Of a DNA stretch of 64,000 nt, positions 1 through 64,000 are shown in pieces. Source of the stretch: Bacteroidota bacterium (GTDB lineage: Bacteria > Bacteroidota > Ignavibacteria > Ignavibacteriales > Ignavibacteriaceae); contig JAKALM010000005.1 of the NCBI GenBank assembly GCA_021824145.1, positions 1 through 64,000 on the forward strand. The letters run 5' to 3'. Position numbers and translations under genes: made by a program. The stretch's first letter is position 1. Each line of letters starts with the position of its first letter. The notes beneath the pieces are model-generated. The model was not told the origin of the DNA. It did not search any database and saw only the letters and a list, made by a program, of their open reading frames with translations.

Positions 1-53
1 ATAAATTTTGAAATTATTGATGGTTTATATAAATTTGGCACACAAATTTTGAA

Positions 54-126
54 GGGCAGATAGCTCAGTCGGTAGAGCAAAGGACTGAAAATCCTTGTGT
101 CGGCGGTTCGATTCCGTCTCTGCCCA
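54..126 (+). tRNA. tRNA-Phe (GAA anticodon)
   Basis: The sequence folds into a full 73-nt cloverleaf. The acceptor arm GGGCAGA (54-60) pairs with TCTGCCC (119-125), the discriminator is A126, the D arm contains AGCTCAGTCGGTAGAGC, the anticodon loop is CTGAAAA with GAA, and the T arm contains GGTTCGATTCC. CCA is not encoded. The gene is intact, but its part from position 68 onward is duplicated 7.2 kb downstream, so the present 3' end was supplied by the integrated element. Confidence 0.97.
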
Positions 127-130
127 CGTT
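68..130 (+). repeat. attL: left 63-bp direct repeat of the tRNA-Phe element
   Basis: These 63 bases are identical to 7298-7360. The repeat starts in the D loop of the tRNA, runs through the anticodon and T arms to the 3' end, and continues four bases (CGTT) past the tRNA. Tyrosine recombinases commonly integrate into tRNA 3' ends and leave such a repeat, and a tyrosine recombinase gene lies beside the other copy. Confidence 0.93.
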
Positions 131-133
131 AGT

Positions 134-164
134 GTGCGAATATTACCGAGTATTCGCACTTTTT
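134..164 (+). terminator. element-borne terminator of tRNA-Phe
   Basis: A perfect 9-bp stem GTGCGAATA (134-142) / TATTCGCAC (151-159) with an 8-nt loop is followed by five T residues (160-164). It lies eight bases after the tRNA, inside the integrated element, and so replaces the native tRNA terminator now at 7366. Confidence 0.85.
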
Positions 165-227
165 ATTTTAAAGCGGACAGATACTTTTCTGATTGATTAG
201 CTTTTGATTATTCAAAAATGAAAAATT

Positions 228-247
228 AGTAATCAAAATAGTAATCA
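228..247. promoter_or_regulatory. candidate integrase arm-type sites, left end
   Basis: Two copies of AGTAATCA start at 228 and 240, 12 bp apart, close to one helical turn. A third copy lies at 7267-7274 near the right end. Short direct repeats placed between core sites and element interior are typical of arm-type binding sites for lambda-class integrases. The assignment is inference from position and repetition only. Confidence 0.4.
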
Positions 248-286
248 ATTATTTAGCAGCAATTCAAAGAGCTTTATAAACGAAAA

Positions 287-369
287 AAGCTAACCGGAAA
301 ATTCAAGGCGGTCAAACCTTATAAAAACCGATTAGCTTAGTCCGTAATAAAAAATATTTTCTTTGACCG
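287..369. ncRNA. interleaved stem pair near element left end
   Basis: Arm AAGCTAACCGG (287-297) pairs with CCGATTAGCTT (328-338) at 10 of 11 positions. Arm CGGTCAAA (309-316) pairs perfectly with TTTGACCG (362-369). Because the second pair starts inside the first and ends outside it, the topology is that of a pseudoknot, or of two competing or DNA-binding dyads. It may be a structured RNA or a DNA site used in recombination or transfer. Confidence 0.35.
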
Positions 370-541
370 TTCTGAATTTTTCTTCTAAAATACACTTCTT
401 CTTTTTATTGTCAATAACCACAAAAATAGACAGTAGAGTAATTTATTAATTTTAAAAGGGTTAGGAGAAAAAATATTTTTTTGTTTGACTAATCATTCCA
501 TAAAAATTAATTTAGCAATCATAATATTCTTGAGGGTTCTA

Positions 542-1285
542 ATGGACAAGAATTCTTTTATCAAAATATCAGTAGCTATATTTATTATACTTGCTATTAT
601 TATTTCATTATTTCCGCCGTTTGAATTTGGTAATGAAATGATAAAAACAGAATCAGAGAGAAGAAGCAACTCCGACATTGCCAATAAACTGCCAATTAAA
701 GAATATGATTTACTTTTAGGAAGTAATAAAAAATATTTCATACTTGATTATTACGATTTCCAACAAAAGTTCTATAATAAAGACACACTGAATTTTTATA
801 AAGACAAATGGAGTGATAAAAAATTTATTTTCATTACCGCTTCTGCCGATTCATTTCTTACTCCACAAAAAATTTTGCACGAGTATTCTTTGGCAGAACG
901 AATAAATTTGAAACAGAGCTATAAAAAACTAAAGGGTTTTGTGGAAACACTTGAATGGAGAGAAAATCATAATTGGTATCCATTAACAGCAAATGAAGAA
1001 GGAATAAATACTGCAACAAATTTTTACGCTGTAAGAAATGATTTTAAAAAATCGCCAGCAGATTGGTATATCGAACGTATTTCAAGGTTAGACAGTACTA
1101 AGAAATATAATTTATACGATATTACTCAACCAGTATATTATTTGCTCGAAAGAAAATTATTGTTCAGCGAGCTTTTAGTTGAATATATTTTAGCCTTTTT
1201 TATCTCAATAATTGCCGGATATATTATTAAAAGTTTTGTTTTGAAAAGGTCTGCAATGCTTAGAAAATTGATTACTGGAATATGA
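542..1285 (+). CDS. hypothetical membrane-anchored protein of the element
   Basis: A 247-residue protein beginning MDKNSFIKISVAIFI. An ATG start at 542 is preferred because GAGGG lies a few bases upstream; the open frame extends back to a TTG at 485 but without a ribosome site. Residues about 6-24 form one hydrophobic segment and residues about 212-235 (VEYILAFFISIIAGYIIKSF) form another, so a mostly polar domain of about 185 residues is held between two membrane helices. That domain is charged and rich in Lys, Asp and Tyr. I do not recognise the family. It is the first cargo gene after attL and is followed by a second small membrane protein. Confidence 0.7.
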   Translation: MDKNSFIKISVAIFIILAIIISLFPPFEFGNEMIKTESERRSNSDIANKLPIKEYDLLLGSNKKYFILDYYDFQQKFYNKDTLNFYKDKWSDKKFIFITASADSFLTPQKILHEYSLAERINLKQSYKKLKGFVETLEWRENHNWYPLTANEEGINTATNFYAVRNDFKKSPADWYIERISRLDSTKKYNLYDITQPVYYLLERKLLFSELLVEYILAFFISIIAGYIIKSFVLKRSAMLRKLITGI

Positions 1286-1383
1286 ATAGAAATACTTTAG
1301 GATTTGATATTAGAAATTAAATAAATCATTCGCTTTTGTATTGAATTAATTTGAAGGCTAAATAAAAAACGGAAGAAAGAATC

Positions 1384-1581
1384 ATGAAAAATATATTATT
1401 CTCTTTATTTTCTTGGCTAAATAAAAACATCATTGCAATAATTTTAATATTGATTTTATTGGCTTTAATCAATATAGGCTATAACTTAACACACTTAAAA
1501 ATAGTTGTAGTGTATGACGCAAAAACAAGCAATCATGCCCCATATAAATATTTTCGTGAACCGTCGGACAATCCTCTTTAA
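1384..1581 (+). CDS. small single-span membrane protein
   Basis: A 65-residue protein starting at ATG 1384 after the purine-rich GGAAGAAAG. Residues about 13-35 are a strongly hydrophobic stretch (NIIAIILILILLALINIGY), followed by a short polar tail. No family is recognised. It follows the 247-residue membrane protein by about 100 bp and may be made from the same transcript. Small one-helix proteins on mobile elements may be toxins, holins or regulators, but nothing here distinguishes these. Confidence 0.55.
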   Translation: MKNILFSLFSWLNKNIIAIILILILLALINIGYNLTHLKIVVVYDAKTSNHAPYKYFREPSDNPL

Positions 1582-1769
1582 CCTAATACCGCCAGTATTT
1601 TTTTTATAGTATCAATTTTCTTCTGGAATAGTATTCTGGAGTTAATCTGCGTCTCTCTTATGGTGGTGTCCGGGTAATTCCTTAAAAACTTTACTTTGAA
1701 AAAGTCATTTTTTATTTGCACATTAAAATCAATAAAACTTAGCAATATTGTCTAAATAGAAATTTTTAG

Positions 1770-1841
1770 AATCCTTCATTTGTGTTCCGAGCTAATCGGA
1801 AGGCTTTGACAAGAGCTGCTAACACAAGTGAGGGATTTTTT
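1770..1841 (+). ncRNA. long stem-loop with T-run (structured RNA or attenuator)
   Basis: Arm 1770-1786 pairs with arm 1821-1837 at 15 of 17 positions, the two exceptions being wobble-compatible T/G pairs. Inside lies a small hairpin CCGA-GCTAA-TCGG (1787-1799) and about 21 further bases. Six T residues (1836-1841) follow the stem, so it looks like an intrinsic terminator with a branched head, placed 15 bases before the next start codon at 1856. It could end the upstream transcript, act as a leader attenuator for the 258-residue protein, or be the 3' end of a small RNA. Confidence 0.55.
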
Positions 1842-1855
1842 ATTTGTGATGGAAA

Positions 1856-2632
1856 ATGGAAAAGAAAAGCGCACTGCAAAGGTTACACGGAGACAATTAT
1901 AAGTTGCAATCTTCAAACGATTCTACAAATAAATATTCTGAAGACGATTTTAAAAAAGCTTGGTTATATGGTAACTTCCTTTTCAATGGAATGTTTTTGC
2001 CAATTAAAGAAGAAGCAGACAAAAGACTTAATCCTTTATTTGACCAGTGGAAAATACTTCTGGCTAACGAAGAAATGAGGAAAGAATTAGAAAATAACAA
2101 AACAAAAATTAGAGATGTGTTTTATAGTATAGTTTTTGAAAGAATTGTGAATGATGAAAGAGCTATGAAGACTTTAGAAATTGTGAATGATGCAAAAAAG
2201 AAAGAGGGCGGGAAACTAACAGAAGATGATTTACCTGTGGAATATCAAAGTATAATTATAAAAGCTGGAATGAGAGAGTTCATAGAAATAATAAACGAGA
2301 TGTTTGAGATACCAAGACTTATTTTAACTACATTTCAAAAAACGAGTAGCGAATTTAAAAGCACTTTAGTATGTCTGAAAAAGAAATATAACAAAGACCA
2401 TAAACGAGCCTTAGTAATGACGGGAAAGAAATTAAAAGAAAAGGATAAAATGAAATATCTAAAGGTATTAGAGAAACAAAAAGAATTGATTAGTATTCAT
2501 GGAAGAAGTTCTCGAAAATCCTTATTACCAAGTGCGATTAGGGCTGAACATAAATTATTATCTCCCAAAAAAATCAACTCTATGTATAGGACAATCAGAT
2601 ACCATCAAGAAAAAGGTAATTTGCCAAAATAA
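1856..2632 (+). CDS. hypothetical protein of the element, 258 aa
   Basis: A soluble, highly charged, mostly helical-looking protein starting MEKKSALQRLHGDNYK. The C-terminal 90 residues are very basic (KKKYNKDHKRALVMTGKKLK), which suggests nucleic-acid binding, but no catalytic motif or named domain is visible. No strong Shine-Dalgarno precedes ATG 1856, and the start sits 15 bases after a T-run-ending stem-loop, so translation or transcription may be controlled by that structure. The gene ends at a clear intrinsic terminator (2631-2660) and is thus a separate transcription unit. Function unknown. Confidence 0.7.
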   Translation: MEKKSALQRLHGDNYKLQSSNDSTNKYSEDDFKKAWLYGNFLFNGMFLPIKEEADKRLNPLFDQWKILLANEEMRKELENNKTKIRDVFYSIVFERIVNDERAMKTLEIVNDAKKKEGGKLTEDDLPVEYQSIIIKAGMREFIEIINEMFEIPRLILTTFQKTSSEFKSTLVCLKKKYNKDHKRALVMTGKKLKEKDKMKYLKVLEKQKELISIHGRSSRKSLLPSAIRAEHKLLSPKKINSMYRTIRYHQEKGNLPK

Positions 2633-2660
2633 AAGTGAAATATAGTAACTTTCACTTTTT
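2631..2660 (+). terminator. terminator after the 258-aa gene
   Basis: AAAAGTGAAA (2631-2640) pairs with TTTCACTTTT (2650-2659) around a 9-nt loop, ending in a T-run. The left arm overlaps the stop codon of the gene ending at 2632. Confidence 0.8.
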
Positions 2661-2709
2661 ACCACTTACCAATTTTCACTATTACTTTCATTAATTGCAT
2701 ACCGAAAAC

Positions 2710-2793
2710 CTAAGACGGTTATAAATATATTTTTCTGAACTATTAAGCCTCTTTGATTTGCAACCGTCTTAGCATTTCCCAAAGAGGCTTTTT
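2710..2793 (+). ncRNA. pseudoknot-type leader with terminal T-run
   Basis: There are two perfect 11-bp complementary pairs, interleaved. CTAAGACGGTT (2710-2720) pairs with AACCGTCTTAG (2762-2772), and AAGCCTCTTTG (2745-2755) pairs with CAAAGAGGCTT (2780-2790). The order a-b-a'-b' gives an H-type pseudoknot with connecting segments of 24, 6 and 7 nt. The second stem ends in TTTTT (2789-2793), as an intrinsic terminator would. It lies 75 bp before a coupled two-gene unit. It may be a conditional terminator, a replication-control leader like those of some plasmids, or a stable small RNA. Confidence 0.6.
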
Positions 2794-2810
2794 AGTTTGG
2801 ACAAAATAAA

Positions 2811-2862
2811 AGGCTCTTACCTTCAGCAAAAGGTTTGAGCCTCAAAATCCAAGAAAGGATTT
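2811..2862 (+). promoter_or_regulatory. two leader hairpins; second one holds the ribosome site
   Basis: AGGCTC (2811-2816) pairs with GAGCCT (2837-2842), with ACCTT/AAGGT (2819-2823/2830-2834) stacked inside. Next, AAATCC (2845-2850) pairs with GGATTT (2857-2862). The GGA of the latter belongs to the AAAGGA ribosome site of the gene starting at 2869, so the hairpin would hide it. This suggests translational control, but it is read from complementarity only. Confidence 0.5.
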
Positions 2863-2868
2863 ACTAAG

Positions 2869-3288
2869 ATGTACAGCAAACATAAACAACTTTTGGAATT
2901 ACTTGCAACCAAATATCCTTCGGTATTTCAAGTTAAACTTAACCTTGACATGCAAACAAGGTACATCGGCAAGTTGGATACTTCGGGCGAAGGCAAATTT
3001 TTAACGGAAAGGAAATTGAAACATCTTTTCCGCAAAACAAATTCTTTGGGATTAAATGAAGAATTGTTAAACTCACCTGACATTCATTTCAAATACATTA
3101 CGATTGATTTTGAAGGTCAAAAACTATCCACAACAAGAATGTATTTCTTAACTCACTCAAAGCCGTTTACATTCAATGGATTTGAAAAACAATATTTTTT
3201 GCCTTTAGATGAATTTGGTTTGGATAGAGCAAAGCAATATGAAGACAGCCTAAATATTCAGTTAAATTTGTTTGGGGAGGCTGCATAA
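2869..3288 (+). CDS. hypothetical protein of the element, 139 aa
   Basis: A soluble 139-residue protein (MYSKHKQLLELLATKYPSVF start) with alternating basic and hydrophobic stretches and no recognisable domain. ATG 2869 is preceded by AAAGGA at a normal distance, but that site lies in a 6-bp hairpin. The stop codon overlaps the next start in TAATG (3286-3290), so the two genes are translationally coupled. Its leader contains the pseudoknot-like structure at 2710-2793. Coupled expression suggests that it works with, or sets the level of, the 292-residue protein. Function unknown. Confidence 0.7.
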   Translation: MYSKHKQLLELLATKYPSVFQVKLNLDMQTRYIGKLDTSGEGKFLTERKLKHLFRKTNSLGLNEELLNSPDIHFKYITIDFEGQKLSTTRMYFLTHSKPFTFNGFEKQYFLPLDEFGLDRAKQYEDSLNIQLNLFGEAA

Positions 3289-4166
3289 TGGAAAATTTAG
3301 ATAAAACATTTTTTCAGTTTCCTTTGTGCCTGCTCACCATCAGCAAGGATAGAGATGAAATTATAAATAATATTATATCCTATTGTGTTTGTGAAAAGGC
3401 ATTAAGTTACAAATATGATGTTAATAATATTTCAGAATTCGGATATGATGAAGATACAATTCAGAAAAAATTTTATGATTACGATTTTAATAATCCACTT
3501 CATAACAAAATATTAAAAGCAGCAAATTTCTTTACAATAACACTTGGAAGTATTGGAAGGAATATAAAAACACATGAAAAGGTTTCAAAATTTATTTCAA
3601 ACTTTGAGTTTAGAAACGGTAAAGATAGTTTTGCTGCAATTGGTAAAAATTTAGCTTTTGAATGCAGGGACAAAGGATTCAACTTTGAGCACTTCAAAAT
3701 TCTTTGTGCTATAAATTCGATTGTTGGTAAGAGGAAAAAATTTGTTAGAATAACCTACAGCAGAATAAAGTATGCAATGCACGGATATAGGAGCAAAGTA
3801 ATTTATGAGAAGGAAAAAGCGAATGTTGATTTACTTTCTGATAAACAATTGAAACATAGAATTGATTTTCTAAACGCAAAGAAATTCTATTCAAAGTTTA
3901 CTTATGCAAGACGACAAATATATTTTTCAACAAGAATTAATTCTGATGAAGAATTGAGAGAAGCAGTGAAAAAGAGCAAACTATTTTGGGCTAAAAAGAA
4001 AATGCAATTAGAAGATAATACTGCAACCAACGAGATTAAAAAAGAGATGCTAAGACTAAAAGAAGAAGCCAAACTTTTAACCTTAGAACATCAAACATTA
4101 ATCCGTAGCCAAAAGGAAAATAAAAAGTTAGAATTGTTAAGATTCGGTAAAGCAGTAGGTAATTAA
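3288..4166 (+). CDS. hypothetical DNA-binding-like protein, possible replication or regulatory protein
   Basis: A 292-residue protein starting at ATG 3288, with GGGGAGG about seven bases upstream and a one-base overlap with the preceding gene. Residues about 131-175 (from FEHFKILCAINSIVGKRK to YAMHGYRSK) have the pattern of a winged helix or helix-turn-helix with a basic wing. Residues about 235-285 are a heptad-like, Glu/Lys-rich coiled coil. No catalytic motif is visible. Position behind an RNA-structured leader and coupling to a small upstream gene resemble plasmid replication-initiator arrangements, but this is inference and a plain regulator is equally possible. Confidence 0.65.
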   Translation: MENLDKTFFQFPLCLLTISKDRDEIINNIISYCVCEKALSYKYDVNNISEFGYDEDTIQKKFYDYDFNNPLHNKILKAANFFTITLGSIGRNIKTHEKVSKFISNFEFRNGKDSFAAIGKNLAFECRDKGFNFEHFKILCAINSIVGKRKKFVRITYSRIKYAMHGYRSKVIYEKEKANVDLLSDKQLKHRIDFLNAKKFYSKFTYARRQIYFSTRINSDEELREAVKKSKLFWAKKKMQLEDNTATNEIKKEMLRLKEEAKLLTLEHQTLIRSQKENKKLELLRFGKAVGN

Positions 4167-4432
4167 ACAGTGAATAAATCCTATAAACGCAAAAAGGTTG
4201 ATAATTGGCTAAGGTTGAATTATAAGAGGGCTACATGAGGTCGACTTTATATTACATAATTACTTTACTGTTTTATGTTACTAAAAAATATTACAAGAAA
4301 TACATTACATATACAAAGACGTCTCTTTTTTTTCTAAACAAAATATAGGGTAGGGTTTATATTAAAATTATTTGATAAAAGTATTTACAAAATATTTTTC
4401 TTAAAAAACAATAAGAATTGAGGTACAGACAA

Positions 4433-4738
4433 ATGAATAAATCACTTAAAGAAAATACCACGACTTGCATGTGGCAAGAAGAAAGAGGAAAGAAATTCTA
4501 CAAGGTTCAAACTAACGATAAGGATATTGCTAATAAGATAAAGAGAAGGAACGGATTTCATTTATGTGCTAAGGCTGTAAATGCTAATCTATGGATTTTT
4601 AGTTGTGAATTTACGAGACCGGATATTGCGAAGAAAACACTTAAATCTATTACCGGTTTGAAAGTGGAGTATAATAAAAATGAAGATATTTTTTATTCTA
4701 GGGTAAATATATCGAGGGAAGAAAAATTAGTGGCTTAA
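4433..4738 (+). CDS. hypothetical protein of the element, 101 aa
   Basis: A 101-residue soluble, basic protein starting MNKSLKENTTTCMWQEERGK. ATG 4433 is chosen because GAGGT (4420-4424) sits eight bases upstream; a TTG-led frame from 4418 would contain that ribosome site inside the coding region. The middle part (KIKRRNGFHLCAKAVNANLW) is basic and aromatic. No family is recognised. It stands alone between a 250-bp AT-rich gap and a long hairpin that probably ends its transcript. Confidence 0.6.
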   Translation: MNKSLKENTTTCMWQEERGKKFYKVQTNDKDIANKIKRRNGFHLCAKAVNANLWIFSCEFTRPDIAKKTLKSITGLKVEYNKNEDIFYSRVNISREEKLVA

Positions 4739-4739
4739 A

Positions 4740-4775
4740 AACGAAATATAGGGTTAAAACCTACGCTATTTCGTT
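4740..4775 (+). terminator. long hairpin after the 101-aa gene
   Basis: AACGAAATA (4740-4748) pairs with TATTTCGTT (4767-4775), and inside it TAGG (4749-4752) pairs with CCTA (4760-4763). The stem begins two bases after the stop codon. No long T-run follows, so it may act as an inefficient terminator or as a 3' end stabiliser. Confidence 0.5.
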
Positions 4776-4855
4776 AGTAAAAAACGCTGTTGAAAATGGT
4801 TGAAGCAACACAGAAATGGAATTAACAAAAAACATAAAATAGAAAGGTTACTCAA

Positions 4856-5122
4856 ATGAAAAAAGTATCAAACCAAAATCTTGAAGTAGTGGCGTTGCCG
4901 GAAGATAAAAACAAGATTAATATATTCAACCGGAACGTAAAATATCTAAAAATAAAAGATGTGAAAAGAGCGTACTCAAAATTGATTCAAGACTTTTGCA
5001 AAGGAACAATTTCAAACGAAGATGCCAAAACAATTGCTTATTTGTTTAGCGGATACCTGCAGCTCGTGAGAGACTTAGAATTCGATGAACGGTTATCTAC
5101 ATTGGAAAGGACAATGCAATGA
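4856..5122 (+). CDS. hypothetical protein of the element, 88 aa
   Basis: An 88-residue protein (MKKVSNQNLEVVALPEDKNK start) with AAAGG eight bases before ATG 4856. The second half (KRAYSKLIQDFCKGTISNEDAKTIAY, given here only as a motif region at about 41-66) looks helical, with a spacing reminiscent of small regulatory or adaptor proteins. Its stop overlaps the next gene in ATGA (5119-5122). It is the first of three overlapping small genes that must be co-translated. No family is recognised. Confidence 0.6.
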   Translation: MKKVSNQNLEVVALPEDKNKINIFNRNVKYLKIKDVKRAYSKLIQDFCKGTISNEDAKTIAYLFSGYLQLVRDLEFDERLSTLERTMQ

Positions 5123-5406
5123 AAAATAGTATGATGAGCCGTTTAGAGAAAATCAGCAAAATAATTCTTAAGAATGATTCCGCTGTAAGCTTTACAACTG
5201 AAATGGTTGTCTCTGGAATTGAAAAATATAATGTCGATACTGGAGACAACCTAACAATTGAAGAATTTAGAAAATTAGTTATAACTGCACGTGTGAAAGG
5301 AGTTTCTTCACTTTCGGATGAGGAATTAAGAAAACTTAGTGAAATATTTAAGAAAATCTTAAAACTATCAGATAAAATAATTGGGAGTAATTTCCATGAG
5401 CAATAA
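5119..5406 (+). CDS. hypothetical protein, N-terminal SRL-x-KIS motif, 95 aa
   Basis: A 95-residue helical-looking protein, MKNSMMSRLEKISKIILKND onward, overlapping the preceding stop by four bases (ATGA), with GGAAAGGA upstream. Its first 13 residues resemble those of the next protein (MSNNLLSRLQKIS), so both share the start pattern SRL-x-KIS. A shared short N-terminal segment in overlapping genes may be a binding or localisation tag, or a remnant of duplication. The rest shows no known domain. Confidence 0.6.
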   Translation: MKNSMMSRLEKISKIILKNDSAVSFTTEMVVSGIEKYNVDTGDNLTIEEFRKLVITARVKGVSSLSDEELRKLSEIFKKILKLSDKIIGSNFHEQ

Positions 5407-5671
5407 TTTGCTTAGCAGATTGCAAAAGATTTCAGATAAACTTTCGTCAAAAGAAACTTACATGATATATGTTTCTTCCAAAGAATCACTTGAGGAAAAA
5501 GTCAAAATATTTAATAGTGCTCATAACCTAAAGCTTAACTTCAAAACAGTAGCGAATGGAAATCGTTTCCCTTTCAAGAATGGATACTTTTATGTGCCCA
5601 GGAATTGGAGTATTGCGGATTTGATTATAAAACGGAAGAAAGATAGAGAAAATAAAAAGCCGGAATCCTAA
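5396..5671 (+). CDS. hypothetical protein, N-terminal SRL-x-KIS motif, 91 aa
   Basis: ATG 5396 is chosen over TTG 5381 because GGGAG (5383-5387) is well placed for it. It overlaps the previous gene by 11 bp. The protein starts MSNNLLSRLQKISDKLSSKE, sharing SRL-x-KIS with its neighbour, and ends in a very basic tail (IIKRKKDRENKKPES). The last codons and stop are also the left arm of a hairpin (5659-5680) that acts as terminator on the other strand. No family is recognised. Confidence 0.6.
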   Translation: MSNNLLSRLQKISDKLSSKETYMIYVSSKESLEEKVKIFNSAHNLKLNFKTVANGNRFPFKNGYFYVPRNWSIADLIIKRKKDRENKKPES

Positions 5672-5680
5672 GACTCCGGC
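5654..5680 (-). terminator. terminator shared between convergent element genes
   Basis: GCCGGA (5659-5664) pairs with TCCGGC (5675-5680). Read leftward the stem is followed by TTTTT (5658-5654), so it is an intrinsic terminator for the leftward gene 5688-6044. Its distal arm and T-run lie inside the last codons of the rightward gene ending at 5671. Confidence 0.75.
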
Positions 5681-5687
5681 ATATAGC

Positions 5688-6044
5688 TTAAGCAGTCTCA
5701 ACAGTTTTTTCTTCATATTGTCTTAGAAGTTCTTCTGCAATCTTGAAGTGGTCAACATTTAAATAAATTGACTCGAACATAATATTTTTATATGGATTGT
5801 GTTTTAATCCGTTAAGCTCCGGTGTGAATGCTTCTACTATTTGGCAGCGAAATATTTCGGCTATTTCATATAGCTGTCTTGCTCTATTGTCTTCATACTG
5901 CATTATAACATCACCTATCATTTCGGACAAATTATATTCTTCATCGTCACGGATTGCCTCAATGAAAAAAAGCTCTTCCGTTTGGTTTAAATATCCTTCA
6001 TTCGGCATGTTAAAGAATTTCTTCCGTTCTGTTAAATTTTCCAT
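5688..6044 (-). CDS. hypothetical acidic protein of the element, 118 aa
   Basis: An acidic 118-residue protein (MENLTERKKFFNMPNEGYLN start) rich in Glu and Asp with helical patterns in the second half. AAGGA lies about ten bases upstream of its ATG. A rightward frame of 96 residues overlaps it but has low-complexity Ser/Ile composition typical of a shadow. It is the only cargo gene besides the integrase read leftward, and it ends at its own terminator. Acidic small proteins on mobile elements may be DNA mimics or antitoxin-like proteins, but no motif supports a choice. Confidence 0.6.
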   Translation of the reverse strand: MENLTERKKFFNMPNEGYLNQTEELFFIEAIRDDEEYNLSEMIGDVIMQYEDNRARQLYEIAEIFRCQIVEAFTPELNGLKHNPYKNIMFESIYLNVDHFKIAEELLRQYEEKTVETA

Positions 6045-6205
6045 AATATTAGTCCTTGAGAGGTTTGTTAGTAAAAAATTAATTTAAATCGCTTTTAAGC
6101 ATAGGTTTGTTTCATAGATAGTTTCAATCAAACCCAGAATGAAAATCAATTGTAGGCTTTGTATGTGCAACCTGGAAGGGTTTTGAAAGCATAATTTAAC
6201 CTTGC

Positions 6206-7216
6206 TTAGTTATTTAGCTTATTTACAGAATCCATTAAATCTTCACTTCTTAAATGAGAATATATTGAAGTTATCCTAAGGTCACTGTGTCCAAGTAATT
6301 TCTGTATTGAATAAATTGAAACACCAGATTGAACAAGCCATGAAGCAAAAGTATGACGTAGGCTATGAACATTTAGTTTATGGTTAAGACCGGATTTAAT
6401 TATAATCTTCTTAAACTTGTGTGAAATGAATTGCTGTTTAATCGGTTCACTGTTATAGGTAAAGACAAAATCAGACTTTTCGTTTATTTGTCTTTCGGTT
6501 ACAACTTGCAATGCTTTTAAGTTCAATGGAACGTTTCTTATCTTTTTACTTTTGGTTAAGTGATTCCTGTTATCGAGTATTACTAAACGGTTCTTAAAAT
6601 CTATTTGACTCCAGCGCAAAGTAATTAATTCCATTTCCCTAAGTCCGGTATTTATCCCGAAAATAAAAAGGTCTCTTAGGTCTTTGCTATCAGTAGCAGT
6701 GAGCAATATTTGAAAATCTGTTTCACTGAAAAACAAAGGTAATTTTTCCGGCAGTTTAATTCTCTTTAATCCTTTTACGGGATTCTCAGTTAAATATTTC
6801 TTACCTAAAGCATAATTTATTAATACCGATAAATAAGCGAACTCTCTTTTTACAACGTAAGGGGAAACTTGTTTCATTCTTTCTTGTGTGTAATCGGAAA
6901 GTTTGTCTTTGTTAAGGTCGGTCAATGGAATATTTCCACAATAATTAATAAGGTTATTGAAAAATGATTTGATTGATTTAGTAGTGTTGATTGAATGAAT
7001 AGATTCCGAGTATTTCAAGTATTCAAAAGCAAAGTCCTTTAACAATATTGGAATTGTTTTTAGTGATTCTCTTTCTTTGAGTTTTTGCCTAAATGAAGTA
7101 AGGAAAGATAAAGCTTCACTTTTTAATTTCGTTTTGGTTGAGATGCAAGTTTTCTTACTGAAACTATTCTCATAGAAGATATAATAAATGCCATTTGACC
7201 GCTTAGAAAGATACAT
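6206..7216 (-). CDS. tyrosine recombinase (site-specific integrase)
   Basis: A 336-residue integrase with the usual three parts: an N-terminal arm-binding region (about 1-55), a SAM-like core-binding helical domain (about 58-150), and a catalytic domain (about 165-330). The catalytic set is complete: Arg193 in TGLREME, a Lys near 224, His284 and Arg287 in HSLRHTF, His310 in LLGHSD, and nucleophile Tyr319 in ITSIYSHL. TTGGAG nine bases upstream fixes the start. It catalyses integration and excision between the 63-bp repeats. Its start lies 82 bp from attR and it reads into the element, so it stays with the element on excision. No excisionase is recognised, though one of the small basic genes could serve. 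Confidence 0.95.
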   Translation of the reverse strand: MYLSKRSNGIYYIFYENSFSKKTCISTKTKLKSEALSFLTSFRQKLKERESLKTIPILLKDFAFEYLKYSESIHSINTTKSIKSFFNNLINYCGNIPLTDLNKDKLSDYTQERMKQVSPYVVKREFAYLSVLINYALGKKYLTENPVKGLKRIKLPEKLPLFFSETDFQILLTATDSKDLRDLFIFGINTGLREMELITLRWSQIDFKNRLVILDNRNHLTKSKKIRNVPLNLKALQVVTERQINEKSDFVFTYNSEPIKQQFISHKFKKIIIKSGLNHKLNVHSLRHTFASWLVQSGVSIYSIQKLLGHSDLRITSIYSHLRSEDLMDSVNKLNN

Positions 7217-7266
7217 TTGAAAAACTCCAATCTAAGCCCAAAGAATTGAAAATCTTTAATCAAAAA

Positions 7267-7274
7267 AGTAATCA
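7267..7274. promoter_or_regulatory. candidate integrase arm-type site, right end
   Basis: A single AGTAATCA between the integrase start and attR matches the two copies at 228-247 near attL. Assignment as an arm site is by repetition and position. Confidence 0.35.
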
Positions 7275-7297
7275 CCGGTCTGTAAGTCCTTTAATTT

Positions 7298-7360
7298 GTC
7301 GGTAGAGCAAAGGACTGAAAATCCTTGTGTCGGCGGTTCGATTCCGTCTCTGCCCACGTT
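7298..7360 (+). repeat. attR: right 63-bp direct repeat
   Basis: This stretch is identical to 68-130. It represents the original chromosomal 3' end of tRNA-Phe. It lacks the acceptor 5' strand and half of the D arm and is therefore not a tRNA gene. Confidence 0.93.
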
Positions 7361-7365
7361 CCTTT

Positions 7366-7397
7366 AGAGGCTGATACCGACAGCCTCTTTTAATTTT
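7366..7397 (+). terminator. native tRNA-Phe terminator, displaced
   Basis: AGAGGCTG (7366-7373) pairs perfectly with CAGCCTCT (7381-7388) around a 7-nt loop, followed by TTTTAATTTT. It starts just after attR, where the tRNA-Phe gene would have ended before integration. Confidence 0.85.
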
Positions 7398-7621
7398 AAA
7401 GAGAATCTTAACAACCTATTACCGATATTTTAGTGAAGTTGTTTTCTGCCGTTTATGGCAGCAGTACTTTCTTGGCGGTTTGATGGAGTTTATCTCGACT
7501 TGGCGGATCTCTGCCCACAAAATCCCTTATAATATAATATCTTACAGATATTTCTCACATTATTCTCAGACTAATTACATTTGAACCTGGTAAGTTTTAG
7601 TCATTTTTATTTAATTAACCG

Positions 7622-7775
7622 GTTGTGTGAATTAGAAAATGTTTAGATTAAAACTGTTAAAACAGTTTCAAACAGGTATTTTGGTTTTCATTAACCCACT
7701 GATTAATCCGTGGGTTAATAGAAAAAAATACTAGATCATAACCGTTTCAACGGTTTACAACTTAATTCACACAAC
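7622..7775. repeat. cluster of nested palindromes
   Basis: An outer 13-bp perfect inverted repeat (GTTGTGTGAATTA at 7622-7634 and its complement at 7763-7775) encloses three further hairpins: AAACTGTT-aa-AACAGTTT (7651-7668), a 9-bp stem TTAACCCAC/GTGGGTTAA (7691-7718) and AACCGT-ttca-ACGGTT (7740-7755). A related motif, CCTGTTGTGCGGATT, recurs just after at 7793-7807. The whole would fold as a multi-branched structure. It may be a REP/BIME-type cluster acted on by a transposase like that at 8140. Confidence 0.6.
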
Positions 7776-7863
7776 GAGTTTAATTAATAAAACCTGTTGT
7801 GCGGATTAAAAATTAATCATAGAAAACTGTTTAAGCAATTACTAAATAAAAGAGTGATTTAAT

Positions 7864-7997
7864 AAGGAATTGTCCCAAAAGTAATGTTGTCATCACGAGA
7901 GAAGCAAAGTGATCTGAATTTTGAATTAAAAACAAAAGATTGCTTCGTCGTTTCATTCCTCGCAATGACTTCTTCTCTACTTTTTGGACAGCCCCTT
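7864..7997. mobile_element. MITE-like palindromic repeat, about 134 bp
   Basis: The ends match as an imperfect 20-bp inverted repeat (7864-7883 against 7978-7997, 16 of 20 positions). Inside, GTCATCACGAG faces CTCGCAATGAC in inverted orientation, the pattern of a widespread non-coding repeat with GTCATTGCGAG arms. TTAAT occurs at both flanks (7859-7863 and 7996-8000), possibly a target duplication although it overlaps the right arm. No protein is encoded. Transposition history is inferred. Confidence 0.6.
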
Positions 7998-8020
7998 AAT
8001 TATAAATTGATAAAAATAAA

Positions 8021-8097
8021 TATTTAGGATCATCATAAATGATTTTCCTAAATATAATTTTTTATATTATTTGTAGGAATTTCATTTATGAAATCCT
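8021..8097. repeat. two REP-like palindromes before the REP transposase
   Basis: TATTTAGGA (8021-8029) pairs with TCCTAAATA (8046-8054), with ATCAT/ATGAT stacked inside. A second palindrome, 8075-8085 against 8088-8097, has one bulged base and shares the AGGA...TCCT ends. REP-associated transposases are usually flanked by such imperfect palindromes, and these lie 43-120 bp before the transposase relict. Confidence 0.55.
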
Positions 8098-8139
8098 TAA
8101 TAAATAAACATAACATTATCCGATTGAATTGGGGCGAAT

Positions 8140-8538
8140 ATGCAGTACAAAAAATATAAACAATACAGATTACCGGGTTATGATTATTCTGAAGAGGGAA
8201 ATTATTTTGTTACAATCTGCACATTTAACCGAGAAGAATATTTCGGTGAAATCATTAATGACGAAATGATATTATCAGATGCAGGCAAAATTGTAGGTCA
8301 AATATGGAATGAAATCCCAAATAAATTTGAAAATGTAAAATTAGATGTACATCAAATTATGCCGGATCATTTTCATGGGATAATAACAATAAAATCTGAA
8401 TGCCATAGGAATTTAGTAAATCAGGAGAATTTGACCCGTCTATTAGACGCGCAGGTAAATCAAAAGAATTTGATAAATCAAAAGAATATTACAATCGAAA
8501 AAAATTTTACTTTCAAACCTGCATATTTTTTCTATTAG
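8140..8538 (+). pseudogene. truncated REP-associated tyrosine transposase (Y1/HUH family)
   Basis: The first about 88 residues (MQYKKYKQYRLPGYDYSEEG onward) match the N-terminal half of REP-associated transposases: the YFVTICTFNREEYFG strand, and the metal-binding HUH motif in MPDHFHGIIT. The expected second half, including the region with the catalytic Tyr, is absent. After residue about 90 the frame becomes Asn/Gln/Lys-rich low-complexity sequence made of three copies of an AATCAAAAGAAT-like unit, then stops at 132 residues; full-length members are usually about 150-200. These enzymes cut single-stranded DNA at REP palindromes. This copy is almost surely inactive. Confidence 0.8.
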
Positions 8539-8566
8539 TATTTGATTGCAAAGGAAATGTAAATCT

Positions 8567-9487
8567 TTATTCAATGTTTAATTTCTTCTTTAGAATGGTT
8601 GACCGTATTGTGTTTTCAGAATTAGCCCAAAGCAGGCCCAAAAGAACTAATAAGCTTCCCAGCAGTTCATTAGTCGAAAGTTTTTCATTATAAAATACCC
8701 AGCCGACATAAAGTGCAATAATTGGCGTAATGAATGAAATTAATGAGAGTACTACCACATTTATTCTTTTTAACAACCAGTAATAAGAAGTAAATGTTAC
8801 AATGCTTCCAAATAAAGCTAGATATAAAACTGAACCCACAGCAGGCAAATCAAATTTTATTTTATTCATGTTTTCAATAAAGAATCCTAGAATTAACAAC
8901 ATGATGCCAGACAATAACATGGGCACAAAATTCATACTTAAAGGATTTAAGTGGCCGCCGTACTTTTTAATAATAACAGCATTTAATGCCTGCAAACATG
9001 CACTTAAAACTATTGCTGTAATTCCTAAAGTATAAGAAGCATAATTCAAACTTAAGGTATCTGAAAAGATTATAATTATTCCTAAAAATCCAAGAACAAT
9101 TCCGCTGATTTTGAAAAAGCCTATCTTTTCAGAAGATATATAAAAATATGAAAACAAGACTATAAAAAACGGTTCAATTGCAAATAGTACTGAAGCAAGC
9201 CCCGATGGAATAAATTGCTCAGCCCAATATACTAATCCGTAAGGCAGAGAATATGAAAAAAAAATCATTACTAAATACATTTGAATTGATCGTTTATCTT
9301 TTTGAATTTGGATCTTTGCAACTTTAAGAAAGAGCAGTATGAAAGCAGCAGCAACAATAAATCTAATCCCCGCGGATAGAAATGGAGTTAAAGATTCCAA
9401 GCTAGCTTTTATTGCTAACCAGGTTGTTCCCCAGATTAGGCAAACTAATGCATAGACTAAAAATATTCTTATCCTGCTATCAAACAC
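8567..9487 (-). CDS. EamA (DMT superfamily) transporter
   Basis: A 306-residue integral membrane protein with about ten hydrophobic segments arranged as two EamA repeats (about 10-140 and 155-290). It begins with the typical ALVCLIWGTTWLAIKASLE stretch, and the second repeat has SPIIALYVGW-like sequence near 255. Drug/metabolite transporters of this type export amino acids, nucleobases or metabolites from the cytoplasm; the substrate cannot be told. It stands alone, convergent to the transposase relict. The window has a second member at 28861-29712 with low similarity by eye. Confidence 0.88.
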   Translation of the reverse strand: MFDSRIRIFLVYALVCLIWGTTWLAIKASLESLTPFLSAGIRFIVAAAFILLFLKVAKIQIQKDKRSIQMYLVMIFFSYSLPYGLVYWAEQFIPSGLASVLFAIEPFFIVLFSYFYISSEKIGFFKISGIVLGFLGIIIIFSDTLSLNYASYTLGITAIVLSACLQALNAVIIKKYGGHLNPLSMNFVPMLLSGIMLLILGFFIENMNKIKFDLPAVGSVLYLALFGSIVTFTSYYWLLKRINVVVLSLISFITPIIALYVGWVFYNEKLSTNELLGSLLVLLGLLWANSENTIRSTILKKKLNIE

Positions 9488-10035
9488 TATATTGCCATGT
9501 AAGTTTAAAAAAAATAATATTCGCTGCTCTGTAGTTAAGAAAAATATTTAAATCAAATTACAACCTTTTCTGTTTGCGCTCAAATAAATTATGTAATAAT
9601 CTTAAGGTATATCCATTAAATATTTAATAAAGTCCAGACTTGAGTTATAAATATGGAATGCCATTTTTAGGATAAAATAATTTTTATAAAACGTGCTGCA
9701 AATCTTATTTCAACTATTCGGATAAATTTTTGACTTAAACTTTCTCTTAACTAAAATTAAACTTTCACGATAATAAAATTAGATATAAACAAACAAAAAA
9801 ATCATCTCTTATTTTGCATTTACGCGTGTTCTACAACTAGATTATAATTATAAATAATTGTTAATAGTAGAAATAAAAAATGTTTTTACGAGCACAACAT
9901 TGCTGTTTAATTCTTAATATTATTTAAACAAAATTATGGGTATATATTTCTACAAAAAATAATCAATTAAAATTTTATTAAAAGTAAATATTAATAATTA
10001 TAAAGACTAAAAAATAAAATAGGGTTATAGAAACT
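9488..10035. other. 548-bp AT-rich intergenic region
   Basis: The region lies between divergent genes (EamA transporter and the prkA operon) and must hold promoters for both. It is very AT-rich and I see no gene, RNA or clear operator. The unusual length in front of the prkA operon suggests room for regulated promoters. Confidence 0.5.
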
Positions 10036-12099
10036 ATGCAAACAAATGGAAAAACACTCGACTCATATATGCTGGAGCTGAAACAAGGTCAACACAGGTT
10101 TGAAAATATTTTTGAATCGCTTGCCAGGATGTTATTCAACGATCCTGGATTTATCAAGCCTGTAATTGTAAATGGAAAAAGTACGTACGACTTTACACAA
10201 TTCCGTGCAGGCAAAAAACATATCATAGGATTGTTTGAAGTGATCAACAAGTTTGTTGCTTTTATAAAAGATGCTGCTGAAAACGGCGAAAGCAAGGAAA
10301 TGGCTTTTGTACTTGTTGGCGAACCTGGCAATGGAAAAACATTTTTTGTTGATTTCGTATCATCAATGTACAGAAAATATATTTCAATACCAGAGAATAA
10401 TAAATATACTTTCCGCTTCAAACTGCCGGAGGATTTAGATGGTTATGGAAAAATCAGATTGATTGAATCCCAAACGTATGAAGATCCTGTAGTACTATTT
10501 ATGAATCTTTATAATAAAATTGATGACAACAAAGAAAATTTATCTAAGCTTGATTTCGATGACCCGCAGATAGAAAAATTTTTTAATAACTATCGTTCTC
10601 TTGGTGCTGATACAGAATTTATTCTGAAAGATTTAATAAATTATTATGATGATGACGTAGAAAAAGTTAAAGAGTGTATTGAGATTGTTAAAGTGCCAAT
10701 TAGTGAAACTTTAGGAACAATAACTGGAAAATATCCGGCAAAAGATAAGCTGACCAGCAGCGGAGTTGATTTAGTCGGGGAAGAAAGTATTCAGCGGCTT
10801 CTGCATATAACAAATTCAAATAACCCATACCGTTTTGATTTAAGAAGAGGCGCTCTTGCCCGTGTTGCTTGCGGCGGAATTCACTTTGCAGATGAAATCT
10901 TTAAGAACAAAACTGATTTACTAAAAATTTACCTTGGCGTAGTTCAAAATAGAGTAATAGAGATTGATGCATTCAAGTGGCCCATTGATACTTTAATTAT
11001 TGCAACCAGCAATAATGCAGATGTTCAAAACTACCGGGCAAATGATGAAGAAAAACCAATCCTTGATAGATGTAAGTTTTGCTACGTTGCTCATAATACA
11101 AATTACAAGCTTCAGGAAGAATTGACTAAATACGCTCTTGGTGAAGGAGATAAAACAACATTCGTCGGCGATAAATTACACATTGATCCAAACTTGACTT
11201 ACACATTATCAGTAATAGTTACTTTAAGCAGATTGCCGAGAGCAGAAGATAAATTAACTCCAATTGAAATGATGAAGCTTGCAGCCGGCGAAGTTGCCGG
11301 AGAGAAAAGCGTAAAAACTTTAGCAGAAATTGTTGATCAATTAGAGCATGAATCCGATACAACAAAAAGATTCGGTCAGAAAGGGCTTGGTCAGCGTGAC
11401 TTGGCAAGAATGATAAACACACAGCGCGGTTATTCTGAAACGAACGAAGGGAAATGTATGTTCAGCTTAAATGTTTTTAAAGCTGCTGAAGAAGTTATTC
11501 TCGATTATGTTCAGGATAATACAGAGAGGGCAAAATATTTTGAGGATTTAAAAATTGCCAAAGACCTTTACCGGAAGAGAATTCGTACTGAAATGTTTAA
11601 TGCTTTTATGGATGAGCCGGAGGCAATTAAAAAAGATGTAATGATGTATGTTAATATGATTGTCGGTATGGGGCGTTCCGATTTGGGCCCCGATAAAATA
11701 ATTACTTACCGCGACCCACAGACGAAAAAAATGCAGCCGATTAAAATAGATGAGCGTTTCGTAAATGCTGTTGAAAATGAATTGGAAATGAAAACTCAAG
11801 AACAGAAAGAATCATTCCGCGGACAGATAAGAAAAATTTATGCACAGCGATTACAAACTGACAAGAATTACGATTTTATGGATAACGTTGATCTTGTAAA
11901 AGCTGTTACCGATACAAGATTAAATTCAGATATTGCATCGGCTGGCGGGCTTGTTGGCGCACTTGCAAATCGAACAAATGAAGATAATGAAAAGCTATAT
12001 AACCGCATTGTTACAACAATGAAAAATAAATTAGGATATTGTACAACTTGTGCCCAAAAAACAATTGAATTTTTCTGTACACAAGATCATCAATCTTAA
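10036..12099 (+). CDS. prkA: PrkA-family serine protein kinase / AAA+ ATPase
   Basis: A 687-residue homologue of PrkA/YeaG. An N-terminal AAA+ PrkA domain occupies about 15-400, with Walker A GEPGNGKT at 95-102 and an acidic ADEIFKNK stretch near 297 that is probably Walker B. A C-terminal PrkA kinase-like domain (about 430-680) ends with a GYCTTCAQKTIEFFC cysteine cluster. Known relatives in E. coli (YeaG) and Bacillus (PrkA) act in starvation and sporulation signalling, probably as cytoplasmic kinases or proteases. It is the first gene of a four-gene rightward run: YeaH follows after 18 bp, then SpoVR after 6 bp. This gene order is the conserved prkA-yeaH-spoVR arrangement. Length is slightly above the usual about 640 residues. 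Confidence 0.93.
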   Translation: MQTNGKTLDSYMLELKQGQHRFENIFESLARMLFNDPGFIKPVIVNGKSTYDFTQFRAGKKHIIGLFEVINKFVAFIKDAAENGESKEMAFVLVGEPGNGKTFFVDFVSSMYRKYISIPENNKYTFRFKLPEDLDGYGKIRLIESQTYEDPVVLFMNLYNKIDDNKENLSKLDFDDPQIEKFFNNYRSLGADTEFILKDLINYYDDDVEKVKECIEIVKVPISETLGTITGKYPAKDKLTSSGVDLVGEESIQRLLHITNSNNPYRFDLRRGALARVACGGIHFADEIFKNKTDLLKIYLGVVQNRVIEIDAFKWPIDTLIIATSNNADVQNYRANDEEKPILDRCKFCYVAHNTNYKLQEELTKYALGEGDKTTFVGDKLHIDPNLTYTLSVIVTLSRLPRAEDKLTPIEMMKLAAGEVAGEKSVKTLAEIVDQLEHESDTTKRFGQKGLGQRDLARMINTQRGYSETNEGKCMFSLNVFKAAEEVILDYVQDNTERAKYFEDLKIAKDLYRKRIRTEMFNAFMDEPEAIKKDVMMYVNMIVGMGRSDLGPDKIITYRDPQTKKMQPIKIDERFVNAVENELEMKTQEQKESFRGQIRKIYAQRLQTDKNYDFMDNVDLVKAVTDTRLNSDIASAGGLVGALANRTNEDNEKLYNRIVTTMKNKLGYCTTCAQKTIEFFCTQDHQS

Positions 12100-12117
12100 C
12101 GATTAGAAATTTTAATT

Positions 12118-13485
12118 ATGACTGATTCTGAAAAAATGGATTTAATTCCAAAGGGAAAAAAGAAAGCCAAGAAGTTAGAAGAAAAAATAATTGAAGAAAC
12201 AAAAAATAATATTTCTCCATTTAACGATTCTTCGAAATTTCCGTATTCTCTAAGGCAGCCCAAAAGCTTTTATGAATATCGTGATAATGATATTCTGCTT
12301 CACTTTAATGTAGAAAGCACAACGCAAAGCCGGCTGTTCACACTTGACAAGCTGCTTGAGCGTGATAAGCTAAGAGAGAAAGACGGATTTCCGAGAAAAA
12401 TAAAATTAGGCAGGTTGGTAAAGCCTTCAAAAGACGGCAAAGGTAAAACGATAATAATTCCAACTACTAATGAAGAAAAATTTTATCATTGGAATGGCGC
12501 TCCCACCGGTGGCGAAGGCTCTAGCACAGGCGGAAACGGCGAAGAAGAAGAAGGCGAAATTATTGAGGAAGAATCTTTACGTGAAGATGAAGGCGAAGGG
12601 CAAGGCGCCGGGCAGGGGAAAGGCGGACAGCACGGAATGGGTGCAGAAGCTTATGAGATAGGAAAAATTCTTACCGAGCAATTCGAACTTCCAAACATAA
12701 AAGAAAAAGGTAAGAAAACTTCTCTTACAAAATTCACTTATGAATTAACAGATAAGTTCCGCGGGCATGGGCAGATTATTGATAAAAAATCGACTTTGAA
12801 ACAAGTTGTAAAAACTAATCTAGCTCTTGGCAACATTTCAGCTGACGAACCGATTGATTCAACTAAGATGATTATAACTCCGAATGACCGTGTTTATCAT
12901 ATCCTATCGCGCGAAAGAGATTTTGAATCTCAAGCGATTGTTTTTTTCTTAAGAGATTATTCAGGTTCAATGCAGGGCAAGCCGACTGAAGTAGTTGTTA
13001 CTCAGCATATCTATATAAACAGCTGGCTTGTTTATCAATACAAGCGGCAAGTTGTAAGCAGGTTTATTGTTCACGATACCGAAGCCGAAGAAGTTCCGGA
13101 TTTTTATACTTACTTTAATAAATCAGTAGCAGGCGGAACAGATGTTTCTTCGGCATATGCAATGGTAAATAAGATTGTTGAAGAAGAACATCTTGCAAGA
13201 GATTTTAATATTTATGTTTTCCATGGAACTGACGGCGACGATTGGGTAGATGATGAAATGAAATCAATAAAAGAGCTGGAGAAGATATTGAAATATGCCA
13301 GTCGTGTTGGAATTACAATTGCCGAAAATAATTTTTCTTCCCATAATAACACTGTTGTAGAAAATTATATTAAAGAATCTAAGCTTCTTGAAAAATATCC
13401 GGATGTTCTTCATTTAGATTCTTTTATTGCGTCAGAAGCCAATGAAGAAAGAATAGTGAAGGGAATAAAAGTTTTAATAAGTTAA
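12118..13485 (+). CDS. yeaH: DUF444 / YeaH family VWA-like protein
   Basis: A 455-residue member of UPF0229/DUF444. The N-terminal part (about 40-125) includes basic sequence, then comes a Gly/Glu-rich flexible linker (about 127-175), then a von Willebrand A-like domain with the MIDAS motif DYSGSM at 280-285 and a GGTD segment near 341 (VAGGTDVSSAY). In the family the protein works with the PrkA kinase, and in many bacteria the two genes are adjacent, as here. Likely cytoplasmic. The linker is more strongly acidic and glycine-rich than most of the window's proteins. Function beyond partnership with PrkA is unknown. Confidence 0.93.
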   Translation: MTDSEKMDLIPKGKKKAKKLEEKIIEETKNNISPFNDSSKFPYSLRQPKSFYEYRDNDILLHFNVESTTQSRLFTLDKLLERDKLREKDGFPRKIKLGRLVKPSKDGKGKTIIIPTTNEEKFYHWNGAPTGGEGSSTGGNGEEEEGEIIEEESLREDEGEGQGAGQGKGGQHGMGAEAYEIGKILTEQFELPNIKEKGKKTSLTKFTYELTDKFRGHGQIIDKKSTLKQVVKTNLALGNISADEPIDSTKMIITPNDRVYHILSRERDFESQAIVFFLRDYSGSMQGKPTEVVVTQHIYINSWLVYQYKRQVVSRFIVHDTEAEEVPDFYTYFNKSVAGGTDVSSAYAMVNKIVEEEHLARDFNIYVFHGTDGDDWVDDEMKSIKELEKILKYASRVGITIAENNFSSHNNTVVENYIKESKLLEKYPDVLHLDSFIASEANEERIVKGIKVLIS

Positions 13486-13491
13486 GCAGCT

Positions 13492-15126
13492 ATGGAATTA
13501 ATTGATCAGCATACTAAAAAGATAATGGAAGGCTGTAAAGAGCGTGCGCTTGATGCAGGACTGCGGTTTGATAAAGCTACGCTTGAGTATATGGTTACTA
13601 ATACAGACCTTCTAGAATTATCTCCAAAGAACATGATTCCGACTCTTTATGACTATTGGCTGCAGGACATCGAAGTATTACGGGGCAAAGGAGAATATGA
13701 ATATTATCCAAATAATCCTTACGAAACAGTAATCAACACCCGTCCGGCAATTTCATTTTATAATAATGAAAATCCGGATTGGATGAACGTAATGATTTTT
13801 TATCATGTTATTGCTCATATAGATTTTTTTCAGAACAACCGATTTTTTGAACAGACATGGGATTATGATTTTAAGGAAAAGGCTTTAACTGAAAAAAGAA
13901 TTATTTCACGATTAAGATCTCAAAAAGGAAGAATTGTAGATTATGTAATTGAGTTTACGCGAGGGATTGATAACCTTGTTGGATACTTTGATGCATTGAA
14001 AGAAAAAGAAGATAATGAACTCTTTAAACTGCCGGATCAAATAGATTTTTACTTTAACCATTTCCTTCAGAATAAATCACTTTTCAGTATGCAGAATTAT
14101 TTAGAAGAGATTGAAAGGTATAATCAGATAGAGGAAACTGGAGAAAAATCCCGTGAGGAATTATTTCTTATGAAATTAAATGAAACACATCCTGAGTTTG
14201 AAGGATTGTTCCAAAGATTTCAAAAGGAAAATCAGAAAAAAATTGGAAAAGATTTAATGCAGTTCTTAATTGATGAAAGTGAGTTCATAAATAAGGAAGA
14301 AAATTTATGGATGAAATCAGTAATGTCAATTGTTCGGGACACATCACTTTATTTTTCTCCTCAAATAAGAACAAAAATTATGAATGAAGGCTGGGCGAGT
14401 TATTGGCATGAAAAGTTATTCTTGATGGATGATAGAATTAAAGGCCACGAAGTTGCATTTGCAAAAGTAAATGCAAAAGTTACTTCATTATCTAGAGTGG
14501 GATTAAATCCATATGCAATAGGTTGGCGCTTATTTATGCATATTGAAGATTTGGCGAACAAAGGAAAATATTCTTATGAATTTAGAAAGTTGAATGATAT
14601 TGATAGCAGAGAAAAGTTTGACACTTCTAACGGCAAAGGTAAAGATTTTATTTTTCACGTTCGAGAAAACTTTTGCGACTTAACTTTTCTAAGTACATTT
14701 ATCGAGCAGGATTTTGTTGATCGTTTTAAACTTATGGTTGTAGGGCAGCGAATAAATAATGAAAAGAACGTTAAAGAATATTATGTAAAAAGCAAGAGAG
14801 CTAAAGATTACAAATCAATGATACTCGACAGTTTATATCATCCTCCTTACATTACATTTGCAAGAGAGGAAGATGGGTCACTTTTTCTTCACCACAAATT
14901 TGAAGGGAAAGAATTGTATCCTGAATATATTCCGAATACAATGATCGGCTTAGAATATCTTTGGGGTAATAAAGTAATGCTGGAGACAATGGAACTTGAT
15001 TGGGATAATATTAAATTGAATGAAAGCCATCTTAATTCAGATAATTTATTAGAAGTAGAACCATTGTTTAGAAAAGTTTTGTACACTGTTGAAAATAGAA
15101 AAGTTAAAAAAGAAGTTATTAAATGA
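13492..15126 (+). CDS. spoVR: SpoVR family protein (YcgB-like)
   Basis: A 544-residue SpoVR-family protein. Family-typical blocks are visible: FDKATLEYM near the start, YYPNNPYETVINTRPAIS around residues 77-95, HVIAHIDFFQNN (about 104-117), NEGWASYWHEKL (about 297-308), and a C-terminal region with RENFCDLTFLSTFI. Several conserved His, Glu and Cys suggest a metal-dependent enzyme-like fold, but the activity is unknown. In Bacillus it affects spore cortex formation; in other bacteria it accompanies PrkA and YeaH in a stationary-phase and stress module. It starts six bases after yeaH. Confidence 0.93.
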   Translation: MELIDQHTKKIMEGCKERALDAGLRFDKATLEYMVTNTDLLELSPKNMIPTLYDYWLQDIEVLRGKGEYEYYPNNPYETVINTRPAISFYNNENPDWMNVMIFYHVIAHIDFFQNNRFFEQTWDYDFKEKALTEKRIISRLRSQKGRIVDYVIEFTRGIDNLVGYFDALKEKEDNELFKLPDQIDFYFNHFLQNKSLFSMQNYLEEIERYNQIEETGEKSREELFLMKLNETHPEFEGLFQRFQKENQKKIGKDLMQFLIDESEFINKEENLWMKSVMSIVRDTSLYFSPQIRTKIMNEGWASYWHEKLFLMDDRIKGHEVAFAKVNAKVTSLSRVGLNPYAIGWRLFMHIEDLANKGKYSYEFRKLNDIDSREKFDTSNGKGKDFIFHVRENFCDLTFLSTFIEQDFVDRFKLMVVGQRINNEKNVKEYYVKSKRAKDYKSMILDSLYHPPYITFAREEDGSLFLHHKFEGKELYPEYIPNTMIGLEYLWGNKVMLETMELDWDNIKLNESHLNSDNLLEVEPLFRKVLYTVENRKVKKEVIK

Positions 15127-15264
15127 AATTGCGCAAATGGAATAAAATGATTCATTTGTCATTCCAAACTTGTTTCGGAATCTATGCCTTTTAGTTGTTT
15201 TTAAATGCTGAAATAAGTTCAGCATAACAATTGCGTAACTTCAGAAATTAAATAGAATTATTTA
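15127..15264. repeat. dispersed hairpin repeat between spoVR and second prkA
   Basis: Two adjacent hairpins make up the repeat. ATTCC...GGAAT (15161-15181) has inner AAAC/GTTT, and ATGCTGAA...TTCAGCAT (15205-15225) is a perfect 8-bp stem. AATTGCG occurs at 15127-15133 and again at 15229-15235, possibly a target duplication. The GTCATTCC...TTCAGCAT layout resembles non-coding palindromic repeats seen widely in this phylum. It separates the second PrkA-like gene from the first three. Confidence 0.55.
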
Positions 15265-17535
15265 ATGATGACTAGAAATAATAAATCGCACGATATTATA
15301 AATCTACTTGACAGAAAATTGAAAAGATCTGAAGAAGGGACAATAATTCCTTTTAGTGATTTTTTAGCAAAAGCAAGAGAAGACCCGCATTTATATTTCC
15401 GAAATGTTTTTCAACTCTTTAGCGATATGATTTATAATTATATTGTAATTGAAGATGAATACAAAGATGACCCCGAAAGCATAAGTTACAAAACAATTAA
15501 TTGCGATAAATTATTTGTCGAAAATACTGATACTCCTTTTTTTACAGATCTGCCGCTTGCAAACAGACTGCTTCGACTCGCAGATTCATTCAGAGAAGGA
15601 ACGCAGCAAAATAAAATTTATGTTTTTATAGGTCCGCCCGGTAGTGGAAAGAGTACATTCTTAAATAATCTACTTCAAAAATTTGAAGAATATACACACA
15701 GTCATCAGGGAATTAATTATGAAGTTCTTTGGCGATTGGATAATATGAAAATTGGTGTAAATATTTCTCCTGTTATTAAAGAAGCTATTGAGGAATATTA
15801 CTATCAAAAAGGTTCAGTTATTCATCCGCAGAATTTAAATTCAGATAAGCTTGAAGTTCCTTGCCCAAGCCACGATCATCCAATATTAATTATACCAAGA
15901 GAATACCGCGCAGAAATTCTTGAAAAGCTTGTGAAAGATACAGCAAGGCTGGACTTCTTTTATAAAAAGGAATATGAATGGCTATTCACAGAAAATGCTT
16001 GTACAATTTGCACTTCGCTTTACGATGCTTTGATAAATAGATTAAGATCTCCCGCAGATGTATTTGATATGGTTTACGCAAAACGATATACTTTCAATAG
16101 AAGGCTGGGATATGGAATTAGCGTATTTAATTCTGCCGATAAAGAACCTGAAACTATAGCGTTTTCTAATGATGAACTTCAACGGCAGTTAAGTTTGCGA
16201 TTTAGAGACAGCAATCTAATCCAATATGTTTTTTCACGATATGCAAAAACCAATAATGGTGTTTTTGTAATTATGGATGTTAAAGGTGAAAATGAAAAAA
16301 GATTTTTAAATCTTCATGGAATTTTGAGTGAAGGTGTTCATAAGCTTGGCGATATAGAAGAGAATGTAAATTCATTATTTATAGCAGTGATGAATCCTGA
16401 AGACAAACAAAAAATTGCTTCTCCAGAATCTTTTAAAGATCGTATAATTGAAATCAGCGTTAATTACATTCTCAATTATTCGGAAGAAGTTAAAATTTAT
16501 TATCATGCTTTTGGTAAACAAATTAAGAAATATTTTCTTCCGGGAGTTCTAGAGAATTTTGCAAAGATAATTATTAGTTCACGCCTTAATATAAACTCGC
16601 CTGTCATTAAAGAATGGATTGAAGATCCGAGCATTTACGAAAAATACTGCGATGAAAATTTGTTGCTGCTTAAGCTTAGTATTTATTCAAATAAAATTCC
16701 GGATTGGCTGACAGATGAAGATTATAAAAAGTTTAATAAAACTATTCGAAGGAATATTATTAAAGAATCTGACAAAGAAGGTAAATTGGGATTCTCCGGA
16801 AGGGAATCGCTTTATATTTTCAATGAATTTTTTAATTCTATTCCAAAAAAATTAAATGGAAATTCTGATGATATAATTCAAATAACAATGGAAGATATAA
16901 GATCATTTTTCAAAAAACACGATCAATATTCTGAGCGTATTCCCAAAGGTTTTATTGATTCAATTATCAGATTATATAATTATAACATTATGCAGGAAAT
17001 AAAAGAATCTTTGTTCCATCAAAATGAAGAAAGGATTAGCAAGGATATTCAGAATTATCTATTCGCATCTAATTATGATTTGGGTGAAAAATTAAATTGT
17101 CCTTACACCAGCGAAACAATTGAAATTACTGAACAGTTTTTCAATTCAATTGAACAGTATTTGCTGCCAAATGATGTACCTTCAAGGACAAGAAAGAAAT
17201 ACCGAGAAGAGGTTGCAGCAAAGCTGGGAATAAATTTACAGCAGATGTCTTATGATGAGGAAGTTAAAGATTCGGAAATTTATAAGGAACTTTATAATTT
17301 ATACATTAATAATTTGAGGGAACATATCTTCCAGCCATTTTTGCAATATGCAGCTTTTGAAAGCGCTGTAAAAGAATATGGATCGCCAAAATTTGAAGTA
17401 TATGATAACCGCACAAAAGAGGAAGTAAGCTTTCTTATTACTAATTTGATTACTAAATTCAGGTATTCGACTGAAGGCGCTAAGCATGTTTGCCTTTATG
17501 TAATTAGAAATAAGATTGCTGAAAATTATAAATAA
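15265..17535 (+). CDS. second, divergent PrkA-like AAA+ protein
   Basis: A 756-residue protein with Walker A GPPGSGKS at 123-130. An N-terminal extension of about 100 residues includes a segment DPHLYFRNVFQLFSDMI similar in position to the start of PrkA, the AAA+ core follows, and a PrkA-like C-terminal region ends near residue 750. Distinct features are CTICTSL (a CxxC about residues 249-252), the run VFVIMDVKGENEKRF (probable Walker B region near 335-349) and VNSLFIAVMNPEDKQK (sensor-like, about 368-383). It is longer than PrkA and shows little identity to the paralogue at 10036. Genomic linkage suggests a paralogous kinase or ATPase in the same stress module. Confidence 0.82.
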   Translation: MMTRNNKSHDIINLLDRKLKRSEEGTIIPFSDFLAKAREDPHLYFRNVFQLFSDMIYNYIVIEDEYKDDPESISYKTINCDKLFVENTDTPFFTDLPLANRLLRLADSFREGTQQNKIYVFIGPPGSGKSTFLNNLLQKFEEYTHSHQGINYEVLWRLDNMKIGVNISPVIKEAIEEYYYQKGSVIHPQNLNSDKLEVPCPSHDHPILIIPREYRAEILEKLVKDTARLDFFYKKEYEWLFTENACTICTSLYDALINRLRSPADVFDMVYAKRYTFNRRLGYGISVFNSADKEPETIAFSNDELQRQLSLRFRDSNLIQYVFSRYAKTNNGVFVIMDVKGENEKRFLNLHGILSEGVHKLGDIEENVNSLFIAVMNPEDKQKIASPESFKDRIIEISVNYILNYSEEVKIYYHAFGKQIKKYFLPGVLENFAKIIISSRLNINSPVIKEWIEDPSIYEKYCDENLLLLKLSIYSNKIPDWLTDEDYKKFNKTIRRNIIKESDKEGKLGFSGRESLYIFNEFFNSIPKKLNGNSDDIIQITMEDIRSFFKKHDQYSERIPKGFIDSIIRLYNYNIMQEIKESLFHQNEERISKDIQNYLFASNYDLGEKLNCPYTSETIEITEQFFNSIEQYLLPNDVPSRTRKKYREEVAAKLGINLQQMSYDEEVKDSEIYKELYNLYINNLREHIFQPFLQYAAFESAVKEYGSPKFEVYDNRTKEEVSFLITNLITKFRYSTEGAKHVCLYVIRNKIAENYK

Positions 17536-17544
17536 AATTTTAAT

Positions 17545-18123
17545 GTGAAAAACAATAAAGAACTTCCAATTTTATTTTTTAAGTCACAAAAAGATTGGGG
17601 AAAATGGCTTAATAATAACCATTCTAAATCAAATGGAATTTGGATGAAGATTGCTAAAAAAGAAACCGGAATAAAATCTATTTATTATCCGGAAGCTTTA
17701 GATTGCGCATTGTGTTATGGGTGGATCGATGGCCAGAAAAAGTCTTTTGATGAAATTTATTGGCTTCAAAAATTTACTCATCGTTTGCCTAGGAGTAAAT
17801 GGTCAAAAAAAAATTGCAATAGAGCAGATGAATTAATTAAGCATGGAAAAATGAAATTACCTGGACAAATGGAAATTGACCTTGCAAAGAAGGACGGACG
17901 GTGGGAAAATGCATATGAGTCGCAGAAAAATATTGGAATACCGGAAGACTTTCAGAATAAAATGGATGCTAATCCCGGAACGTTTGAATTTTTCAACTCA
18001 TTAAACAAGATTAATAAATACGCAATTCTTTATCGTATTCATGAAGCAAAGCGTCCGGAAACACGAATTAAGCGAATAGAGAAATTTATTGATATGCTAA
18101 AAGAAAAAAAGAAAATTCATTAA
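17545..18123 (+). CDS. YdeI/OmpD-associated family protein
   Basis: A 192-residue protein starting at GTG 17545, nine bases after the previous stop. It has the family's N-terminal signature: an FFKSQKDWGKWL start, the GIWMKIAKK strand, the YPEALDCALCYGWIDGQ block (about 50-66), LPRSKWSKKN near 86, and a C-terminal helical YdeI tail. Members are often called bacteriocin-protection or stress-related proteins; biochemical function is not established. Location behind prkA2 may be co-transcription. The family assignment is firm; the role is not. Confidence 0.85.
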   Translation: MKNNKELPILFFKSQKDWGKWLNNNHSKSNGIWMKIAKKETGIKSIYYPEALDCALCYGWIDGQKKSFDEIYWLQKFTHRLPRSKWSKKNCNRADELIKHGKMKLPGQMEIDLAKKDGRWENAYESQKNIGIPEDFQNKMDANPGTFEFFNSLNKINKYAILYRIHEAKRPETRIKRIEKFIDMLKEKKKIH

Positions 18124-18137
18124 TTTGAAGGAGCGGA

Positions 18138-18698
18138 TTGAACGTAAATACTAATATTTATATTTCTTTGCTTCGCGGGATTAATGTTAGCGGAAAGAAA
18201 AAAATAAGAATGCAAGAGCTCCAAGAGTTATATGAATCGCTAAAATTGAAGAACGTTAGAACGTACGTCCAAAGTGGAAACGTAGTATTTAATAGCGATG
18301 AAAAAGACTTATTAGAGCTTACTAAATTAATTGAAAATAAGATTGAGAAAACATTTGGTTTTCCGGTTATAATATTTATTCGTGATGTAAAAGATTTTAA
18401 ACGTATTATTTATAACAATCCTTTTATTGTAAAAAGAAATGAAGACCCTACAAAACTGCATGTAACATTTTTATATAAAGCCCTTTCTTAAGCTGATATT
18501 AAAGGTTTGGATGAAATTAAAATTAATTCTGATGAATTTTATTTAGGTAAAGAAGAAATTTTTATTTTCTGTCCAAACGGCTATGGCAAGACGATACTAA
18601 ACAATAATTTTTTTGAAAGAAAATTGAAGATACAGGCAACAACAAGAAACTGGAATACTGTAAATACTTTATATGAAATAGCTATTGATAAGAAATGA
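18138..18698 (+). pseudogene. DUF1697 protein interrupted by one in-frame TAA
   Basis: Residues 1-117 (TTG start at 18138 after AAGGAG) carry the DUF1697 N-terminal signature YISLLRGINVSGKKKIRM and the YVQSGNVVFNS block. A TAA at 18489-18491 follows FLYKALS. Reading through in the same frame immediately gives the rest of the family: FYLGKEEIFIFCPNGYGKT and KIQATTRNWNTVNTLYE, ending at 18698. The joined length (about 186 codons) is normal for the family. One point mutation or sequencing error explains it; an alternative is readthrough. The family has no established function. Confidence 0.85.
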
Positions 18699-18712
18699 TT
18701 ATTTAGATTAAG

Positions 18713-18785
18713 AGCGAGCGACGGGGTTCGAACCCGCGGCATTCAGCTTGGGAAGCTGACACTCTACCAACTGAGTTACGCTCGC
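18713..18785 (-). tRNA. tRNA-Gly (CCC anticodon)
   Basis: On the minus strand, a 73-nt cloverleaf has acceptor GCGAGCG (18785-18779) paired with CGCTCGC (18720-18714) and a U discriminator. The D arm contains AACTCAGTTGGTAGAGT, the anticodon stem TCAGC/GCTGA encloses loop TTCCCAA (anticodon CCC), and the T arm is GCGGGTTCGAACCCCG. CCA is not encoded. It lies tail to tail with the DUF1697 gene. Confidence 0.95.
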
Positions 18786-18786
18786 A

Positions 18787-18883
18787 ATAAAAGAACAAGT
18801 TCAAGTTTAAGTTCAAAAAAGAAAGAACTAAAATATTTTCAAAATTAAATTAGCTGAATAATAATTTTTTATCAAGATTTTTT
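18787..18883. repeat. short degenerate hexamer repeat
   Basis: Just upstream of tRNA-Gly on the minus strand there are three units of an AAGTTT-type hexamer (AAGTTC, AAGTTT, AAGTTC near 18796-18813). The same unit is repeated more often at 30301-30351. The remainder is AT-rich with nothing recognisable. Confidence 0.45.
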
Positions 18884-21800
18884 TTATAAGAATGCTTGTT
18901 CAATTAAATCTTTTTGCTGTCTGCTTGATATTTTATGTGAACCAACAGCTGGACTAGCGCTTTCAGGTCTGCCTGCATAACGAAGCTTTTGCCCATCAGA
19001 TAAGTCTTCTAATAATCTTGAAACCATAAAGTTCCATGCGCCCATATTTTTAGGTTCTTCCTGAACCCAATAAACATATTTTGCATTATAATAAGATGAC
19101 AAAATTTCCCTAATCTTTTTATTATTATAAGGATAAATCTGCTCTACTCTTATAATTGCAGTATTGGTAATTTTATTATCTGCCCGGTATTTCAGTAAAT
19201 CATAATAAACTTTTCCGCTGGTTAACAAAACTCTGTTTATCTCTTTTTTCTCTTTTACAGATTGATCATCGATTATTTCATGAAACTTACCGTTTATAAA
19301 TTCTTCTTTAGGCGATTGAGCTTCGTGAAGCCTTAACAAACTTTTAGGAGTCATAATTATTAGCGGCTTCATCATCATTTGCTTAATCTGTCTTCTTAAA
19401 AGATGAAAATATTGTGCTGGTGTTGTAACATTGCAAACCTGCATATTATCTTGAGCGCAAAGAGTTAAAAATCTTTCAAGTCTTGCGCTTGAATGCTCTG
19501 CGCCTTGTCCTTCGTAAGCATGTGGCAGCAGCATAACAATACTGTTTGGGAGTTTCCATTTTTCATATGACGCAACAATAAAATTATCAATAATAACTTG
19601 TGCGCCATTTGCAAAATCACCAAACTGTGCTTCCCACATGACTAGCGCAAGCGGATCGGCAGTACTGTAACCGTACTCAAATCCGAGTACAGCCGCTTCT
19701 GAAAGAAAGCTGTCGAGTGCTTCAATCTTTGCTTGATTTTTTTGCATATGATTTAGAGGAACATACTCAACTCCAGAATTAATATCGGTTAAAGCAAGAT
19801 GACGCTGACTGAAAGTGCCGCGCACACTGTCTTGTCCGCTTAATCTTACAGGTGTACCTTCAAGAAGAAGGCTTCCAAAAGCTAAAGATTCTGCAAATGC
19901 CCAATCAGCTTCAATATTTCCATTCAATAAATCAATTCTCTTTTCAAGAAATTTTTTAAGCTTGGGATGAACTGTGAAATCCTTTGGTACTTTTGTAATT
20001 CCTTGAACTATTTGTTCTAATTCATCTTCTGAAATGCTCGTCTGCTTAACAGGAGTTGCAGCTTTTATTTTTTCTTTTGGTACGGCAAGGGGAACATCAG
20101 CTTTAAACTCAATACTTTTTCTTTTTATCTTGTCAAATGCTTCGCCTAGTAAAGTATTAATTTCTTCGCTCATTACTTTTACCTCATCTAGTGGAAGCGA
20201 TTTATTTTCCAATAAAGTTTTGGTATAAAGTTCTCTTACCGAAGGATGATTTTTTATTTTTTCATAAAGCAAAGGCTGAGTAAATCCTGGCTCATCACCT
20301 TCATTATGTCCGTGGCGTCGATAGCCGAACAAGTCAATTACAACATCCTTTTTGAATATTTGCCTGTATTCAAAAGCCAGCTTTGTAACCCAAAGAGAAG
20401 CTTCCGGGTCATCGCCGTTAACATGAAATATTGGAGCTTGTATCATCTTTGCAACATCTGTCGCGTAAACAGATGACCTTGCTTCTTCTGGAGTAGTTGT
20501 AAAGCCGATTTGATTATTTATAATTATATGAATTGTTCCGCCGGTTCTGTATCCAGAAAGCTGTGAAAGATTTAATGTTTCTGCAACAACGCCTTGGCCG
20601 GCAAAAGCAGCATCTCCGTGAATTAAAACTGCCATTACTTTTTTATGATTTCTGCTGTCATTTAATCTGGTTTGCTTTGCTCTAACAATTCCTTCAACAA
20701 CCGGATTAACCCACTCTAAATGGCTTGGATTTGATGCAACGGAAACCGTAATACTTTTACCGTTTCGAGTTTTGTATTTTCCAGCTGCGCCAAGGTGATA
20801 TTTTACATCACCAGAACCTTCAATTGAATTTGGATCTTGAATGTCTTCGAACTCTGAGAAAATTGATTCGTAAGATTTGCCAATAATATTTGCAAGAACA
20901 TTCAATCTTCCGCGATGTGCCATGCCTAAAACAACTTCTTGAATTTCATCATCGCTAGCTTCATTTAATAAAAGATCGAGAACAGGAATTAATGTTTCTG
21001 ATCCTTCAAGAGAAAATCTTTTATGTCCAATAAATTTGTTGTGAATAAAATGTTCAAATGATTCTGCGATAATCAGCTTATTCAAAATCATTTTTTTTAT
21101 GTCAAGATCAAACTTCGGAATATTTTTTACTGGTTCCATTTTACTTTGAAGCCAAAGTTTTTCTGCTGGATTTTGAATGTGCATATATTCTACACCTATT
21201 TTCTCGCAGTAAGTTTTTTGCAGAATATCCAAAATCTCTCTTAAAGTAGCAATTCGTAAATCGCTGAAGCCGCCAGTAATAAATTCGCGATCCAAATCCC
21301 AAAGCGTTAATTTGTAAGTTGCAGGATCGAGTTCGGCATGATAAGGTGTTTGCGAGCCAAGCGGATCGAGATCAGCAATTAAATGCCCGCGTACACGGTA
21401 AAGATTTATTAATTGTAAAACTCTTCCTTGTTTTTCAAATTCATCTGTATTACCTCGGTTAGATATTGTGCTCGGCTGATAATCTGTCTTCCAGGTTAAA
21501 GGCTGTAAAGGAATTTTCAAATCAGTAAAAACTTCATCGTAAAAGAAATTATTTCCTAAAAGAAGGTCGTTAATTTCTTTTAAAAATAATCCAGACTCAG
21601 CGCCTTGAATAATTCTATGATCGTATGTGCTTGTAATATTCATTACCTTGCTGATGCCTAGAGTTGAGATTGTAGAAGGGGACATTGCTTGATATTCAGC
21701 CGGATATTGAATAGCACCGGCTGCGACTATTGTTCCTTGCCCAACCATTAATCTGGGAACAGACATTACAGTTCCTAATGTTCCAGGATTTGTAAGAGTA

Positions 21801-22507
21801 ACTGTAGTTCCTAAAAATTCGGAAGGATCAATTAATCCTTTTCTGGATCTCACAATAAGATCATCATAAGTTTTATAGAATTGTTCAAAAGTAAGATCGT
21901 TTGCATTTTTAATATTAGGGACAATTAATGAACGCGATCCATCTTTTTTCTCAATATCGATGGCAATGCCCAAATTAATTTTATTCCTTTTAATAATATT
22001 TGGCTTGCCGTTTATAATTGTGAAAGCGTTATTCAGAGAAGGGTTTGTCATAATTGCTTTAATAACTGCCCATGCTATTAGATGAGTAAAAGAAACTTTG
22101 CCAAGGTTTTTCTTCTGCAGGTAATGATTTATTAAAATTCTATTTTCTTCAAGAAGCTTAACCGGAATTATTCTTTGAGAAGTAGCTACCGGAATTGATA
22201 AACTATTATTCATGTTATCTAGAATTTTTGCACTGCTTCCGGCAATAATTTGAGTCCTATCATCATCGCCTGGAACCGGCATTGGGATTTCTTTCTGAAT
22301 AAACTGGTTGGCTTCTTTTATATTTATTTCTTTGATTTCGTGTCCACTTTCAGATTCTGTATCTTTCCCGAAGAAATTTTGCCATTGTTCAGAAACTTCT
22401 GATGGATCTTCTTCGTATTGCTTATGTAGATATTCTACAAACCATGTGTTTGCGCCAAATTTTTCAAGTTCTTCTTTTTGTTCTTTAGTTAAATTGGTGG
22501 ATTTCAT
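18884..22507 (-). CDS. kgd: KGD-type 2-oxoglutarate dehydrogenase with fused E2 catalytic domain
   Basis: A 1207-residue multifunctional TCA-cycle enzyme. Residues 1-50 hold the E1 N-terminal helix motif (FVEYLHKQYEEDPSEVSEQW). About 105-325 is an acyltransferase (E2 catalytic) domain with active-site His297 in TYDHRIIQGAESG. About 360-1207 is the thiamine-diphosphate E1 core: HRGRLNVLAN, GDAAFAGQG (631-639) and NNQIGFTT (664-671), ending in a transketolase-like C-terminal domain. There is no lipoyl domain, as in actinobacterial KGD, so it must use a lipoyl protein made elsewhere. It decarboxylates 2-oxoglutarate and transfers succinyl to CoA. Upstream lies a poly-A/T stretch and no Shine-Dalgarno sequence. 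Confidence 0.95.
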   Translation of the reverse strand: MKSTNLTKEQKEELEKFGANTWFVEYLHKQYEEDPSEVSEQWQNFFGKDTESESGHEIKEINIKEANQFIQKEIPMPVPGDDDRTQIIAGSSAKILDNMNNSLSIPVATSQRIIPVKLLEENRILINHYLQKKNLGKVSFTHLIAWAVIKAIMTNPSLNNAFTIINGKPNIIKRNKINLGIAIDIEKKDGSRSLIVPNIKNANDLTFEQFYKTYDDLIVRSRKGLIDPSEFLGTTVTLTNPGTLGTVMSVPRLMVGQGTIVAAGAIQYPAEYQAMSPSTISTLGISKVMNITSTYDHRIIQGAESGLFLKEINDLLLGNNFFYDEVFTDLKIPLQPLTWKTDYQPSTISNRGNTDEFEKQGRVLQLINLYRVRGHLIADLDPLGSQTPYHAELDPATYKLTLWDLDREFITGGFSDLRIATLREILDILQKTYCEKIGVEYMHIQNPAEKLWLQSKMEPVKNIPKFDLDIKKMILNKLIIAESFEHFIHNKFIGHKRFSLEGSETLIPVLDLLLNEASDDEIQEVVLGMAHRGRLNVLANIIGKSYESIFSEFEDIQDPNSIEGSGDVKYHLGAAGKYKTRNGKSITVSVASNPSHLEWVNPVVEGIVRAKQTRLNDSRNHKKVMAVLIHGDAAFAGQGVVAETLNLSQLSGYRTGGTIHIIINNQIGFTTTPEEARSSVYATDVAKMIQAPIFHVNGDDPEASLWVTKLAFEYRQIFKKDVVIDLFGYRRHGHNEGDEPGFTQPLLYEKIKNHPSVRELYTKTLLENKSLPLDEVKVMSEEINTLLGEAFDKIKRKSIEFKADVPLAVPKEKIKAATPVKQTSISEDELEQIVQGITKVPKDFTVHPKLKKFLEKRIDLLNGNIEADWAFAESLAFGSLLLEGTPVRLSGQDSVRGTFSQRHLALTDINSGVEYVPLNHMQKNQAKIEALDSFLSEAAVLGFEYGYSTADPLALVMWEAQFGDFANGAQVIIDNFIVASYEKWKLPNSIVMLLPHAYEGQGAEHSSARLERFLTLCAQDNMQVCNVTTPAQYFHLLRRQIKQMMMKPLIIMTPKSLLRLHEAQSPKEEFINGKFHEIIDDQSVKEKKEINRVLLTSGKVYYDLLKYRADNKITNTAIIRVEQIYPYNNKKIREILSSYYNAKYVYWVQEEPKNMGAWNFMVSRLLEDLSDGQKLRYAGRPESASPAVGSHKISSRQQKDLIEQAFL

Positions 22508-22696
22508 TTTGTTTAATTTTTTTAGTTATAATTTTCTTATTAAATTTATTATGCTAAACAAATAGATAATAGCCACTAATAGACGACTATTTCTGATTTA
22601 TATAGCTAAAATATTATGTGCTGTTATTAAAAGATGCTGCCGCAAAAAATAATATAAAATACTACTGAAAACTAAAGGTTAAGTTATAAAATTTAT

Positions 22697-23344
22697 ATGA
22701 TGGAAAATACAGACATTTCAAGAATTAGAAGAGACTATTTGCTAACTGAGTTAGATGAAAAAACTGTTAATTCAAATCCATACGAACAATTTTCGATTTG
22801 GATGGAAGAAGCAATCAAAGCCAATATTATTGATCCAAGCGCAATGATATTATCAACTTCCGGAAAAGACGGGCAGCCAAGTTCGCGCGTTGTGCTGTTG
22901 AAGGAAATTGAAAATAATGGTTTTGTATTTTATACAAATTATGAAAGCAAAAAGGGAAGAGATTTATCGGAAAATCCTTATGCTTCGCTTTTGTTTTTCT
23001 GGAAAGAGTTTGAAAGACAGATTAGAATTCAAGGAAAAGTTGAAAAGGTTTCTGAAAGTCAGTCGGAAGAATATTTTCATTCAAGGCCGTATGAGAGCCA
23101 ATTAGCAGCATGGACTTCTGATCAAAGCAACATTATTCCAAACCGCGGCTATTTAGAAAAAAGATTTGTTGATATTAAAATGAAATATGAAGGAAAGAAA
23201 ATTCCGCTGCCGCCATTTTGGGGAGGTTTTAAACTTATGCCTTATGAATTTGAATTTTGGCAGGGAAGGGAAAATAGACTGCATGATAGAATTTGTTATC
23301 AGCAAGAAAAAAATAATTGGAAAATTGTCCGCTTAGCACCTTAA
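22697..23344 (+). CDS. pdxH: pyridoxamine 5'-phosphate oxidase
   Basis: A 215-residue FMN enzyme that oxidises pyridoxine or pyridoxamine phosphate to pyridoxal phosphate. It shows family blocks SRVVLLKEIENNGFVFYTNY (about 56-75), the KKGRDLSENPYASLLFFW strand, the SRPYESQLAAWTSDQS block (about 130-145), and a C-terminal EFWQGRENRLHDRI with conserved Trp, Arg and His. Length is standard. ATG 22697 is used; a second ATG follows directly at 22700. It is divergent from kgd across 189 bp that must hold both promoters, and it ends before a hairpin at 23381-23408. Confidence 0.95.
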   Translation: MMENTDISRIRRDYLLTELDEKTVNSNPYEQFSIWMEEAIKANIIDPSAMILSTSGKDGQPSSRVVLLKEIENNGFVFYTNYESKKGRDLSENPYASLLFFWKEFERQIRIQGKVEKVSESQSEEYFHSRPYESQLAAWTSDQSNIIPNRGYLEKRFVDIKMKYEGKKIPLPPFWGGFKLMPYEFEFWQGRENRLHDRICYQQEKNNWKIVRLAP

Positions 23345-23380
23345 TAAATATTTATCAAAAGTTAGTTCTAAATTTTAATT

Positions 23381-23408
23381 GTAGAGAAGCCGTATTCAGC
23401 TTCTCTAC
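23381..23408. terminator. bidirectional hairpin between convergent genes
   Basis: GTAGAGAAGC (23381-23390) pairs perfectly with GCTTCTCTAC (23399-23408) around an 8-nt loop. It lies between the 3' ends of pdxH and the leftward sorting-domain gene. No strong T-run follows on either strand. Confidence 0.6.
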
Positions 23409-23424
23409 TAAAGATCATTTGATA

Positions 23425-25542
23425 CTATTTCAATAAAATCATTTTTTTAGTTGAAATAAAATTCCCAGCTTCTAATTTATAAAAATAAATTCCGCTTGGA
23501 AGAGATTCGGCATTTAAAGTTTCAGTATATTCACCGGGAGATTGAATTTCGCTTACCAATGTTTTTATTTCTCTGCCTAGATCATCATAAACTTTTAGCT
23601 GTACATATTCAGACTTTGGAATTTCATAATTTATCACTGTGGTTGGATTAAAAGGATTAGGATAGTTTTGAAACAGTGCATACTGATTCGGAGTTGTATT
23701 GTTCTTATTTACAGCTGAAATATCTTCTGTAGTTCCTTTAAGTATTACTTGACGAGCAATCATTTGCTGAGTACCCATGTAAGAACTAATATTTCTTATA
23801 TTAAATGAAGCATTGTAATTTCCATTGTTTTCCGGCTTAAACATTACTTGAATTGCAACTGAATCTTTCGGCTTAATTGTAATTGGAGTTTTTGTATTTG
23901 TTGAGAACGAAGGATCGGGACAATAAAATTCGTTAATTGTTACTGCGCTATCCTGCGGATTAGTTATAGTAATTGTTTTTAAAGCAAAGTTGCCAATAGT
24001 TACTTTACCAAAATTTAATGAATCAGTGTTGGTTAAAAATAAACTTGTATTCCAATTATATTTTAATGCTCTATAAGTATCGTAATATTGAAGGTAACTA
24101 ATTTCATAAGCAATAGAATTGTCAGGTTCAACCTCTGTAACAACCGGGTCAAAATTATGTCCCCAAGAAATCAGTCTATTTCCATTTTGTAATTCCTCTA
24201 CCGAACCTTCTGTATCAGTAAAGATTCCTTTTCGTGTTATTCTTCGTACTAAAGTAGCGGTTTTATTTATTTCATCAACTTTATATTCTACAGCACTTGA
24301 AACTGGATTAGAATGGTAAACGCCATTATCAAAAAGGCTAAAATCACCATTAGAGAATCTTCTGATATCATGCTGTCGAGAAAAACCAATGCTGTCATTA
24401 ACAAACGTAAATTGATTATTTCTTCCTCCCCAGCGCCAAATTATATCTCCGGTCTTCACATCAATTTTAGTTATCTCATCCAAGTTTCTTGCAGAAACTA
24501 AGATATTGCCGTCTGTGTCAAATTCAATAGAATTAAAATGAGTAAAATCGATAGTTGGCTGAGTTAAATCAATGTAATCATCTACGTCTGTAATTTTATA
24601 ATGATCAAGTCCATCCCATTCAAAAATTAAGTTACCAGATGAATCAAATTCTTGAATATCGCCATCAATTAAGTCGGCATTTGTTTGTCCGCCTCGCACA
24701 ATTTGGCTCATATCCACTGTTACATCTCTTTTACCCAATATAAAATAATTACCATTTGGTAGTACATGGAGTTCATGTACATCTGGTGTGAAACCATTAG
24801 TAGTATTATAAGTATTAACTAAGTTTAATGAACCATCTAAGGCATAACAATTTACTGGATAAATGAAATAAGTCAACTACCCATTTGGTTGAAGGTCAAA
24901 ATCATAAATATTGCCATTTACATTTCTATAAAAAACTGGAGTACCTTGATTATCGATTATCATTAAATATGGTGATGGACAAAGGAATAAATAACCTGGT
25001 GCAGGGTTATTTGATTGATCAATTTGAATTGAAGGAAGATTCCATGGTAAAGAAGAATCTGGAACTATAGAAGTCTTTTTAATCTTAATTGTATTTTGAA
25101 CAAAATTTTCTTCAGGCTTTTCATTTATTAAAGTATTAACATTTTTACTTGTATGAAAAGAAAAAGATATTTCTCCTGCACTTTTCCCATTAGATGTTTT
25201 TACACCATAATTTAAAGTTACTTTTACATCTTCATCAGTCTGATAATTAGTGTAAGGCGAAAATATAATAGTCTTAGAATCATTTGATAAATATACTGTA
25301 CCAGGATGATTTCCACTTTTAGAACCAATAACGGTTAAAATTTCATTATTTATTGATGATCTATCTAGCTCTTGCCCTGGTCTTAATAAAATTTTGGAAC
25401 TTATTGAAACATATTCCGAGTTCGGACTTGGATTTATATATTCAAACTTAATTTGGTTTTGAGCAAGTAAAATATTTACAAAAACAACTGAAATAAGAAT
25501 TAATAAAAGTTTAATTCTACTTTTAACTTTTTCCACAATCAT
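23425..25542 (-). pseudogene. secreted arylsulfotransferase-like protein with T9SS sorting domain, broken by one TAG
   Basis: The joined frame (about 704 residues) starts MIVEKVKSRIKLLLILIS (ATG at 25542) with a signal peptide ending near LLAQ, followed by an Ig-like N-terminal domain. A TAG at 24877-24879 follows DFDLQPNG. The same frame continues with the arylsulfotransferase-type propeller (HELHVLPNGNYFIL, DFTHFNSIEFDTDGNILVSARN, FSRQHDIRRFSNGDFSLFDNG) and a C-terminal type IX sorting domain (NYPNPFNPTTVINYEIP to SGIYFYKLEAGNFISTKKM). At the stop, the paralogue upstream has PNGEVSYA, so a Glu codon has become TAG. The start is 23 bp after the paralogue's stop, so they form a pair. Either the protein is lost, or two pieces are made, or the base is an error. 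Confidence 0.8.
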
Positions 25543-25565
25543 TACCCTATAAAATATTTTTAGAA

Positions 25566-28457
25566 TTATTTCAACAACATCATTTTTTTCACTACATTGA
25601 AACTTTTTCCGGAGTTTCCTACGGCTCTTATGGAATAGAAATAAATACCGGAAGATAAGTCCTTTGCATTCCAACTAATTTCATATTGACCTTGCTTTTG
25701 CACAGAATTAATAAGAGTGGAAATTACTTGTCCGATTGAATTATAAATAGTAATCTTAACCTGACTTTCTTCCGGTAAAGCGTAAGAAATTATTGTTGAA
25801 GGATTAAAGGGATTAGGATAATTTTGTGAAAGTTCAAAATCTTTTATTGATTCGTTTGAATTATTTACAGAAGTAATTCCTTTGGTAATTGCAAAATTAT
25901 TTTCACTTTGAGAAGTTAAATTTGAATCGCTAATGTCCGTTATTTCAATTCTGTAATTATTATCTAGCTGTAACGTTGAAGGAACGTGCCAAGTGTAAGC
26001 ATTTGTGGCTGATACAATAGACTTTCCAATTACAGCAACAATATTGTTGTTATTAACAAGATTAATATTAACTGTATCGTTAATATTTGCCTGCCATCTA
26101 ATTATGTATGTTGAATCCAAATATATTTGTTCACCACCATTTGGATATGAAACAGATAAATAAGGTGAAGCTGTATGAAAAATGTTTGCCGGTGACCAAT
26201 CACTCGTGCCTGCGATATTTGTATTATTTATTCTCCAATAGTAAATCTGATTATTTTTTAAAGTTGAAACTGATAATGAAGTATTTGAAAGTTTTGGATA
26301 ATCGGCAATTAAATTAGTAAAATTTGAATCTGAAGCAATCTGAAGATGATAATTATAAACAAGGCCTCTGGTTCCCCACAAAAAATTTACTGGAACTTCG
26401 CCATTAACAATTGTATTATCTATTGGTGAAAATGGAACTGGCGAATAAGCAGTGGAAACATCTTGAGGAATTCCAAAAGCGAAATCTCCGAAATTATTTG
26501 TAGTAAATATTAACTCATTTTTAACCGAATCATAGCTTGTAGGTAAAGGAATAAAAGCATTGCTCGTATCCGATCTTACATAAACAATCGTGTTCTCTGG
26601 TTGAATCATTTTAGGGAAGCTATTTAAATTAACATAAACTTCACCATTGTACGATGAAATCCCCAAACCTTTAATATTGAAATAATATTTTGAAAGAATT
26701 GGCGCAAGTGTTGTAAAGTGCGGATCTAACGGTGCATAATTATATTTTGTTACAACTGCGTTTGCGTAAAGAACATCATTTAGTTGATTAAACTTAATTA
26801 AAACGCCGGTAGAATCTTTTGAGTTGTTAAACGAATAAGTATTTCCTTGAAGAACTTCATAAACTGTTACAGCGGCTGATGGAACTTGACTAACCCAAGG
26901 AAAACGATATGCTCGATAAGAAGTTTCGCCTTTTGGAAGGAACATTTCGAGTGCTATTGAATTATCTGGATGAATTTCTGTAATTGCCGGTGATCCAGCA
27001 GCACTAGCTAAACCCCATCCAATAAAAGTATTTCCATTTGACTCCTTTTGCACCGAGCCCATTGCTGAACAGAATATATCAGGTGAATGCCTAAATTCCC
27101 AAACCATTGTTGCAGTTTTATTGAATTCGTCTAATTTATATTCAACAGCTCGAGAATATGGAGGCGAATGCTGGTTTCCATTATCAAACATTGTAATATC
27201 GCCATTATGTAATATTCTTAAATCATGTTGATAAGAAAAATAATTTGGGCTGTTGGATTCGTTTTCATTATAAAATGTAAATTGATTTTCTTTACCGCCA
27301 AGAATCCAATCAACATTACCAGTTTGCCGATCAATTTTAAAAATAGTTGAAAGATGCCTGCTTGAACATAGAATATCTCCAGTACTGTCAACATCAAATG
27401 CATTAAGATGAAAATAGTCTACTGTTTGAGTTGTTAAATCAACGTAAGAATCAGTAACCGGAAAATAATCAATGCTTCTCCATTGAAAAATTACATCTTT
27501 AGAATTGTTTAATTCTTGTACTACACATCCAATAACTGTTGCATTTGGATTACCGCCATTTACAGTTGTACTCAAATCCATTGGTTCCGGATCATAAGCT
27601 TCTAATATTGCATGCCCATTTGGCAGTAATAAAAAATCGTGTAAATCGGCAACATATCCGTTACCGCACTGGAAAGTATCAACTGGAGTTAAAGATGTAT
27701 CCATTACAATCCATCTAACTTGTGCATATCCATTTACCATATTAATTACTTCAGCATATGAAACTTCTCCGTTTGGTTGAACTTTAAAATCAAATCCCGG
27801 CTGATCTAATTTCTTATATTTAACAACACTTCCGTCATTATTCAAAATCATTATATAGTTTCCAATGGAATCATTTGGGAAAATTGCAAAGTTAGCTAAA
27901 AAGATATTTCCGGAACTTGGATTATTATTTGTACCTACTGTTATTTTGGGAAAGTCAGAAGGGATTGAATCAGAAGTAATAACCGGAATCTTAGATTTAA
28001 ATAGAGGCTGTTGGTTTAACTTTTCTGCAAGCGAACCATCGCCAATAAATGATAATGGATTTATTTTCATACTTTGTTTTAATGGCGTTGTGCTAAATTG
28101 AAAAGTAAATGATTTAAAAGCTTTATTAGTAACAGTCCTAATTCCAGAATTTACTTTTACAAAAACATTTTCATTTGGAGAGAACTGCTTATTAGGAATA
28201 AATAAAATTGTTCTATTCTCATTTGATAATTTAATTGTACCATTATGAATTCCACTGATGCTTCCATTTACTGAAAATTCATTGGAAGAAAGGCTTGATT
28301 CATCTATTTGTTCATTCGAGGTAAAAATTAAATTTGTTGTTAAAGAAACAAGCTTAGAATTTTCTTTCGGATAAAAATATTGAAATGATTGCGCGAAAAT
28401 ATATTCGCCGGCTGTTAAAAAAATAACAAAGAAGAAAAAGTAAAAAAGTGGTTTCAT
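25566..28457 (-). CDS. secreted arylsulfotransferase-like propeller protein with T9SS sorting domain
   Basis: A 963-residue extracellular protein. A signal peptide occupies about 1-22 (MKPLFYFFFFVIFLTAGEYI then FAQ). It is followed by an Ig-like domain (about 25-115), a beta-propeller of the arylsulfotransferase type (about 180-520, with blocks DLHDFLLLPNGHAILEAYD, DYFHLNAFDVDSTGDILCSS, FSYQHDLRILHNGDITMFDNG), fibronectin/Ig-like repeats (about 660-880) and a type IX sorting domain (NYPNPFNPSTIISYALP to LSSGIYFYSIRA). The family transfers sulfate between phenolic compounds, though many members are of unproven activity. The catalytic His usually lies in the propeller DFHD-type block. It lies upstream of, and resembles, the broken gene at 23425. 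Confidence 0.85.
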   Translation of the reverse strand: MKPLFYFFFFVIFLTAGEYIFAQSFQYFYPKENSKLVSLTTNLIFTSNEQIDESSLSSNEFSVNGSISGIHNGTIKLSNENRTILFIPNKQFSPNENVFVKVNSGIRTVTNKAFKSFTFQFSTTPLKQSMKINPLSFIGDGSLAEKLNQQPLFKSKIPVITSDSIPSDFPKITVGTNNNPSSGNIFLANFAIFPNDSIGNYIMILNNDGSVVKYKKLDQPGFDFKVQPNGEVSYAEVINMVNGYAQVRWIVMDTSLTPVDTFQCGNGYVADLHDFLLLPNGHAILEAYDPEPMDLSTTVNGGNPNATVIGCVVQELNNSKDVIFQWRSIDYFPVTDSYVDLTTQTVDYFHLNAFDVDSTGDILCSSRHLSTIFKIDRQTGNVDWILGGKENQFTFYNENESNSPNYFSYQHDLRILHNGDITMFDNGNQHSPPYSRAVEYKLDEFNKTATMVWEFRHSPDIFCSAMGSVQKESNGNTFIGWGLASAAGSPAITEIHPDNSIALEMFLPKGETSYRAYRFPWVSQVPSAAVTVYEVLQGNTYSFNNSKDSTGVLIKFNQLNDVLYANAVVTKYNYAPLDPHFTTLAPILSKYYFNIKGLGISSYNGEVYVNLNSFPKMIQPENTIVYVRSDTSNAFIPLPTSYDSVKNELIFTTNNFGDFAFGIPQDVSTAYSPVPFSPIDNTIVNGEVPVNFLWGTRGLVYNYHLQIASDSNFTNLIADYPKLSNTSLSVSTLKNNQIYYWRINNTNIAGTSDWSPANIFHTASPYLSVSYPNGGEQIYLDSTYIIRWQANINDTVNINLVNNNNIVAVIGKSIVSATNAYTWHVPSTLQLDNNYRIEITDISDSNLTSQSENNFAITKGITSVNNSNESIKDFELSQNYPNPFNPSTIISYALPEESQVKITIYNSIGQVISTLINSVQKQGQYEISWNAKDLSSGIYFYSIRAVGNSGKSFNVVKKMMLLK

Positions 28458-28860
28458 TTAGACATTGCCTTATTATAGGTTTGTAATTTTTTCCATTTAA
28501 CTTGAATGTTTTTTAATCTCTTTGTAAATCAATTAAAAAAATTTTTGTTCTATTAACTTGTTGACAAAAGAAATGCCGCATTTGGTTTAAAAAATTCTAA
28601 TAATTTCTTCTATTTTGATAATGATTTATAGTAATTCATGCCTGGATTCTGCATTGAAATGCCTGCTCAAGCCTGATAAAATAATTTTTTAGTTATTTCG
28701 TTTGATCTGTTATTAATTATCTGGAAAGAGGTTAGAAAGTTTTTTTACCATTAACTTTTTTCATTGTGGGAAATATCACTTTGACTTTAAATTAAATTTT
28801 GGAAACAGTTAAACATTACTGCTTAATGAAATATTTTTGACGAAAAGAACTAATTCACCC
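28458..28860. other. 403-bp intergenic region
   Basis: The region is AT-rich and lies between two leftward genes. No gene or RNA is seen. A TTGACA at 28561 has no good -10 partner at standard distance on the plus strand. It must hold the promoter of the sulfotransferase-like gene on the minus strand. Confidence 0.5.
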
Positions 28861-29712
28861 TTAATTTTTTTTCATTGCCGGTGATTCAAAAACAAAAGCT
28901 CTTATTGAAATTGCAGTTATGATAACAATTCCTCCAACGATTGCCATAAAAGAAGGAACTTCGCCATAACCTAAAAATACCCAAACTGGATTAAGCACTG
29001 GTTCAATCATTGAAATAAGTGAAGCTTCAATAGCATAAACTCTTTTTAGTCCATAACTAAATATTGCATATGCAATTCCAATTTGAAAAACACCAAGATA
29101 GAAAACCATCAAAAAATTTGTAGCTGTAAAATTTGAAATACTGAATAAAGAATTTAAAGTTATAATACTTACAAGAATATTTCCGTAAAATATTGAACTG
29201 AACTGATATTCCAATTTGTTCTTTCTCATTCCCAGTAAAAAAGCGGCAAATGCAACTCCGGAAAGGAGGGCGAGAATATTTCCAAACATATAACCAGGAG
29301 AAATTTTACCAACAAAAAATAAAGTCATTCCGATGAAACATGCCGCAATAGTAATAATATTTATTTTTTCATATTTAGTTTTATTGATAAGTGGTTCAAA
29401 AATTAATACATAAATTGGTGCAGTATATTGGAGAAAGATTGCATTAGCGGCTGTAGTGGTTTTTGTTGCAATAACAAATAAAATTAATATTGCAGAATAT
29501 AGAATTGCATTTATGAATGTAAAAACGTTTGCATAAAAAATTTCTTTTTTGAAAATCACTAAAAAAACAATTGCCGCAAAGAAGCTTCTGAAAAAAGATA
29601 TTTGATAAGGAGTAAATGGAACTAACTTAATAAATATTCCTCCTGTACTCCACAATAATCCGGCAGCAAAAACTGCAAGCAATCCTTTCTGGTGTTCGTG
29701 TAAATGTTTCAT
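28861..29712 (-). CDS. EamA (DMT superfamily) transporter
   Basis: A 283-residue protein with about ten hydrophobic segments in two EamA repeats. It starts KGLLAVFAAGLLWSTGGIFI, has the PYQISFFRSFFAA block near 32-44, and ends its second repeat with SLISMIEPVLNPVWVFLGYG near 233-252, a common DMT motif. It exports an unknown small metabolite. It is divergent from archease and separate from the sulfotransferase pair. Confidence 0.88.
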   Translation of the reverse strand: MKHLHEHQKGLLAVFAAGLLWSTGGIFIKLVPFTPYQISFFRSFFAAIVFLVIFKKEIFYANVFTFINAILYSAILILFVIATKTTTAANAIFLQYTAPIYVLIFEPLINKTKYEKINIITIAACFIGMTLFFVGKISPGYMFGNILALLSGVAFAAFLLGMRKNKLEYQFSSIFYGNILVSIITLNSLFSISNFTATNFLMVFYLGVFQIGIAYAIFSYGLKRVYAIEASLISMIEPVLNPVWVFLGYGEVPSFMAIVGGIVIITAISIRAFVFESPAMKKN

Positions 29713-29866
29713 TTAAAAATAAATTTTGAATTTTGAAGTGTAAATTTAAGCAATGTTAATTAAATGCCAGCAATCTCGATGTTTTAGATGAAGTGAATCA
29801 TATATGAAATTATTTTAATGCAAATAATCATTAAATTATATTGGCTGACAAAAAATCTTTTTCTAA

Positions 29867-30298
29867 ATGACAGGCAGATACAATTTCATAGATCATACTG
29901 CCGATATTGCTGTCGAAGTTTCAGCAGAGAACTTTGAAGATCTATTTATAATATCGGCTAAAGCTTGGAGAGATTCTGTTATAGATGAAATAAGTCTTAC
30001 AAATCCACAAGAAAAAGTGTTAGAGTTTGACGATGATTCACTTGAGGAATTGCTTGTTCATTTTCTTTCAGAACTAAATTATTTTTTACTTGGTAAGAAA
30101 TGGATTGCAGTAAGTGTAAGGCAAATTAAAATAAATAAAATTGAGATTGGGTGGAGGCTCAGTGCTGCAATTTTAGGCGTGCCAGTTGACGAACAAAAAC
30201 ACAAAATTAAAATTGAAATTAAAGCAGTAACATTTCATCAATTGGATATAAAGTTTATTAATGGAGAATATAAGACAAGAATTGTTTTTGACATCTGA
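29867..30298 (+). CDS. archease (RtcB activator)
   Basis: A 143-residue archease: the DHTADIAVEV signature at about residues 8-17, the DEISLTNPQEKVLEFDDDSLEELLVHFLSEL segment (given as positions about 42-72), and a C-terminal K-x-VTFHQLDIK block (about 123-132). Archease speeds guanylylation of the RNA ligase RtcB and lets it turn over repeatedly. RtcB follows 61 bp downstream, so the pair forms an RNA-repair unit. Length is typical. A tandem hexamer repeat fills the gap to rtcB. Confidence 0.93.
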   Translation: MTGRYNFIDHTADIAVEVSAENFEDLFIISAKAWRDSVIDEISLTNPQEKVLEFDDDSLEELLVHFLSELNYFLLGKKWIAVSVRQIKINKIEIGWRLSAAILGVPVDEQKHKIKIEIKAVTFHQLDIKFINGEYKTRIVFDI

Positions 30299-30300
30299 AG

Positions 30301-30351
30301 AAGTTCAAGATCAAGTTTAAGTTTAAGTTTAAGATCAAGTTTAAGTTGAAG
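30301..30351. repeat. degenerate hexamer tandem repeat AAGTTT
   Basis: About eight consecutive hexamers alternate AAGTTT, AAGATC, AAGTTC and AAGTTG between the archease stop and the rtcB start. Similar units occur near 18796-18813. The repeat could be a slippage-prone tract or a dispersed microsatellite. Confidence 0.6.
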
Positions 30352-30359
30352 AAATAAAT

Positions 30360-31823
30360 TTGGATAGTATAAAGTTACATAACACTTTGTTGAATCAAAT
30401 TAGAGAGAATGTTTGGGAAATTCCCGCCATTGGTGAAATGCGTGTACCAGGAAGAATTTATATTTCAAGAAAAATGTTGGAAAGAACAATTGAAAATGAA
30501 GATGCTTTGCAGCAGGTTATTAATGTTGCTCATCTTCCCGGAATTCAAAAATACAGTTTAGCAATGCCCGATATTCATTGGGGCTATGGATTTCCAATCG
30601 GTGGTGTTGCAGCTACAGATTTGGATGACGGTGTAATTTCTCCTGGCGGAGTTGGTTATGATATAAACTGCGGTGTTAGGCTTGCAGTAACAAATTTGGA
30701 ATATGAATCTGTAAAAGCTAAAATTGGAAAACTTATTACTAATCTTTTTAATAACATTCCAACCGGAGTTGGTTCAAGCGGTGCAATAAAAAAACTTTCT
30801 CCAAAAGAAATGAAACAGCTTCTGAGTAAAGGTTCTGCGTGGGCTTTGGAGAATAATTTAGGAAGTTCTTCCGATCTTGAGTTTACTGAAGAAAGCGGAA
30901 CAATGAAAAATGCCGATCCGGATGTTGTAAGTCAACATGCGATTGAAAGAGGAGTTGATCAGGTTGGAACGCTTGGTTCAGGAAATCATTTCCTTGAAGT
31001 TGATGTTGTTGAAGAAATTTTTCTACCTCGCGCTGCAGAATTATTTGGATTGTTCAAAGGACAAATAGTTGTTTTAATTCATACCGGTTCGCGCGGATTA
31101 GGTTACCAAATTTGTGATGATTATTTGAAGACACTTGTTAAAGCCAGCGATCGCTATGGCTTTAAACTACCGGATCGTCAACTTGCTTGTGCGCCTCTAA
31201 ATTCTAGGGAAGGTAAGGATTATCTTTCTGCAATGCAGGCTGCGGCAAATTTTGCTTGGAATAACCGCCAAGTGATAATGCATCTTGCAAAGAAAAGTTT
31301 TATGGAAACTTTTTCGATGAAAGAATCAGAACTTGGATTCAATCTTATTTACGATGTTTGCCACAACATTGCAAAGATTGAAGAACACTTCATCAACAGT
31401 GAAATGAAAAAAGTTTGTGTTCATAGGAAAGGAGCGACAAGAGCTTTTGCTCCTGGAAGCAAAATGATACCTAAAAAATATCAAGAGATCGGGCAGCCGG
31501 TTTTAATTCCTGGAGACATGGGAAGATATTCTTACGTTGCTATTGGGACACAAAAAGCAATGGAAGAAACTTTCGGAAGTTCATGCCATGGAGCAGGAAG
31601 AAATCTTAGCCGCCACAGAGCTATGAAAGAAGCAAAGGGAAGAGATCTTGTTAACGAATTGAAGCAAAAAGGAATAATAATTCAAGCAAAAGGTTACCGG
31701 ACAATAGCTGAAGAAATGTCCGGTGCATACAAGGATGTTGCAGATGTAGTTAATGTAATGCATGATGAAGGAATTACTCATAAAGTTGCAATGCTTAGAC
31801 CTGTTGGAGTAATAAAAGGCTGA
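30360..31823 (+). CDS. rtcB: RNA-splicing ligase RtcB
   Basis: A 487-residue GTP- and Mn-dependent RNA ligase joining 2',3'-cyclic phosphate or 3'-phosphate ends to 5'-OH ends. Metal ligands are visible: the DIHWGYGFPIGGVAATD block (about 71-87), Cys104 in DINCGVRLAV, the GSGNHFLEVDVV block near 207-218, the HTGSRGLGYQI block, and the guanylylation His410 in CHGAGRNLSR. A TTG start at 30360 is used. It forms an operon with archease upstream. Its stop overlaps the next gene's start by one base (TGATG at 31821-31825). Confidence 0.96.
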   Translation: MDSIKLHNTLLNQIRENVWEIPAIGEMRVPGRIYISRKMLERTIENEDALQQVINVAHLPGIQKYSLAMPDIHWGYGFPIGGVAATDLDDGVISPGGVGYDINCGVRLAVTNLEYESVKAKIGKLITNLFNNIPTGVGSSGAIKKLSPKEMKQLLSKGSAWALENNLGSSSDLEFTEESGTMKNADPDVVSQHAIERGVDQVGTLGSGNHFLEVDVVEEIFLPRAAELFGLFKGQIVVLIHTGSRGLGYQICDDYLKTLVKASDRYGFKLPDRQLACAPLNSREGKDYLSAMQAAANFAWNNRQVIMHLAKKSFMETFSMKESELGFNLIYDVCHNIAKIEEHFINSEMKKVCVHRKGATRAFAPGSKMIPKKYQEIGQPVLIPGDMGRYSYVAIGTQKAMEETFGSSCHGAGRNLSRHRAMKEAKGRDLVNELKQKGIIIQAKGYRTIAEEMSGAYKDVADVVNVMHDEGITHKVAMLRPVGVIKG

Positions 31824-32458
31824 TGAAATATAACTACGATCCTCCTGTCGTTATCAAAAATATTTTTAGAAATTGGAAATGGAATACTTCTAATAAAAAA
31901 GTATTATTTACTTTTGATGACGGGCCTATTACTGAAAATACAATAAAGATTTTAGATGAATTGGAAACATCAAAAGTAAAAACAATATTTTTCTGTGTTG
32001 GCAATAATATTATTAAGAATCCGGAATTAGTGAATGAAATTTTAGATCGCGGCCATGAAATTGGAAATCATACAATGAATCATAAACTAATAACAAATTT
32101 AAGTGCACAAGAATTTAGCTTTGAATTAGACACATTCAATCAGCTTATGAAAGAAAGATTTAATTATTCGGTAAAATATTTTCGTCCGCCGCATGGAAGA
32201 TTTGATTTAATCACTTCAAAAAAACTTAAAGAGAGAAATTTAATAAACGTAATGTGGTCTCTTTTGACGCGTGATTATAAAAATGATTTTAATCTTGTTA
32301 AATTTGCTGTGGACAATTATTTAAAAAAAAATTCAATAATTGTTCTTCATGACAGCTTAAAATCGAAAAATATAATTTTAGATTCTATAAAATATACATT
32401 AGAAAGAGTGAATAAAAACGGATTTGAAATCGGAGAACCTGCAGAATGTTTGAAATAA
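31823..32458 (+). CDS. polysaccharide deacetylase (NodB/CE4 family)
   Basis: A 211-residue CE4 deacetylase. It has motif 1 TFDDGP (residues 30-35) with the catalytic Asp pair, motif 2 HEIGNHTMNH (about 75-84) with metal His, motif 3 FRPPHGRFD (about 113-121), and motif 5 IVLHDS near 173-178. It removes N-acetyl groups from polysaccharide or peptidoglycan. No signal peptide is evident, so it may be cytoplasmic, as are some lipid-linked sugar deacetylases. It overlaps rtcB by one base and the following glycosyltransferase by 13 bases, so it belongs to one transcript with both. Confidence 0.9.
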   Translation: MKYNYDPPVVIKNIFRNWKWNTSNKKVLFTFDDGPITENTIKILDELETSKVKTIFFCVGNNIIKNPELVNEILDRGHEIGNHTMNHKLITNLSAQEFSFELDTFNQLMKERFNYSVKYFRPPHGRFDLITSKKLKERNLINVMWSLLTRDYKNDFNLVKFAVDNYLKKNSIIVLHDSLKSKNIILDSIKYTLERVNKNGFEIGEPAECLK

Positions 32459-33537
32459 TTTTTCTGGTTGTACTTAGCGGATATTTTATTCAGTCTGTCA
32501 TTTTTATCATAGGCACATCAAAAAGATTTCCCAAAATTAAAGAAGAAGAACTGCTGCCAGCCACAGTTGTAGTTGCTGCAAGAAATGAAGAAGATAATAT
32601 TTTAAGATGTTTGAATTCTCTCAATAATCTTATTTATCCGGAGGGCAAATTAGAAATTATTTTGGTGGATGATAAATCGACCGATGCAACGAGCGAAATT
32701 ATTGATAAATTCATTTCCGATAAACCTAAGTTCAAAAAAATTGTTACGAAAAAAGAAATCGGAATGCTGAAAGGCAAAACAAATGCATTAGCAAATGGGA
32801 TTGAAATTGCTTCCGGCGAAATTATTTTAACCACCGATGCTGATTGTGAAGTTCATCCACTTTGGGTAAAAACAACAGCTTCTTATTATAAAGAAGACAT
32901 TGGTGCTGTAAATGGTTTTACAACTCAACAAGCATTTAATGGTTTCAGCGGAATGCAGGCAATTGATTTTATTTACTTGCTTACGGTTGCCGCCGGAACA
33001 ATAAATCTTAAACAGCCAATAAGCTGCATCGGTAATAATATGTCATACAGGAAAAAAGCTTATGAAGAAGTTGGCGGATATGCTAATCTTCCCTTTAGCG
33101 TTACAGAAGATTTTAATTTGCTTTGGTCAATTTACTGTCTTGGAAAGTATAAAATTATTTTACCGCTTGATAAAGATTCGCTTATTACTTCTAAACCGTG
33201 CAATGATTTTAAAAGTTTATTCCGCCAGAAAAAAAGATGGGCAGTTGGTGGACTTGAAGTTCCGTTCCGTGGTTATTTGGTAATGGCGTGGGGATTTTTA
33301 ACAAACCTTTGCATCTTATTAACTCCTTTATTTTTCTCACCCGTATGGTTATATTTGGCAGTCTTTAAATTTGCAATTGATTTTTTTGTGCTTTACTTTA
33401 TTCACCAGAAATTGGAATTAACGAAGAACTTAAAATATTTTTTACACTTTCAAATTTATTATTTGGTTTATGTTGTTGCTCTCCCATTTATCTTAGCAAT
33501 TAACAGAAAAGTTATTTGGAAGGGAAGAGAATATTAA
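32446..33537 (+). CDS. membrane glycosyltransferase family 2
   Basis: A 363-residue GT2 enzyme with an N-terminal membrane segment (about 1-25) and C-terminal segments (about 275-355). The GT-A domain shows AARNEEDNILRCL (about 44-56), nucleotide-binding DDKSTD (about 76-81), DADCEV (about 125-130), a catalytic TED (in FSVTEDFNLLW, about 216-226) and QKKRW (about 262-266), the QxxRW-like motif. Such enzymes polymerise or add sugars at the membrane. The deacetylase immediately upstream suggests a lipid-linked or exopolysaccharide product. It overlaps neighbours on both sides. Confidence 0.9.
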   Translation: MFEIIFLVVLSGYFIQSVIFIIGTSKRFPKIKEEELLPATVVVAARNEEDNILRCLNSLNNLIYPEGKLEIILVDDKSTDATSEIIDKFISDKPKFKKIVTKKEIGMLKGKTNALANGIEIASGEIILTTDADCEVHPLWVKTTASYYKEDIGAVNGFTTQQAFNGFSGMQAIDFIYLLTVAAGTINLKQPISCIGNNMSYRKKAYEEVGGYANLPFSVTEDFNLLWSIYCLGKYKIILPLDKDSLITSKPCNDFKSLFRQKKRWAVGGLEVPFRGYLVMAWGFLTNLCILLTPLFFSPVWLYLAVFKFAIDFFVLYFIHQKLELTKNLKYFLHFQIYYLVYVVALPFILAINRKVIWKGREY

Positions 33538-34532
33538 TGCTTCTCTTGTGTAATTATTATGTTACATACCGCTGTAATGCTTACTGCGAGTTTTGTCATT
33601 TCGGTAACCATGATGATTTTATTAAAACTCCATTTGCAAAACTTGAAGATTTTAAATCAAATGTTGCACAGCTTTCTTCACTCGGAGTCAAGTTTATTGA
33701 TTTGACAGGCGGCGAGCCGCTGCTTCATAAAGATATTCATTTGATGGCTGAGTTTGCAAAAAATCTAAATATGCAAACAAGCATAACAACAAACGGATTG
33801 CTCTATTCAAAATTTGCTGAAAAACTTGCCGGTAAAATAAATCTTCTACATTTTTCTTTAGATTCTCCTGACGAAGAAGAGCACAACAAAATCAGAAAAG
33901 TAAATTGCTACAATCATGTATTTAACAGTATTGAAATAGCAAAATCGCTTGGCGAGTTTCCGGATATTTTGTTTACTGTTACAAATGAAACTTATAAAAA
34001 GCTTCCGCAGATGTATGAGATAGCTTTAAAACATGATTTAGTTTTAATAGTTAATCCAGTTTTTTCTTACTTCGGAAATCCAGGCTTAAGTGATGAGGCG
34101 ATGGATTATATTGAAGAGTTCGCCGAAGGTAAATTAAATATATACTTAAATAATGCTTATTTGAAGTTGAGAAGAAGCGGCGGAAACAATATCAGCAAAC
34201 CGCTTTGCAAAGCTGTATCAAGAGTTATAGTAATATCTCCTTACAATGAAATAATTCTTCCGTGTTATCATTTTGGAAACGAGCGCGTTCCAATCGATCG
34301 CCCAATCAAAGAAATTAGAGAAACAGAAAAATTAAAATATTACAAAAAGATGGAAGGCAGATTTGATTTTTGCAAAGGCTGCACAGTCAATTGTTATTTT
34401 GAACCGTCGTTTGCTTTTCCAACTAACTCATATGCGATAGCAAGCTTGCCGTCAAAGCTGAAATACAGCTACAACAAATTGATAAAACAAAAACTAAAGA
34501 AAAAAAATCTTTCAAATTTGGAATTACACTAA
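33537..34532 (+). CDS. radical SAM protein with C-terminal cysteine cluster
   Basis: A 331-residue radical SAM enzyme starting at ATG 33537 (TAATG overlap with the GT2 stop, GGAAGGGAAG upstream) rather than at ATG 33516. The [4Fe-4S] motif is CNAYCEFC with Cys13, Cys17 and Cys20 in the CxxxCxxC pattern, followed by the LTGGEPLLHKDI block (about 55-66) for SAM binding. A C-terminal region with CKGCTVNCYFEP (about 281-292) and an earlier Cys in LPCYHF resembles a SPASM-like auxiliary cluster. Its target is unknown; location after a glycosyltransferase and deacetylase suggests a role in lipid or envelope chemistry. Confidence 0.88.
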   Translation: MLLLCNYYVTYRCNAYCEFCHFGNHDDFIKTPFAKLEDFKSNVAQLSSLGVKFIDLTGGEPLLHKDIHLMAEFAKNLNMQTSITTNGLLYSKFAEKLAGKINLLHFSLDSPDEEEHNKIRKVNCYNHVFNSIEIAKSLGEFPDILFTVTNETYKKLPQMYEIALKHDLVLIVNPVFSYFGNPGLSDEAMDYIEEFAEGKLNIYLNNAYLKLRRSGGNNISKPLCKAVSRVIVISPYNEIILPCYHFGNERVPIDRPIKEIRETEKLKYYKKMEGRFDFCKGCTVNCYFEPSFAFPTNSYAIASLPSKLKYSYNKLIKQKLKKKNLSNLELH

Positions 34533-35360
34533 ATGCGGAAAATAATAATCCTTTCTTTTTTATTTTTTATTTCATCTTTTATTCAAGCGCAAACTAAAGA
34601 AGTTTGGTTTCCCAATGGATTGAATATCCGTCCATTTATAGCTAATATTTTAGAACCAAGAGCCGGAGTCTCTTATTTAATTAATCAAGACAAACTTCGT
34701 TTGGATATCGGCACTTCTTCTGATATTTATAAAATTATTTCAAAGAATCATATTCTTTCTTTTGGAGCCGATATTTTTACTTACACAAGACTAAGAAGTG
34801 AAAATAATTTTCGCTTCCCAGTTGAAACAATAGATTATTTTTTTGGATTAAATTGTGGTTATAAAATTTTTAATGGTAGTAAACAATACGGTTTCCGTTT
34901 TCGCTTTAGCCACATTAGCGCGCATTTAGTCGATGGAAGATTTGATAAAACTTCAGGCGAATGGAGAGACAGCCTTCAGCCTTTTGTTTACAGCCGTGAA
35001 TTTTTTGAGATGCTTCCATTCTATCAAATTAATAGTTTAAGATTTTATGCCGGCATGACATATCTCTTCCACGTAATCCCAAATTCAATTGGAAGAGAAA
35101 TTTATCAAGGTGGATTTGATTATTACATGATTTCATTTTTATCTAAAAATATTTCTCCTTTTATTGCTGATGATTTTAAATTAACTAAGATTGATAAATA
35201 TTCCGGCAACAATATTTTTATGGCTGGAATAAAGTTCGGTAAATATAATGGCAAAGGATTTAGCTTAATTTATTCATACATTTCGGGCAAAAGTATTCAA
35301 GGGGAATTATTTAATTTAAATGAAAGTTATTCATCAATAGGATTTAACGTAGATTTATAA
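34533..35360 (+). CDS. outer-membrane protein, probably DUF1207 family
   Basis: A 275-residue protein with a signal peptide (about 1-19, ending FIQAQ). The rest is made of alternating beta strands with many aromatic residues, as in outer-membrane barrels. The YGFRFRFSHISAHLVDGRF block (about 119-137) resembles the His-rich strand of DUF1207 proteins, and it ends in a strand with a terminal hydrophobic residue (IGFNVDL). It starts directly after the radical SAM stop and overlaps the M50 gene by one base (TAATG). Function unknown. Confidence 0.7.
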   Translation: MRKIIILSFLFFISSFIQAQTKEVWFPNGLNIRPFIANILEPRAGVSYLINQDKLRLDIGTSSDIYKIISKNHILSFGADIFTYTRLRSENNFRFPVETIDYFFGLNCGYKIFNGSKQYGFRFRFSHISAHLVDGRFDKTSGEWRDSLQPFVYSREFFEMLPFYQINSLRFYAGMTYLFHVIPNSIGREIYQGGFDYYMISFLSKNISPFIADDFKLTKIDKYSGNNIFMAGIKFGKYNGKGFSLIYSYISGKSIQGELFNLNESYSSIGFNVDL

Positions 35361-36367
35361 TGCCGGAATTTTCAAACGAAATATTTGAGAACGAACAAAG
35401 CGCCGCTGTCGAAAAAAAAGATAAAAAAAATTATCTACTTCATGCCGGATTATTTATTGTTACTTTTATAACAACAACAATTTCTGGAGCTCAGTGGATC
35501 AGCAATCAGCCTGGTCCGTATGAATATCATTTTTTGCTGAAAGGCCTGCCGTATTCTATATCAATCATGTTTATAATTTCTTGTCATGAATTCGGTCATT
35601 ACTTTGCGGCTGTATATCATAAAGTGAAAGCTACATTACCTTTTTATATCCCGTTTCCGCCACTTGCAGAGTTTATTAATTTTGGAACGATGGGAGCTGT
35701 AATAAAAACTAAGTCACCGATATACACAAAGAAAGCAATGTTTGATATCGGAATTGCTGGACCGCTTTCAGGCTTTGTTGCTTGCATTATAGTTTTGATT
35801 TATGGATTTACTCATGTTCCAAGTATAAATTATTTGCTTGCAATTCATCCGGATTTCTTTTCGCCAGATTACGGAAAAAATGCAATTGATTTAACATTTG
35901 GCAATTCAATTCTATTTTCATTTTTTAAATTGATCTTTGTACATCCGGGACAATTTTTCCCGCCAATGTCTGAAGTTTATCATTATCCATATTTGTGTGT
36001 TGGATGGTTTGGACTTTTTGTAACCGCCATGAATATGATTCCTGTTGGCCAATTGGACGGCGGGCATATTTCTTACACAATGTTTGGTGGAGAGAATCAT
36101 TATAAAATTGCGGTTGTTTCATTTGCAATTTTGATGGTTTTGGGTTTATTAGGTTTGGTTGAAACTGCATTCAATTTGAATACTAGCTTTGGATGGATTG
36201 GCTGGCTGTTTTGGGCTTTGCTTTTATTTTTTGTAATAAAGTTGAAGCATCCAGTTGTACCAGATGAGAGTGAGTTGGACGGTAAAAGGAAATTTTTGGG
36301 TTATTTAAGCTTTATTATTTTAATTATTTCATTTTCACCGACGCCGTTCATGGTATCAATCGGATAA
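35360..36367 (+). CDS. M50-family membrane metalloprotease (site-2 protease type)
   Basis: A 335-residue integral membrane zinc protease. The active site HEFGH is at residues 76-80, and the third ligand motif LDGGH is at 232-236 in VGQLDGGHIS. The GTMGAVIKTKSP block (about 113-124) matches the family's conserved region between them. About six to eight hydrophobic segments are present. It cleaves substrates within the membrane, often in envelope-stress signalling; there is no PDZ domain visible. It is the last gene of the overlapping run that begins at archease. Confidence 0.92.
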   Translation: MPEFSNEIFENEQSAAVEKKDKKNYLLHAGLFIVTFITTTISGAQWISNQPGPYEYHFLLKGLPYSISIMFIISCHEFGHYFAAVYHKVKATLPFYIPFPPLAEFINFGTMGAVIKTKSPIYTKKAMFDIGIAGPLSGFVACIIVLIYGFTHVPSINYLLAIHPDFFSPDYGKNAIDLTFGNSILFSFFKLIFVHPGQFFPPMSEVYHYPYLCVGWFGLFVTAMNMIPVGQLDGGHISYTMFGGENHYKIAVVSFAILMVLGLLGLVETAFNLNTSFGWIGWLFWALLLFFVIKLKHPVVPDESELDGKRKFLGYLSFIILIISFSPTPFMVSIG

Positions 36368-36429
36368 AGTATTTTTGTAGAAAATTTTTTCCCTTGAGCG
36401 AAGTCATTTAATAACAAATATTTGGGTAG

Positions 36430-37233
36430 ATGAAAAAAATCTTAATCATAATAATTCCTTTCATCTTGTGGGGATGTAAAAGGGATTTTAATTCGGTAAT
36501 TGATACTCAGCCTGTTAATTTCCAGGTAACAAAAATAAATACGGCAAGCTCATTTACTTATCAACCTTCTGATTCATTAATAACTATCAGCTTGGGATTT
36601 AATTCATCTAAGGATATAAATTCAGTTTATGCAAATGTATTTGATCCTAGTATGAACCAAATAAATTTGTTGCCAATTATGTTATTTGATAATGGTAATA
36701 TTCCAGACAATGGTGACACAGTAAAAGGTGATGGAATTTATTCAAACAAATTTCCGCTAAGTCATTATTATCCAAAAGGAAATTACTTAGTTCAATATTT
36801 TGTAACTGATGCGTTGAACAAAACTAGTTTTGCAGCTTATCATTCTTTTGCTTTCGATAATGGACAAACCAATGTGGCGCCAGTTATTTCAAATTTAACG
36901 ATGCCGGATTCAACAAGCTTTGGTACTTCATTTATATTTTCTGTTAAAGCTGATGACCAGAATGGATTAAGCGATATAACATCCGTCTTCTATAAATTAT
37001 ATCGACCTGATGGAACACTTATTGTTAACAGCCAAGGTATTTCTGAATTTCCCTTATCAGACAATGGTGATACAGATGTAACAGGTGATGTTACTGCTCA
37101 TGATGGAATATTTACAAATAAATTGTCAATTCCTACAGGTCAACAATCTGGAACTTGGAAATTTGTTTTCCAGGCACAAGATAGAGGCGGACTTTTCAGC
37201 AATACTATAACTCATAATCTGGTTGTTAAATGA
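36430..37233 (+). CDS. lipoprotein with Ig-like repeats
   Basis: A 267-residue lipoprotein: a hydrophobic start (MKKILIIIIPFILWG) and lipobox Cys16. Two Ig-like or cadherin-like repeats follow. Each ends with an aspartate-rich segment: DNGNIPDNGDTVKGDGIYSN (about 97-116) and SDNGDTDVTGDVTAHDGIFT (about 216-235). These DxDGD-type turns resemble calcium-binding loops. Its stop overlaps the next start in ATGA (37230-37233). The protein is probably surface-exposed and tied to the secreted propeller protein downstream. I do not recognise a named family. Confidence 0.75.
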   Translation: MKKILIIIIPFILWGCKRDFNSVIDTQPVNFQVTKINTASSFTYQPSDSLITISLGFNSSKDINSVYANVFDPSMNQINLLPIMLFDNGNIPDNGDTVKGDGIYSNKFPLSHYYPKGNYLVQYFVTDALNKTSFAAYHSFAFDNGQTNVAPVISNLTMPDSTSFGTSFIFSVKADDQNGLSDITSVFYKLYRPDGTLIVNSQGISEFPLSDNGDTDVTGDVTAHDGIFTNKLSIPTGQQSGTWKFVFQAQDRGGLFSNTITHNLVVK

Positions 37234-38807
37234 AATTGAAAATATTTCTATCCTTAATTATAGCTTTTTTAATTTCAGAAAATTCTTACTCACAATTTTC
37301 TCCAAGCTCATTTTATCTTTCATGGAATAAATCTGCTAGAAAAGAATTAAGTACAGCTCCAGCAAATAACAGTATAACGGATCTTGTCGTTGTTGGTGAT
37401 ACAGTATGGGCGGCAACCGGTCAAGGTTTAAGCATGACTACAGACGGCGGAAACAATTGGACAAACTTTACTAACAATCAAATTTTTGGAACCGAAAGTA
37501 TTTCTGCAATTGGTTATTACAAAGGTGCACTTTGGGTTGCAACCGCTCACGATACTAACACCGGCGCTGAAGGAATCTTACCAAAAGGAAGCGGTCTAAA
37601 ATTTACGGTTGACGGCGGGAAAAACTGGACATCAGTTCCGCAGCCATTGGACAATCTTAATGATACTATAGTTACTTATGGAATTAATAATTTGAGGTCA
37701 AATCCAATTACTGTTGCCATAAATAATTTAGCATATGATATTGCATTTACTCCAAACACTATTTGGATAGCAACTTTTGCCGGCGGACTTCGCAAAAGTA
37801 CTGACATGGGGAAAACCTGGCAGCGAGTTGTATTACCACCAGACAATCTTGATTCGATTAAACCTTCCGATACCTTGGACTTTTGTCTGCAGCCAGTTGC
37901 CGGAAAAGTTTGCAGCCAGGATAATCTAAACTATCGTGTATTTTCGGTAATTGCCACTAACGATTCAACATTGTACGTTGGCACTGCGGATGGAATAAAT
38001 AAATCTACCGACGGCGGAGTTAGCTGGACAAAGTTTACTCATACGAATCAGTCAAATCCGATCAGCGGAAATTTTATTGTAGCTTTGGGCTATAACAATT
38101 TTGATAATTCAATTTGGGCAGCATCCTGGCGAGCAGAAGGAACAAACGAGTTTTATGGTGTTAGTTATTCGGTTGATGGCGGGGCAAATTGGCAAACATC
38201 TTTAAGCGGAGAAAAGGTTCATAATTTTGGTTTTAATAACAATCAGGTAATTGCTCCTTCAGATGATGGTGCTTTCAGAACTTCAGACCAAGGAACTAAT
38301 TGGATTTTACCAACTAATGTTAAAGATCCATCGAGCGGGCTTTCAATTCAAACTACAATCTATTATGCGGCTGCTTTTCAAGGAAGTACAGTTTGGCTTG
38401 GCTCAGATGATGGATTGGCGCGAATTGATGAAACTGGTGGTATGTGGCAAGGCAATTGGAAAGTTTATTTCGCTTCGCAGCCTTTAGTTTCAAAAAGTGA
38501 TTCTTACGCTTTTCCAAATCCATTTAATCCAAATACGGATATTCTAAAAATAAAATACAATCCAAATGGAAATAATGTTCCGGTTACAATTAGAATTTTA
38601 AATTTTGATATGCATATTGTCAGAACAATAATTCAGAATGCACCGCGCGGAGTACAAGTTCGTACTTTAGATAATTCCGGTGATGTAATTGATTATTGGG
38701 ATGGCAAAGATGAACGCGGCAATGTTGTTCCAAACGGAGTTTATTTTTATCGTGTTGATGCCGGTTCACAAAATCCGGTATTCGGAAAAATTCTTGTTTT
38801 ACATTAA
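37230..38807 (+). CDS. secreted BNR/propeller protein with FlgD-like C-terminal domain
   Basis: A 525-residue protein with a signal peptide (about 1-21). Repeated propeller blades follow: TTDGGNNWTNF, TVDGGKNWTSV, STDMGKTWQRV, STDGGVSWTKF, SVDGGANWQTS and TSDQGTNWILP. These are the Asp-box (BNR) pattern. It ends with FPNPFNPNTDILKI and NGVYFYRVDAGSQNPVFGKI, a FlgD-Ig-like type IX sorting domain. It is likely exported through the type IX system and bound at the surface. It forms an operon with the lipoprotein upstream (ATGA overlap) and two PorV/PorQ-like proteins downstream. Confidence 0.85.
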   Translation: MKLKIFLSLIIAFLISENSYSQFSPSSFYLSWNKSARKELSTAPANNSITDLVVVGDTVWAATGQGLSMTTDGGNNWTNFTNNQIFGTESISAIGYYKGALWVATAHDTNTGAEGILPKGSGLKFTVDGGKNWTSVPQPLDNLNDTIVTYGINNLRSNPITVAINNLAYDIAFTPNTIWIATFAGGLRKSTDMGKTWQRVVLPPDNLDSIKPSDTLDFCLQPVAGKVCSQDNLNYRVFSVIATNDSTLYVGTADGINKSTDGGVSWTKFTHTNQSNPISGNFIVALGYNNFDNSIWAASWRAEGTNEFYGVSYSVDGGANWQTSLSGEKVHNFGFNNNQVIAPSDDGAFRTSDQGTNWILPTNVKDPSSGLSIQTTIYYAAAFQGSTVWLGSDDGLARIDETGGMWQGNWKVYFASQPLVSKSDSYAFPNPFNPNTDILKIKYNPNGNNVPVTIRILNFDMHIVRTIIQNAPRGVQVRTLDNSGDVIDYWDGKDERGNVVPNGVYFYRVDAGSQNPVFGKILVLH

Positions 38808-38816
38808 GAGAAAAAA

Positions 38817-39818
38817 TTGAAAAGAAAAATCTTAGGAATATTTTTAATTATTACTGCAATAAGCGTTGCTCAGCCAAAAGTTTCTGAAATCAGCAGCATG
38901 CCCGGCGCATTTTCTAGAATGGGTTTTGGCGCTAGAGGAATGGGCATGGGAAACGCGCTTTCAGCAGTTACCGAAGGTAATTTAGTTTCTTACTATAATC
39001 CTGCACTGTCAGTTTTTCAGCAGAATAATTCTTTTCAAACTTCATATTCATTTCTTTCGCTGGATCGTTCGTTAAACTTTCTAAGCTTCACTCGTCACTT
39101 TGATTTTTATTCTAAAAGCGATTCTGATAATGTTAATCGTAAGCCAAGATCAACGGCAGGGATTAGCGTTGGGATTATTAACTCTGGAGTTTCAGATATT
39201 GATGGAAGAGATAATTCAGGAAATCCAACAGGTCCGCTTTCAACTTCAGAAAATCAATTCTTCCTTGGTTTAGCAAATCGATTCTCTCCAAAGTTTGCTA
39301 TTGGCATAGAATTGAAATTTTATTATTACAGGCTTTACGATAAAATTTCTTCTTCTGGATTTGGAATTGATCTTGGTGCCTTATATAAGTTAAATGATAA
39401 ATGGAACATTTCATTTGTAATTTCTGATTTGAACAGCAAATACAAATGGGATACTTCTCCGATTTATCAAGAACAAGGCTCAACTTCGACCGATAGTTTT
39501 CCGCTGCTTAAAAAAATTGGAGTTAGTTATTCGAACGATCAACTGGGAATAATCGCTTCAGCAGAATTTGAAAACAGCAACGCCGGAACAAATATTTTGC
39601 GTGCCGGAATTGAATACAATATTTTTAATGATTTTTATTTGCGCACCGGAGTTGATCAATTTAATTTGAGTAATTCGGATTATCCGGCAAGTCCATCTTT
39701 TGGATTTTCTTATTTCAAAAAATTTGATAACATAAAAATTGGTGTTGATTACGCATTTGTTATTGAACAATATTCTCCGCAAGATAGACATATTGTAGGT
39801 ATTAGTTTAAATTTCTAA
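38817..39818 (+). CDS. PorV/PorQ family outer-membrane protein
   Basis: A 333-residue barrel-type protein starting at TTG 38817, with a short signal peptide (about 1-18, ending AVAQ-like VAQPK). The PorV/PorQ signature is MGFGARGMGMGNALSAV (about 35-51) followed by YYNPALS. Strand-rich sequence continues to a terminal Phe. Family members are outer-membrane barrels that accompany type IX secretion cargo. It is ten bases after the secreted propeller gene, and the next gene is a related paralogue, so they form a secretion unit with the T9SS-tagged protein. Confidence 0.88.
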   Translation: MKRKILGIFLIITAISVAQPKVSEISSMPGAFSRMGFGARGMGMGNALSAVTEGNLVSYYNPALSVFQQNNSFQTSYSFLSLDRSLNFLSFTRHFDFYSKSDSDNVNRKPRSTAGISVGIINSGVSDIDGRDNSGNPTGPLSTSENQFFLGLANRFSPKFAIGIELKFYYYRLYDKISSSGFGIDLGALYKLNDKWNISFVISDLNSKYKWDTSPIYQEQGSTSTDSFPLLKKIGVSYSNDQLGIIASAEFENSNAGTNILRAGIEYNIFNDFYLRTGVDQFNLSNSDYPASPSFGFSYFKKFDNIKIGVDYAFVIEQYSPQDRHIVGISLNF

Positions 39819-39837
39819 CGATAAATTTTAGGTTTAC

Positions 39838-40737
39838 ATGAACAAGACAATTTTGATATTAATTTTATCTTTCACTTCAGTGTTTGCCCAATCTGCAGGT
39901 AATAGCGGTTTAGCATTTTTAAAATTGGGCTTTGGCGCTAGAAATATTTCGATGGGCGATGTTGGATCAACTGTTTCAAGCGATGTTACTTCATTGTTTT
40001 ATAACCCGGCAAATCTTGCTGGTTCAACAGGTAACGAAATCATGCTGATGCACAATTCATGGATTCAAGGAACAAGAAGTGAAGTTTTAGGAATTAAAAC
40101 TTCTGTTTGGGATTTGCCAATTGCTTTTGGTTTTAATGTTACCACTGTTAATGATATACAAATTAGAACGATTGCATCTACAGAGCCGGATGCAACATTT
40201 AATGCAAATTATTTCTTTGGAAGTTTATCTACCGGATTTCATGTTTATGATAACATTTCTTTCGGAGCTACTTTGAAATATTTATATGAAGGTTTGTATT
40301 CGGACGAAGCAACTGGATGGGGCTTTGATTTTGGGTTAAATTATAATTCACCAATTGAAGGCTTAACTGCGGCTGCTGTTATTAAAAATATTGGTTCGAT
40401 GAATCAATTGAAAAATGAAAGTACAAAATTGCCAACAGAATTTAGAATTGGTCCGGCTTATAGAATTAATTTGCTTCAAGATAAATTTACTGTTACAGCC
40501 GCTGCTGAATTGCAAAAATATACTTTAACAAATGATACTCACTTTAATTTTGGCCTCGAAGTTCTTTATGATAATTTAATAGCGTTAAGAGGTGGATATC
40601 AATCTGGATACGAATCAAAAAATTTTACAGGCGGCTTTGGATTAATTTGGGGTAACTTTGGGCTCGATTATGCATTTCAGCCGTTTACAGATGGGCTTGG
40701 CGATGCGAATATTTTTTCTCTAAGATTTAAGTTTTAA
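39838..40737 (+). CDS. PorV/PorQ family outer-membrane protein, second copy
   Basis: A 299-residue barrel-type protein with a signal peptide (about 1-18, ending VFAQ). It shows the same signature in a different form: LKLGFGARNISMGDVGSTV (about 28-46) and SLFYNPANLAG. It ends in FSLRFKF, a terminal aromatic typical of barrel insertion. It is 20 bp after the first PorV/PorQ-like gene, so the two are tandem paralogues with limited identity. The role is probably in type IX export or modification of cargo, as with PorV. Confidence 0.88.
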   Translation: MNKTILILILSFTSVFAQSAGNSGLAFLKLGFGARNISMGDVGSTVSSDVTSLFYNPANLAGSTGNEIMLMHNSWIQGTRSEVLGIKTSVWDLPIAFGFNVTTVNDIQIRTIASTEPDATFNANYFFGSLSTGFHVYDNISFGATLKYLYEGLYSDEATGWGFDFGLNYNSPIEGLTAAAVIKNIGSMNQLKNESTKLPTEFRIGPAYRINLLQDKFTVTAAAELQKYTLTNDTHFNFGLEVLYDNLIALRGGYQSGYESKNFTGGFGLIWGNFGLDYAFQPFTDGLGDANIFSLRFKF

Positions 40738-40826
40738 TTAATTTAAAATTTATTTTTAAATAATATTTTTGTATTTAATCTAGAAACTATTTTCTTAAAA
40801 TTTTTGTTGAATAATCTTTACATAAT

Positions 40827-41798
40827 ATGATTGAATATTTCCCATTAAAAAACTCAAAAATAACTTCCGATGAATGGGATGCTTTTGTCGATTCATCAGA
40901 TAATGGTACAATTTTTCACAAAAGAACTTTTCTATCTTATCACCCTAAAGACAGATTTGAAGATGCATCTTTGGTATTTGAAAAGGATAATAAAATATTA
41001 TCAATATTTCCCGCAGCCTTAATTATAAGAGATGGGAAAAAAATTTTAAGTTCTCACAACGGTGCTTCTTATGGTGGGTTTTCATACAAACAAAACCTAA
41101 ATTTGAAAGAAGCTTTTGAACTTGTGGAAGGTTTAATTGATTATGCAAAAAAAATTAAGTGCGATAGAATTCAATTAACTCCGCCGCCGATGATATATCA
41201 AACAAAATATTCTAATTATATCGACTTTGCGCTGGTAAAAAATAATTTTAATTATGTGAAGAGGGAAGTTTCAAGCGTTGTCCAACTTGATGTTCCGAAA
41301 GATGAATTGCTTTCAACATACCGTGCAGAAGCTAGAACAGCGGTTAAGAAAGCGATTAAGCAAGGCGTTGAAATTGCAGAATGCGAAAGATTTGAAGAGT
41401 ATTATGAAATTTTGAAGAAGAATTTAAAAATGCGGCATAATGTTTCACCAACTCATTCGCTTGAAGAGTTAATTAAATTAAAAAGAATTTTCCCAGGAAA
41501 GATTCGTTTGTGGGGAGCTTTTCTTGGAGAAAAATTAATTGCAGGCGTTTGTAACTTTAGTGCAAATTCAAAAGTCGTTTTAGCGTTTTACATCAGCCAC
41601 GATGAAGATTATCAAGAATACAGAGCGGTGAATTTACTATTCTATGAAATTATGAAACGCTACAAAGATGAGGGATTCAAGTTTTTAGATTTCGGAATCT
41701 TTACAGTTAACATGGATCCTAATTGGGGATTAGGAAGATTTAAAGAAAATTTTGGTGCAAGAGGAATCTTTAGAGATACATTTTATAAAGATTTGTAA
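40827..41798 (+). CDS. FemAB/GNAT-like acyltransferase
   Basis: A 323-residue protein with the FemAB-like or bacterial GNAT-related double fold. It has an N-terminal SGTIFHK-like segment (DNGTIFHKRTFLSYHP), a SYRAEARTAVKKAIKQGVE-like block (about 163-180 here, with RAEARTAVKKA), and a C-terminal FLDFGIFTVNMDPNWGLGRFKENFG region (about 290-314) typical of the FemAB substrate-lipid family. Members add amino acids or acyl groups to peptidoglycan or lipid-linked sugars. It starts a polysaccharide gene group (GT4, flippase). Its stop overlaps the next start by one base (TAATG). Confidence 0.8.
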   Translation: MIEYFPLKNSKITSDEWDAFVDSSDNGTIFHKRTFLSYHPKDRFEDASLVFEKDNKILSIFPAALIIRDGKKILSSHNGASYGGFSYKQNLNLKEAFELVEGLIDYAKKIKCDRIQLTPPPMIYQTKYSNYIDFALVKNNFNYVKREVSSVVQLDVPKDELLSTYRAEARTAVKKAIKQGVEIAECERFEEYYEILKKNLKMRHNVSPTHSLEELIKLKRIFPGKIRLWGAFLGEKLIAGVCNFSANSKVVLAFYISHDEDYQEYRAVNLLFYEIMKRYKDEGFKFLDFGIFTVNMDPNWGLGRFKENFGARGIFRDTFYKDL

Positions 41799-42874
41799 TG
41801 CTAAAAATACTTCATTTGGCTCCGCAGAATTATGCCGGTGTTCCTTACAGTTTCTATGATATGCATAATAAGTGCGGCGATTATTCGCGAATAATTACCT
41901 ACCATAAAAATACAAGAAATTTTCCCGAAGATATTTGTTTAGATTTGCCGCTTCCAAATTATTCTTTAGCAAAAAATTGGAGAAGCAAAAAAGTAAAAGA
42001 CAGGGAAGAACAGAAAGTTGAAATCGCACCGATATTTAAACCAAGTAATATTGTCGAAAAATTTTATTTTGATATTTCAGATTTTTTAAAAAAGAAAAAA
42101 ATTAATGAATTAATAGAAAAGTATAGCCTTAATGATTTTGACATTATTCATTATGACGCCGGTTTAGATTTTTTCAGAAATTCTTCACAAGCAAAGAAAT
42201 GGAAAAACGAGGGGAAGAAAATAGTTTGCTGCTATTACGGAAGCGATTTAAGAATTAGAGGTTTAATAAAAGAACTTGATGAAATTTCGGATCTAAATAT
42301 TACTTCAGAATTTGATCATTTAAAATTGAAAGATGATATTCATTATTTATTTTATCCATATGACGCATCTGAATTGCCTGAAAAACATAACCAAGTAAAC
42401 GAAGTTGTTACAATTATTCATTCTCCTACAAATAGAAAATATAAAGGGACTGAACTCATAATTTCTGTAATCGAAAAAATTAAAAAAGAAAAAAAAATAA
42501 AATTTTTATTGATGGAGAATGTTGATAGAATTGAGCTTCTTAAGATTAAAAGCGGTTGCGATATTTGCATCGATCAAGTTGGTGGTACAATGGGCGGAAC
42601 GGGTTATGGAAAAGCTGGATTGGAAACATTGGCGATGGGAATACCTACTATTACAAATATGAGCGATGAATATAAAAATTGGCTTCCCGAAAATCCTTTT
42701 GTTGTTGCAAATAATTCAGATGAATTATATGAAAAATTAAACGAATTAATTGAAAATGGTGATTTGAGAAGTGAAATTGGACTTAAGGGAAAAGATTGGG
42801 TGAAGAAATATCATAGTTATGAAAGCGTAAACCAAAAACTTAAAGAACTTTATAAGTTAAAAAATATAATTTGA
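41798..42874 (+). CDS. glycosyltransferase, GT4-like
   Basis: A 358-residue GT-B fold enzyme. The C-terminal domain shows IIHSPTNRKYKGTELII (about 206-222), the donor-binding GYGKAGLETLAMGIPTITN block (about 269-287) and a NSDELYEKLNEL helix. The N-terminal domain starts with MLKILHLAPQNYAGVPYSFY. It transfers sugars from nucleotide donors in the cytoplasm. It overlaps the FemAB-like gene before it and the flippase after it (TGATG at 42872-42876), so all three are co-translated for one surface glycan. Confidence 0.85.
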   Translation: MLKILHLAPQNYAGVPYSFYDMHNKCGDYSRIITYHKNTRNFPEDICLDLPLPNYSLAKNWRSKKVKDREEQKVEIAPIFKPSNIVEKFYFDISDFLKKKKINELIEKYSLNDFDIIHYDAGLDFFRNSSQAKKWKNEGKKIVCCYYGSDLRIRGLIKELDEISDLNITSEFDHLKLKDDIHYLFYPYDASELPEKHNQVNEVVTIIHSPTNRKYKGTELIISVIEKIKKEKKIKFLLMENVDRIELLKIKSGCDICIDQVGGTMGGTGYGKAGLETLAMGIPTITNMSDEYKNWLPENPFVVANNSDELYEKLNELIENGDLRSEIGLKGKDWVKKYHSYESVNQKLKELYKLKNII

Positions 42875-44295
42875 TGGAAAATAAAAAAAGTTTATCGGCT
42901 TTTACTACTTGGTACAGCATAAGCAATTTTTTTATCCGCTCAATTAGTTTTATTCTGCTTCCATTATATTCAAATTTGTTATCTACAACTGAATTTGGAA
43001 ATTATGCATTACTGCTTTCTTTATACGCAATAGTTTCAGTCCTATACCAAGCGGGTATGCAAAATTCATTAACGAAATTTTATTTAGAAAGTGAAAGCAT
43101 AAGCCAAAGAAAAGTAGTTTTTTCATCCATAATAAATCCAATAATAATTTTAGGTTTAGCTTTAACTAGTTTAAGTTTTATATATTCAAAAGAAATTTCA
43201 ATTTTAATTTTAGGGACTTCAGACCATTCAAAATTAATTTCAATTCTTTTCTCTACATTATTTATTGACACACTTGGATATTTTTTCCTTCATCTTTTAA
43301 AAACTAAAGAACTAGTTAAAAAAGTTGTTGCATATTCGAGTATTAGTGCGCTTATCAATTTGTTTCTAAATATTCTATTGGTTTACAATCTAAGATTGTC
43401 TATTGAAGGAATATTTTTATCTCAAATAATTTCATCAGTTTTTTTAGTCATCATTCTTCTTCCAAGCATTTTGCCTGAAATTCAATTTTTAGTTGACTGG
43501 AAAATGGTAAAGAAAATGTTTTTATTCTCGCTACCTTTCCTAATAGGCGGAATATTCTCATCAGCAGTTGATGTTAGCGATAGATTTATACTAAATATTT
43601 TCACCAACACAAAAGAAGTTGGTATATACAGCCTTTCATATAAAATTGCTATGCTGATGAATGTATTTGTAATTTCTTTTAGAACAGCATGGATTCCAAG
43701 AGCACTTAGTGTTTACAAGTTAGAGAATTATTCAGAAATATTTGGGAATATGTATAAGAAATTAATTTCCATATGCTTAATTATATTAGTTTGCGTAACG
43801 TTATTTTCTCCTTACTTATTCCAAATCAAAATTTTTAATTACAATATTTTAAATAAAAATTATGAGAGCGGTTTAATTATCCTTCCATTTATTTTGGTAG
43901 GCTATCTTTTTAGCGGGCTAGGCGCTTTTTATTCGTTGTTTCCATTTGTGAGTTCGAAGAGTTATTACTTTTTATACTCAGATTTAATTGCGTTTCTTGT
44001 AAATCTTTTATTGAATTTAATATTAGTTCCAACTTATGGGATGATTGGAGCTGCAATAGCCACAACCTTGGCATTTTTATCATCAGCAATTTTTTTGTTT
44101 GAGATTTCTAAAGCAAACATCAAGATCAATTATCCGAAAAAAGAAATTGTAATTATAACTATACTGTCAATAATTATTTTAATTGTCGGAATGAATTTCA
44201 GAAGTTTTTATATTTCTTTAATTATAATATTTTCATATTTGATAATTATGTCGCGGTTAAATAAAATAAACTTAATCCGCTTATTTAGAGTTTAA
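42874..44295 (+). CDS. polysaccharide flippase (Wzx/MATE-like)
   Basis: A 473-residue membrane protein with about 12-14 hydrophobic segments, starting MENKKSLSAFTTWYSISNFF. Its ATG at 42874 shares a base with the previous stop; the in-frame TTG at 42871 is unlikely to be used. Blocks RSISFILLPLYSNLLSTTEFGNYA and LFSLPFLIGGIFSSAVDVSDRFIL fit the oligosaccharide flippase/MOP superfamily. It moves lipid-linked oligosaccharide across the inner membrane. Its last 15 bases overlap tail to tail with the leftward glycosyltransferase. Confidence 0.9.
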   Translation: MENKKSLSAFTTWYSISNFFIRSISFILLPLYSNLLSTTEFGNYALLLSLYAIVSVLYQAGMQNSLTKFYLESESISQRKVVFSSIINPIIILGLALTSLSFIYSKEISILILGTSDHSKLISILFSTLFIDTLGYFFLHLLKTKELVKKVVAYSSISALINLFLNILLVYNLRLSIEGIFLSQIISSVFLVIILLPSILPEIQFLVDWKMVKKMFLFSLPFLIGGIFSSAVDVSDRFILNIFTNTKEVGIYSLSYKIAMLMNVFVISFRTAWIPRALSVYKLENYSEIFGNMYKKLISICLIILVCVTLFSPYLFQIKIFNYNILNKNYESGLIILPFILVGYLFSGLGAFYSLFPFVSSKSYYFLYSDLIAFLVNLLLNLILVPTYGMIGAAIATTLAFLSSAIFLFEISKANIKINYPKKEIVIITILSIIILIVGMNFRSFYISLIIIFSYLIIMSRLNKINLIRLFRV

Positions 44296-45426
44296 TAAAG
44301 AATATAAAAATGAAATCAACTTTTCGGATTCTTTCTCCCAATTTTTACTAGACTCAATTATATTTCTTCCATTCAATCCATGCTGATATAAAAGATTACT
44401 ATTTGAAATATACAATTCAATTTTAGTAATTATTTCTTGTTGATCGTTGGGATTAACTAAAAATCCGCAATTTATTTCCCCTAATTCTTTTCTTATAGGT
44501 TTAATATCTGAAAAGATAAATGGTTTCCCACTAGCCATGTACTCGAAAATTTTAATAGGAAGTGAATTATTGTAAATAAAATTTCTTACTCTTAAATCAA
44601 AACATATATCTGCATCACTAATAATATTAGAAATGTTTCTATAATCTGTTCGTGCAATTTTCTCAATAATTATGTTACTGTACTTTGGGAGTAATTCATC
44701 AAATATTTTTTCTTCTTTTTTGCTTGAAAAATCGCCTAAAATTTTCACTTTAACATTTATTTTATTATGCTTTTCTGAAATGATTTTGGCAATATCAAGC
44801 AATTGAAAAATTCCACGATCAAAATTAACCAATCCAGCATAGCATAAAGTTAAATATTTTCCATTAAAATTAGGCGGTGAAGTATCAAAGAACTCTAATA
44901 CGGGATAATAGCTTATAATGATTTTACCTTTTGAAGGAGTAATTACATCATATCTTTTCTTTTTTGTTTCTTCCCCTAATATTAAAGCATTAGTTAAATT
45001 TGTTAAAATTATATTAAGAAAATAGAGAATTATAAATGAAATAATCTTTTTTAATCCAGAAAATTTAAATGCAACATTTTCGGGATACCATTCAGTTATA
45101 TCGGAAATTATTTTGCAGTGTCTTTTATGAAAAATTTTAAATATAAATGAAGGCAAAATGGTTAATGGCTCACAACAAATTATTATTTCTGGCGAGAAAG
45201 ATTTTAGTATCTCTAAAAATTTGGTAATCTTATTCCATTTATTTAAGTTTTTATCGCTAAAACCGGTTACAATTATAGAGCGGTCGTTCTGTTTAATTTC
45301 AGAAGTAGAGCTAATAATATTTACAAAAAAATTATTCTTTGCTAACGAATTACCAAATTTCCAATAGATTCTTTCATCAAATGGAGAATGACCTGAAGTG
45401 ATAATTGCAATTTTATTTTGCTTCAT
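44281..45426 (-). CDS. glycosyltransferase, GT4-like
   Basis: A 381-residue GT-B enzyme, leftward. The start MKQNKIAIITSGHSPFDERI is followed by a Rossmann-like N domain (residues about 5-180). The C domain contains LCYAGLVNFDRGIFQLLDIA (about 195-214) and the donor-site block PIKIFEYMASGKPFIFSD (about 287-304). It acts in the cytoplasm on lipid-linked sugar. It is convergent with the flippase (15-bp overlap of coding ends) but probably serves the same surface polysaccharide. Confidence 0.85.
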   Translation of the reverse strand: MKQNKIAIITSGHSPFDERIYWKFGNSLAKNNFFVNIISSTSEIKQNDRSIIVTGFSDKNLNKWNKITKFLEILKSFSPEIIICCEPLTILPSFIFKIFHKRHCKIISDITEWYPENVAFKFSGLKKIISFIILYFLNIILTNLTNALILGEETKKKRYDVITPSKGKIIISYYPVLEFFDTSPPNFNGKYLTLCYAGLVNFDRGIFQLLDIAKIISEKHNKINVKVKILGDFSSKKEEKIFDELLPKYSNIIIEKIARTDYRNISNIISDADICFDLRVRNFIYNNSLPIKIFEYMASGKPFIFSDIKPIRKELGEINCGFLVNPNDQQEIITKIELYISNSNLLYQHGLNGRNIIESSKNWEKESEKLISFLYSLLNSK

Positions 45427-45497
45427 GTTTTAACTACAATTTTTATTAACGAAAGATAATGATTTATTTTATTTCTGCCTTTTGAAAAATAAACTTT

Positions 45498-46631
45498 ATG
45501 AAAAAGAAAATATTAATAGCTCCAAATAGTTTTAAAGAATGTTCAGATTCGGTTACTGTAAGTGAATATTTATTAGAAGAACTTTATGATAGAAATGATT
45601 TTAACTTAATACTAAAACCAGTTTCTGATGGCGGTGATGGTTTTCTAAGAGTCTGCCAGAAAAATTTTAATTTGGAAATTATATCCTATAAGGTTTCTTC
45701 TCCTTATGATGAATCAAAGATAAACTGCGAAATAGGTTATGATAAAACAAATAAAATTTTATATATTGAATCAGCTAATGTTCTTGGGTTAAAAATTATT
45801 CCACTCAGTAAACGAAATCCACTAAAATTAAGTTCGAAGGGAATGGGGGAATTACTGATAAAAATTCTAAAAGATCACAATAATGGAATGCGAAAAGTTA
45901 AAAAAATAATAATTGGAATTGGAGGAACAGGGACTAATGATTTGGGACTTGGTTTGTTTTCAAAATTTAATCTGAAAATTTTAGATGCTCCCGGGAACAG
46001 TCTAGAAATTGTTCCTTCAAATTTTGTTAATGCTAGAAAACTTTTCTGGAGCAAAGTAATTCTGCCATTTAAGATTGAAATAATAACTGATGTTGATAAT
46101 AAACTACTTGGAGAAAACGGCGCAACAAGTATTTTCGGAAGACAAAAAGGATTATCTCTCAAACAAATTCTCTTTGTAGAAAAAGGTTTTCAGAATATAG
46201 TTAATCTAATTAAAAATAATAAGTTAATAGATTTACCTAATAAGCTGTCTGGTGCAGGTGGCGGCCTTGCAGCTGGTTTACAGATTTTTTTTAATGCAAA
46301 AGTGATAAGCTCAAAAAAATTCATTATGAATGAACTGAAAATAAAAAAAATAAAAAATGTTAATTATGTGATTACTGGCGAGGGAGCATTTGATAAGCAA
46401 AGTCTGATGGAAAAGGCAACAGGGAGCCTTGTTCAACATTTTATTAAAATGAATATTCCCGTGATAATTTGCTGCGGAGTTTATGATCGACAAGTTGCCA
46501 AAATATTTCGCAATTCAATAGAATTTATTGAGTTGCAAAAATTCTTTAGAAATAAATTCGAATCTATTAAATATTTTAGAAGAGGTATAAAACTAGCTTC
46601 TGATGAAATAAAGAGAAAAATTATAAAATGA
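45498..46631 (+). CDS. glycerate kinase (GckA/GarK family)
   Basis: A 377-residue kinase phosphorylating glycerate with ATP. The family start IAPNSFKECSDSVTVSEYL (about 6-24) is visible, with VSDGGDGFL near 43-51, the IGIGGTGTNDLGLGL glycine-rich loop (about 139-153), LSGAGGGLAAGL (about 250-261), and a VITGEGAFDKQS block (about 291-302). Length is typical of the type-2 family. It is divergent from the GT4 gene across about 70 bp, and its product feeds glycerate into glycolysis or serine metabolism. Confidence 0.9.
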   Translation: MKKKILIAPNSFKECSDSVTVSEYLLEELYDRNDFNLILKPVSDGGDGFLRVCQKNFNLEIISYKVSSPYDESKINCEIGYDKTNKILYIESANVLGLKIIPLSKRNPLKLSSKGMGELLIKILKDHNNGMRKVKKIIIGIGGTGTNDLGLGLFSKFNLKILDAPGNSLEIVPSNFVNARKLFWSKVILPFKIEIITDVDNKLLGENGATSIFGRQKGLSLKQILFVEKGFQNIVNLIKNNKLIDLPNKLSGAGGGLAAGLQIFFNAKVISSKKFIMNELKIKKIKNVNYVITGEGAFDKQSLMEKATGSLVQHFIKMNIPVIICCGVYDRQVAKIFRNSIEFIELQKFFRNKFESIKYFRRGIKLASDEIKRKIIK

Positions 46632-46711
46632 AATTTTATGGCAAAATAATTTTTACTAAATTGTATATTATTTATGAAATTAATACAGATAATTAAATTT
46701 CCGGGTAAAAC

Positions 46712-47551
46712 ATGAAACAATATTTAGATCTTGTTAAGTTAGTATTAGACGAAGGGGTTAGAAAACCTTCCAGAACTGGAGTAGATACAATTTCATATTT
46801 CGGTGCATTTTATAAAGTTGATCTTTCAAAAGGTTTTCCTCTGCTAACTACAAAAAAAATTGAATGGAAATCTTTATTGCACGAAGTGCTTTGGTATCTT
46901 TCTGGTGAAAATCATATAAGAAATTTAAGAAAACACACAAAAATTTGGGATGCATGGGCTGACGAAGATGGAAATTTGGAAACTGCTTATGGCTATTACT
47001 GGAGACATTTTCCAAGTGCCGAAAAAGATTCAGATGGAAATTGGCAAGTTAGAGAAGTAGACCAAATTAAATATGTAATAGATGAATTAAAGAGAAAACC
47101 ATATAGCCGTCGTTTAGTTGTTACTGCTTGGGAACCAGGGAATGCTACAAAAAGTAAATTACCTCCTTGTCACTATAGCTTTGCATTTAATGTAAGTGAT
47201 AATAAATTAAATTGTCATTTGACGCAAAGATCGGGAGATATTGCATTAGGAATTCCTTTTAATCTTGCTGCCTATTCTATTTTGACTCAAATTATTGCTC
47301 AGGAAGTTGGATTAGGATTAGGATTTTTTGCACACACAATTATTGATGCACATATTTATGTAGCCGAAAAAGGTACTCCAATGGAAAAGTTTGACCATCG
47401 AGAAGGATTATTGGAACAATTAAAACGAGAACCTTTACCGTTGCCTAAATTAAAGATTGCTAAAAAACCTATTGATGAACTAACATTCGAAGATTTTGAA
47501 TTAATTGATTACAAATATCACGATAAAATTAAATTTGAAGTTGCAGTTTAA
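46712..47551 (+). CDS. thyA: thymidylate synthase
   Basis: A 279-residue ThyA converting dUMP to dTMP with methylene-tetrahydrofolate. Catalytic Cys153 lies in KLPPCHYSFAF, the RSGDIALGIPFNLAAYS block is at about 173-189, and the dUMP-contacting RRLVVTAWEPGN (about 134-145) is present. The length fits the family. Dihydrofolate reductase (50715) lies one gene downstream, the standard thyA-folA pairing, but a large histidine kinase is inserted between. Confidence 0.96.
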   Translation: MKQYLDLVKLVLDEGVRKPSRTGVDTISYFGAFYKVDLSKGFPLLTTKKIEWKSLLHEVLWYLSGENHIRNLRKHTKIWDAWADEDGNLETAYGYYWRHFPSAEKDSDGNWQVREVDQIKYVIDELKRKPYSRRLVVTAWEPGNATKSKLPPCHYSFAFNVSDNKLNCHLTQRSGDIALGIPFNLAAYSILTQIIAQEVGLGLGFFAHTIIDAHIYVAEKGTPMEKFDHREGLLEQLKREPLPLPKLKIAKKPIDELTFEDFELIDYKYHDKIKFEVAV

Positions 47552-47580
47552 CTTTTTGCAAAATGTGAATTATTAGTCCA

Positions 47581-50500
47581 ATGAAATTGCAATTTTATTT
47601 TTTACTAATCACCTATTTATTTCTTTCTAATATTCCAAGCAGTGCACAAGAATATGTAGTTAATATTAATAATGAAGATGGATTATCTAGTAATTTAGTA
47701 AAAAGTATAACCCAAGATGATCAAGGATATATTTGGATTGCAACTGATGTTGGTTTAGTTCGATATGATGGTAAGAATTTTATAAATTATCAGAAAGAAT
47801 TTCCATCCTTACTAATTAAAGATGTTAAATATATTTCTAAAGGAAAACTTTTAGTCATATCTGATTTAGGAATTGGTTTTTTTATTAAAAAGGGATTTGG
47901 TTATTACTACTCGCCAATAGCTGTTACAAGCAATCAAGAAAATGATTCAAGTTTATATTATGCTAAAACTATTTATTGTGCAAATAACAAAATTTGGATT
48001 AGTGATTTAACTGGTGTTATCTCTGTAGAAAATAATAAATTTAGAAAATATAGTTTCGATAAAAAATATCACGTAAATAGTATATTTAGAACTTTTCTTT
48101 TTGCAAATGATAGGCAAGGTAACTTAATAGTTACTGCACGAAATGGGTATTTTTTCCTTTATGATGAAAAAAAGGATAAATTTAGTTTATTAAATTCAAC
48201 TCCTTTTTCAAACATATATGCTATCGATGCAATTATAAAAGATAATGAAGGGGACTTATTAATTGGGACCAATAATGGAGTTTATAAAGTTATATTTCCA
48301 AATGATTATTCAAGAATAAACTTACAAAAATTAGTTGATGTCCCAAATGTTTCTTCGCTTTGTGTGGATAGCAATAATAATATTTATATTGGAACATGGG
48401 AAAATGGATTGTATCGTGGGAAACTTGAAAATGATAATATAATTTTGGATAAGTATTTTAAAGTTGATGTAAATTCAATAAAAAATCTTTTTTATGATAG
48501 AGATAAAAATATTTGGGTTAGTACTGATGACGGCATAATTTTAATTAAAAGAACATTGTTTAAAAATTTAATTATTGAAAAGACTTCAAATACAAACAAC
48601 AATCTTTATACTCAGGAAATTCACAACGGAAATAGAAAATATATTTATTATACTGACAGTAATATTTTATTTAAAGCTGAACTAATTGGGAATGTTTATC
48701 ACCAAGTTCAATTATTTAATGCAGGAAAAACAAATATTCAGTCTTTTGCAATCGGGCAAAATGGGATTTGGATTTCTTTTGGTAATAATAATTTAGAATA
48801 TCGTGATAAAAAAACTTTGAGATTGATTTATTCTAATAAGAATTCAAAAGAAATTTTCTTCTCATTATATGTTGATAAAAATGACAAACTTTGGGCATAT
48901 CTACAAAAAAGTAAACGTATTGTTAGAATAAATAATTCATTTGATTATAAATATTATGACTTATCAAAAACCGATTTAATTAATGTAAATCGGATTAAAG
49001 AATCCTCAAGTAATACTGTCTATTTTGCAGGATCTGGTCATTCTACTTTTCTTTTAAAGTATAATCCTAAATCTGATGAAATTGAAAATATATCTCCAAA
49101 ATTATTTGAAAATTCTTTCTTGGCTCCTATTCAAATAAATGATTTTTATGTAAAAGATAGTGATAATGCTTATTTAGCTACCAACTATGGACTTTTTTCC
49201 GATCAAAATAAAAGTATAATTCCATTAAACTTTAATAATGAATTTGATAATATAGTATTCAAAGCAATTTTAATTGATAATGAAAACAGAATGTGGCTTG
49301 GTACAGAAAATGGTATTTATGTAATTGCAGATAGTGATGTTATAAAATTTTCAAGAAAAGATGGACTTCCAAATTCATCAATTGTAATTGGCGGACTAGC
49401 TCTTGATAACTCAGGCAGAATTTGGGTTGGAACTGCAAGTGGGGTTGTTTATTGGGCGAGCAATGATATCAATTTTTCAAAAACTTACACACCAGTTTTG
49501 TCTAAAATATTGGTTAACGATAAAGTACTAAAAAGTAAAAATAATTCTGAAGAAAAATTTATAGTTGGTAAAGGATTAAATTTTACTTTTAATACTTTAA
49601 CTTATCCGGCCGAACAAGTAAAATATCAATATCGATTGATTGGTTTAGATACTTCGTGGTCAAGCCCAAGTTCGTTGAATGAGTTTAATTTTTACAACCT
49701 TCCAGCTTCTTCTTATACATTACAGGTCAGAGCTGTTAGTTCTGGCCATTTGTGGAGTAATATTGCGGAAGTAAAATTTCAAATTATCCCTCATTGGTAT
49801 ACTTCTTTCATTATGTATATTCTGTATTTTGTAATTTTAACTATCGTTATTTTTATAATTACCAGAGGTATTTATAAAGCTAGAATTAGAAAATTAAGAG
49901 ACCGTGAAAACCTTTTACAAGAACTTGTAAATAAGAGAACAAAAGATCTATCAGTCTCAAAACAAAAAACAGAAACATTGTTAGCAGAAAGTGAAAAAGC
50001 AAAAGAAAATTTAGAAAAAGCTATTGAGCAAAATAATCAACTTTTAAGTATTGCAGCGCATGATCTTAAAAATCCGCTTCAAGCTATAATCGGATTTTCT
50101 TCAATTATAAATGATGAAACCAAAGAAGACGAAACTAAAGAACTTTCTAATATTATCTTTAATTCTTCTAAAGAAATGATTTCACAAATTGAAGATATGC
50201 TTGAGTCTGTTGCTATGGAAGCGAAAAATTTAAAACTTAATTTTAAACCGGCAAATATCAATGAACTGCTGACTGAAACTATAAGAAAAAACACCAATAG
50301 AGCAAAACAAAAGAAACAGCATATTAAAACACAATTTGATAAGGATATTGTTATTCCGGTTGATTCTCACTGGTTAAGTGTTGCTGTTGATAACTTGATC
50401 AGCAACGCAGTTAAATATTCTCCTTTTGGAAGTGATATTGAAGTTACTTTGCTAATAAATAATGATAAAGTTAAAATTATTATTAAGGATCAAGGTGCGG

Positions 50501-50718
50501 GATTTACTGAAGAAGATCAAAAGAAAATGTTTAACAGATATCAAAGACTTTCAGCTAAACCTACTGGCGGCGAATCTTCAACTGGTTTGGGTTTATCAAT
50601 TGTGAAGGATATTGTGGATAAGCATAATGGAAAAATATGGGCTGAAAACAATAATGGCATAGGCGCTTCTTTTATAATTCAACTGCCAATTAATATTAAT
50701 TCTGAAGGATTGAGTTGA
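47581..50718 (+). CDS. propeller-containing sensor histidine kinase
   Basis: A 1045-residue sensor. A signal peptide (about 1-22) is followed by two-component-regulator propeller repeats (about 25-640; for example DDQGYIWIATDVGLVRYDGK, DKNIWVSTDDGIILI, ENRMWLGTENGIYVI), then a Y_Y_Y domain (about 660-740), one membrane helix (about 742-765), a coiled coil, the HisKA dimerisation helix with phospho-His827 in AAHDLKNPLQ, and the HATPase domain (NLISNAVKYSP, DQGAGF, TGLGLSI). No receiver or DNA-binding domain is fused, unlike hybrid propeller sensors, so a separate response regulator is needed; none is in the window. It lies 30 bp after thyA, and its stop overlaps the folA start (TTGA). Confidence 0.93.
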   Translation: MKLQFYFLLITYLFLSNIPSSAQEYVVNINNEDGLSSNLVKSITQDDQGYIWIATDVGLVRYDGKNFINYQKEFPSLLIKDVKYISKGKLLVISDLGIGFFIKKGFGYYYSPIAVTSNQENDSSLYYAKTIYCANNKIWISDLTGVISVENNKFRKYSFDKKYHVNSIFRTFLFANDRQGNLIVTARNGYFFLYDEKKDKFSLLNSTPFSNIYAIDAIIKDNEGDLLIGTNNGVYKVIFPNDYSRINLQKLVDVPNVSSLCVDSNNNIYIGTWENGLYRGKLENDNIILDKYFKVDVNSIKNLFYDRDKNIWVSTDDGIILIKRTLFKNLIIEKTSNTNNNLYTQEIHNGNRKYIYYTDSNILFKAELIGNVYHQVQLFNAGKTNIQSFAIGQNGIWISFGNNNLEYRDKKTLRLIYSNKNSKEIFFSLYVDKNDKLWAYLQKSKRIVRINNSFDYKYYDLSKTDLINVNRIKESSSNTVYFAGSGHSTFLLKYNPKSDEIENISPKLFENSFLAPIQINDFYVKDSDNAYLATNYGLFSDQNKSIIPLNFNNEFDNIVFKAILIDNENRMWLGTENGIYVIADSDVIKFSRKDGLPNSSIVIGGLALDNSGRIWVGTASGVVYWASNDINFSKTYTPVLSKILVNDKVLKSKNNSEEKFIVGKGLNFTFNTLTYPAEQVKYQYRLIGLDTSWSSPSSLNEFNFYNLPASSYTLQVRAVSSGHLWSNIAEVKFQIIPHWYTSFIMYILYFVILTIVIFIITRGIYKARIRKLRDRENLLQELVNKRTKDLSVSKQKTETLLAESEKAKENLEKAIEQNNQLLSIAAHDLKNPLQAIIGFSSIINDETKEDETKELSNIIFNSSKEMISQIEDMLESVAMEAKNLKLNFKPANINELLTETIRKNTNRAKQKKQHIKTQFDKDIVIPVDSHWLSVAVDNLISNAVKYSPFGSDIEVTLLINNDKVKIIIKDQGAGFTEEDQKKMFNRYQRLSAKPTGGESSTGLGLSIVKDIVDKHNGKIWAENNNGIGASFIIQLPININSEGLS

Positions 50719-51209
50719 AAAAAATTATAATCTCAGCAGTTGCAAAAAACCGAGTAATTGGAAGATCAAGCGGAGAAATGCCTTGGCACTCAAAAGAAGA
50801 ATTCCAACATTTTAAATCAACCACTTTCGGCTTTCCGGTAATAATGGGACGGATAACTTTTGAAACTCTCGGAAAACCGCTTAAAGGAAGGTTGAACATT
50901 ATCATCACATCAAATGAAAATTTAAAATATGATTTTAATGATGTGAAAATTTTCAATAGCTTAGAGAATGCAATTGCTTTTTGTGAAACTCAAAATTTTG
51001 AAAAAATTTTTATAATAGGCGGAGGAAAAATTTATAAACAAGCAATGAAATTTATTGACGAAATGATTATATCAATTATGAACTTTGAAGCTGAAGGTGA
51101 TGTCTTTTTTCCTGAAATTGATGAAAGTAATTGGAAAATTATTTCAAGAGATAATCGCGGTGAATTTGAAATTCTGACTTATGCTAGACGAGAAGATGAT
51201 GAAAAATAG
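50715..51209 (+). CDS. folA: dihydrofolate reductase
   Basis: A 164-residue DHFR reducing dihydrofolate with NADPH. Family residues are visible: AVAKNRVIGRSSGEMPWHS (N-terminal loop and Trp), EEFQHFK with the acidic catalytic residue, FPVIMGRITFETLG, and IFIIGGGKIYKQAM. It starts at TTG 50715, overlapping the histidine kinase stop by four bases, and its end overlaps the mutL start. It completes the thymidylate cycle with ThyA. Confidence 0.94.
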   Translation: MKKIIISAVAKNRVIGRSSGEMPWHSKEEFQHFKSTTFGFPVIMGRITFETLGKPLKGRLNIIITSNENLKYDFNDVKIFNSLENAIAFCETQNFEKIFIIGGGKIYKQAMKFIDEMIISIMNFEAEGDVFFPEIDESNWKIISRDNRGEFEILTYARREDDEK

Positions 51210-53055
51210 AATAAATATTTTACCGGAAAATATTGCAAGTAAGATTGCCGCCGGTGAAGTTGTTCAAAGACCAGAATCTGTTATAAAGGAATTGCTTGAA
51301 AACTCAATTGATGCCGGAGCTAATTCTGTAGAAGTAATTATTAAAAGGGCTGGTAAATTTTTAATTCAAATTATAGATGATGGTACCGGTATGTCTGAAG
51401 AAGACGTTGTTTTATGTGTGCAGAAACATGCTACAAGTAAAATAAATAAGCTTGAAGATCTTGATTCGATAAATACGCTTGGATTTCGCGGCGAAGCATT
51501 AAGCTCAATTGCAGCAGTTAGTCAGTTGGAAATTAAAACTGAAACTAAAGATGATGATCTTGGAACATTAATTCGAATTGATGACGGAGTTACGATTGTT
51601 AAAGAAAAAGGTTCATTTCCAAAAGGCACTTCTGTAGCTGTAAAAAATTTATTCTTCAATACTCCGGCACGACGAAATTTTTTAAAGACAGATAATACTG
51701 AACTCAAACACATCATCGATACATTTAACAAAATTGCATTAAGCCATCCTAACATTAGTTTTAAGCTTTATAATGACGATGATTTAATTTTCGATTATCC
51801 ATCTGGTAGTTTTGAAGACCGTATCAAAAGTGTTTTTGCAGACAATATGCTTGATGCATTAATTCCTGTAAATGAAAGAACTGATTTTCTTTCTGTAACA
51901 GGTTTTGTAGGCAAACCAACAATGCTTAAGAAAAGTAAAGGCGATCAATATGTTTTCTTAAACTGGCGATATGTTGTTAGCAAACATATTAACCATGCAG
52001 TTTTCACCGCTTACGAAAATATTTTGGAGAAAGGAGATTATCCTTTTTTTATTTTGTTCATCGAGTTGGATCCGAAGAAAGTTGATGTTAATGTGCATCC
52101 ATCAAAACTTGAAGTTCGTTTTGATGATGAGAAAAGTATTTACAACTTTGTATTAGCTGTAATTAAAAAAAGTTTAGGCACTCATGATTTAGTTCCAACA
52201 ATGGCATTTAAGCAAACAGTAGATAATGATGAAAAACTTAATTTTAATAATTTTAGAAAAGTTGAATCAGGTGATTTTTCTGATCGTCCATCATTTCAAG
52301 AAAAAAAATCTTATGCTAGAACTGATTTTTCAAATAGAGATATTGATATAATTTTTAATTCAATTCCGGATTCTATCTCAAAACCCAAACCAAATGAAAC
52401 AGTTCCACTTCCTTTTGATAAATCAGATAACAATGAAATTTATCATGAGCCTGAAAATCGAGAAGGTTCAAAACAGAATGAAGAAGAAACTCCTTTTATC
52501 ATTCAACTACATAATAAATATATTTTATCTCAAATTAAAACCGGTTTGATGATAATTGATCAGCACGTTGCACATGAGCGTGTACTTTATGAAAAAACAT
52601 TGAAAAGATTTGAAGCTAACCTTCCATTTTCTCAGCAGTTGCTATTTCCTAAAACAGCCGAGCTTGACCCTGCTCGCTTTGCAATTCTTAAGGAAATTCA
52701 TCCGGCTCTTACAAAGCTTGGATTTTCAATTAAATTTTTTAGTAAAAATACAATTGTAATTGAAGGCGTTCCTGATGATGTAAAAAATGGATTAGAAGAA
52801 AAAGTTTTATCACAATTAATCGATGAGTACAGCGAAAGCCAAAAAGAGAAAAAATATGATGATAAAGAAATCTTAGCAAAATCATATTCGTGTAAAGCTG
52901 CAATTAAAGCAGGAGATTATCTTTCAGAAAAAGAAATGCGATTGTTAATCGATCAATTATTCGCAACTTCAATGCCGTATGTTTGTCCGCATGGAAGACC
53001 TATAGTAGTGAAAATTTCTCTTGATGAATTTGATAGAAGGTTCGGAAGAACGTAA
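51196..53055 (+). CDS. mutL: DNA mismatch repair protein MutL
   Basis: A MutL of about 619 residues. ATG 51196 (or the next, 51199) is preferred to 51181, as MutL proteins start a few residues before NRINILPENIASKIAAGEV. The GHKL ATPase is complete: ELLENSIDAGA, DDGTGM, KHATSKI, LGFRGEALSSI. The C-terminal dimerisation domain keeps the endonuclease signature in slightly altered form (DQHVAHERVLYE, Val for the usual Ala), plus SCKAAIKAGD and CPHGRP. It should therefore be an active strand-nicking MutL, as in bacteria without MutH. It overlaps folA at its start. Confidence 0.95.
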   Translation: MMKNRINILPENIASKIAAGEVVQRPESVIKELLENSIDAGANSVEVIIKRAGKFLIQIIDDGTGMSEEDVVLCVQKHATSKINKLEDLDSINTLGFRGEALSSIAAVSQLEIKTETKDDDLGTLIRIDDGVTIVKEKGSFPKGTSVAVKNLFFNTPARRNFLKTDNTELKHIIDTFNKIALSHPNISFKLYNDDDLIFDYPSGSFEDRIKSVFADNMLDALIPVNERTDFLSVTGFVGKPTMLKKSKGDQYVFLNWRYVVSKHINHAVFTAYENILEKGDYPFFILFIELDPKKVDVNVHPSKLEVRFDDEKSIYNFVLAVIKKSLGTHDLVPTMAFKQTVDNDEKLNFNNFRKVESGDFSDRPSFQEKKSYARTDFSNRDIDIIFNSIPDSISKPKPNETVPLPFDKSDNNEIYHEPENREGSKQNEEETPFIIQLHNKYILSQIKTGLMIIDQHVAHERVLYEKTLKRFEANLPFSQQLLFPKTAELDPARFAILKEIHPALTKLGFSIKFFSKNTIVIEGVPDDVKNGLEEKVLSQLIDEYSESQKEKKYDDKEILAKSYSCKAAIKAGDYLSEKEMRLLIDQLFATSMPYVCPHGRPIVVKISLDEFDRRFGRT

Positions 53056-53124
53056 ATTTAAATTGCTTGTTGTCCAAAAGACAAAAAGTATTTTTAGTTT
53101 CATAAAAACTATAAAAGGTATATC

Positions 53125-54780
53125 ATGAATTACGAAGAATATAAAAATAAAAAAAAGGAATTTTTGCAGAAGGCAAAAAATTCTTCAACAACTGGAATGA
53201 AATACACTACCGTTAGCGGGGAAGAAGTTAATCTTCTTTACGGGCCCGACGACATAGAAAATATAAATTACCTTGATGAGATTGGTTTTCCGGGAGAGTA
53301 TCCTTACACGCGCGGAATTCATGCAAACGGATATCGCGGGAAAATTTGGACGATGCGCCAGTTTGCCGGATTTGGTTCACCGGAAGATACAAACCAGCGC
53401 TTTCATTATTTATTAAATCACGGCCAAACAGGTTTATCTGTTGCATTTGATCTTCCAACATTGATGGGCTGGGATGCAGATGCTGCATTAAGTGAAGGTG
53501 AAGTTGGTATTTGCGGTGTGTCTATTTCTTCACTACAAGATATGGAAGTTTTATTTGATAAAATTCCACTTGAAAAAGTATCTACTTCAATGACGATAAA
53601 TTCTCCTGCCGCGATGATATTTGCTTTTTATTTGGCGGTTGCTCAAAAACAAAATGTTAATTTTAAAAATTTAAGAGGAACGCTTCAAAACGATATTTTA
53701 AAAGAATACATAGCACAAAAAGAATATATCTATCCTCCAAATCCTTCAATGAGAATTATTGTGGATATGATTGAATACTGTGCAAATGAAGTTCCTCAAT
53801 GGAATCCGGTTTCTGTAAGCGGCTATCATATTCGCGAAGCCGGTTCAACAGCGGTGCAAGAATTAGCTTACACATTAGCCGACGGCTTTGCTTATATTGA
53901 AGCTTGCATTGAACGAGGAATGGATGTTGATGAATTCGCTCCAAGAATTTCTTTCTTCTTTAATTCGCATCTAGATTTTTTTGAGGAAATAGCAAAGTAC
54001 CGCGCAGCAAGAAAAATTTATGCTAAGAGGATGAAAGAAAAATACGGCGCAAAAAATCCGCGTTCGTGGTGGCTTAGATTTCATACTCAAACCGCCGGCT
54101 GTACTTTAACTGCACAACAGCCTGAAAATAATATTATAAGAACTGCTTTCCAAGCTCTTGCCGGAGTTCTTGGCGGCACACAATCTTTACATACTAATTC
54201 AATGGATGAAACTCTTGCCTTGCCAAGTGAGAAAGCTGTTAAGATTGCTCTTCGTACACAGCAAATTATTGCTTATGAAACGGGTGTAATTAATACTGTG
54301 GATCCACTTGGCGGAAGTTATTACATCGAAGCATTGACTGATAAAATGGAAAAGCAGGCAAATGAAATTTTTAATCAGATTGATTCTTTAGGAGGAGTTA
54401 TTCCTTCAATTGAAGCTGGATATTTTCAAAAAGAAATTGCGGATGCTGCATACCGTTATCAGAAAGAAGTTGAAAGAAAAGAAAAGTTCATAGTTGGTGT
54501 TAATGAATTTGTCGAACAAAATGAAAAAATAGATATCCCAATTCTTACCATTTCTCCGGAAGTTGAAAAGAAACAAAAACAGCGTTTGGCAGATTTGAGG
54601 CAAAGTAGAAATGAAGATGCTGTAAAAGAAAGTTTGAGAGAAATTCGTGAAGCGGCAATTGATAATAAAAACCTTATGCCGGTGTTAATAAAAGCTGCCC
54701 GCAATTATACAACTTTAGGTGAGATGACTGGTGAGTTAAAAGAAGTTTTTGGCACTTACGAAGAAACTGCTGTTTTTTAA
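53125..54780 (+). CDS. methylmalonyl-CoA mutase catalytic (TIM barrel) subunit
   Basis: A 551-residue large subunit. The family motifs [28 protein letters not shown]-type region (about 51-78), DLPTLMGWD, the [14 protein letters not shown] block and [20 protein letters not shown] are all present. The C-terminal B12-binding domain (DxHxxG) is missing, so a separate small subunit is required and none is in the window. It interconverts methylmalonyl-CoA and succinyl-CoA, which fits propionate-linked metabolism with kgd upstream. Length matches the stand-alone catalytic subunit. The stop overlaps the next gene (TAATG). Confidence 0.93.
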
Positions 54781-55658
54781 TGATCAAAAATTATTTAAAA
54801 CTTTTACGTTTACCACAGTGGATTAAAAACTTTTTTGTTTTTGTCCCGCTGGTATTTTCTCAGCATTTATTCGATAAAGAATATTTTGTTTTTTCATTAT
54901 CTGGTTTTATTATTTTCTGCATTACTTCAAGTCTTGTCTATATTATAAATGACGTAATCGATTTAGAAGCGGACAAAGCTCATCCAATTAAAAAATATCG
55001 TCCGCTTCCTTCAGAGAAAATTTCTAAATTAAATGCAATAGTTTTTGCTGCAATTATTTTTATTATTGTAGGAATATCATTAATTAGATTCAATGTTTTT
55101 TTTGCTGTTTCCGTTATAGCTTATTTTATTCTTAACATTTTATATTCTTTTTCTTTAAAACATATTGTACTTCTTGATATCTTCAGCATTGCAGCTGGAT
55201 TTACTTTAAGAGTAATTGCTGGTGCGCTAATTATTGAAGTTCCAATTTCCAGTTGGCTTTTGCTTACAACAATGTTTATATCATTGTTTTTAGCTATAAT
55301 GAAACGGCAATCTGAACTAAAACTTTTTCAAGATGATAATAATTCAAAAACTCGAAAAGTGCTGGCATCATACTCTCTTGATTTTACAAATCAAATTGCT
55401 ACTGTTGCTGCATCTGGAGTTATAATTTGCTATACATTATATACAGTTTCTTCTAGAACTGTTTCTGTTTTTGGGACAGAAAATTTAATTTATACAACAC
55501 CTTTTGTTGTATTCGGAATTTTTAGATATATGTATCTGGTTTATATAAATAAAAAAGGGGAAAATACTACGGAGATTTTGCTCACCGATCTTCCAATGAT
55601 TTTTAATGTTTTGTTATATATATTAACAACAATTTTGATAGTTTATAAAATAATCTAA
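54780..55658 (+). CDS. UbiA-family prenyltransferase (decaprenyl-phosphate phosphoribosyltransferase type)
   Basis: A 292-residue membrane enzyme with about eight to nine hydrophobic segments. The start is [20 protein letters not shown], typical of the phosphoribosyl-polyprenol branch. The Asp-rich motif is NDVIDLEAD (N57, D58, D61, D65), and a second Asp motif is expected near VLLDIFSIAAG (about 135-145). It attaches a polar or aromatic group to a polyprenyl phosphate. Neighbours with lipid-linked sugar genes support a glycan role. The exact substrate cannot be determined. Confidence 0.88.
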   Translation: MIKNYLKLLRLPQWIKNFFVFVPLVFSQHLFDKEYFVFSLSGFIIFCITSSLVYIINDVIDLEADKAHPIKKYRPLPSEKISKLNAIVFAAIIFIIVGISLIRFNVFFAVSVIAYFILNILYSFSLKHIVLLDIFSIAAGFTLRVIAGALIIEVPISSWLLLTTMFISLFLAIMKRQSELKLFQDDNNSKTRKVLASYSLDFTNQIATVAASGVIICYTLYTVSSRTVSVFGTENLIYTTPFVVFGIFRYMYLVYINKKGENTTEILLTDLPMIFNVLLYILTTILIVYKII

Positions 55659-55681
55659 AAAAACAGAATTACTTTTTGCAA

Positions 55682-56179
55682 ATGAATTATCTAAAATTTC
55701 AAAAAATTATTATTTGGGTTTTTATATTTTTTATTTCATTCTTTATAGGAGCTTGTTCAGCTAAGATGAGCAATGATACAAAAATTAATTTAAGTGTTGA
55801 GGTCTTAAAATCAAATGCCTGGGTCAACCTAATGCCAGGAATGAATATGAAGCCAACATTTCATTTGATAGGAGAAGTTAAAATTATAAATAATTCTGGC
55901 GATATAATCAAAGATATAAATCTACAAGAAGTTTATATTTATTCTGATAGTATTTTAGTCTATAAATTTATACCGGAATTTAAGAGTAAAGAAAATGATT
56001 CAACGAACAGTATTTTTCCTTCAGCAGAAAAAATATTTACGTTCAATTCGCCTAAAGGATTAGTACTTAAAAAAGAATTAAATCAGCAAAAGTTATGCAA
56101 TGCATTATTGAAGTTTTCTTCTGAAGGTAAAACAATCGATTGCATGATAGAGAATATCAAAATAGAAAAAGTGTATTAA
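55682..56179 (+). CDS. hypothetical lipoprotein
   Basis: A 165-residue protein starting MNYLKFQKIIIWVFIFFISF at ATG 55682 (an in-frame TTG at 55676 would add two residues). It has a type II signal with a lipobox ending GACS (Cys about 25). The mature part is beta-rich, with FHLIGEVKIINNSGDIIKDI and similar strands, and no known domain. It is a 3'-end neighbour to the CNNM/CorC gene, starting right before it. Confidence 0.75.
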   Translation: MNYLKFQKIIIWVFIFFISFFIGACSAKMSNDTKINLSVEVLKSNAWVNLMPGMNMKPTFHLIGEVKIINNSGDIIKDINLQEVYIYSDSILVYKFIPEFKSKENDSTNSIFPSAEKIFTFNSPKGLVLKKELNQQKLCNALLKFSSEGKTIDCMIENIKIEKVY

Positions 56180-57436
56180 ATGAACTTTGAAGATTTAATA
56201 GTGCTTTTACTTCTTCTAATCATAAGTGCATTCTTTTCTGGTTCAGAGATTGCATTTATAGTTTCTAACAAATTAAAACTTGAAATAAAAGCAAGAAAAA
56301 ATAATCTTTCAGCAAAAAGTGCTCTACACTTTGTGCAAAATCCGCACAATTTTTTTTCTGCGATTTTAATTAGCAATAATATAGTGAATATTGCCTTTGC
56401 ATCAATAAGTACGGTAATTTTAGCTGCAATATTTAGATTGAATGATTTTCATATTTTATTAATTTCAACTTTTCTTCTATTACTTCTCGGAGAATTAATT
56501 CCAAAATACTTAGCAAGAGAATTGGCTGATAGAGTTGTATTATTGTCTGCTATTCCACTTAGAATAATTTCTATTTTTCTTTTTCCAGTAGTCAAGATTA
56601 CTTCTTCTATTTCCTCCTTTTTAACTAAAACATCTACTGAGGATATAGAATCTAGAAACGTCAATGAAGAAAAAATAAATTATCTTTTTAGTAAAGAAGA
56701 TATAGAATTATTAGTTGAAGAAAGTATTGAAGCTGGTGTGGTTAATAAAACTGAAAGTGATATTATAAGTAAAGTGTTAGATCTAGGTGAACAAAAAGTT
56801 TACGAAGCTATGAGACCGAGAACTGAAATTGTAGGAGTGGAAATTACTCAAACTATTGATGAAGCGCTTTCAATTTTTATTGATTCTGGTTTTTCCAAAT
56901 TGCCTGTGTACGATGAAAATTTAGATAACATAAAAGGCGTAATATTTGCCTATGATATTTTTAAAACTCCTTCAGATCTTAAAAGTATAATGAAGGAAAT
57001 AATCTTCGTCCCAGAAACAAAAAGAACTTTTGATATGCTTAATGAATTTTTAAGCAGGCATGTTTCAGTTGCAATTGTCATTGATGAATTTGGAGGAACT
57101 GCTGGTATAATTACGATGGAAGATATAATGGAAGAGCTATTTGGAGAAATTAAAGACGAATATGATATTGAAGAGGATATTTGCAGAAAGATTTCAGAAA
57201 ATTCATATATAATAAGCGGTAAAGTTGAGATTGATTTCATAAATGAAAAATATAATTTAAATATTCCAACGGGAGATTATGAGACAATAGGTGGATATAT
57301 TACAAGCCGCATTGGCAGAATTCCTACGGAAGGAGAGAGCTTTGTACTAGATACTTTTGATATTCAAATTGTACGAACTACACCCATTAAAATAGATTTG
57401 ATAAAGTTGTCAATTCAAATGCAAGACGTTTCATAA
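56180..57436 (+). CDS. CNNM/CorC family transporter (DUF21-CBS-CorC_HlyC)
   Basis: A 418-residue membrane protein. An N-terminal DUF21/CNNM domain (about 1-185) has three to four helices and the typical start ISAFFSGSEIAFI. Two CBS domains (about 205-325) follow, including EAMRPRTEIVGVE and VIDEFGGTAGIITMEDIMEELFGEI, then a CorC_HlyC domain (about 335-410) near TGDYETIGGYI. Relatives export Mg or Co, or regulate such transport. A one-base gap separates it from the lipoprotein gene. Confidence 0.92.
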   Translation: MNFEDLIVLLLLLIISAFFSGSEIAFIVSNKLKLEIKARKNNLSAKSALHFVQNPHNFFSAILISNNIVNIAFASISTVILAAIFRLNDFHILLISTFLLLLLGELIPKYLARELADRVVLLSAIPLRIISIFLFPVVKITSSISSFLTKTSTEDIESRNVNEEKINYLFSKEDIELLVEESIEAGVVNKTESDIISKVLDLGEQKVYEAMRPRTEIVGVEITQTIDEALSIFIDSGFSKLPVYDENLDNIKGVIFAYDIFKTPSDLKSIMKEIIFVPETKRTFDMLNEFLSRHVSVAIVIDEFGGTAGIITMEDIMEELFGEIKDEYDIEEDICRKISENSYIISGKVEIDFINEKYNLNIPTGDYETIGGYITSRIGRIPTEGESFVLDTFDIQIVRTTPIKIDLIKLSIQMQDVS

Positions 57437-57543
57437 AAAAATCGATCAAATTTTCTTTCCAAATAAAATTTTTATTGTAAGTAGTTTAGTTTTAAAGTAA
57501 ATTATAAATAGTAACATTTCTAAATAGAAAGGAGAATCTCAAT

Positions 57544-57993
57544 ATGTTTAAAGAATTTAAAGATTTTGCTCTTAAAGGAAATGTGTTAGACATGGCTGTG
57601 GGCATAATTATCGGTGCAGCTTTTGGTACAATAGTGCAATCACTAGTTAAAGATGTAATTATGCCGCCCATTGGGTTGCTTTTAGGTGAAGTAGATTTTT
57701 CAGAACTCTTCATAGTCCTTAAGGAAGGTGTGAAAAATGCCGGTCCCTATACAACGCTTAAAGATGCAGCTTCAGCCGGTGCTGTAACTTTAAACTACGG
57801 ATTGTTTATTAATAATATCGTTAGTTTTTTGATTGTTGCCTTTGCAGTATTTTTAATTGTAAAAGGGTTTCAGCAGCTTAAGAAAAAGGAAGTGCCTGTT
57901 GCGGCTGAAGTTACAACAAAAGATTGTCCCTATTGTTTATCTAAAATTCCGATAAAAGCGACAAAGTGTGCACATTGCACTTCCGCATTGTAA
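57544..57993 (+). CDS. mscL: large-conductance mechanosensitive channel MscL with C-terminal zinc ribbon
   Basis: A 149-residue MscL. It has the amphipathic start MFKEFKDFALKGNVLDMAVG, TM1 (about 17-45) with GIIIGAAFGTIVQSLVKDVI, a periplasmic loop (about 46-85), and TM2 (about 88-108). The usual cytoplasmic helix is followed by a zinc-ribbon-like tail with Cys128, Cys131, Cys142 and Cys145 (CPYC...CAHC). The channel opens under osmotic downshock to release solutes. Ribosome site AAAGGAG is about seven bases before ATG. The zinc tail is a less common variant that could sense metal or partner proteins. Confidence 0.93.
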   Translation: MFKEFKDFALKGNVLDMAVGIIIGAAFGTIVQSLVKDVIMPPIGLLLGEVDFSELFIVLKEGVKNAGPYTTLKDAASAGAVTLNYGLFINNIVSFLIVAFAVFLIVKGFQQLKKKEVPVAAEVTTKDCPYCLSKIPIKATKCAHCTSAL

Positions 57994-58033
57994 ATTATTT
58001 CTTCTATTTTTAGTTACTTAAATTTATCCAAAC

Positions 58034-58082
58034 TACTGTTAATGCAGTTTTAAATTTATTTTTTCTAACTGCATTAACAGTA
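58034..58082. terminator. 16-bp perfect hairpin between convergent genes
   Basis: TACTGTTAATGCAGTT (58034-58049) pairs perfectly with AACTGCATTAACAGTA (58067-58082), with a T-rich 17-nt loop. It lies between the ends of mscL and the leftward VPS10-type gene. Strong T-runs are absent on both flanks, so it may be a bidirectional terminator or a protein-binding palindrome. Confidence 0.6.
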
Positions 58083-58100
58083 ATTATTAAAATATTTCGT

Positions 58101-61100
58101 TCAATTCTGATTGCTATTAATTCTTTTCCATCTATTCATCAAATCATTTAGCTGACTTTTGTACATAGAATAAACATCGCGCTGTCCTTGTGTCGGTGCT
58201 GCATCTGCTTCTTCAACGGTATTAATCAAACTAGCTAATCCGCCAATAACTGAAGCCAAATTTACATCACCTTTATTTGCAATTGATTGAAGAGAATCTA
58301 TATTTATTGATGATGAATTATTTTTTATAATGCCGTTGATTTTTTCGTGAAGCTTATAAGCACTAACTAAATCATTATATGCTGATTGTGCAAAATCAAA
58401 TTGATGTTTTAAATCAATGGCACTTACATGAACTCTAGGATCTAATTTTATTTCAAACGCCTGAGTATAAGTTTTCCCATCAACATTAAGTTCAACCTTA
58501 TATTTGCCGGGAAGAACAAGTATGCCTTCTGGTTCAAGCGGAGTACCATCGGTCCACACTGCTGCAATGGAATAACCATAATGCAGTGCCGGTGGACGAG
58601 GATATCGCAGATTCCAAACAAATCTATGCATACCTGCTTTGTTAGAAAGTTTTCCTGGCTCTTTGATCCAGCCTTTTTCAAAATATCTATGTGAAGGAAG
58701 TTTTTCTTCATATTCTTTACTAGAAAATTCTCGTACAACTTTTCCTTGAGAATCTTTAATAGTTAAAGTAACAACCGAACTTGCATTATCTTTAAGCCAG
58801 TAATCAATGATTGCACCATTTGGAGGATTCTGTCCAAGTGGTGTTTCGGGCGGCCAAGGAGTATCATGATTTTCATTTCCTCTAATTCTAATTGCTAATG
58901 AAGGTTTAAATAAATAAACTGATTCTGAAATTACCTTTGAACTTATCTCGCGAAGAGGTTCAACGTCATCTAAAATCCAGATGCCGCGGCCTTGAGTACC
59001 AGCAATTAAATCGTTGCCATGAACTTGAATATCATTTACACAAGTTGTTGGAAAATTTAAAGTGAGCGGCTGCCAGTTTGCACCATCATTAAAAGAAACA
59101 TAAACACTGCGATTTGTAGATGCATAAAGTAAATTCTTTTGAACCGGATCAACACGAACTGCATTTATAAATTCATTATTCGGCAATCCATTGACAATTT
59201 TCTGCCAAGATTTTCCGTCATCATTAGTTTTAAAAATTAGCGGGATATTGTATCCCAAGCGATGAGTGTTTATAGCGGCGTAAGCAGTGTGCGGGTCATT
59301 ATATGAAGGATCAATTGCATCAACACGAGACCATAACGGAATTGATGGGGGAGTAACATTCTTCCAATTTTTTCCGCCGTCTGTTGTTAATTGAATTAAG
59401 CCATCATCAGTTCCAACCCAAATAGTATTGTTGTTAATTGGAGATGGAGCAATACTCCAGATAACTCCATATCCGCATTTTTCAGCTTGAGTTAGATCTG
59501 GGTTCTTACAATCTTTCATACCTTTCTCTGCGCCGGAGAGGTCTGGGCTAATTATCTTCCAATGATTTCCATCATCAGTTGATTTAAATAAATATTGAGA
59601 AGCAAAATACATTGGGTATGGTTTTACTTGAGAAATCACAAGCGGAGTAATCCATGAGTAACGATATTTTAATCCAACCGGTAGAGCACCATAAGTTGAA
59701 ATTGGCCAAGGTGAGACATCACCGGATTGATGAGTTATATCATTAAACTTAGAAATTGGTCCGCCTAATCCAGTTCCAAAGACAGTCTTTGCATCGCCTG
59801 GCTTTGGCACATCATAATCGCGTTCGTCTCCACCAACCGGATGCCAGTCTCGTTCTTCAATTACTCCGTTTGGTCCGCGGCTGGCTATTTCAACAGTTCC
59901 ATTATCTTGTTGTCCGCTATAAATGTGGTATGGGAACTGATCATCAACTGCAATATGATAAAATTGCCCTGTTGGTTGATTGTACCAGCTTGACCAGCTT
60001 TTACCAGCATTTACAGAAACAACGCATCCTTGATCTGAAGCTGTAATCATATAATTATTATTAACTGGATTTATCCAAAGAAAATGATAATCATCTCCAC
60101 CAGGTGCGCCTTTGAAAAATGTAAAATGTTTTCCGCCGTCTATTGATTTACTAATTGATTGTCCCATAACATAGACAATATTAGGATCTTTGGGATCGAC
60201 TGTTAATCGGCTGAAATATGAATTTGCAAAAGCAGCATTTTTATTTACAAACTGCCAAGTCTTTCCTCCATCATCAGAACGATACAATCCACTTTTACCT
60301 TGAGATGAAATTATAGTTGAATAAATTATTTTACCTTCACTTCCTCGGGCAACTGCAAGTCCAATTCTGCCTAAATTCCCATCTGGTAAACCACCGCCAT
60401 CAAGTTTTTTCCAATGTTCGCCGCCGTCTTCACTTTTATAAATTCCGGAGCCTCTTTCAGTTTGTGGATCGAAATAATCTAGCCATGGATGAATGTGTAT
60501 TTGCCAAAGTGCTGCATAAATAATTGATGGATTAGTTGGATCGGAAGCTAAATCTACACCACCAGTACTATCATTTACAAATAAAACTTGCTGCCAATTT
60601 TTACCTCCATCTTCAGTTAAATATATTCCTCGATCTTTTGAAGGACTAAAAATATTTCCCAATGCCGCAACAATTACTTTATCTGGATTTTTTTGATCCA
60701 CTAAAATTCTTCCAATATATTTAGTTGATTTCAAACCAATATTCTTCCAAGTGTTGCCAGCATCATCTGAACGATAAACTCCATCACCAGATAAAATATC
60801 GTATCTCAAGGCGACTTGTCCAGTTCCTGCATAAATTATATTTGAGTTTGAAGGTGCAATTGTTAATGCTCCAATTGATGAAGCACTTTCATTCTGCATT
60901 AAAGGCTTCCAAGTTCTACCGGCATCATTAGTTTTCCAAATACCTCCGCCAGCAGCGCCAAAGTAAAAAGTATTTAACGAATCTGGAACTCCTTCAGCCA
61001 TTGTTGCCCAACCAGCACGGAATGGTCCGACTAATCTCCATTTCATTTCAGAATAAGTGCTTTGGGGAATTGATTGACTAAAAGAAAATTTTTGAAGTGT

Positions 61101-61187
61101 AAACAAAAGGATTCCAAAAAGTAAAATCATTTTGAAATAATTCTTATAAAATTTTGATTTCAGAGATTTTATATAATTGTGTTTCAT
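58101..61187 (-). CDS. secreted VPS10/BNR propeller protein (glycosyl hydrolase-like)
   Basis: A 1028-residue extracellular protein. A signal peptide (about 1-37, hydrophobic segment about 20-36) is followed by MKWRLVGPFRAGWATMAEG. Many Asp-box/BNR repeats occur: TNDAGRTWKPL, RSDDAGNTWKNI, TEDGGKNWQQV, KSEDGGEHWKKL, RSDDGGKTWQFV, TTDGGKNWKNV, KTNDDGKSWQKI, SFNDGANWQPL. These fit a sortilin (VPS10)-like ten-bladed propeller of the type annotated as glycosyl hydrolase or sialidase-like. The last about 270 residues are a beta-sandwich and helical region. No type IX sorting domain is visible at the end. The start may be the later Met20. The catalytic role is unknown. Confidence 0.85.
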   Translation of the reverse strand: MKHNYIKSLKSKFYKNYFKMILLFGILLFTLQKFSFSQSIPQSTYSEMKWRLVGPFRAGWATMAEGVPDSLNTFYFGAAGGGIWKTNDAGRTWKPLMQNESASSIGALTIAPSNSNIIYAGTGQVALRYDILSGDGVYRSDDAGNTWKNIGLKSTKYIGRILVDQKNPDKVIVAALGNIFSPSKDRGIYLTEDGGKNWQQVLFVNDSTGGVDLASDPTNPSIIYAALWQIHIHPWLDYFDPQTERGSGIYKSEDGGEHWKKLDGGGLPDGNLGRIGLAVARGSEGKIIYSTIISSQGKSGLYRSDDGGKTWQFVNKNAAFANSYFSRLTVDPKDPNIVYVMGQSISKSIDGGKHFTFFKGAPGGDDYHFLWINPVNNNYMITASDQGCVVSVNAGKSWSSWYNQPTGQFYHIAVDDQFPYHIYSGQQDNGTVEIASRGPNGVIEERDWHPVGGDERDYDVPKPGDAKTVFGTGLGGPISKFNDITHQSGDVSPWPISTYGALPVGLKYRYSWITPLVISQVKPYPMYFASQYLFKSTDDGNHWKIISPDLSGAEKGMKDCKNPDLTQAEKCGYGVIWSIAPSPINNNTIWVGTDDGLIQLTTDGGKNWKNVTPPSIPLWSRVDAIDPSYNDPHTAYAAINTHRLGYNIPLIFKTNDDGKSWQKIVNGLPNNEFINAVRVDPVQKNLLYASTNRSVYVSFNDGANWQPLTLNFPTTCVNDIQVHGNDLIAGTQGRGIWILDDVEPLREISSKVISESVYLFKPSLAIRIRGNENHDTPWPPETPLGQNPPNGAIIDYWLKDNASSVVTLTIKDSQGKVVREFSSKEYEEKLPSHRYFEKGWIKEPGKLSNKAGMHRFVWNLRYPRPPALHYGYSIAAVWTDGTPLEPEGILVLPGKYKVELNVDGKTYTQAFEIKLDPRVHVSAIDLKHQFDFAQSAYNDLVSAYKLHEKINGIIKNNSSSINIDSLQSIANKGDVNLASVIGGLASLINTVEEADAAPTQGQRDVYSMYKSQLNDLMNRWKRINSNQN

Positions 61188-61291
61188 CTAAGTTATCTTT
61201 TTGTTTTTGAATGGGTTATTTATTTTTAAAATTCTTAAATCATTAAAGAATAAATATATTGTAATTAGAGCTATTAAAAATGAGATATAGG

Positions 61292-62590
61292 TCAAGATTC
61301 AAGGGTCTGTTTGCTATTAAAATATTTTATTTTGCCCAATTCCAGAATAAATAAAATTATTACCGGTATGTACTCAAATAAAAGTACCAAAGTGTAATCT
61401 TTCCAAACTCCGTTCAATTGATAATTTAGAACTGTAAATGAAGTAAAGCTGATTAAAGCTACGTAAAAGATTCCACTCCATTTAGGAATGAATGGTAGTA
61501 AAATTGCTAACCAGCTTAAATACCATGGATGAACAACGGGAGAGAAAATATATAGTAGAAATAGTGATAAAAATAATTTTGAGAGAAATTCTTTTTGACT
61601 TAAAATTATAGATATGTAAATAATCATAAAAAATATTCCACAAAATATTCTGGTAGTTTGATTATTTTTTATTAGCGGATCTAAAATATCAAACACTAGT
61701 CCATTGAACGTCCAATTTTCTGTAAACTGCATTAAAGCTTGAAATGGGCTTCCAGTAAATACAAATGGCAAATATGCGAAAGCGCAAATTAGAATAGGAA
61801 TTGCAACTGATGGAATTTTATATTTCCAATTTTTCTCATGGAAAAATAAAATTGGAACTAAAATGAATCCAATCGGCTTAATACAAATTGATGCCGAAAG
61901 AAATAGTAAGCTAATTAATTTTTTTTCTTTTAAATAAAAGTAAATTGAAAATATTAGAAATGTTAAACCGAATCCATCAACATGAGCATCAATAAAAAAT
62001 TGAAATAAAGGAAGAGTACACAAAGTGTATAACAATATGTTTTTGTCAGGAAGTTTTAATAACCTTAATGTTAAATAAATTCCGTAGAGTGAGAGAATAT
62101 CAAAAATCAAAAGTAAAAATTTTAAGCCGATAAAACTTTCGCCTCCTATTAAATAAGCAAAGAAAAAAATAACTTGACTTAATGGAGGGTAAATTGTTTT
62201 CATCTCAGGAAAATTTACCTTTGAAGGCAAAATATCCGAATGAATATGCTGAAGATTTGAATCTGCTGGTGCATAACTATATGGATTGATTCCCGCAGCT
62301 TGAACTTTACCATCCCAAAGATATCTGTAATAATCATCTGAACCGATTGGATGTACAAACATAAAAGCTATTCTTATTAAAATGCCTAATCCAATTAAAG
62401 CAATAATATGTTTTTTTAATAAATCAAACTTTAGAATTTGCCAGCAAAGGAATAAATAAATGATCGAAGTTGAAATGTATGCTGCTGTAAAATTAATTAT
62501 TGGTTTTGTTTGAAGAAATTCAAAGAGAATTAATATAAAAATGAAAGAAAATACTGATAATAAAAAGATAATTTTTTGAGAAGTCCGCAT
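61292..62590 (-). CDS. integral membrane glycosyltransferase (GT87/DUF2029 type)
   Basis: A 432-residue multi-span protein starting MRTSQKIIFLLSVFSFIFIL at ATG 62590, preferred to an in-frame TTG at 62644 without a ribosome site. Eleven or so hydrophobic segments are seen. The catalytic-loop region HPIGSDDYYRYLWDGKV (about 98-114), with its Asp pair and NPYSYAPADS, then YPPLSQVIFF, is typical of polyprenyl-phosphate mannosyl/arabinosyl transferases of family GT87. It adds sugars on the outer face of the inner membrane. A UbiA-family polyprenyl enzyme is present upstream at 54780. Confidence 0.85.
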   Translation of the reverse strand: MRTSQKIIFLLSVFSFIFILILFEFLQTKPIINFTAAYISTSIIYLFLCWQILKFDLLKKHIIALIGLGILIRIAFMFVHPIGSDDYYRYLWDGKVQAAGINPYSYAPADSNLQHIHSDILPSKVNFPEMKTIYPPLSQVIFFFAYLIGGESFIGLKFLLLIFDILSLYGIYLTLRLLKLPDKNILLYTLCTLPLFQFFIDAHVDGFGLTFLIFSIYFYLKEKKLISLLFLSASICIKPIGFILVPILFFHEKNWKYKIPSVAIPILICAFAYLPFVFTGSPFQALMQFTENWTFNGLVFDILDPLIKNNQTTRIFCGIFFMIIYISIILSQKEFLSKLFLSLFLLYIFSPVVHPWYLSWLAILLPFIPKWSGIFYVALISFTSFTVLNYQLNGVWKDYTLVLLFEYIPVIILFILELGKIKYFNSKQTLES

Positions 62591-62749
62591 TCTATCTTCA
62601 TTTATTTTTATAGTTAAAGTTAATAAAGGATTGATTATTCTCAAATAAAATTATGACGATATAATATTAAATTAAGAACATTTATGTACAAAAAAGAATT
62701 TATATTTATTAAGGAGTTAAAAAAGTTTAAAATATTTCAAATAATTTCT

Positions 62750-64000
62750 ATGAAATCTAAATATGCAAGATTGATTCTACTTATATCATTTTCAATTTTA
62801 TTCAATGCTTGTGCAATTTTTTATCCGAACAGAAGTTCTACTTTTATAAAGGTAGATGGAACGCACTTCGAACTAAACAAAAAATATTATTACTTTGAAG
62901 GTGCAAACTTTTGGTACGGTTGTTATCTAGGTGCTGCTGATAGTGTTGGAAATAGAAAAAGATTGATTAGAGAGTTAGATAGATTAAAGTCAATTGGCAT
63001 AACTAATTTGAGGATTCTTGGTGCTTCCGAAAATTCTTATATTGAACATACACTAAAACCGGCAATTCAGTCTAAACCTGAAATTTATGACGAAGATATA
63101 CTCGAAGGTTTGGACTTCCTATTATCAGAAATGCATAAAAGAAACATGCATGCTGTAATTTTTTTGAATAACTATTGGGAGTGGTCGGGTGGAATGGTCG
63201 TTTATAATTCGTGGTCTGGTGGACCTAAGATAAATCCGTATGATTCGGATTATACGTGGGAAGATTTCATGAATTATTCATCTTCGTTTTATAGGAATGA
63301 AAAAGCTAAAGAAATTTATTATCATTACATTTATAAGTTAATTACCAGAAAAAATATTTTTACTGGAAATTACTATTATGAAGATCCAACAATTATGGCT
63401 TGGCAGCTTGCAAATGAGCCTCGTCCAGGTTCTTTAATTAAAGGCGGGAAATGGTTAGAAGAATATTATCGATGGATTAATGCAACAGCAGAATTTATTC
63501 ATACACTTGATCCAAACCATTTAATTTCCACAGGAAGCGAAGGCATAATTGGCAGTTTATATTCTTCTAATATTTATTTAGCTGCCAATAATTTTAAAAA
63601 TATTAATTATCTCACTTTTCACCTTTGGCCAAAGAATTGGGATTGGTTGAATCCTAAAAAAATTTCCGAAACATATTCTATAGCAATTGATAGTTCTATC
63701 AATTACATAAATGAAAATTTAATGGATGCACAAAAACTAAATAAACCGATTGTTCTAGAGGAGTTTGGATTTCCGAGAGATAATGAATTACTTGGTCCAG
63801 GAACTTCAACTACAGAACGAGACAAATTTTATAGAAAAATATTACAGATAGTTTACGAATTAGCAATAGGAGGGAATCCAATTGCTGGCACAAATTTTTG
63901 GGCGTGGGCTGGTGAAGGAAGAAATCAAAATCGAGATCATTATTGGAAGCCAGGAGATTTATTAACAGGAGACCCGCCGCACGAACCACAAGGATATAAT
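62750..64000 (+). CDS. GH5-type mannanase lipoprotein (partial, cut by window end)
   Basis: An open frame runs from ATG 62750 to the window end (417 codons so far). A lipoprotein signal (MKSKYARLILLISFSILFNA, Cys21) is followed by KVDGTHFELNKKYYYFEGAN and GANFWYGCYL, as in GH5_7 beta-mannanases. The catalytic acid/base Glu223 lies in WQLANEP and the nucleophile Glu338 in VLEEFG. The stretch LTFHLWPKNWDW contributes active-site residues. It probably cleaves beta-1,4-mannan, or a related glycan, at the cell surface. The frame is open further up to ATG 62684, but the lipobox position favours 62750. Confidence 0.85.
   Translation, partial: MKSKYARLILLISFSILFNACAIFYPNRSSTFIKVDGTHFELNKKYYYFEGANFWYGCYLGAADSVGNRKRLIRELDRLKSIGITNLRILGASENSYIEHTLKPAIQSKPEIYDEDILEGLDFLLSEMHKRNMHAVIFLNNYWEWSGGMVVYNSWSGGPKINPYDSDYTWEDFMNYSSSFYRNEKAKEIYYHYIYKLITRKNIFTGNYYYEDPTIMAWQLANEPRPGSLIKGGKWLEEYYRWINATAEFIHTLDPNHLISTGSEGIIGSLYSSNIYLAANNFKNINYLTFHLWPKNWDWLNPKKISETYSIAIDSSINYINENLMDAQKLNKPIVLEEFGFPRDNELLGPGTSTTERDKFYRKILQIVYELAIGGNPIAGTNFWAWAGEGRNQNRDHYWKPGDLLTGDPPHEPQGYN

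Follow-up and report, generated by a model that had tools for sequence, protein, structure and literature searches.

Candidate pseudoknot-terminator attenuators ahead of two operons in integrative elements of the Ignavibacteria

The first operon gene of an integrated element in a member of the Ignavibacteria is preceded by a leader, RNA2, in which two perfect 11-bp pairs interleave and one of them would form an intrinsic terminator. We consider it fairly likely that RNA2 is a transcription attenuator, with a pseudoknot woven through the terminator that stands at the 5′ end of the putative replication operon. A sequence-conserved leader of like layout, RNA1, which the earlier note on this DNA had missed, lies upstream. 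The best reading of the comparisons below is that pseudoknot-terminator attenuators stand at two operons of these integrative elements, and the knot of RNA2 is probably a real, so far undescribed switch. The window is the whole stretch of 64,000 nucleotides that was analysed; its features are listed in Table 1.

Table 1. Positions of the element's boundaries, genes and leader RNAs in the window
Feature	Positions	Strand	Remarks
tRNA-Phe (GAA)	54–127	+	integration site of the element
Left att copy, 63 bp	68–130	+	direct repeat D1; identical to 7298–7360
RNA1	1729–1845	+	sequence-conserved pseudoknot-terminator leader ahead of the 258-aa gene; models R1 108.6 bits, R2 93.6 bits
RNA1 pseudoknot 1, 5′ strand	1739–1744	+	TTAGCA; pairs with 1817–1822
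RNA1 pseudoknot 2, 5′ strand	1748–1752	+	TTGTC; can pair with GACAA, 1808–1812
RNA1 terminator, 5′ arm	1770–1785	+	
RNA1 pseudoknot 1, 3′ strand	1817–1822	+	TGCTAA; abuts terminator 3′ arm, base 1822 being assignable to strand or arm
RNA1 terminator, 3′ arm	1822–1837	+	
RNA1 run of six T	1836–1841	+	first two bases within terminator 3′ arm
258-aa protein	1856–2632	+	between RNA1 and RNA2; without convincing family match
RNA2 arm a	2710–2720	+	CTAAGACGGTT
RNA2 arm b	2745–2755	+	AAGCCTCTTTG; terminator 5′ arm
RNA2 arm a′	2762–2772	+	AACCGTCTTAG; within terminator loop
RNA2 arm b′ and T-run	2780–2793	+	CAAAGAGGCTT, 2780–2790; T-run 2789–2793
139-aa protein	2869–3288	+	leads the operon; Pfam, PHROGs, NCBIfam and PDB sequences gave no convincing match
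C-terminal QLNLF of 139-aa protein	3259–3273	+	putative beta-clamp (DnaN) binding motif
292-aa protein	3288–4166	+	overlaps 139-aa gene; cluster c6 (window, L088, L093, L104)
Tyrosine integrase	6206–7216	−	Pfam PF00589, E 2.8e-36
Right att copy	7298–7360	+	direct repeat; 3′ part of tRNA-Phe

Results

Interleaved pairs in the RNA2 leader

The earlier note had described two perfect 11-bp pairs in the order a-b-a′-b′ with a T-run at the end, and the coordinates (2710–2793) bear this out. When positions 2700–2800 were shuffled with dinucleotides preserved, 27 of 20000 shuffled sequences contained two interleaved helices of 10 bp or more, G-U pairs counted. When the 200 nt upstream of the gene were scanned, the best interleaved-pair energy of the window leader, −41.8, was reached by none of 60 and none of 100 shuffles. 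The loops between the 11-mers measure 24, 6 and 7 nt; order and loops are those of an H-type pseudoknot, whose two helices may form at once. The nested minimum-energy fold (−28.9, z −4.46) is the b:b′ stem, which extends outward beyond the T-run. With a stacking energy of −19.7 kcal/mol and the T-run, b:b′ has the make-up of an intrinsic (Rho-independent) terminator, at which transcription is predicted to end. From the structure to the start codon of the 139-aa gene there are 78 nt, and from the T-run 75 nt. None of 4227 Rfam families reached its gathering score in window RNA1 or RNA2, weaker matches lying far below.

A second hairpin (2811–2842, minus strand; AGGCTC/GAGCCT) was seen by eye between RNA2 and the start codon; on the minus strand a T-rich run comes after it, and it is possibly an antisense terminator. 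Near-start hairpins were also noticed by eye in the relatives L088, L091, L093 and L121, and the arms change in step, being AGGCTT/AAGCCT in L088.

The integrated element and its genes

The element of the window is 7.2 kb long, is integrated at tRNA-Phe and is bounded by a 63-bp direct repeat. A tyrosine integrase together with att direct repeats at a tRNA 3′ end, the repeats being checked in the window, identifies it as an integrative element. An integrase cluster of 29 members is represented in 28 of the 36 neighbourhoods of the 139-aa family, some of which are cut by contig ends and in one of which (L101) the family gene was lost in the ORF filter. The recurring plan is the integrase cluster, mostly followed by a variable gene of about 180–300 aa, then the leader and the family gene. 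The gene in the position of the 258-aa protein, between both leaders, differs from element to element.

The 139-aa family was present in 26 of 391 sampled genomes of the class and in 11 of 395 of the phylum, the two samples overlapping. No relatives were found in plasmids and phages, and viral contigs gave a single distant match. Searches of the family against Pfam, PHROGs, NCBIfam and PDB sequences returned nothing beyond weak single matches of members, so homology gives no ground for calling the 139-aa product a replication protein. A predicted fold (n = 5 sequences) had a mean pLDDT of 44 and was not used. Of the 36 family members 25 have the motif Q-x-x-[LIM]-F within their last 25 residues; among 463 other ORFs of 90 aa or more, only 2 have it. 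The beta-clamp binding consensus is QLxLF, often C-terminal (PMC4549789, consulted as an extract). On this motif these 25 members are putative clamp-binding proteins.

Downstream of the family gene a DnaB/D5-type helicase cluster occurs in 20 of the 36 neighbourhoods; of two members checked by Pfam, one is DnaB and the other D5-type. In 11 of the 36 there is a further cluster, which Pfam does not match and which looks by eye like replication initiators. In the window element a helicase gene was not found, and Pfam gave no match for the window and L104 members of cluster c6; we infer a replication role for the window's operon. The 139-aa and 292-aa genes overlap in the window (stop at 3286–3288, start at 3288), as the earlier note had it, but their coupling does not extend to the closest relative, where some 0.5 kb, holding a 118-aa ORF, separates them. 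The proposal that the leader controls these two genes thus gains from the interleaved pairs and terminator before the gene in many relatives and from the helicase genes in 20 of 36 neighbourhoods, and loses in that the coupling is not conserved.

Some further features were noted in passing. L094 carries two copies of the family gene close together. Just outside the window element, an ORF at 8140–8538 resembles by eye a cut-off REP-type (Y1) transposase, with a PDHFHG motif. In L096 an almost perfect 22-bp inverted repeat (AAGGATCGAGACTGTGTAAAAA) lies at most 200 nt upstream of an ORF at 9501–10364 (minus strand), and may delimit a small mobile unit.

RNA2 in relatives

In many related elements the corresponding position holds interleaved pairs with different letters. 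The best interleaved pair within 200 nt upstream beat all 60 shuffles in 15 of 35 family leaders, and all 100 shuffles in 16 of 35, a slightly different set; the other 19 failed to beat all 100. Among control upstream regions of other genes, 16 of 155 beat all 100. This plain scan does not require a T-run, and two of the 16 leaders (L094 and L122) are without the T-run layout. The earlier note had raised the question of relatives that keep the gene without the pairs, and the answer is mixed: L093, L095, L104 and L108, among others, lack significant pairs, against the 16 leaders that beat all shuffles. About half of the family leaders are without clear structure, and some have just a simple hairpin near the start.

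A second test required a hairpin with a T-run, and compared the pairing of its loop near b′ with upstream sequence (a:a′) against 500 shuffles; a terminator-like hairpin with T-run was missing in eight of the 35 family leaders. The observed a:a′ pairing was reached by no shuffle in the window, L090, L092, L097 and L105, by one in L100, two in L119, three in L098, L106 and L110, 15 in L103 and 16 in L113. For L110, and for L116 (24/500), the leader was taken as that of a small gene preceding the family gene. The same pairing was compared, with 200 shuffles, between leader terminators (within 120 nt of the start, stem at most −12) and other terminator-like hairpins of the same loci. A value of p ≤ 0.01 was obtained for 8 of 19 leader terminators as against 13 of 575 others; among other terminator-like hairpins outside ORFs the figure was 6 of 162.

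In eight relatives (L097, L098, L100, L102, L103, L105, L106 and L113) the terminator stem ends 14–23 nt ahead of the start codon. That distance leaves no room for a promoter, and the gene would therefore be transcribed only by read-through. In seven of these eight leaders a:a′ is significant at 0.05, the exception being L102 (71/500).

L088 is the closest relative, with 76% protein identity. From a to b′ its leader is 55% identical to that of the window (shuffled, 49 ± 3%), whereas the 71 nt from T-run to start are 81% identical. All four arms of L088 differ in letters and still pair (GTCCCAAAC/GTTTGGGAC and AACCCTT/AAGGGTT), none of 60 and none of 100 shuffles reaching the value. The last loop in L088, 15 nt, exceeds the limit of the a:a′ test, in which another hairpin was chosen (114/500), so that this leader passes only the scan with wider limits. 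The order a-b-a′-b′ in L089 was seen by eye only (p 0.06). In L135 interleaved pairs stand directly before the family gene without a T-run (2/100), and this leader perhaps acts on translation instead.

Two further leaders were found by way of RNA1. That of L134 has interleaved helices of 13 bp and 9 bp (a:a′ 0/500; plain scan 11/100), and that of L133 is weaker (plain scan 0/100; a:a′ 38/500). No ORF of either stretch matched the 139-aa family. If these are RNA2 leaders, then the leader goes with the operon and not with the 139-aa gene.

The arms of RNA2 were found by searching for pairing, and the changes in them are a shuffle-checked search result, not alignment counts; the case for RNA2 is built on shuffles, together with its contrast to the other terminator-like hairpins. 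With a Bacteroidota-type consensus, strong promoter matches were obtained for 5 of 17 RNA2 leaders (1.4 expected), which gives modest support to a promoter shortly before a, and for 6 of 21 RNA1 leaders (1.5 expected). On the sense strand 14 of the 16 strongest RNA2 leaders fold better (exceptions L090 and L094), a set biased by having been chosen on its sense score.

Repeated TTCACGRAA units, iteron- or operator-like, lie between the upstream gene and the leader in L115 and L122, and inverted or direct repeats were seen by eye in the same place in L092, L093, L095, L102 and L119. Further interleaved terminators stand about 3.2 kb downstream of the start of the family gene in L103 (stem end near 7771), L102 (near 11938) and L099 (near 5877), all on the plus strand; they are perhaps a third leader of the element.

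RNA1 is a conserved leader of like layout

RNA1 was first met as a control match. The 155 upstream regions of other genes gave 11 strong matches (z ≤ −4), of which nine were of the RNA1 type: seven by model at E < 0.01, a second L103 copy at E 0.07, and L105 by eye. The other two (L096_13 and L115_13) are of another kind. RNA1-type leaders sit before the gene upstream of the family gene or before another element gene. Among the 20 matches listed, 13 end at most 26 nt from the next ORF start, and in ten of those 13 this ORF directly precedes the family gene.

In RNA1 the terminator stem measures about 15 bp and encloses or neighbours smaller, inner hairpins, while two pseudoknots link the 5′ part to the terminator loop; at least four T are present in each of 21 aligned copies. 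The folding energy of the window copy is −35.8 on the sense strand against −18.3 on the other. In nine sequences the covariation score of the structure with pseudoknot 1 was reached by none of 500 shuffles. MAFFT sets pseudoknot 1 in two registers one column apart, and 13 of the 21 aligned sequences share one of them; the window, L088, L089, L093, L121, L107, L120 and L130 are left out of this count. In the 13, pseudoknot 1 has 94.9% of its cells paired, both sides have changed in five of six pairs, and the covariation was again reached by none of 500 shuffles.

R1, a covariance model without pseudoknots, matched 9 of 294 genomes, two of which lay outside the protein searches, when stricter filters were set. 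The window copy belongs to the training set of both R1 and R2, the latter trained on more RNA1 copies. In the new matches of R1, absent from model building, pseudoknot 1 stands at about one position. When partners were swapped among 10 distinct new sequences, the mean pairing energy weakened from −10.1 kcal/mol with a sequence's own partner to −4.2 kcal/mol with another's, a difference reached by none of 20000 permutations. The own partner ranked first in 9 of the 10 new sequences and in 11 of 15 overall. Repeats of the same core had been dropped from these sets (13 to 10 new, 22 to 15 in all), the window copy is represented by a relative of the same core, and the stem of L103 (3507), which had run into the pseudoknot strand, was hand-trimmed by 3 nt. 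Single shuffle tests of pseudoknot 1 were weak (3 of 22 at p ≤ 0.02, training and new sets together) because the helix is short; its fixed position and the partner-swap test carry the case for this predicted helix. Pseudoknot 2 appears weaker than pseudoknot 1: in 18 relatives, the window not among them, the swap test gave 0 of 20000, with the own partner first in just 5 of the 18. Outside its training set R2 found L135 (E 5e-5), with CTTCCGA/TCGGAAG in the expected place, and weaker matches in L136 (5 bp) and a second L134 copy (4 bp), the pairs of these two being judged by eye.

RNA1 and RNA2 alike pair the 5′ part of the leader with a strand immediately ahead of the terminator 3′ arm. R1, the model built on RNA1, gave E 0.023 for the RNA2 leader of L098 and E 0.15 for that of L113. 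With R2 the link is weaker (L098 at E 0.16, L113 not below 0.5), so it is the layout that the two leaders share, and common descent is no more than a possibility. Sequence comparison thus supports the covariation of RNA1 and, for both RNAs, the pairs, the terminator, the place ahead of an operon and the common layout. A CTTAGCA shared by RNA1 and RNA2 in the window, noticed by eye, suggested cross-pairing between them; it was not seen in the four relatives compared (L088, L097, L102 and L103) and was treated as chance.

Discussion

How the leaders may work

We infer where transcription starts, that attenuation takes place, in which sense the switch works and what triggers it, and the following course is proposed. 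Arms b and b′ would make the intrinsic terminator, and a′, in its loop near b′, would pair with a, which lies early in the leader. During transcription a:a′ could form before b′ exists and would hold b in its loop; b:b′ would then have to thread through, giving the complete pseudoknot. The balance between the unknotted terminator and a:a′, or the full knot, would set how much polymerase reads through into the operon. Our guess is that a:a′ slows the formation of the terminator and so favours read-through, and that termination is restored by an occupant of a or a′, which might be a second copy of the short RNA or an element protein. The outcome would be a brake on replication while the element resides in the chromosome. 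RNA1 would be a more elaborate leader of like layout before the upstream gene. The opposite sense, in which the knot aids termination and yields a stable small RNA, is also conceivable; pseudoknot strand and terminator arm lie end to end in RNA1, which speaks for both helices coexisting.

Relation to known systems

RNA2 may work like P4 immunity or plasmid attenuation, yet apart from the general make-up of an intrinsic terminator and the a-b-a′-b′ order of its pairs, it could be assigned to no specific RNA family. In the immunity of satellite phage P4, leader termination takes place ahead of replication genes, and the likeness extends to an integrated element and to complementary segments (seqA, seqC) around P4's CI RNA (PMC4825925, in extract). 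RNA2 differs in belonging to another phylum and in having an intrinsic terminator with interleaved pairs, and a processed RNA is known for the P4 side only. An upstream third arm that would compete for a, comparable to P4 seqA, reached p ≤ 0.025 in seven leaders out of 19; the window was not one of them (p 0.37), and the third arm of L088 coincides with a promoter-like box.

The C4 antisense RNA of P1 and P7 is likewise a prophage RNA that controls genes downstream, and a cmscan search of the window leaders with its model (RF01695) gave no match. In the countertranscript-driven attenuators of pT181 and pIP501 a leader terminator decides the expression of the replication gene, as proposed here. 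There an antisense RNA sets the competing arms, whereas the partner of the RNA2 terminator loop lies upstream in cis. Fluoride (crcB) and ZTP (pfl) riboswitches also place a pseudoknot next to a terminator. They are conserved aptamers ahead of host genes; RNA2, in contrast, has no conserved sequence, and RNA1 precedes element genes. The STAXI motif resembles our RNAs in being a pseudoknot found close to genes whose products handle DNA, and at times close to C4 RNAs, and differs in its tandem repeats and its occurrence in Enterobacteriales; the extract of PMC2864571 mentions no terminator role. A literature search of incomplete coverage, which took in extracts of PMC3571907 and PMC7430163, returned no description of these RNAs or elements.

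Other readings

It is possible, if less than probable, that the leaders are instead stable knotted small RNAs with the terminator as their 3′ end, made by premature termination and acting in trans on their own leaders or on other copies, for immunity or copy control as with the CI RNA of P4. The position of the RNA1 pseudoknot strand against the terminator arm would let both stack as one compact fold. The RNA2 arms have been turned over between the window and L088 and yet remain paired, as expected if pairing sets specificity. CI itself acts by pairing with seqA and seqC (PMC4825925, in extract). The third segment expected from P4 is, however, the one that is unsupported in the window. We think it unlikely that interleaved inverted repeats act at the level of DNA, binding a protein (the product of the upstream gene, the integrase or replication proteins) or belonging to an origin. 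The upstream gene varies among elements as the arms do, operator-like repeats were seen by eye between it and the leader in several relatives, and inverted repeats are strand-symmetric; but folding is better on the sense strand in window RNA1 and, with the selection bias stated above, in the strongest RNA2 leaders, and RNA1 has inner hairpins and covarying pseudoknots.

That b:b′ is an ordinary terminator of the upstream gene, with a:a′ incidental and the operon promoter between 2793 and 2869, seems improbable to us. By itself b:b′ makes a good terminator and is the nested minimum-energy fold, and the window has 75 nt between T-run and start in which a promoter could lie. Such an arrangement does not suit the eight relatives whose stems end so close to the start codon, nor the frequency of a:a′, far higher here than at other terminator-like hairpins, and RNA1 likewise precedes a gene. 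The replication-gene leaders of ColIb-P9 repZ and IncL/M repA contain a pseudoknot as well, with control there at translation (both on the evidence of titles in the reference list of PMC10724649), where RNA2 has a terminator. A pseudoknot of this kind, opening the ribosome-binding site, would suit the lead position in an operon that has replication genes in relatives, and the earlier note had named it alongside conditional terminators. We give it very little credence: the structure is not beside the ribosome-binding site in the window, where it is 78 nt from the start and ends in a T-run, although it lies nearer in several relatives, and no ORF of at least 60 aa was found between 2633 and 2868. 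Of the two parallels the conditional terminator fits better, given the eight stems 14–23 nt from the start. Type III toxin-antitoxin systems, in which an RNA pseudoknot stands ahead of a toxin gene, were considered and dropped, the protein here being without a family match.

Significance

Two RNAs are linked here with a single group of integrative elements, in a class of bacteria that has been little studied: RNA1, a structured RNA without Rfam match and with strong covariation, and RNA2, a second leader of like layout at the next operon. The reading that we prefer is transcription attenuation by a knotted terminator. To pair the loop of a terminator with the beginning of the RNA that carries it is a simple switch design and directly testable, and roughly twenty natural variants of each leader are available for comparison. 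To our knowledge there are few models of RNA control over the replication of integrated elements. More speculatively, the leaders might represent a new RNA-based self-control of the integrative elements of Ignavibacteria, in which at least two operons per element start with a pseudoknot-locked terminator. The fast-changing complementary arms before the replication genes would then be a specificity code, and the short RNAs of a resident element would switch off the replication operon of any incoming relative that shares its code, while leaving other elements alone.
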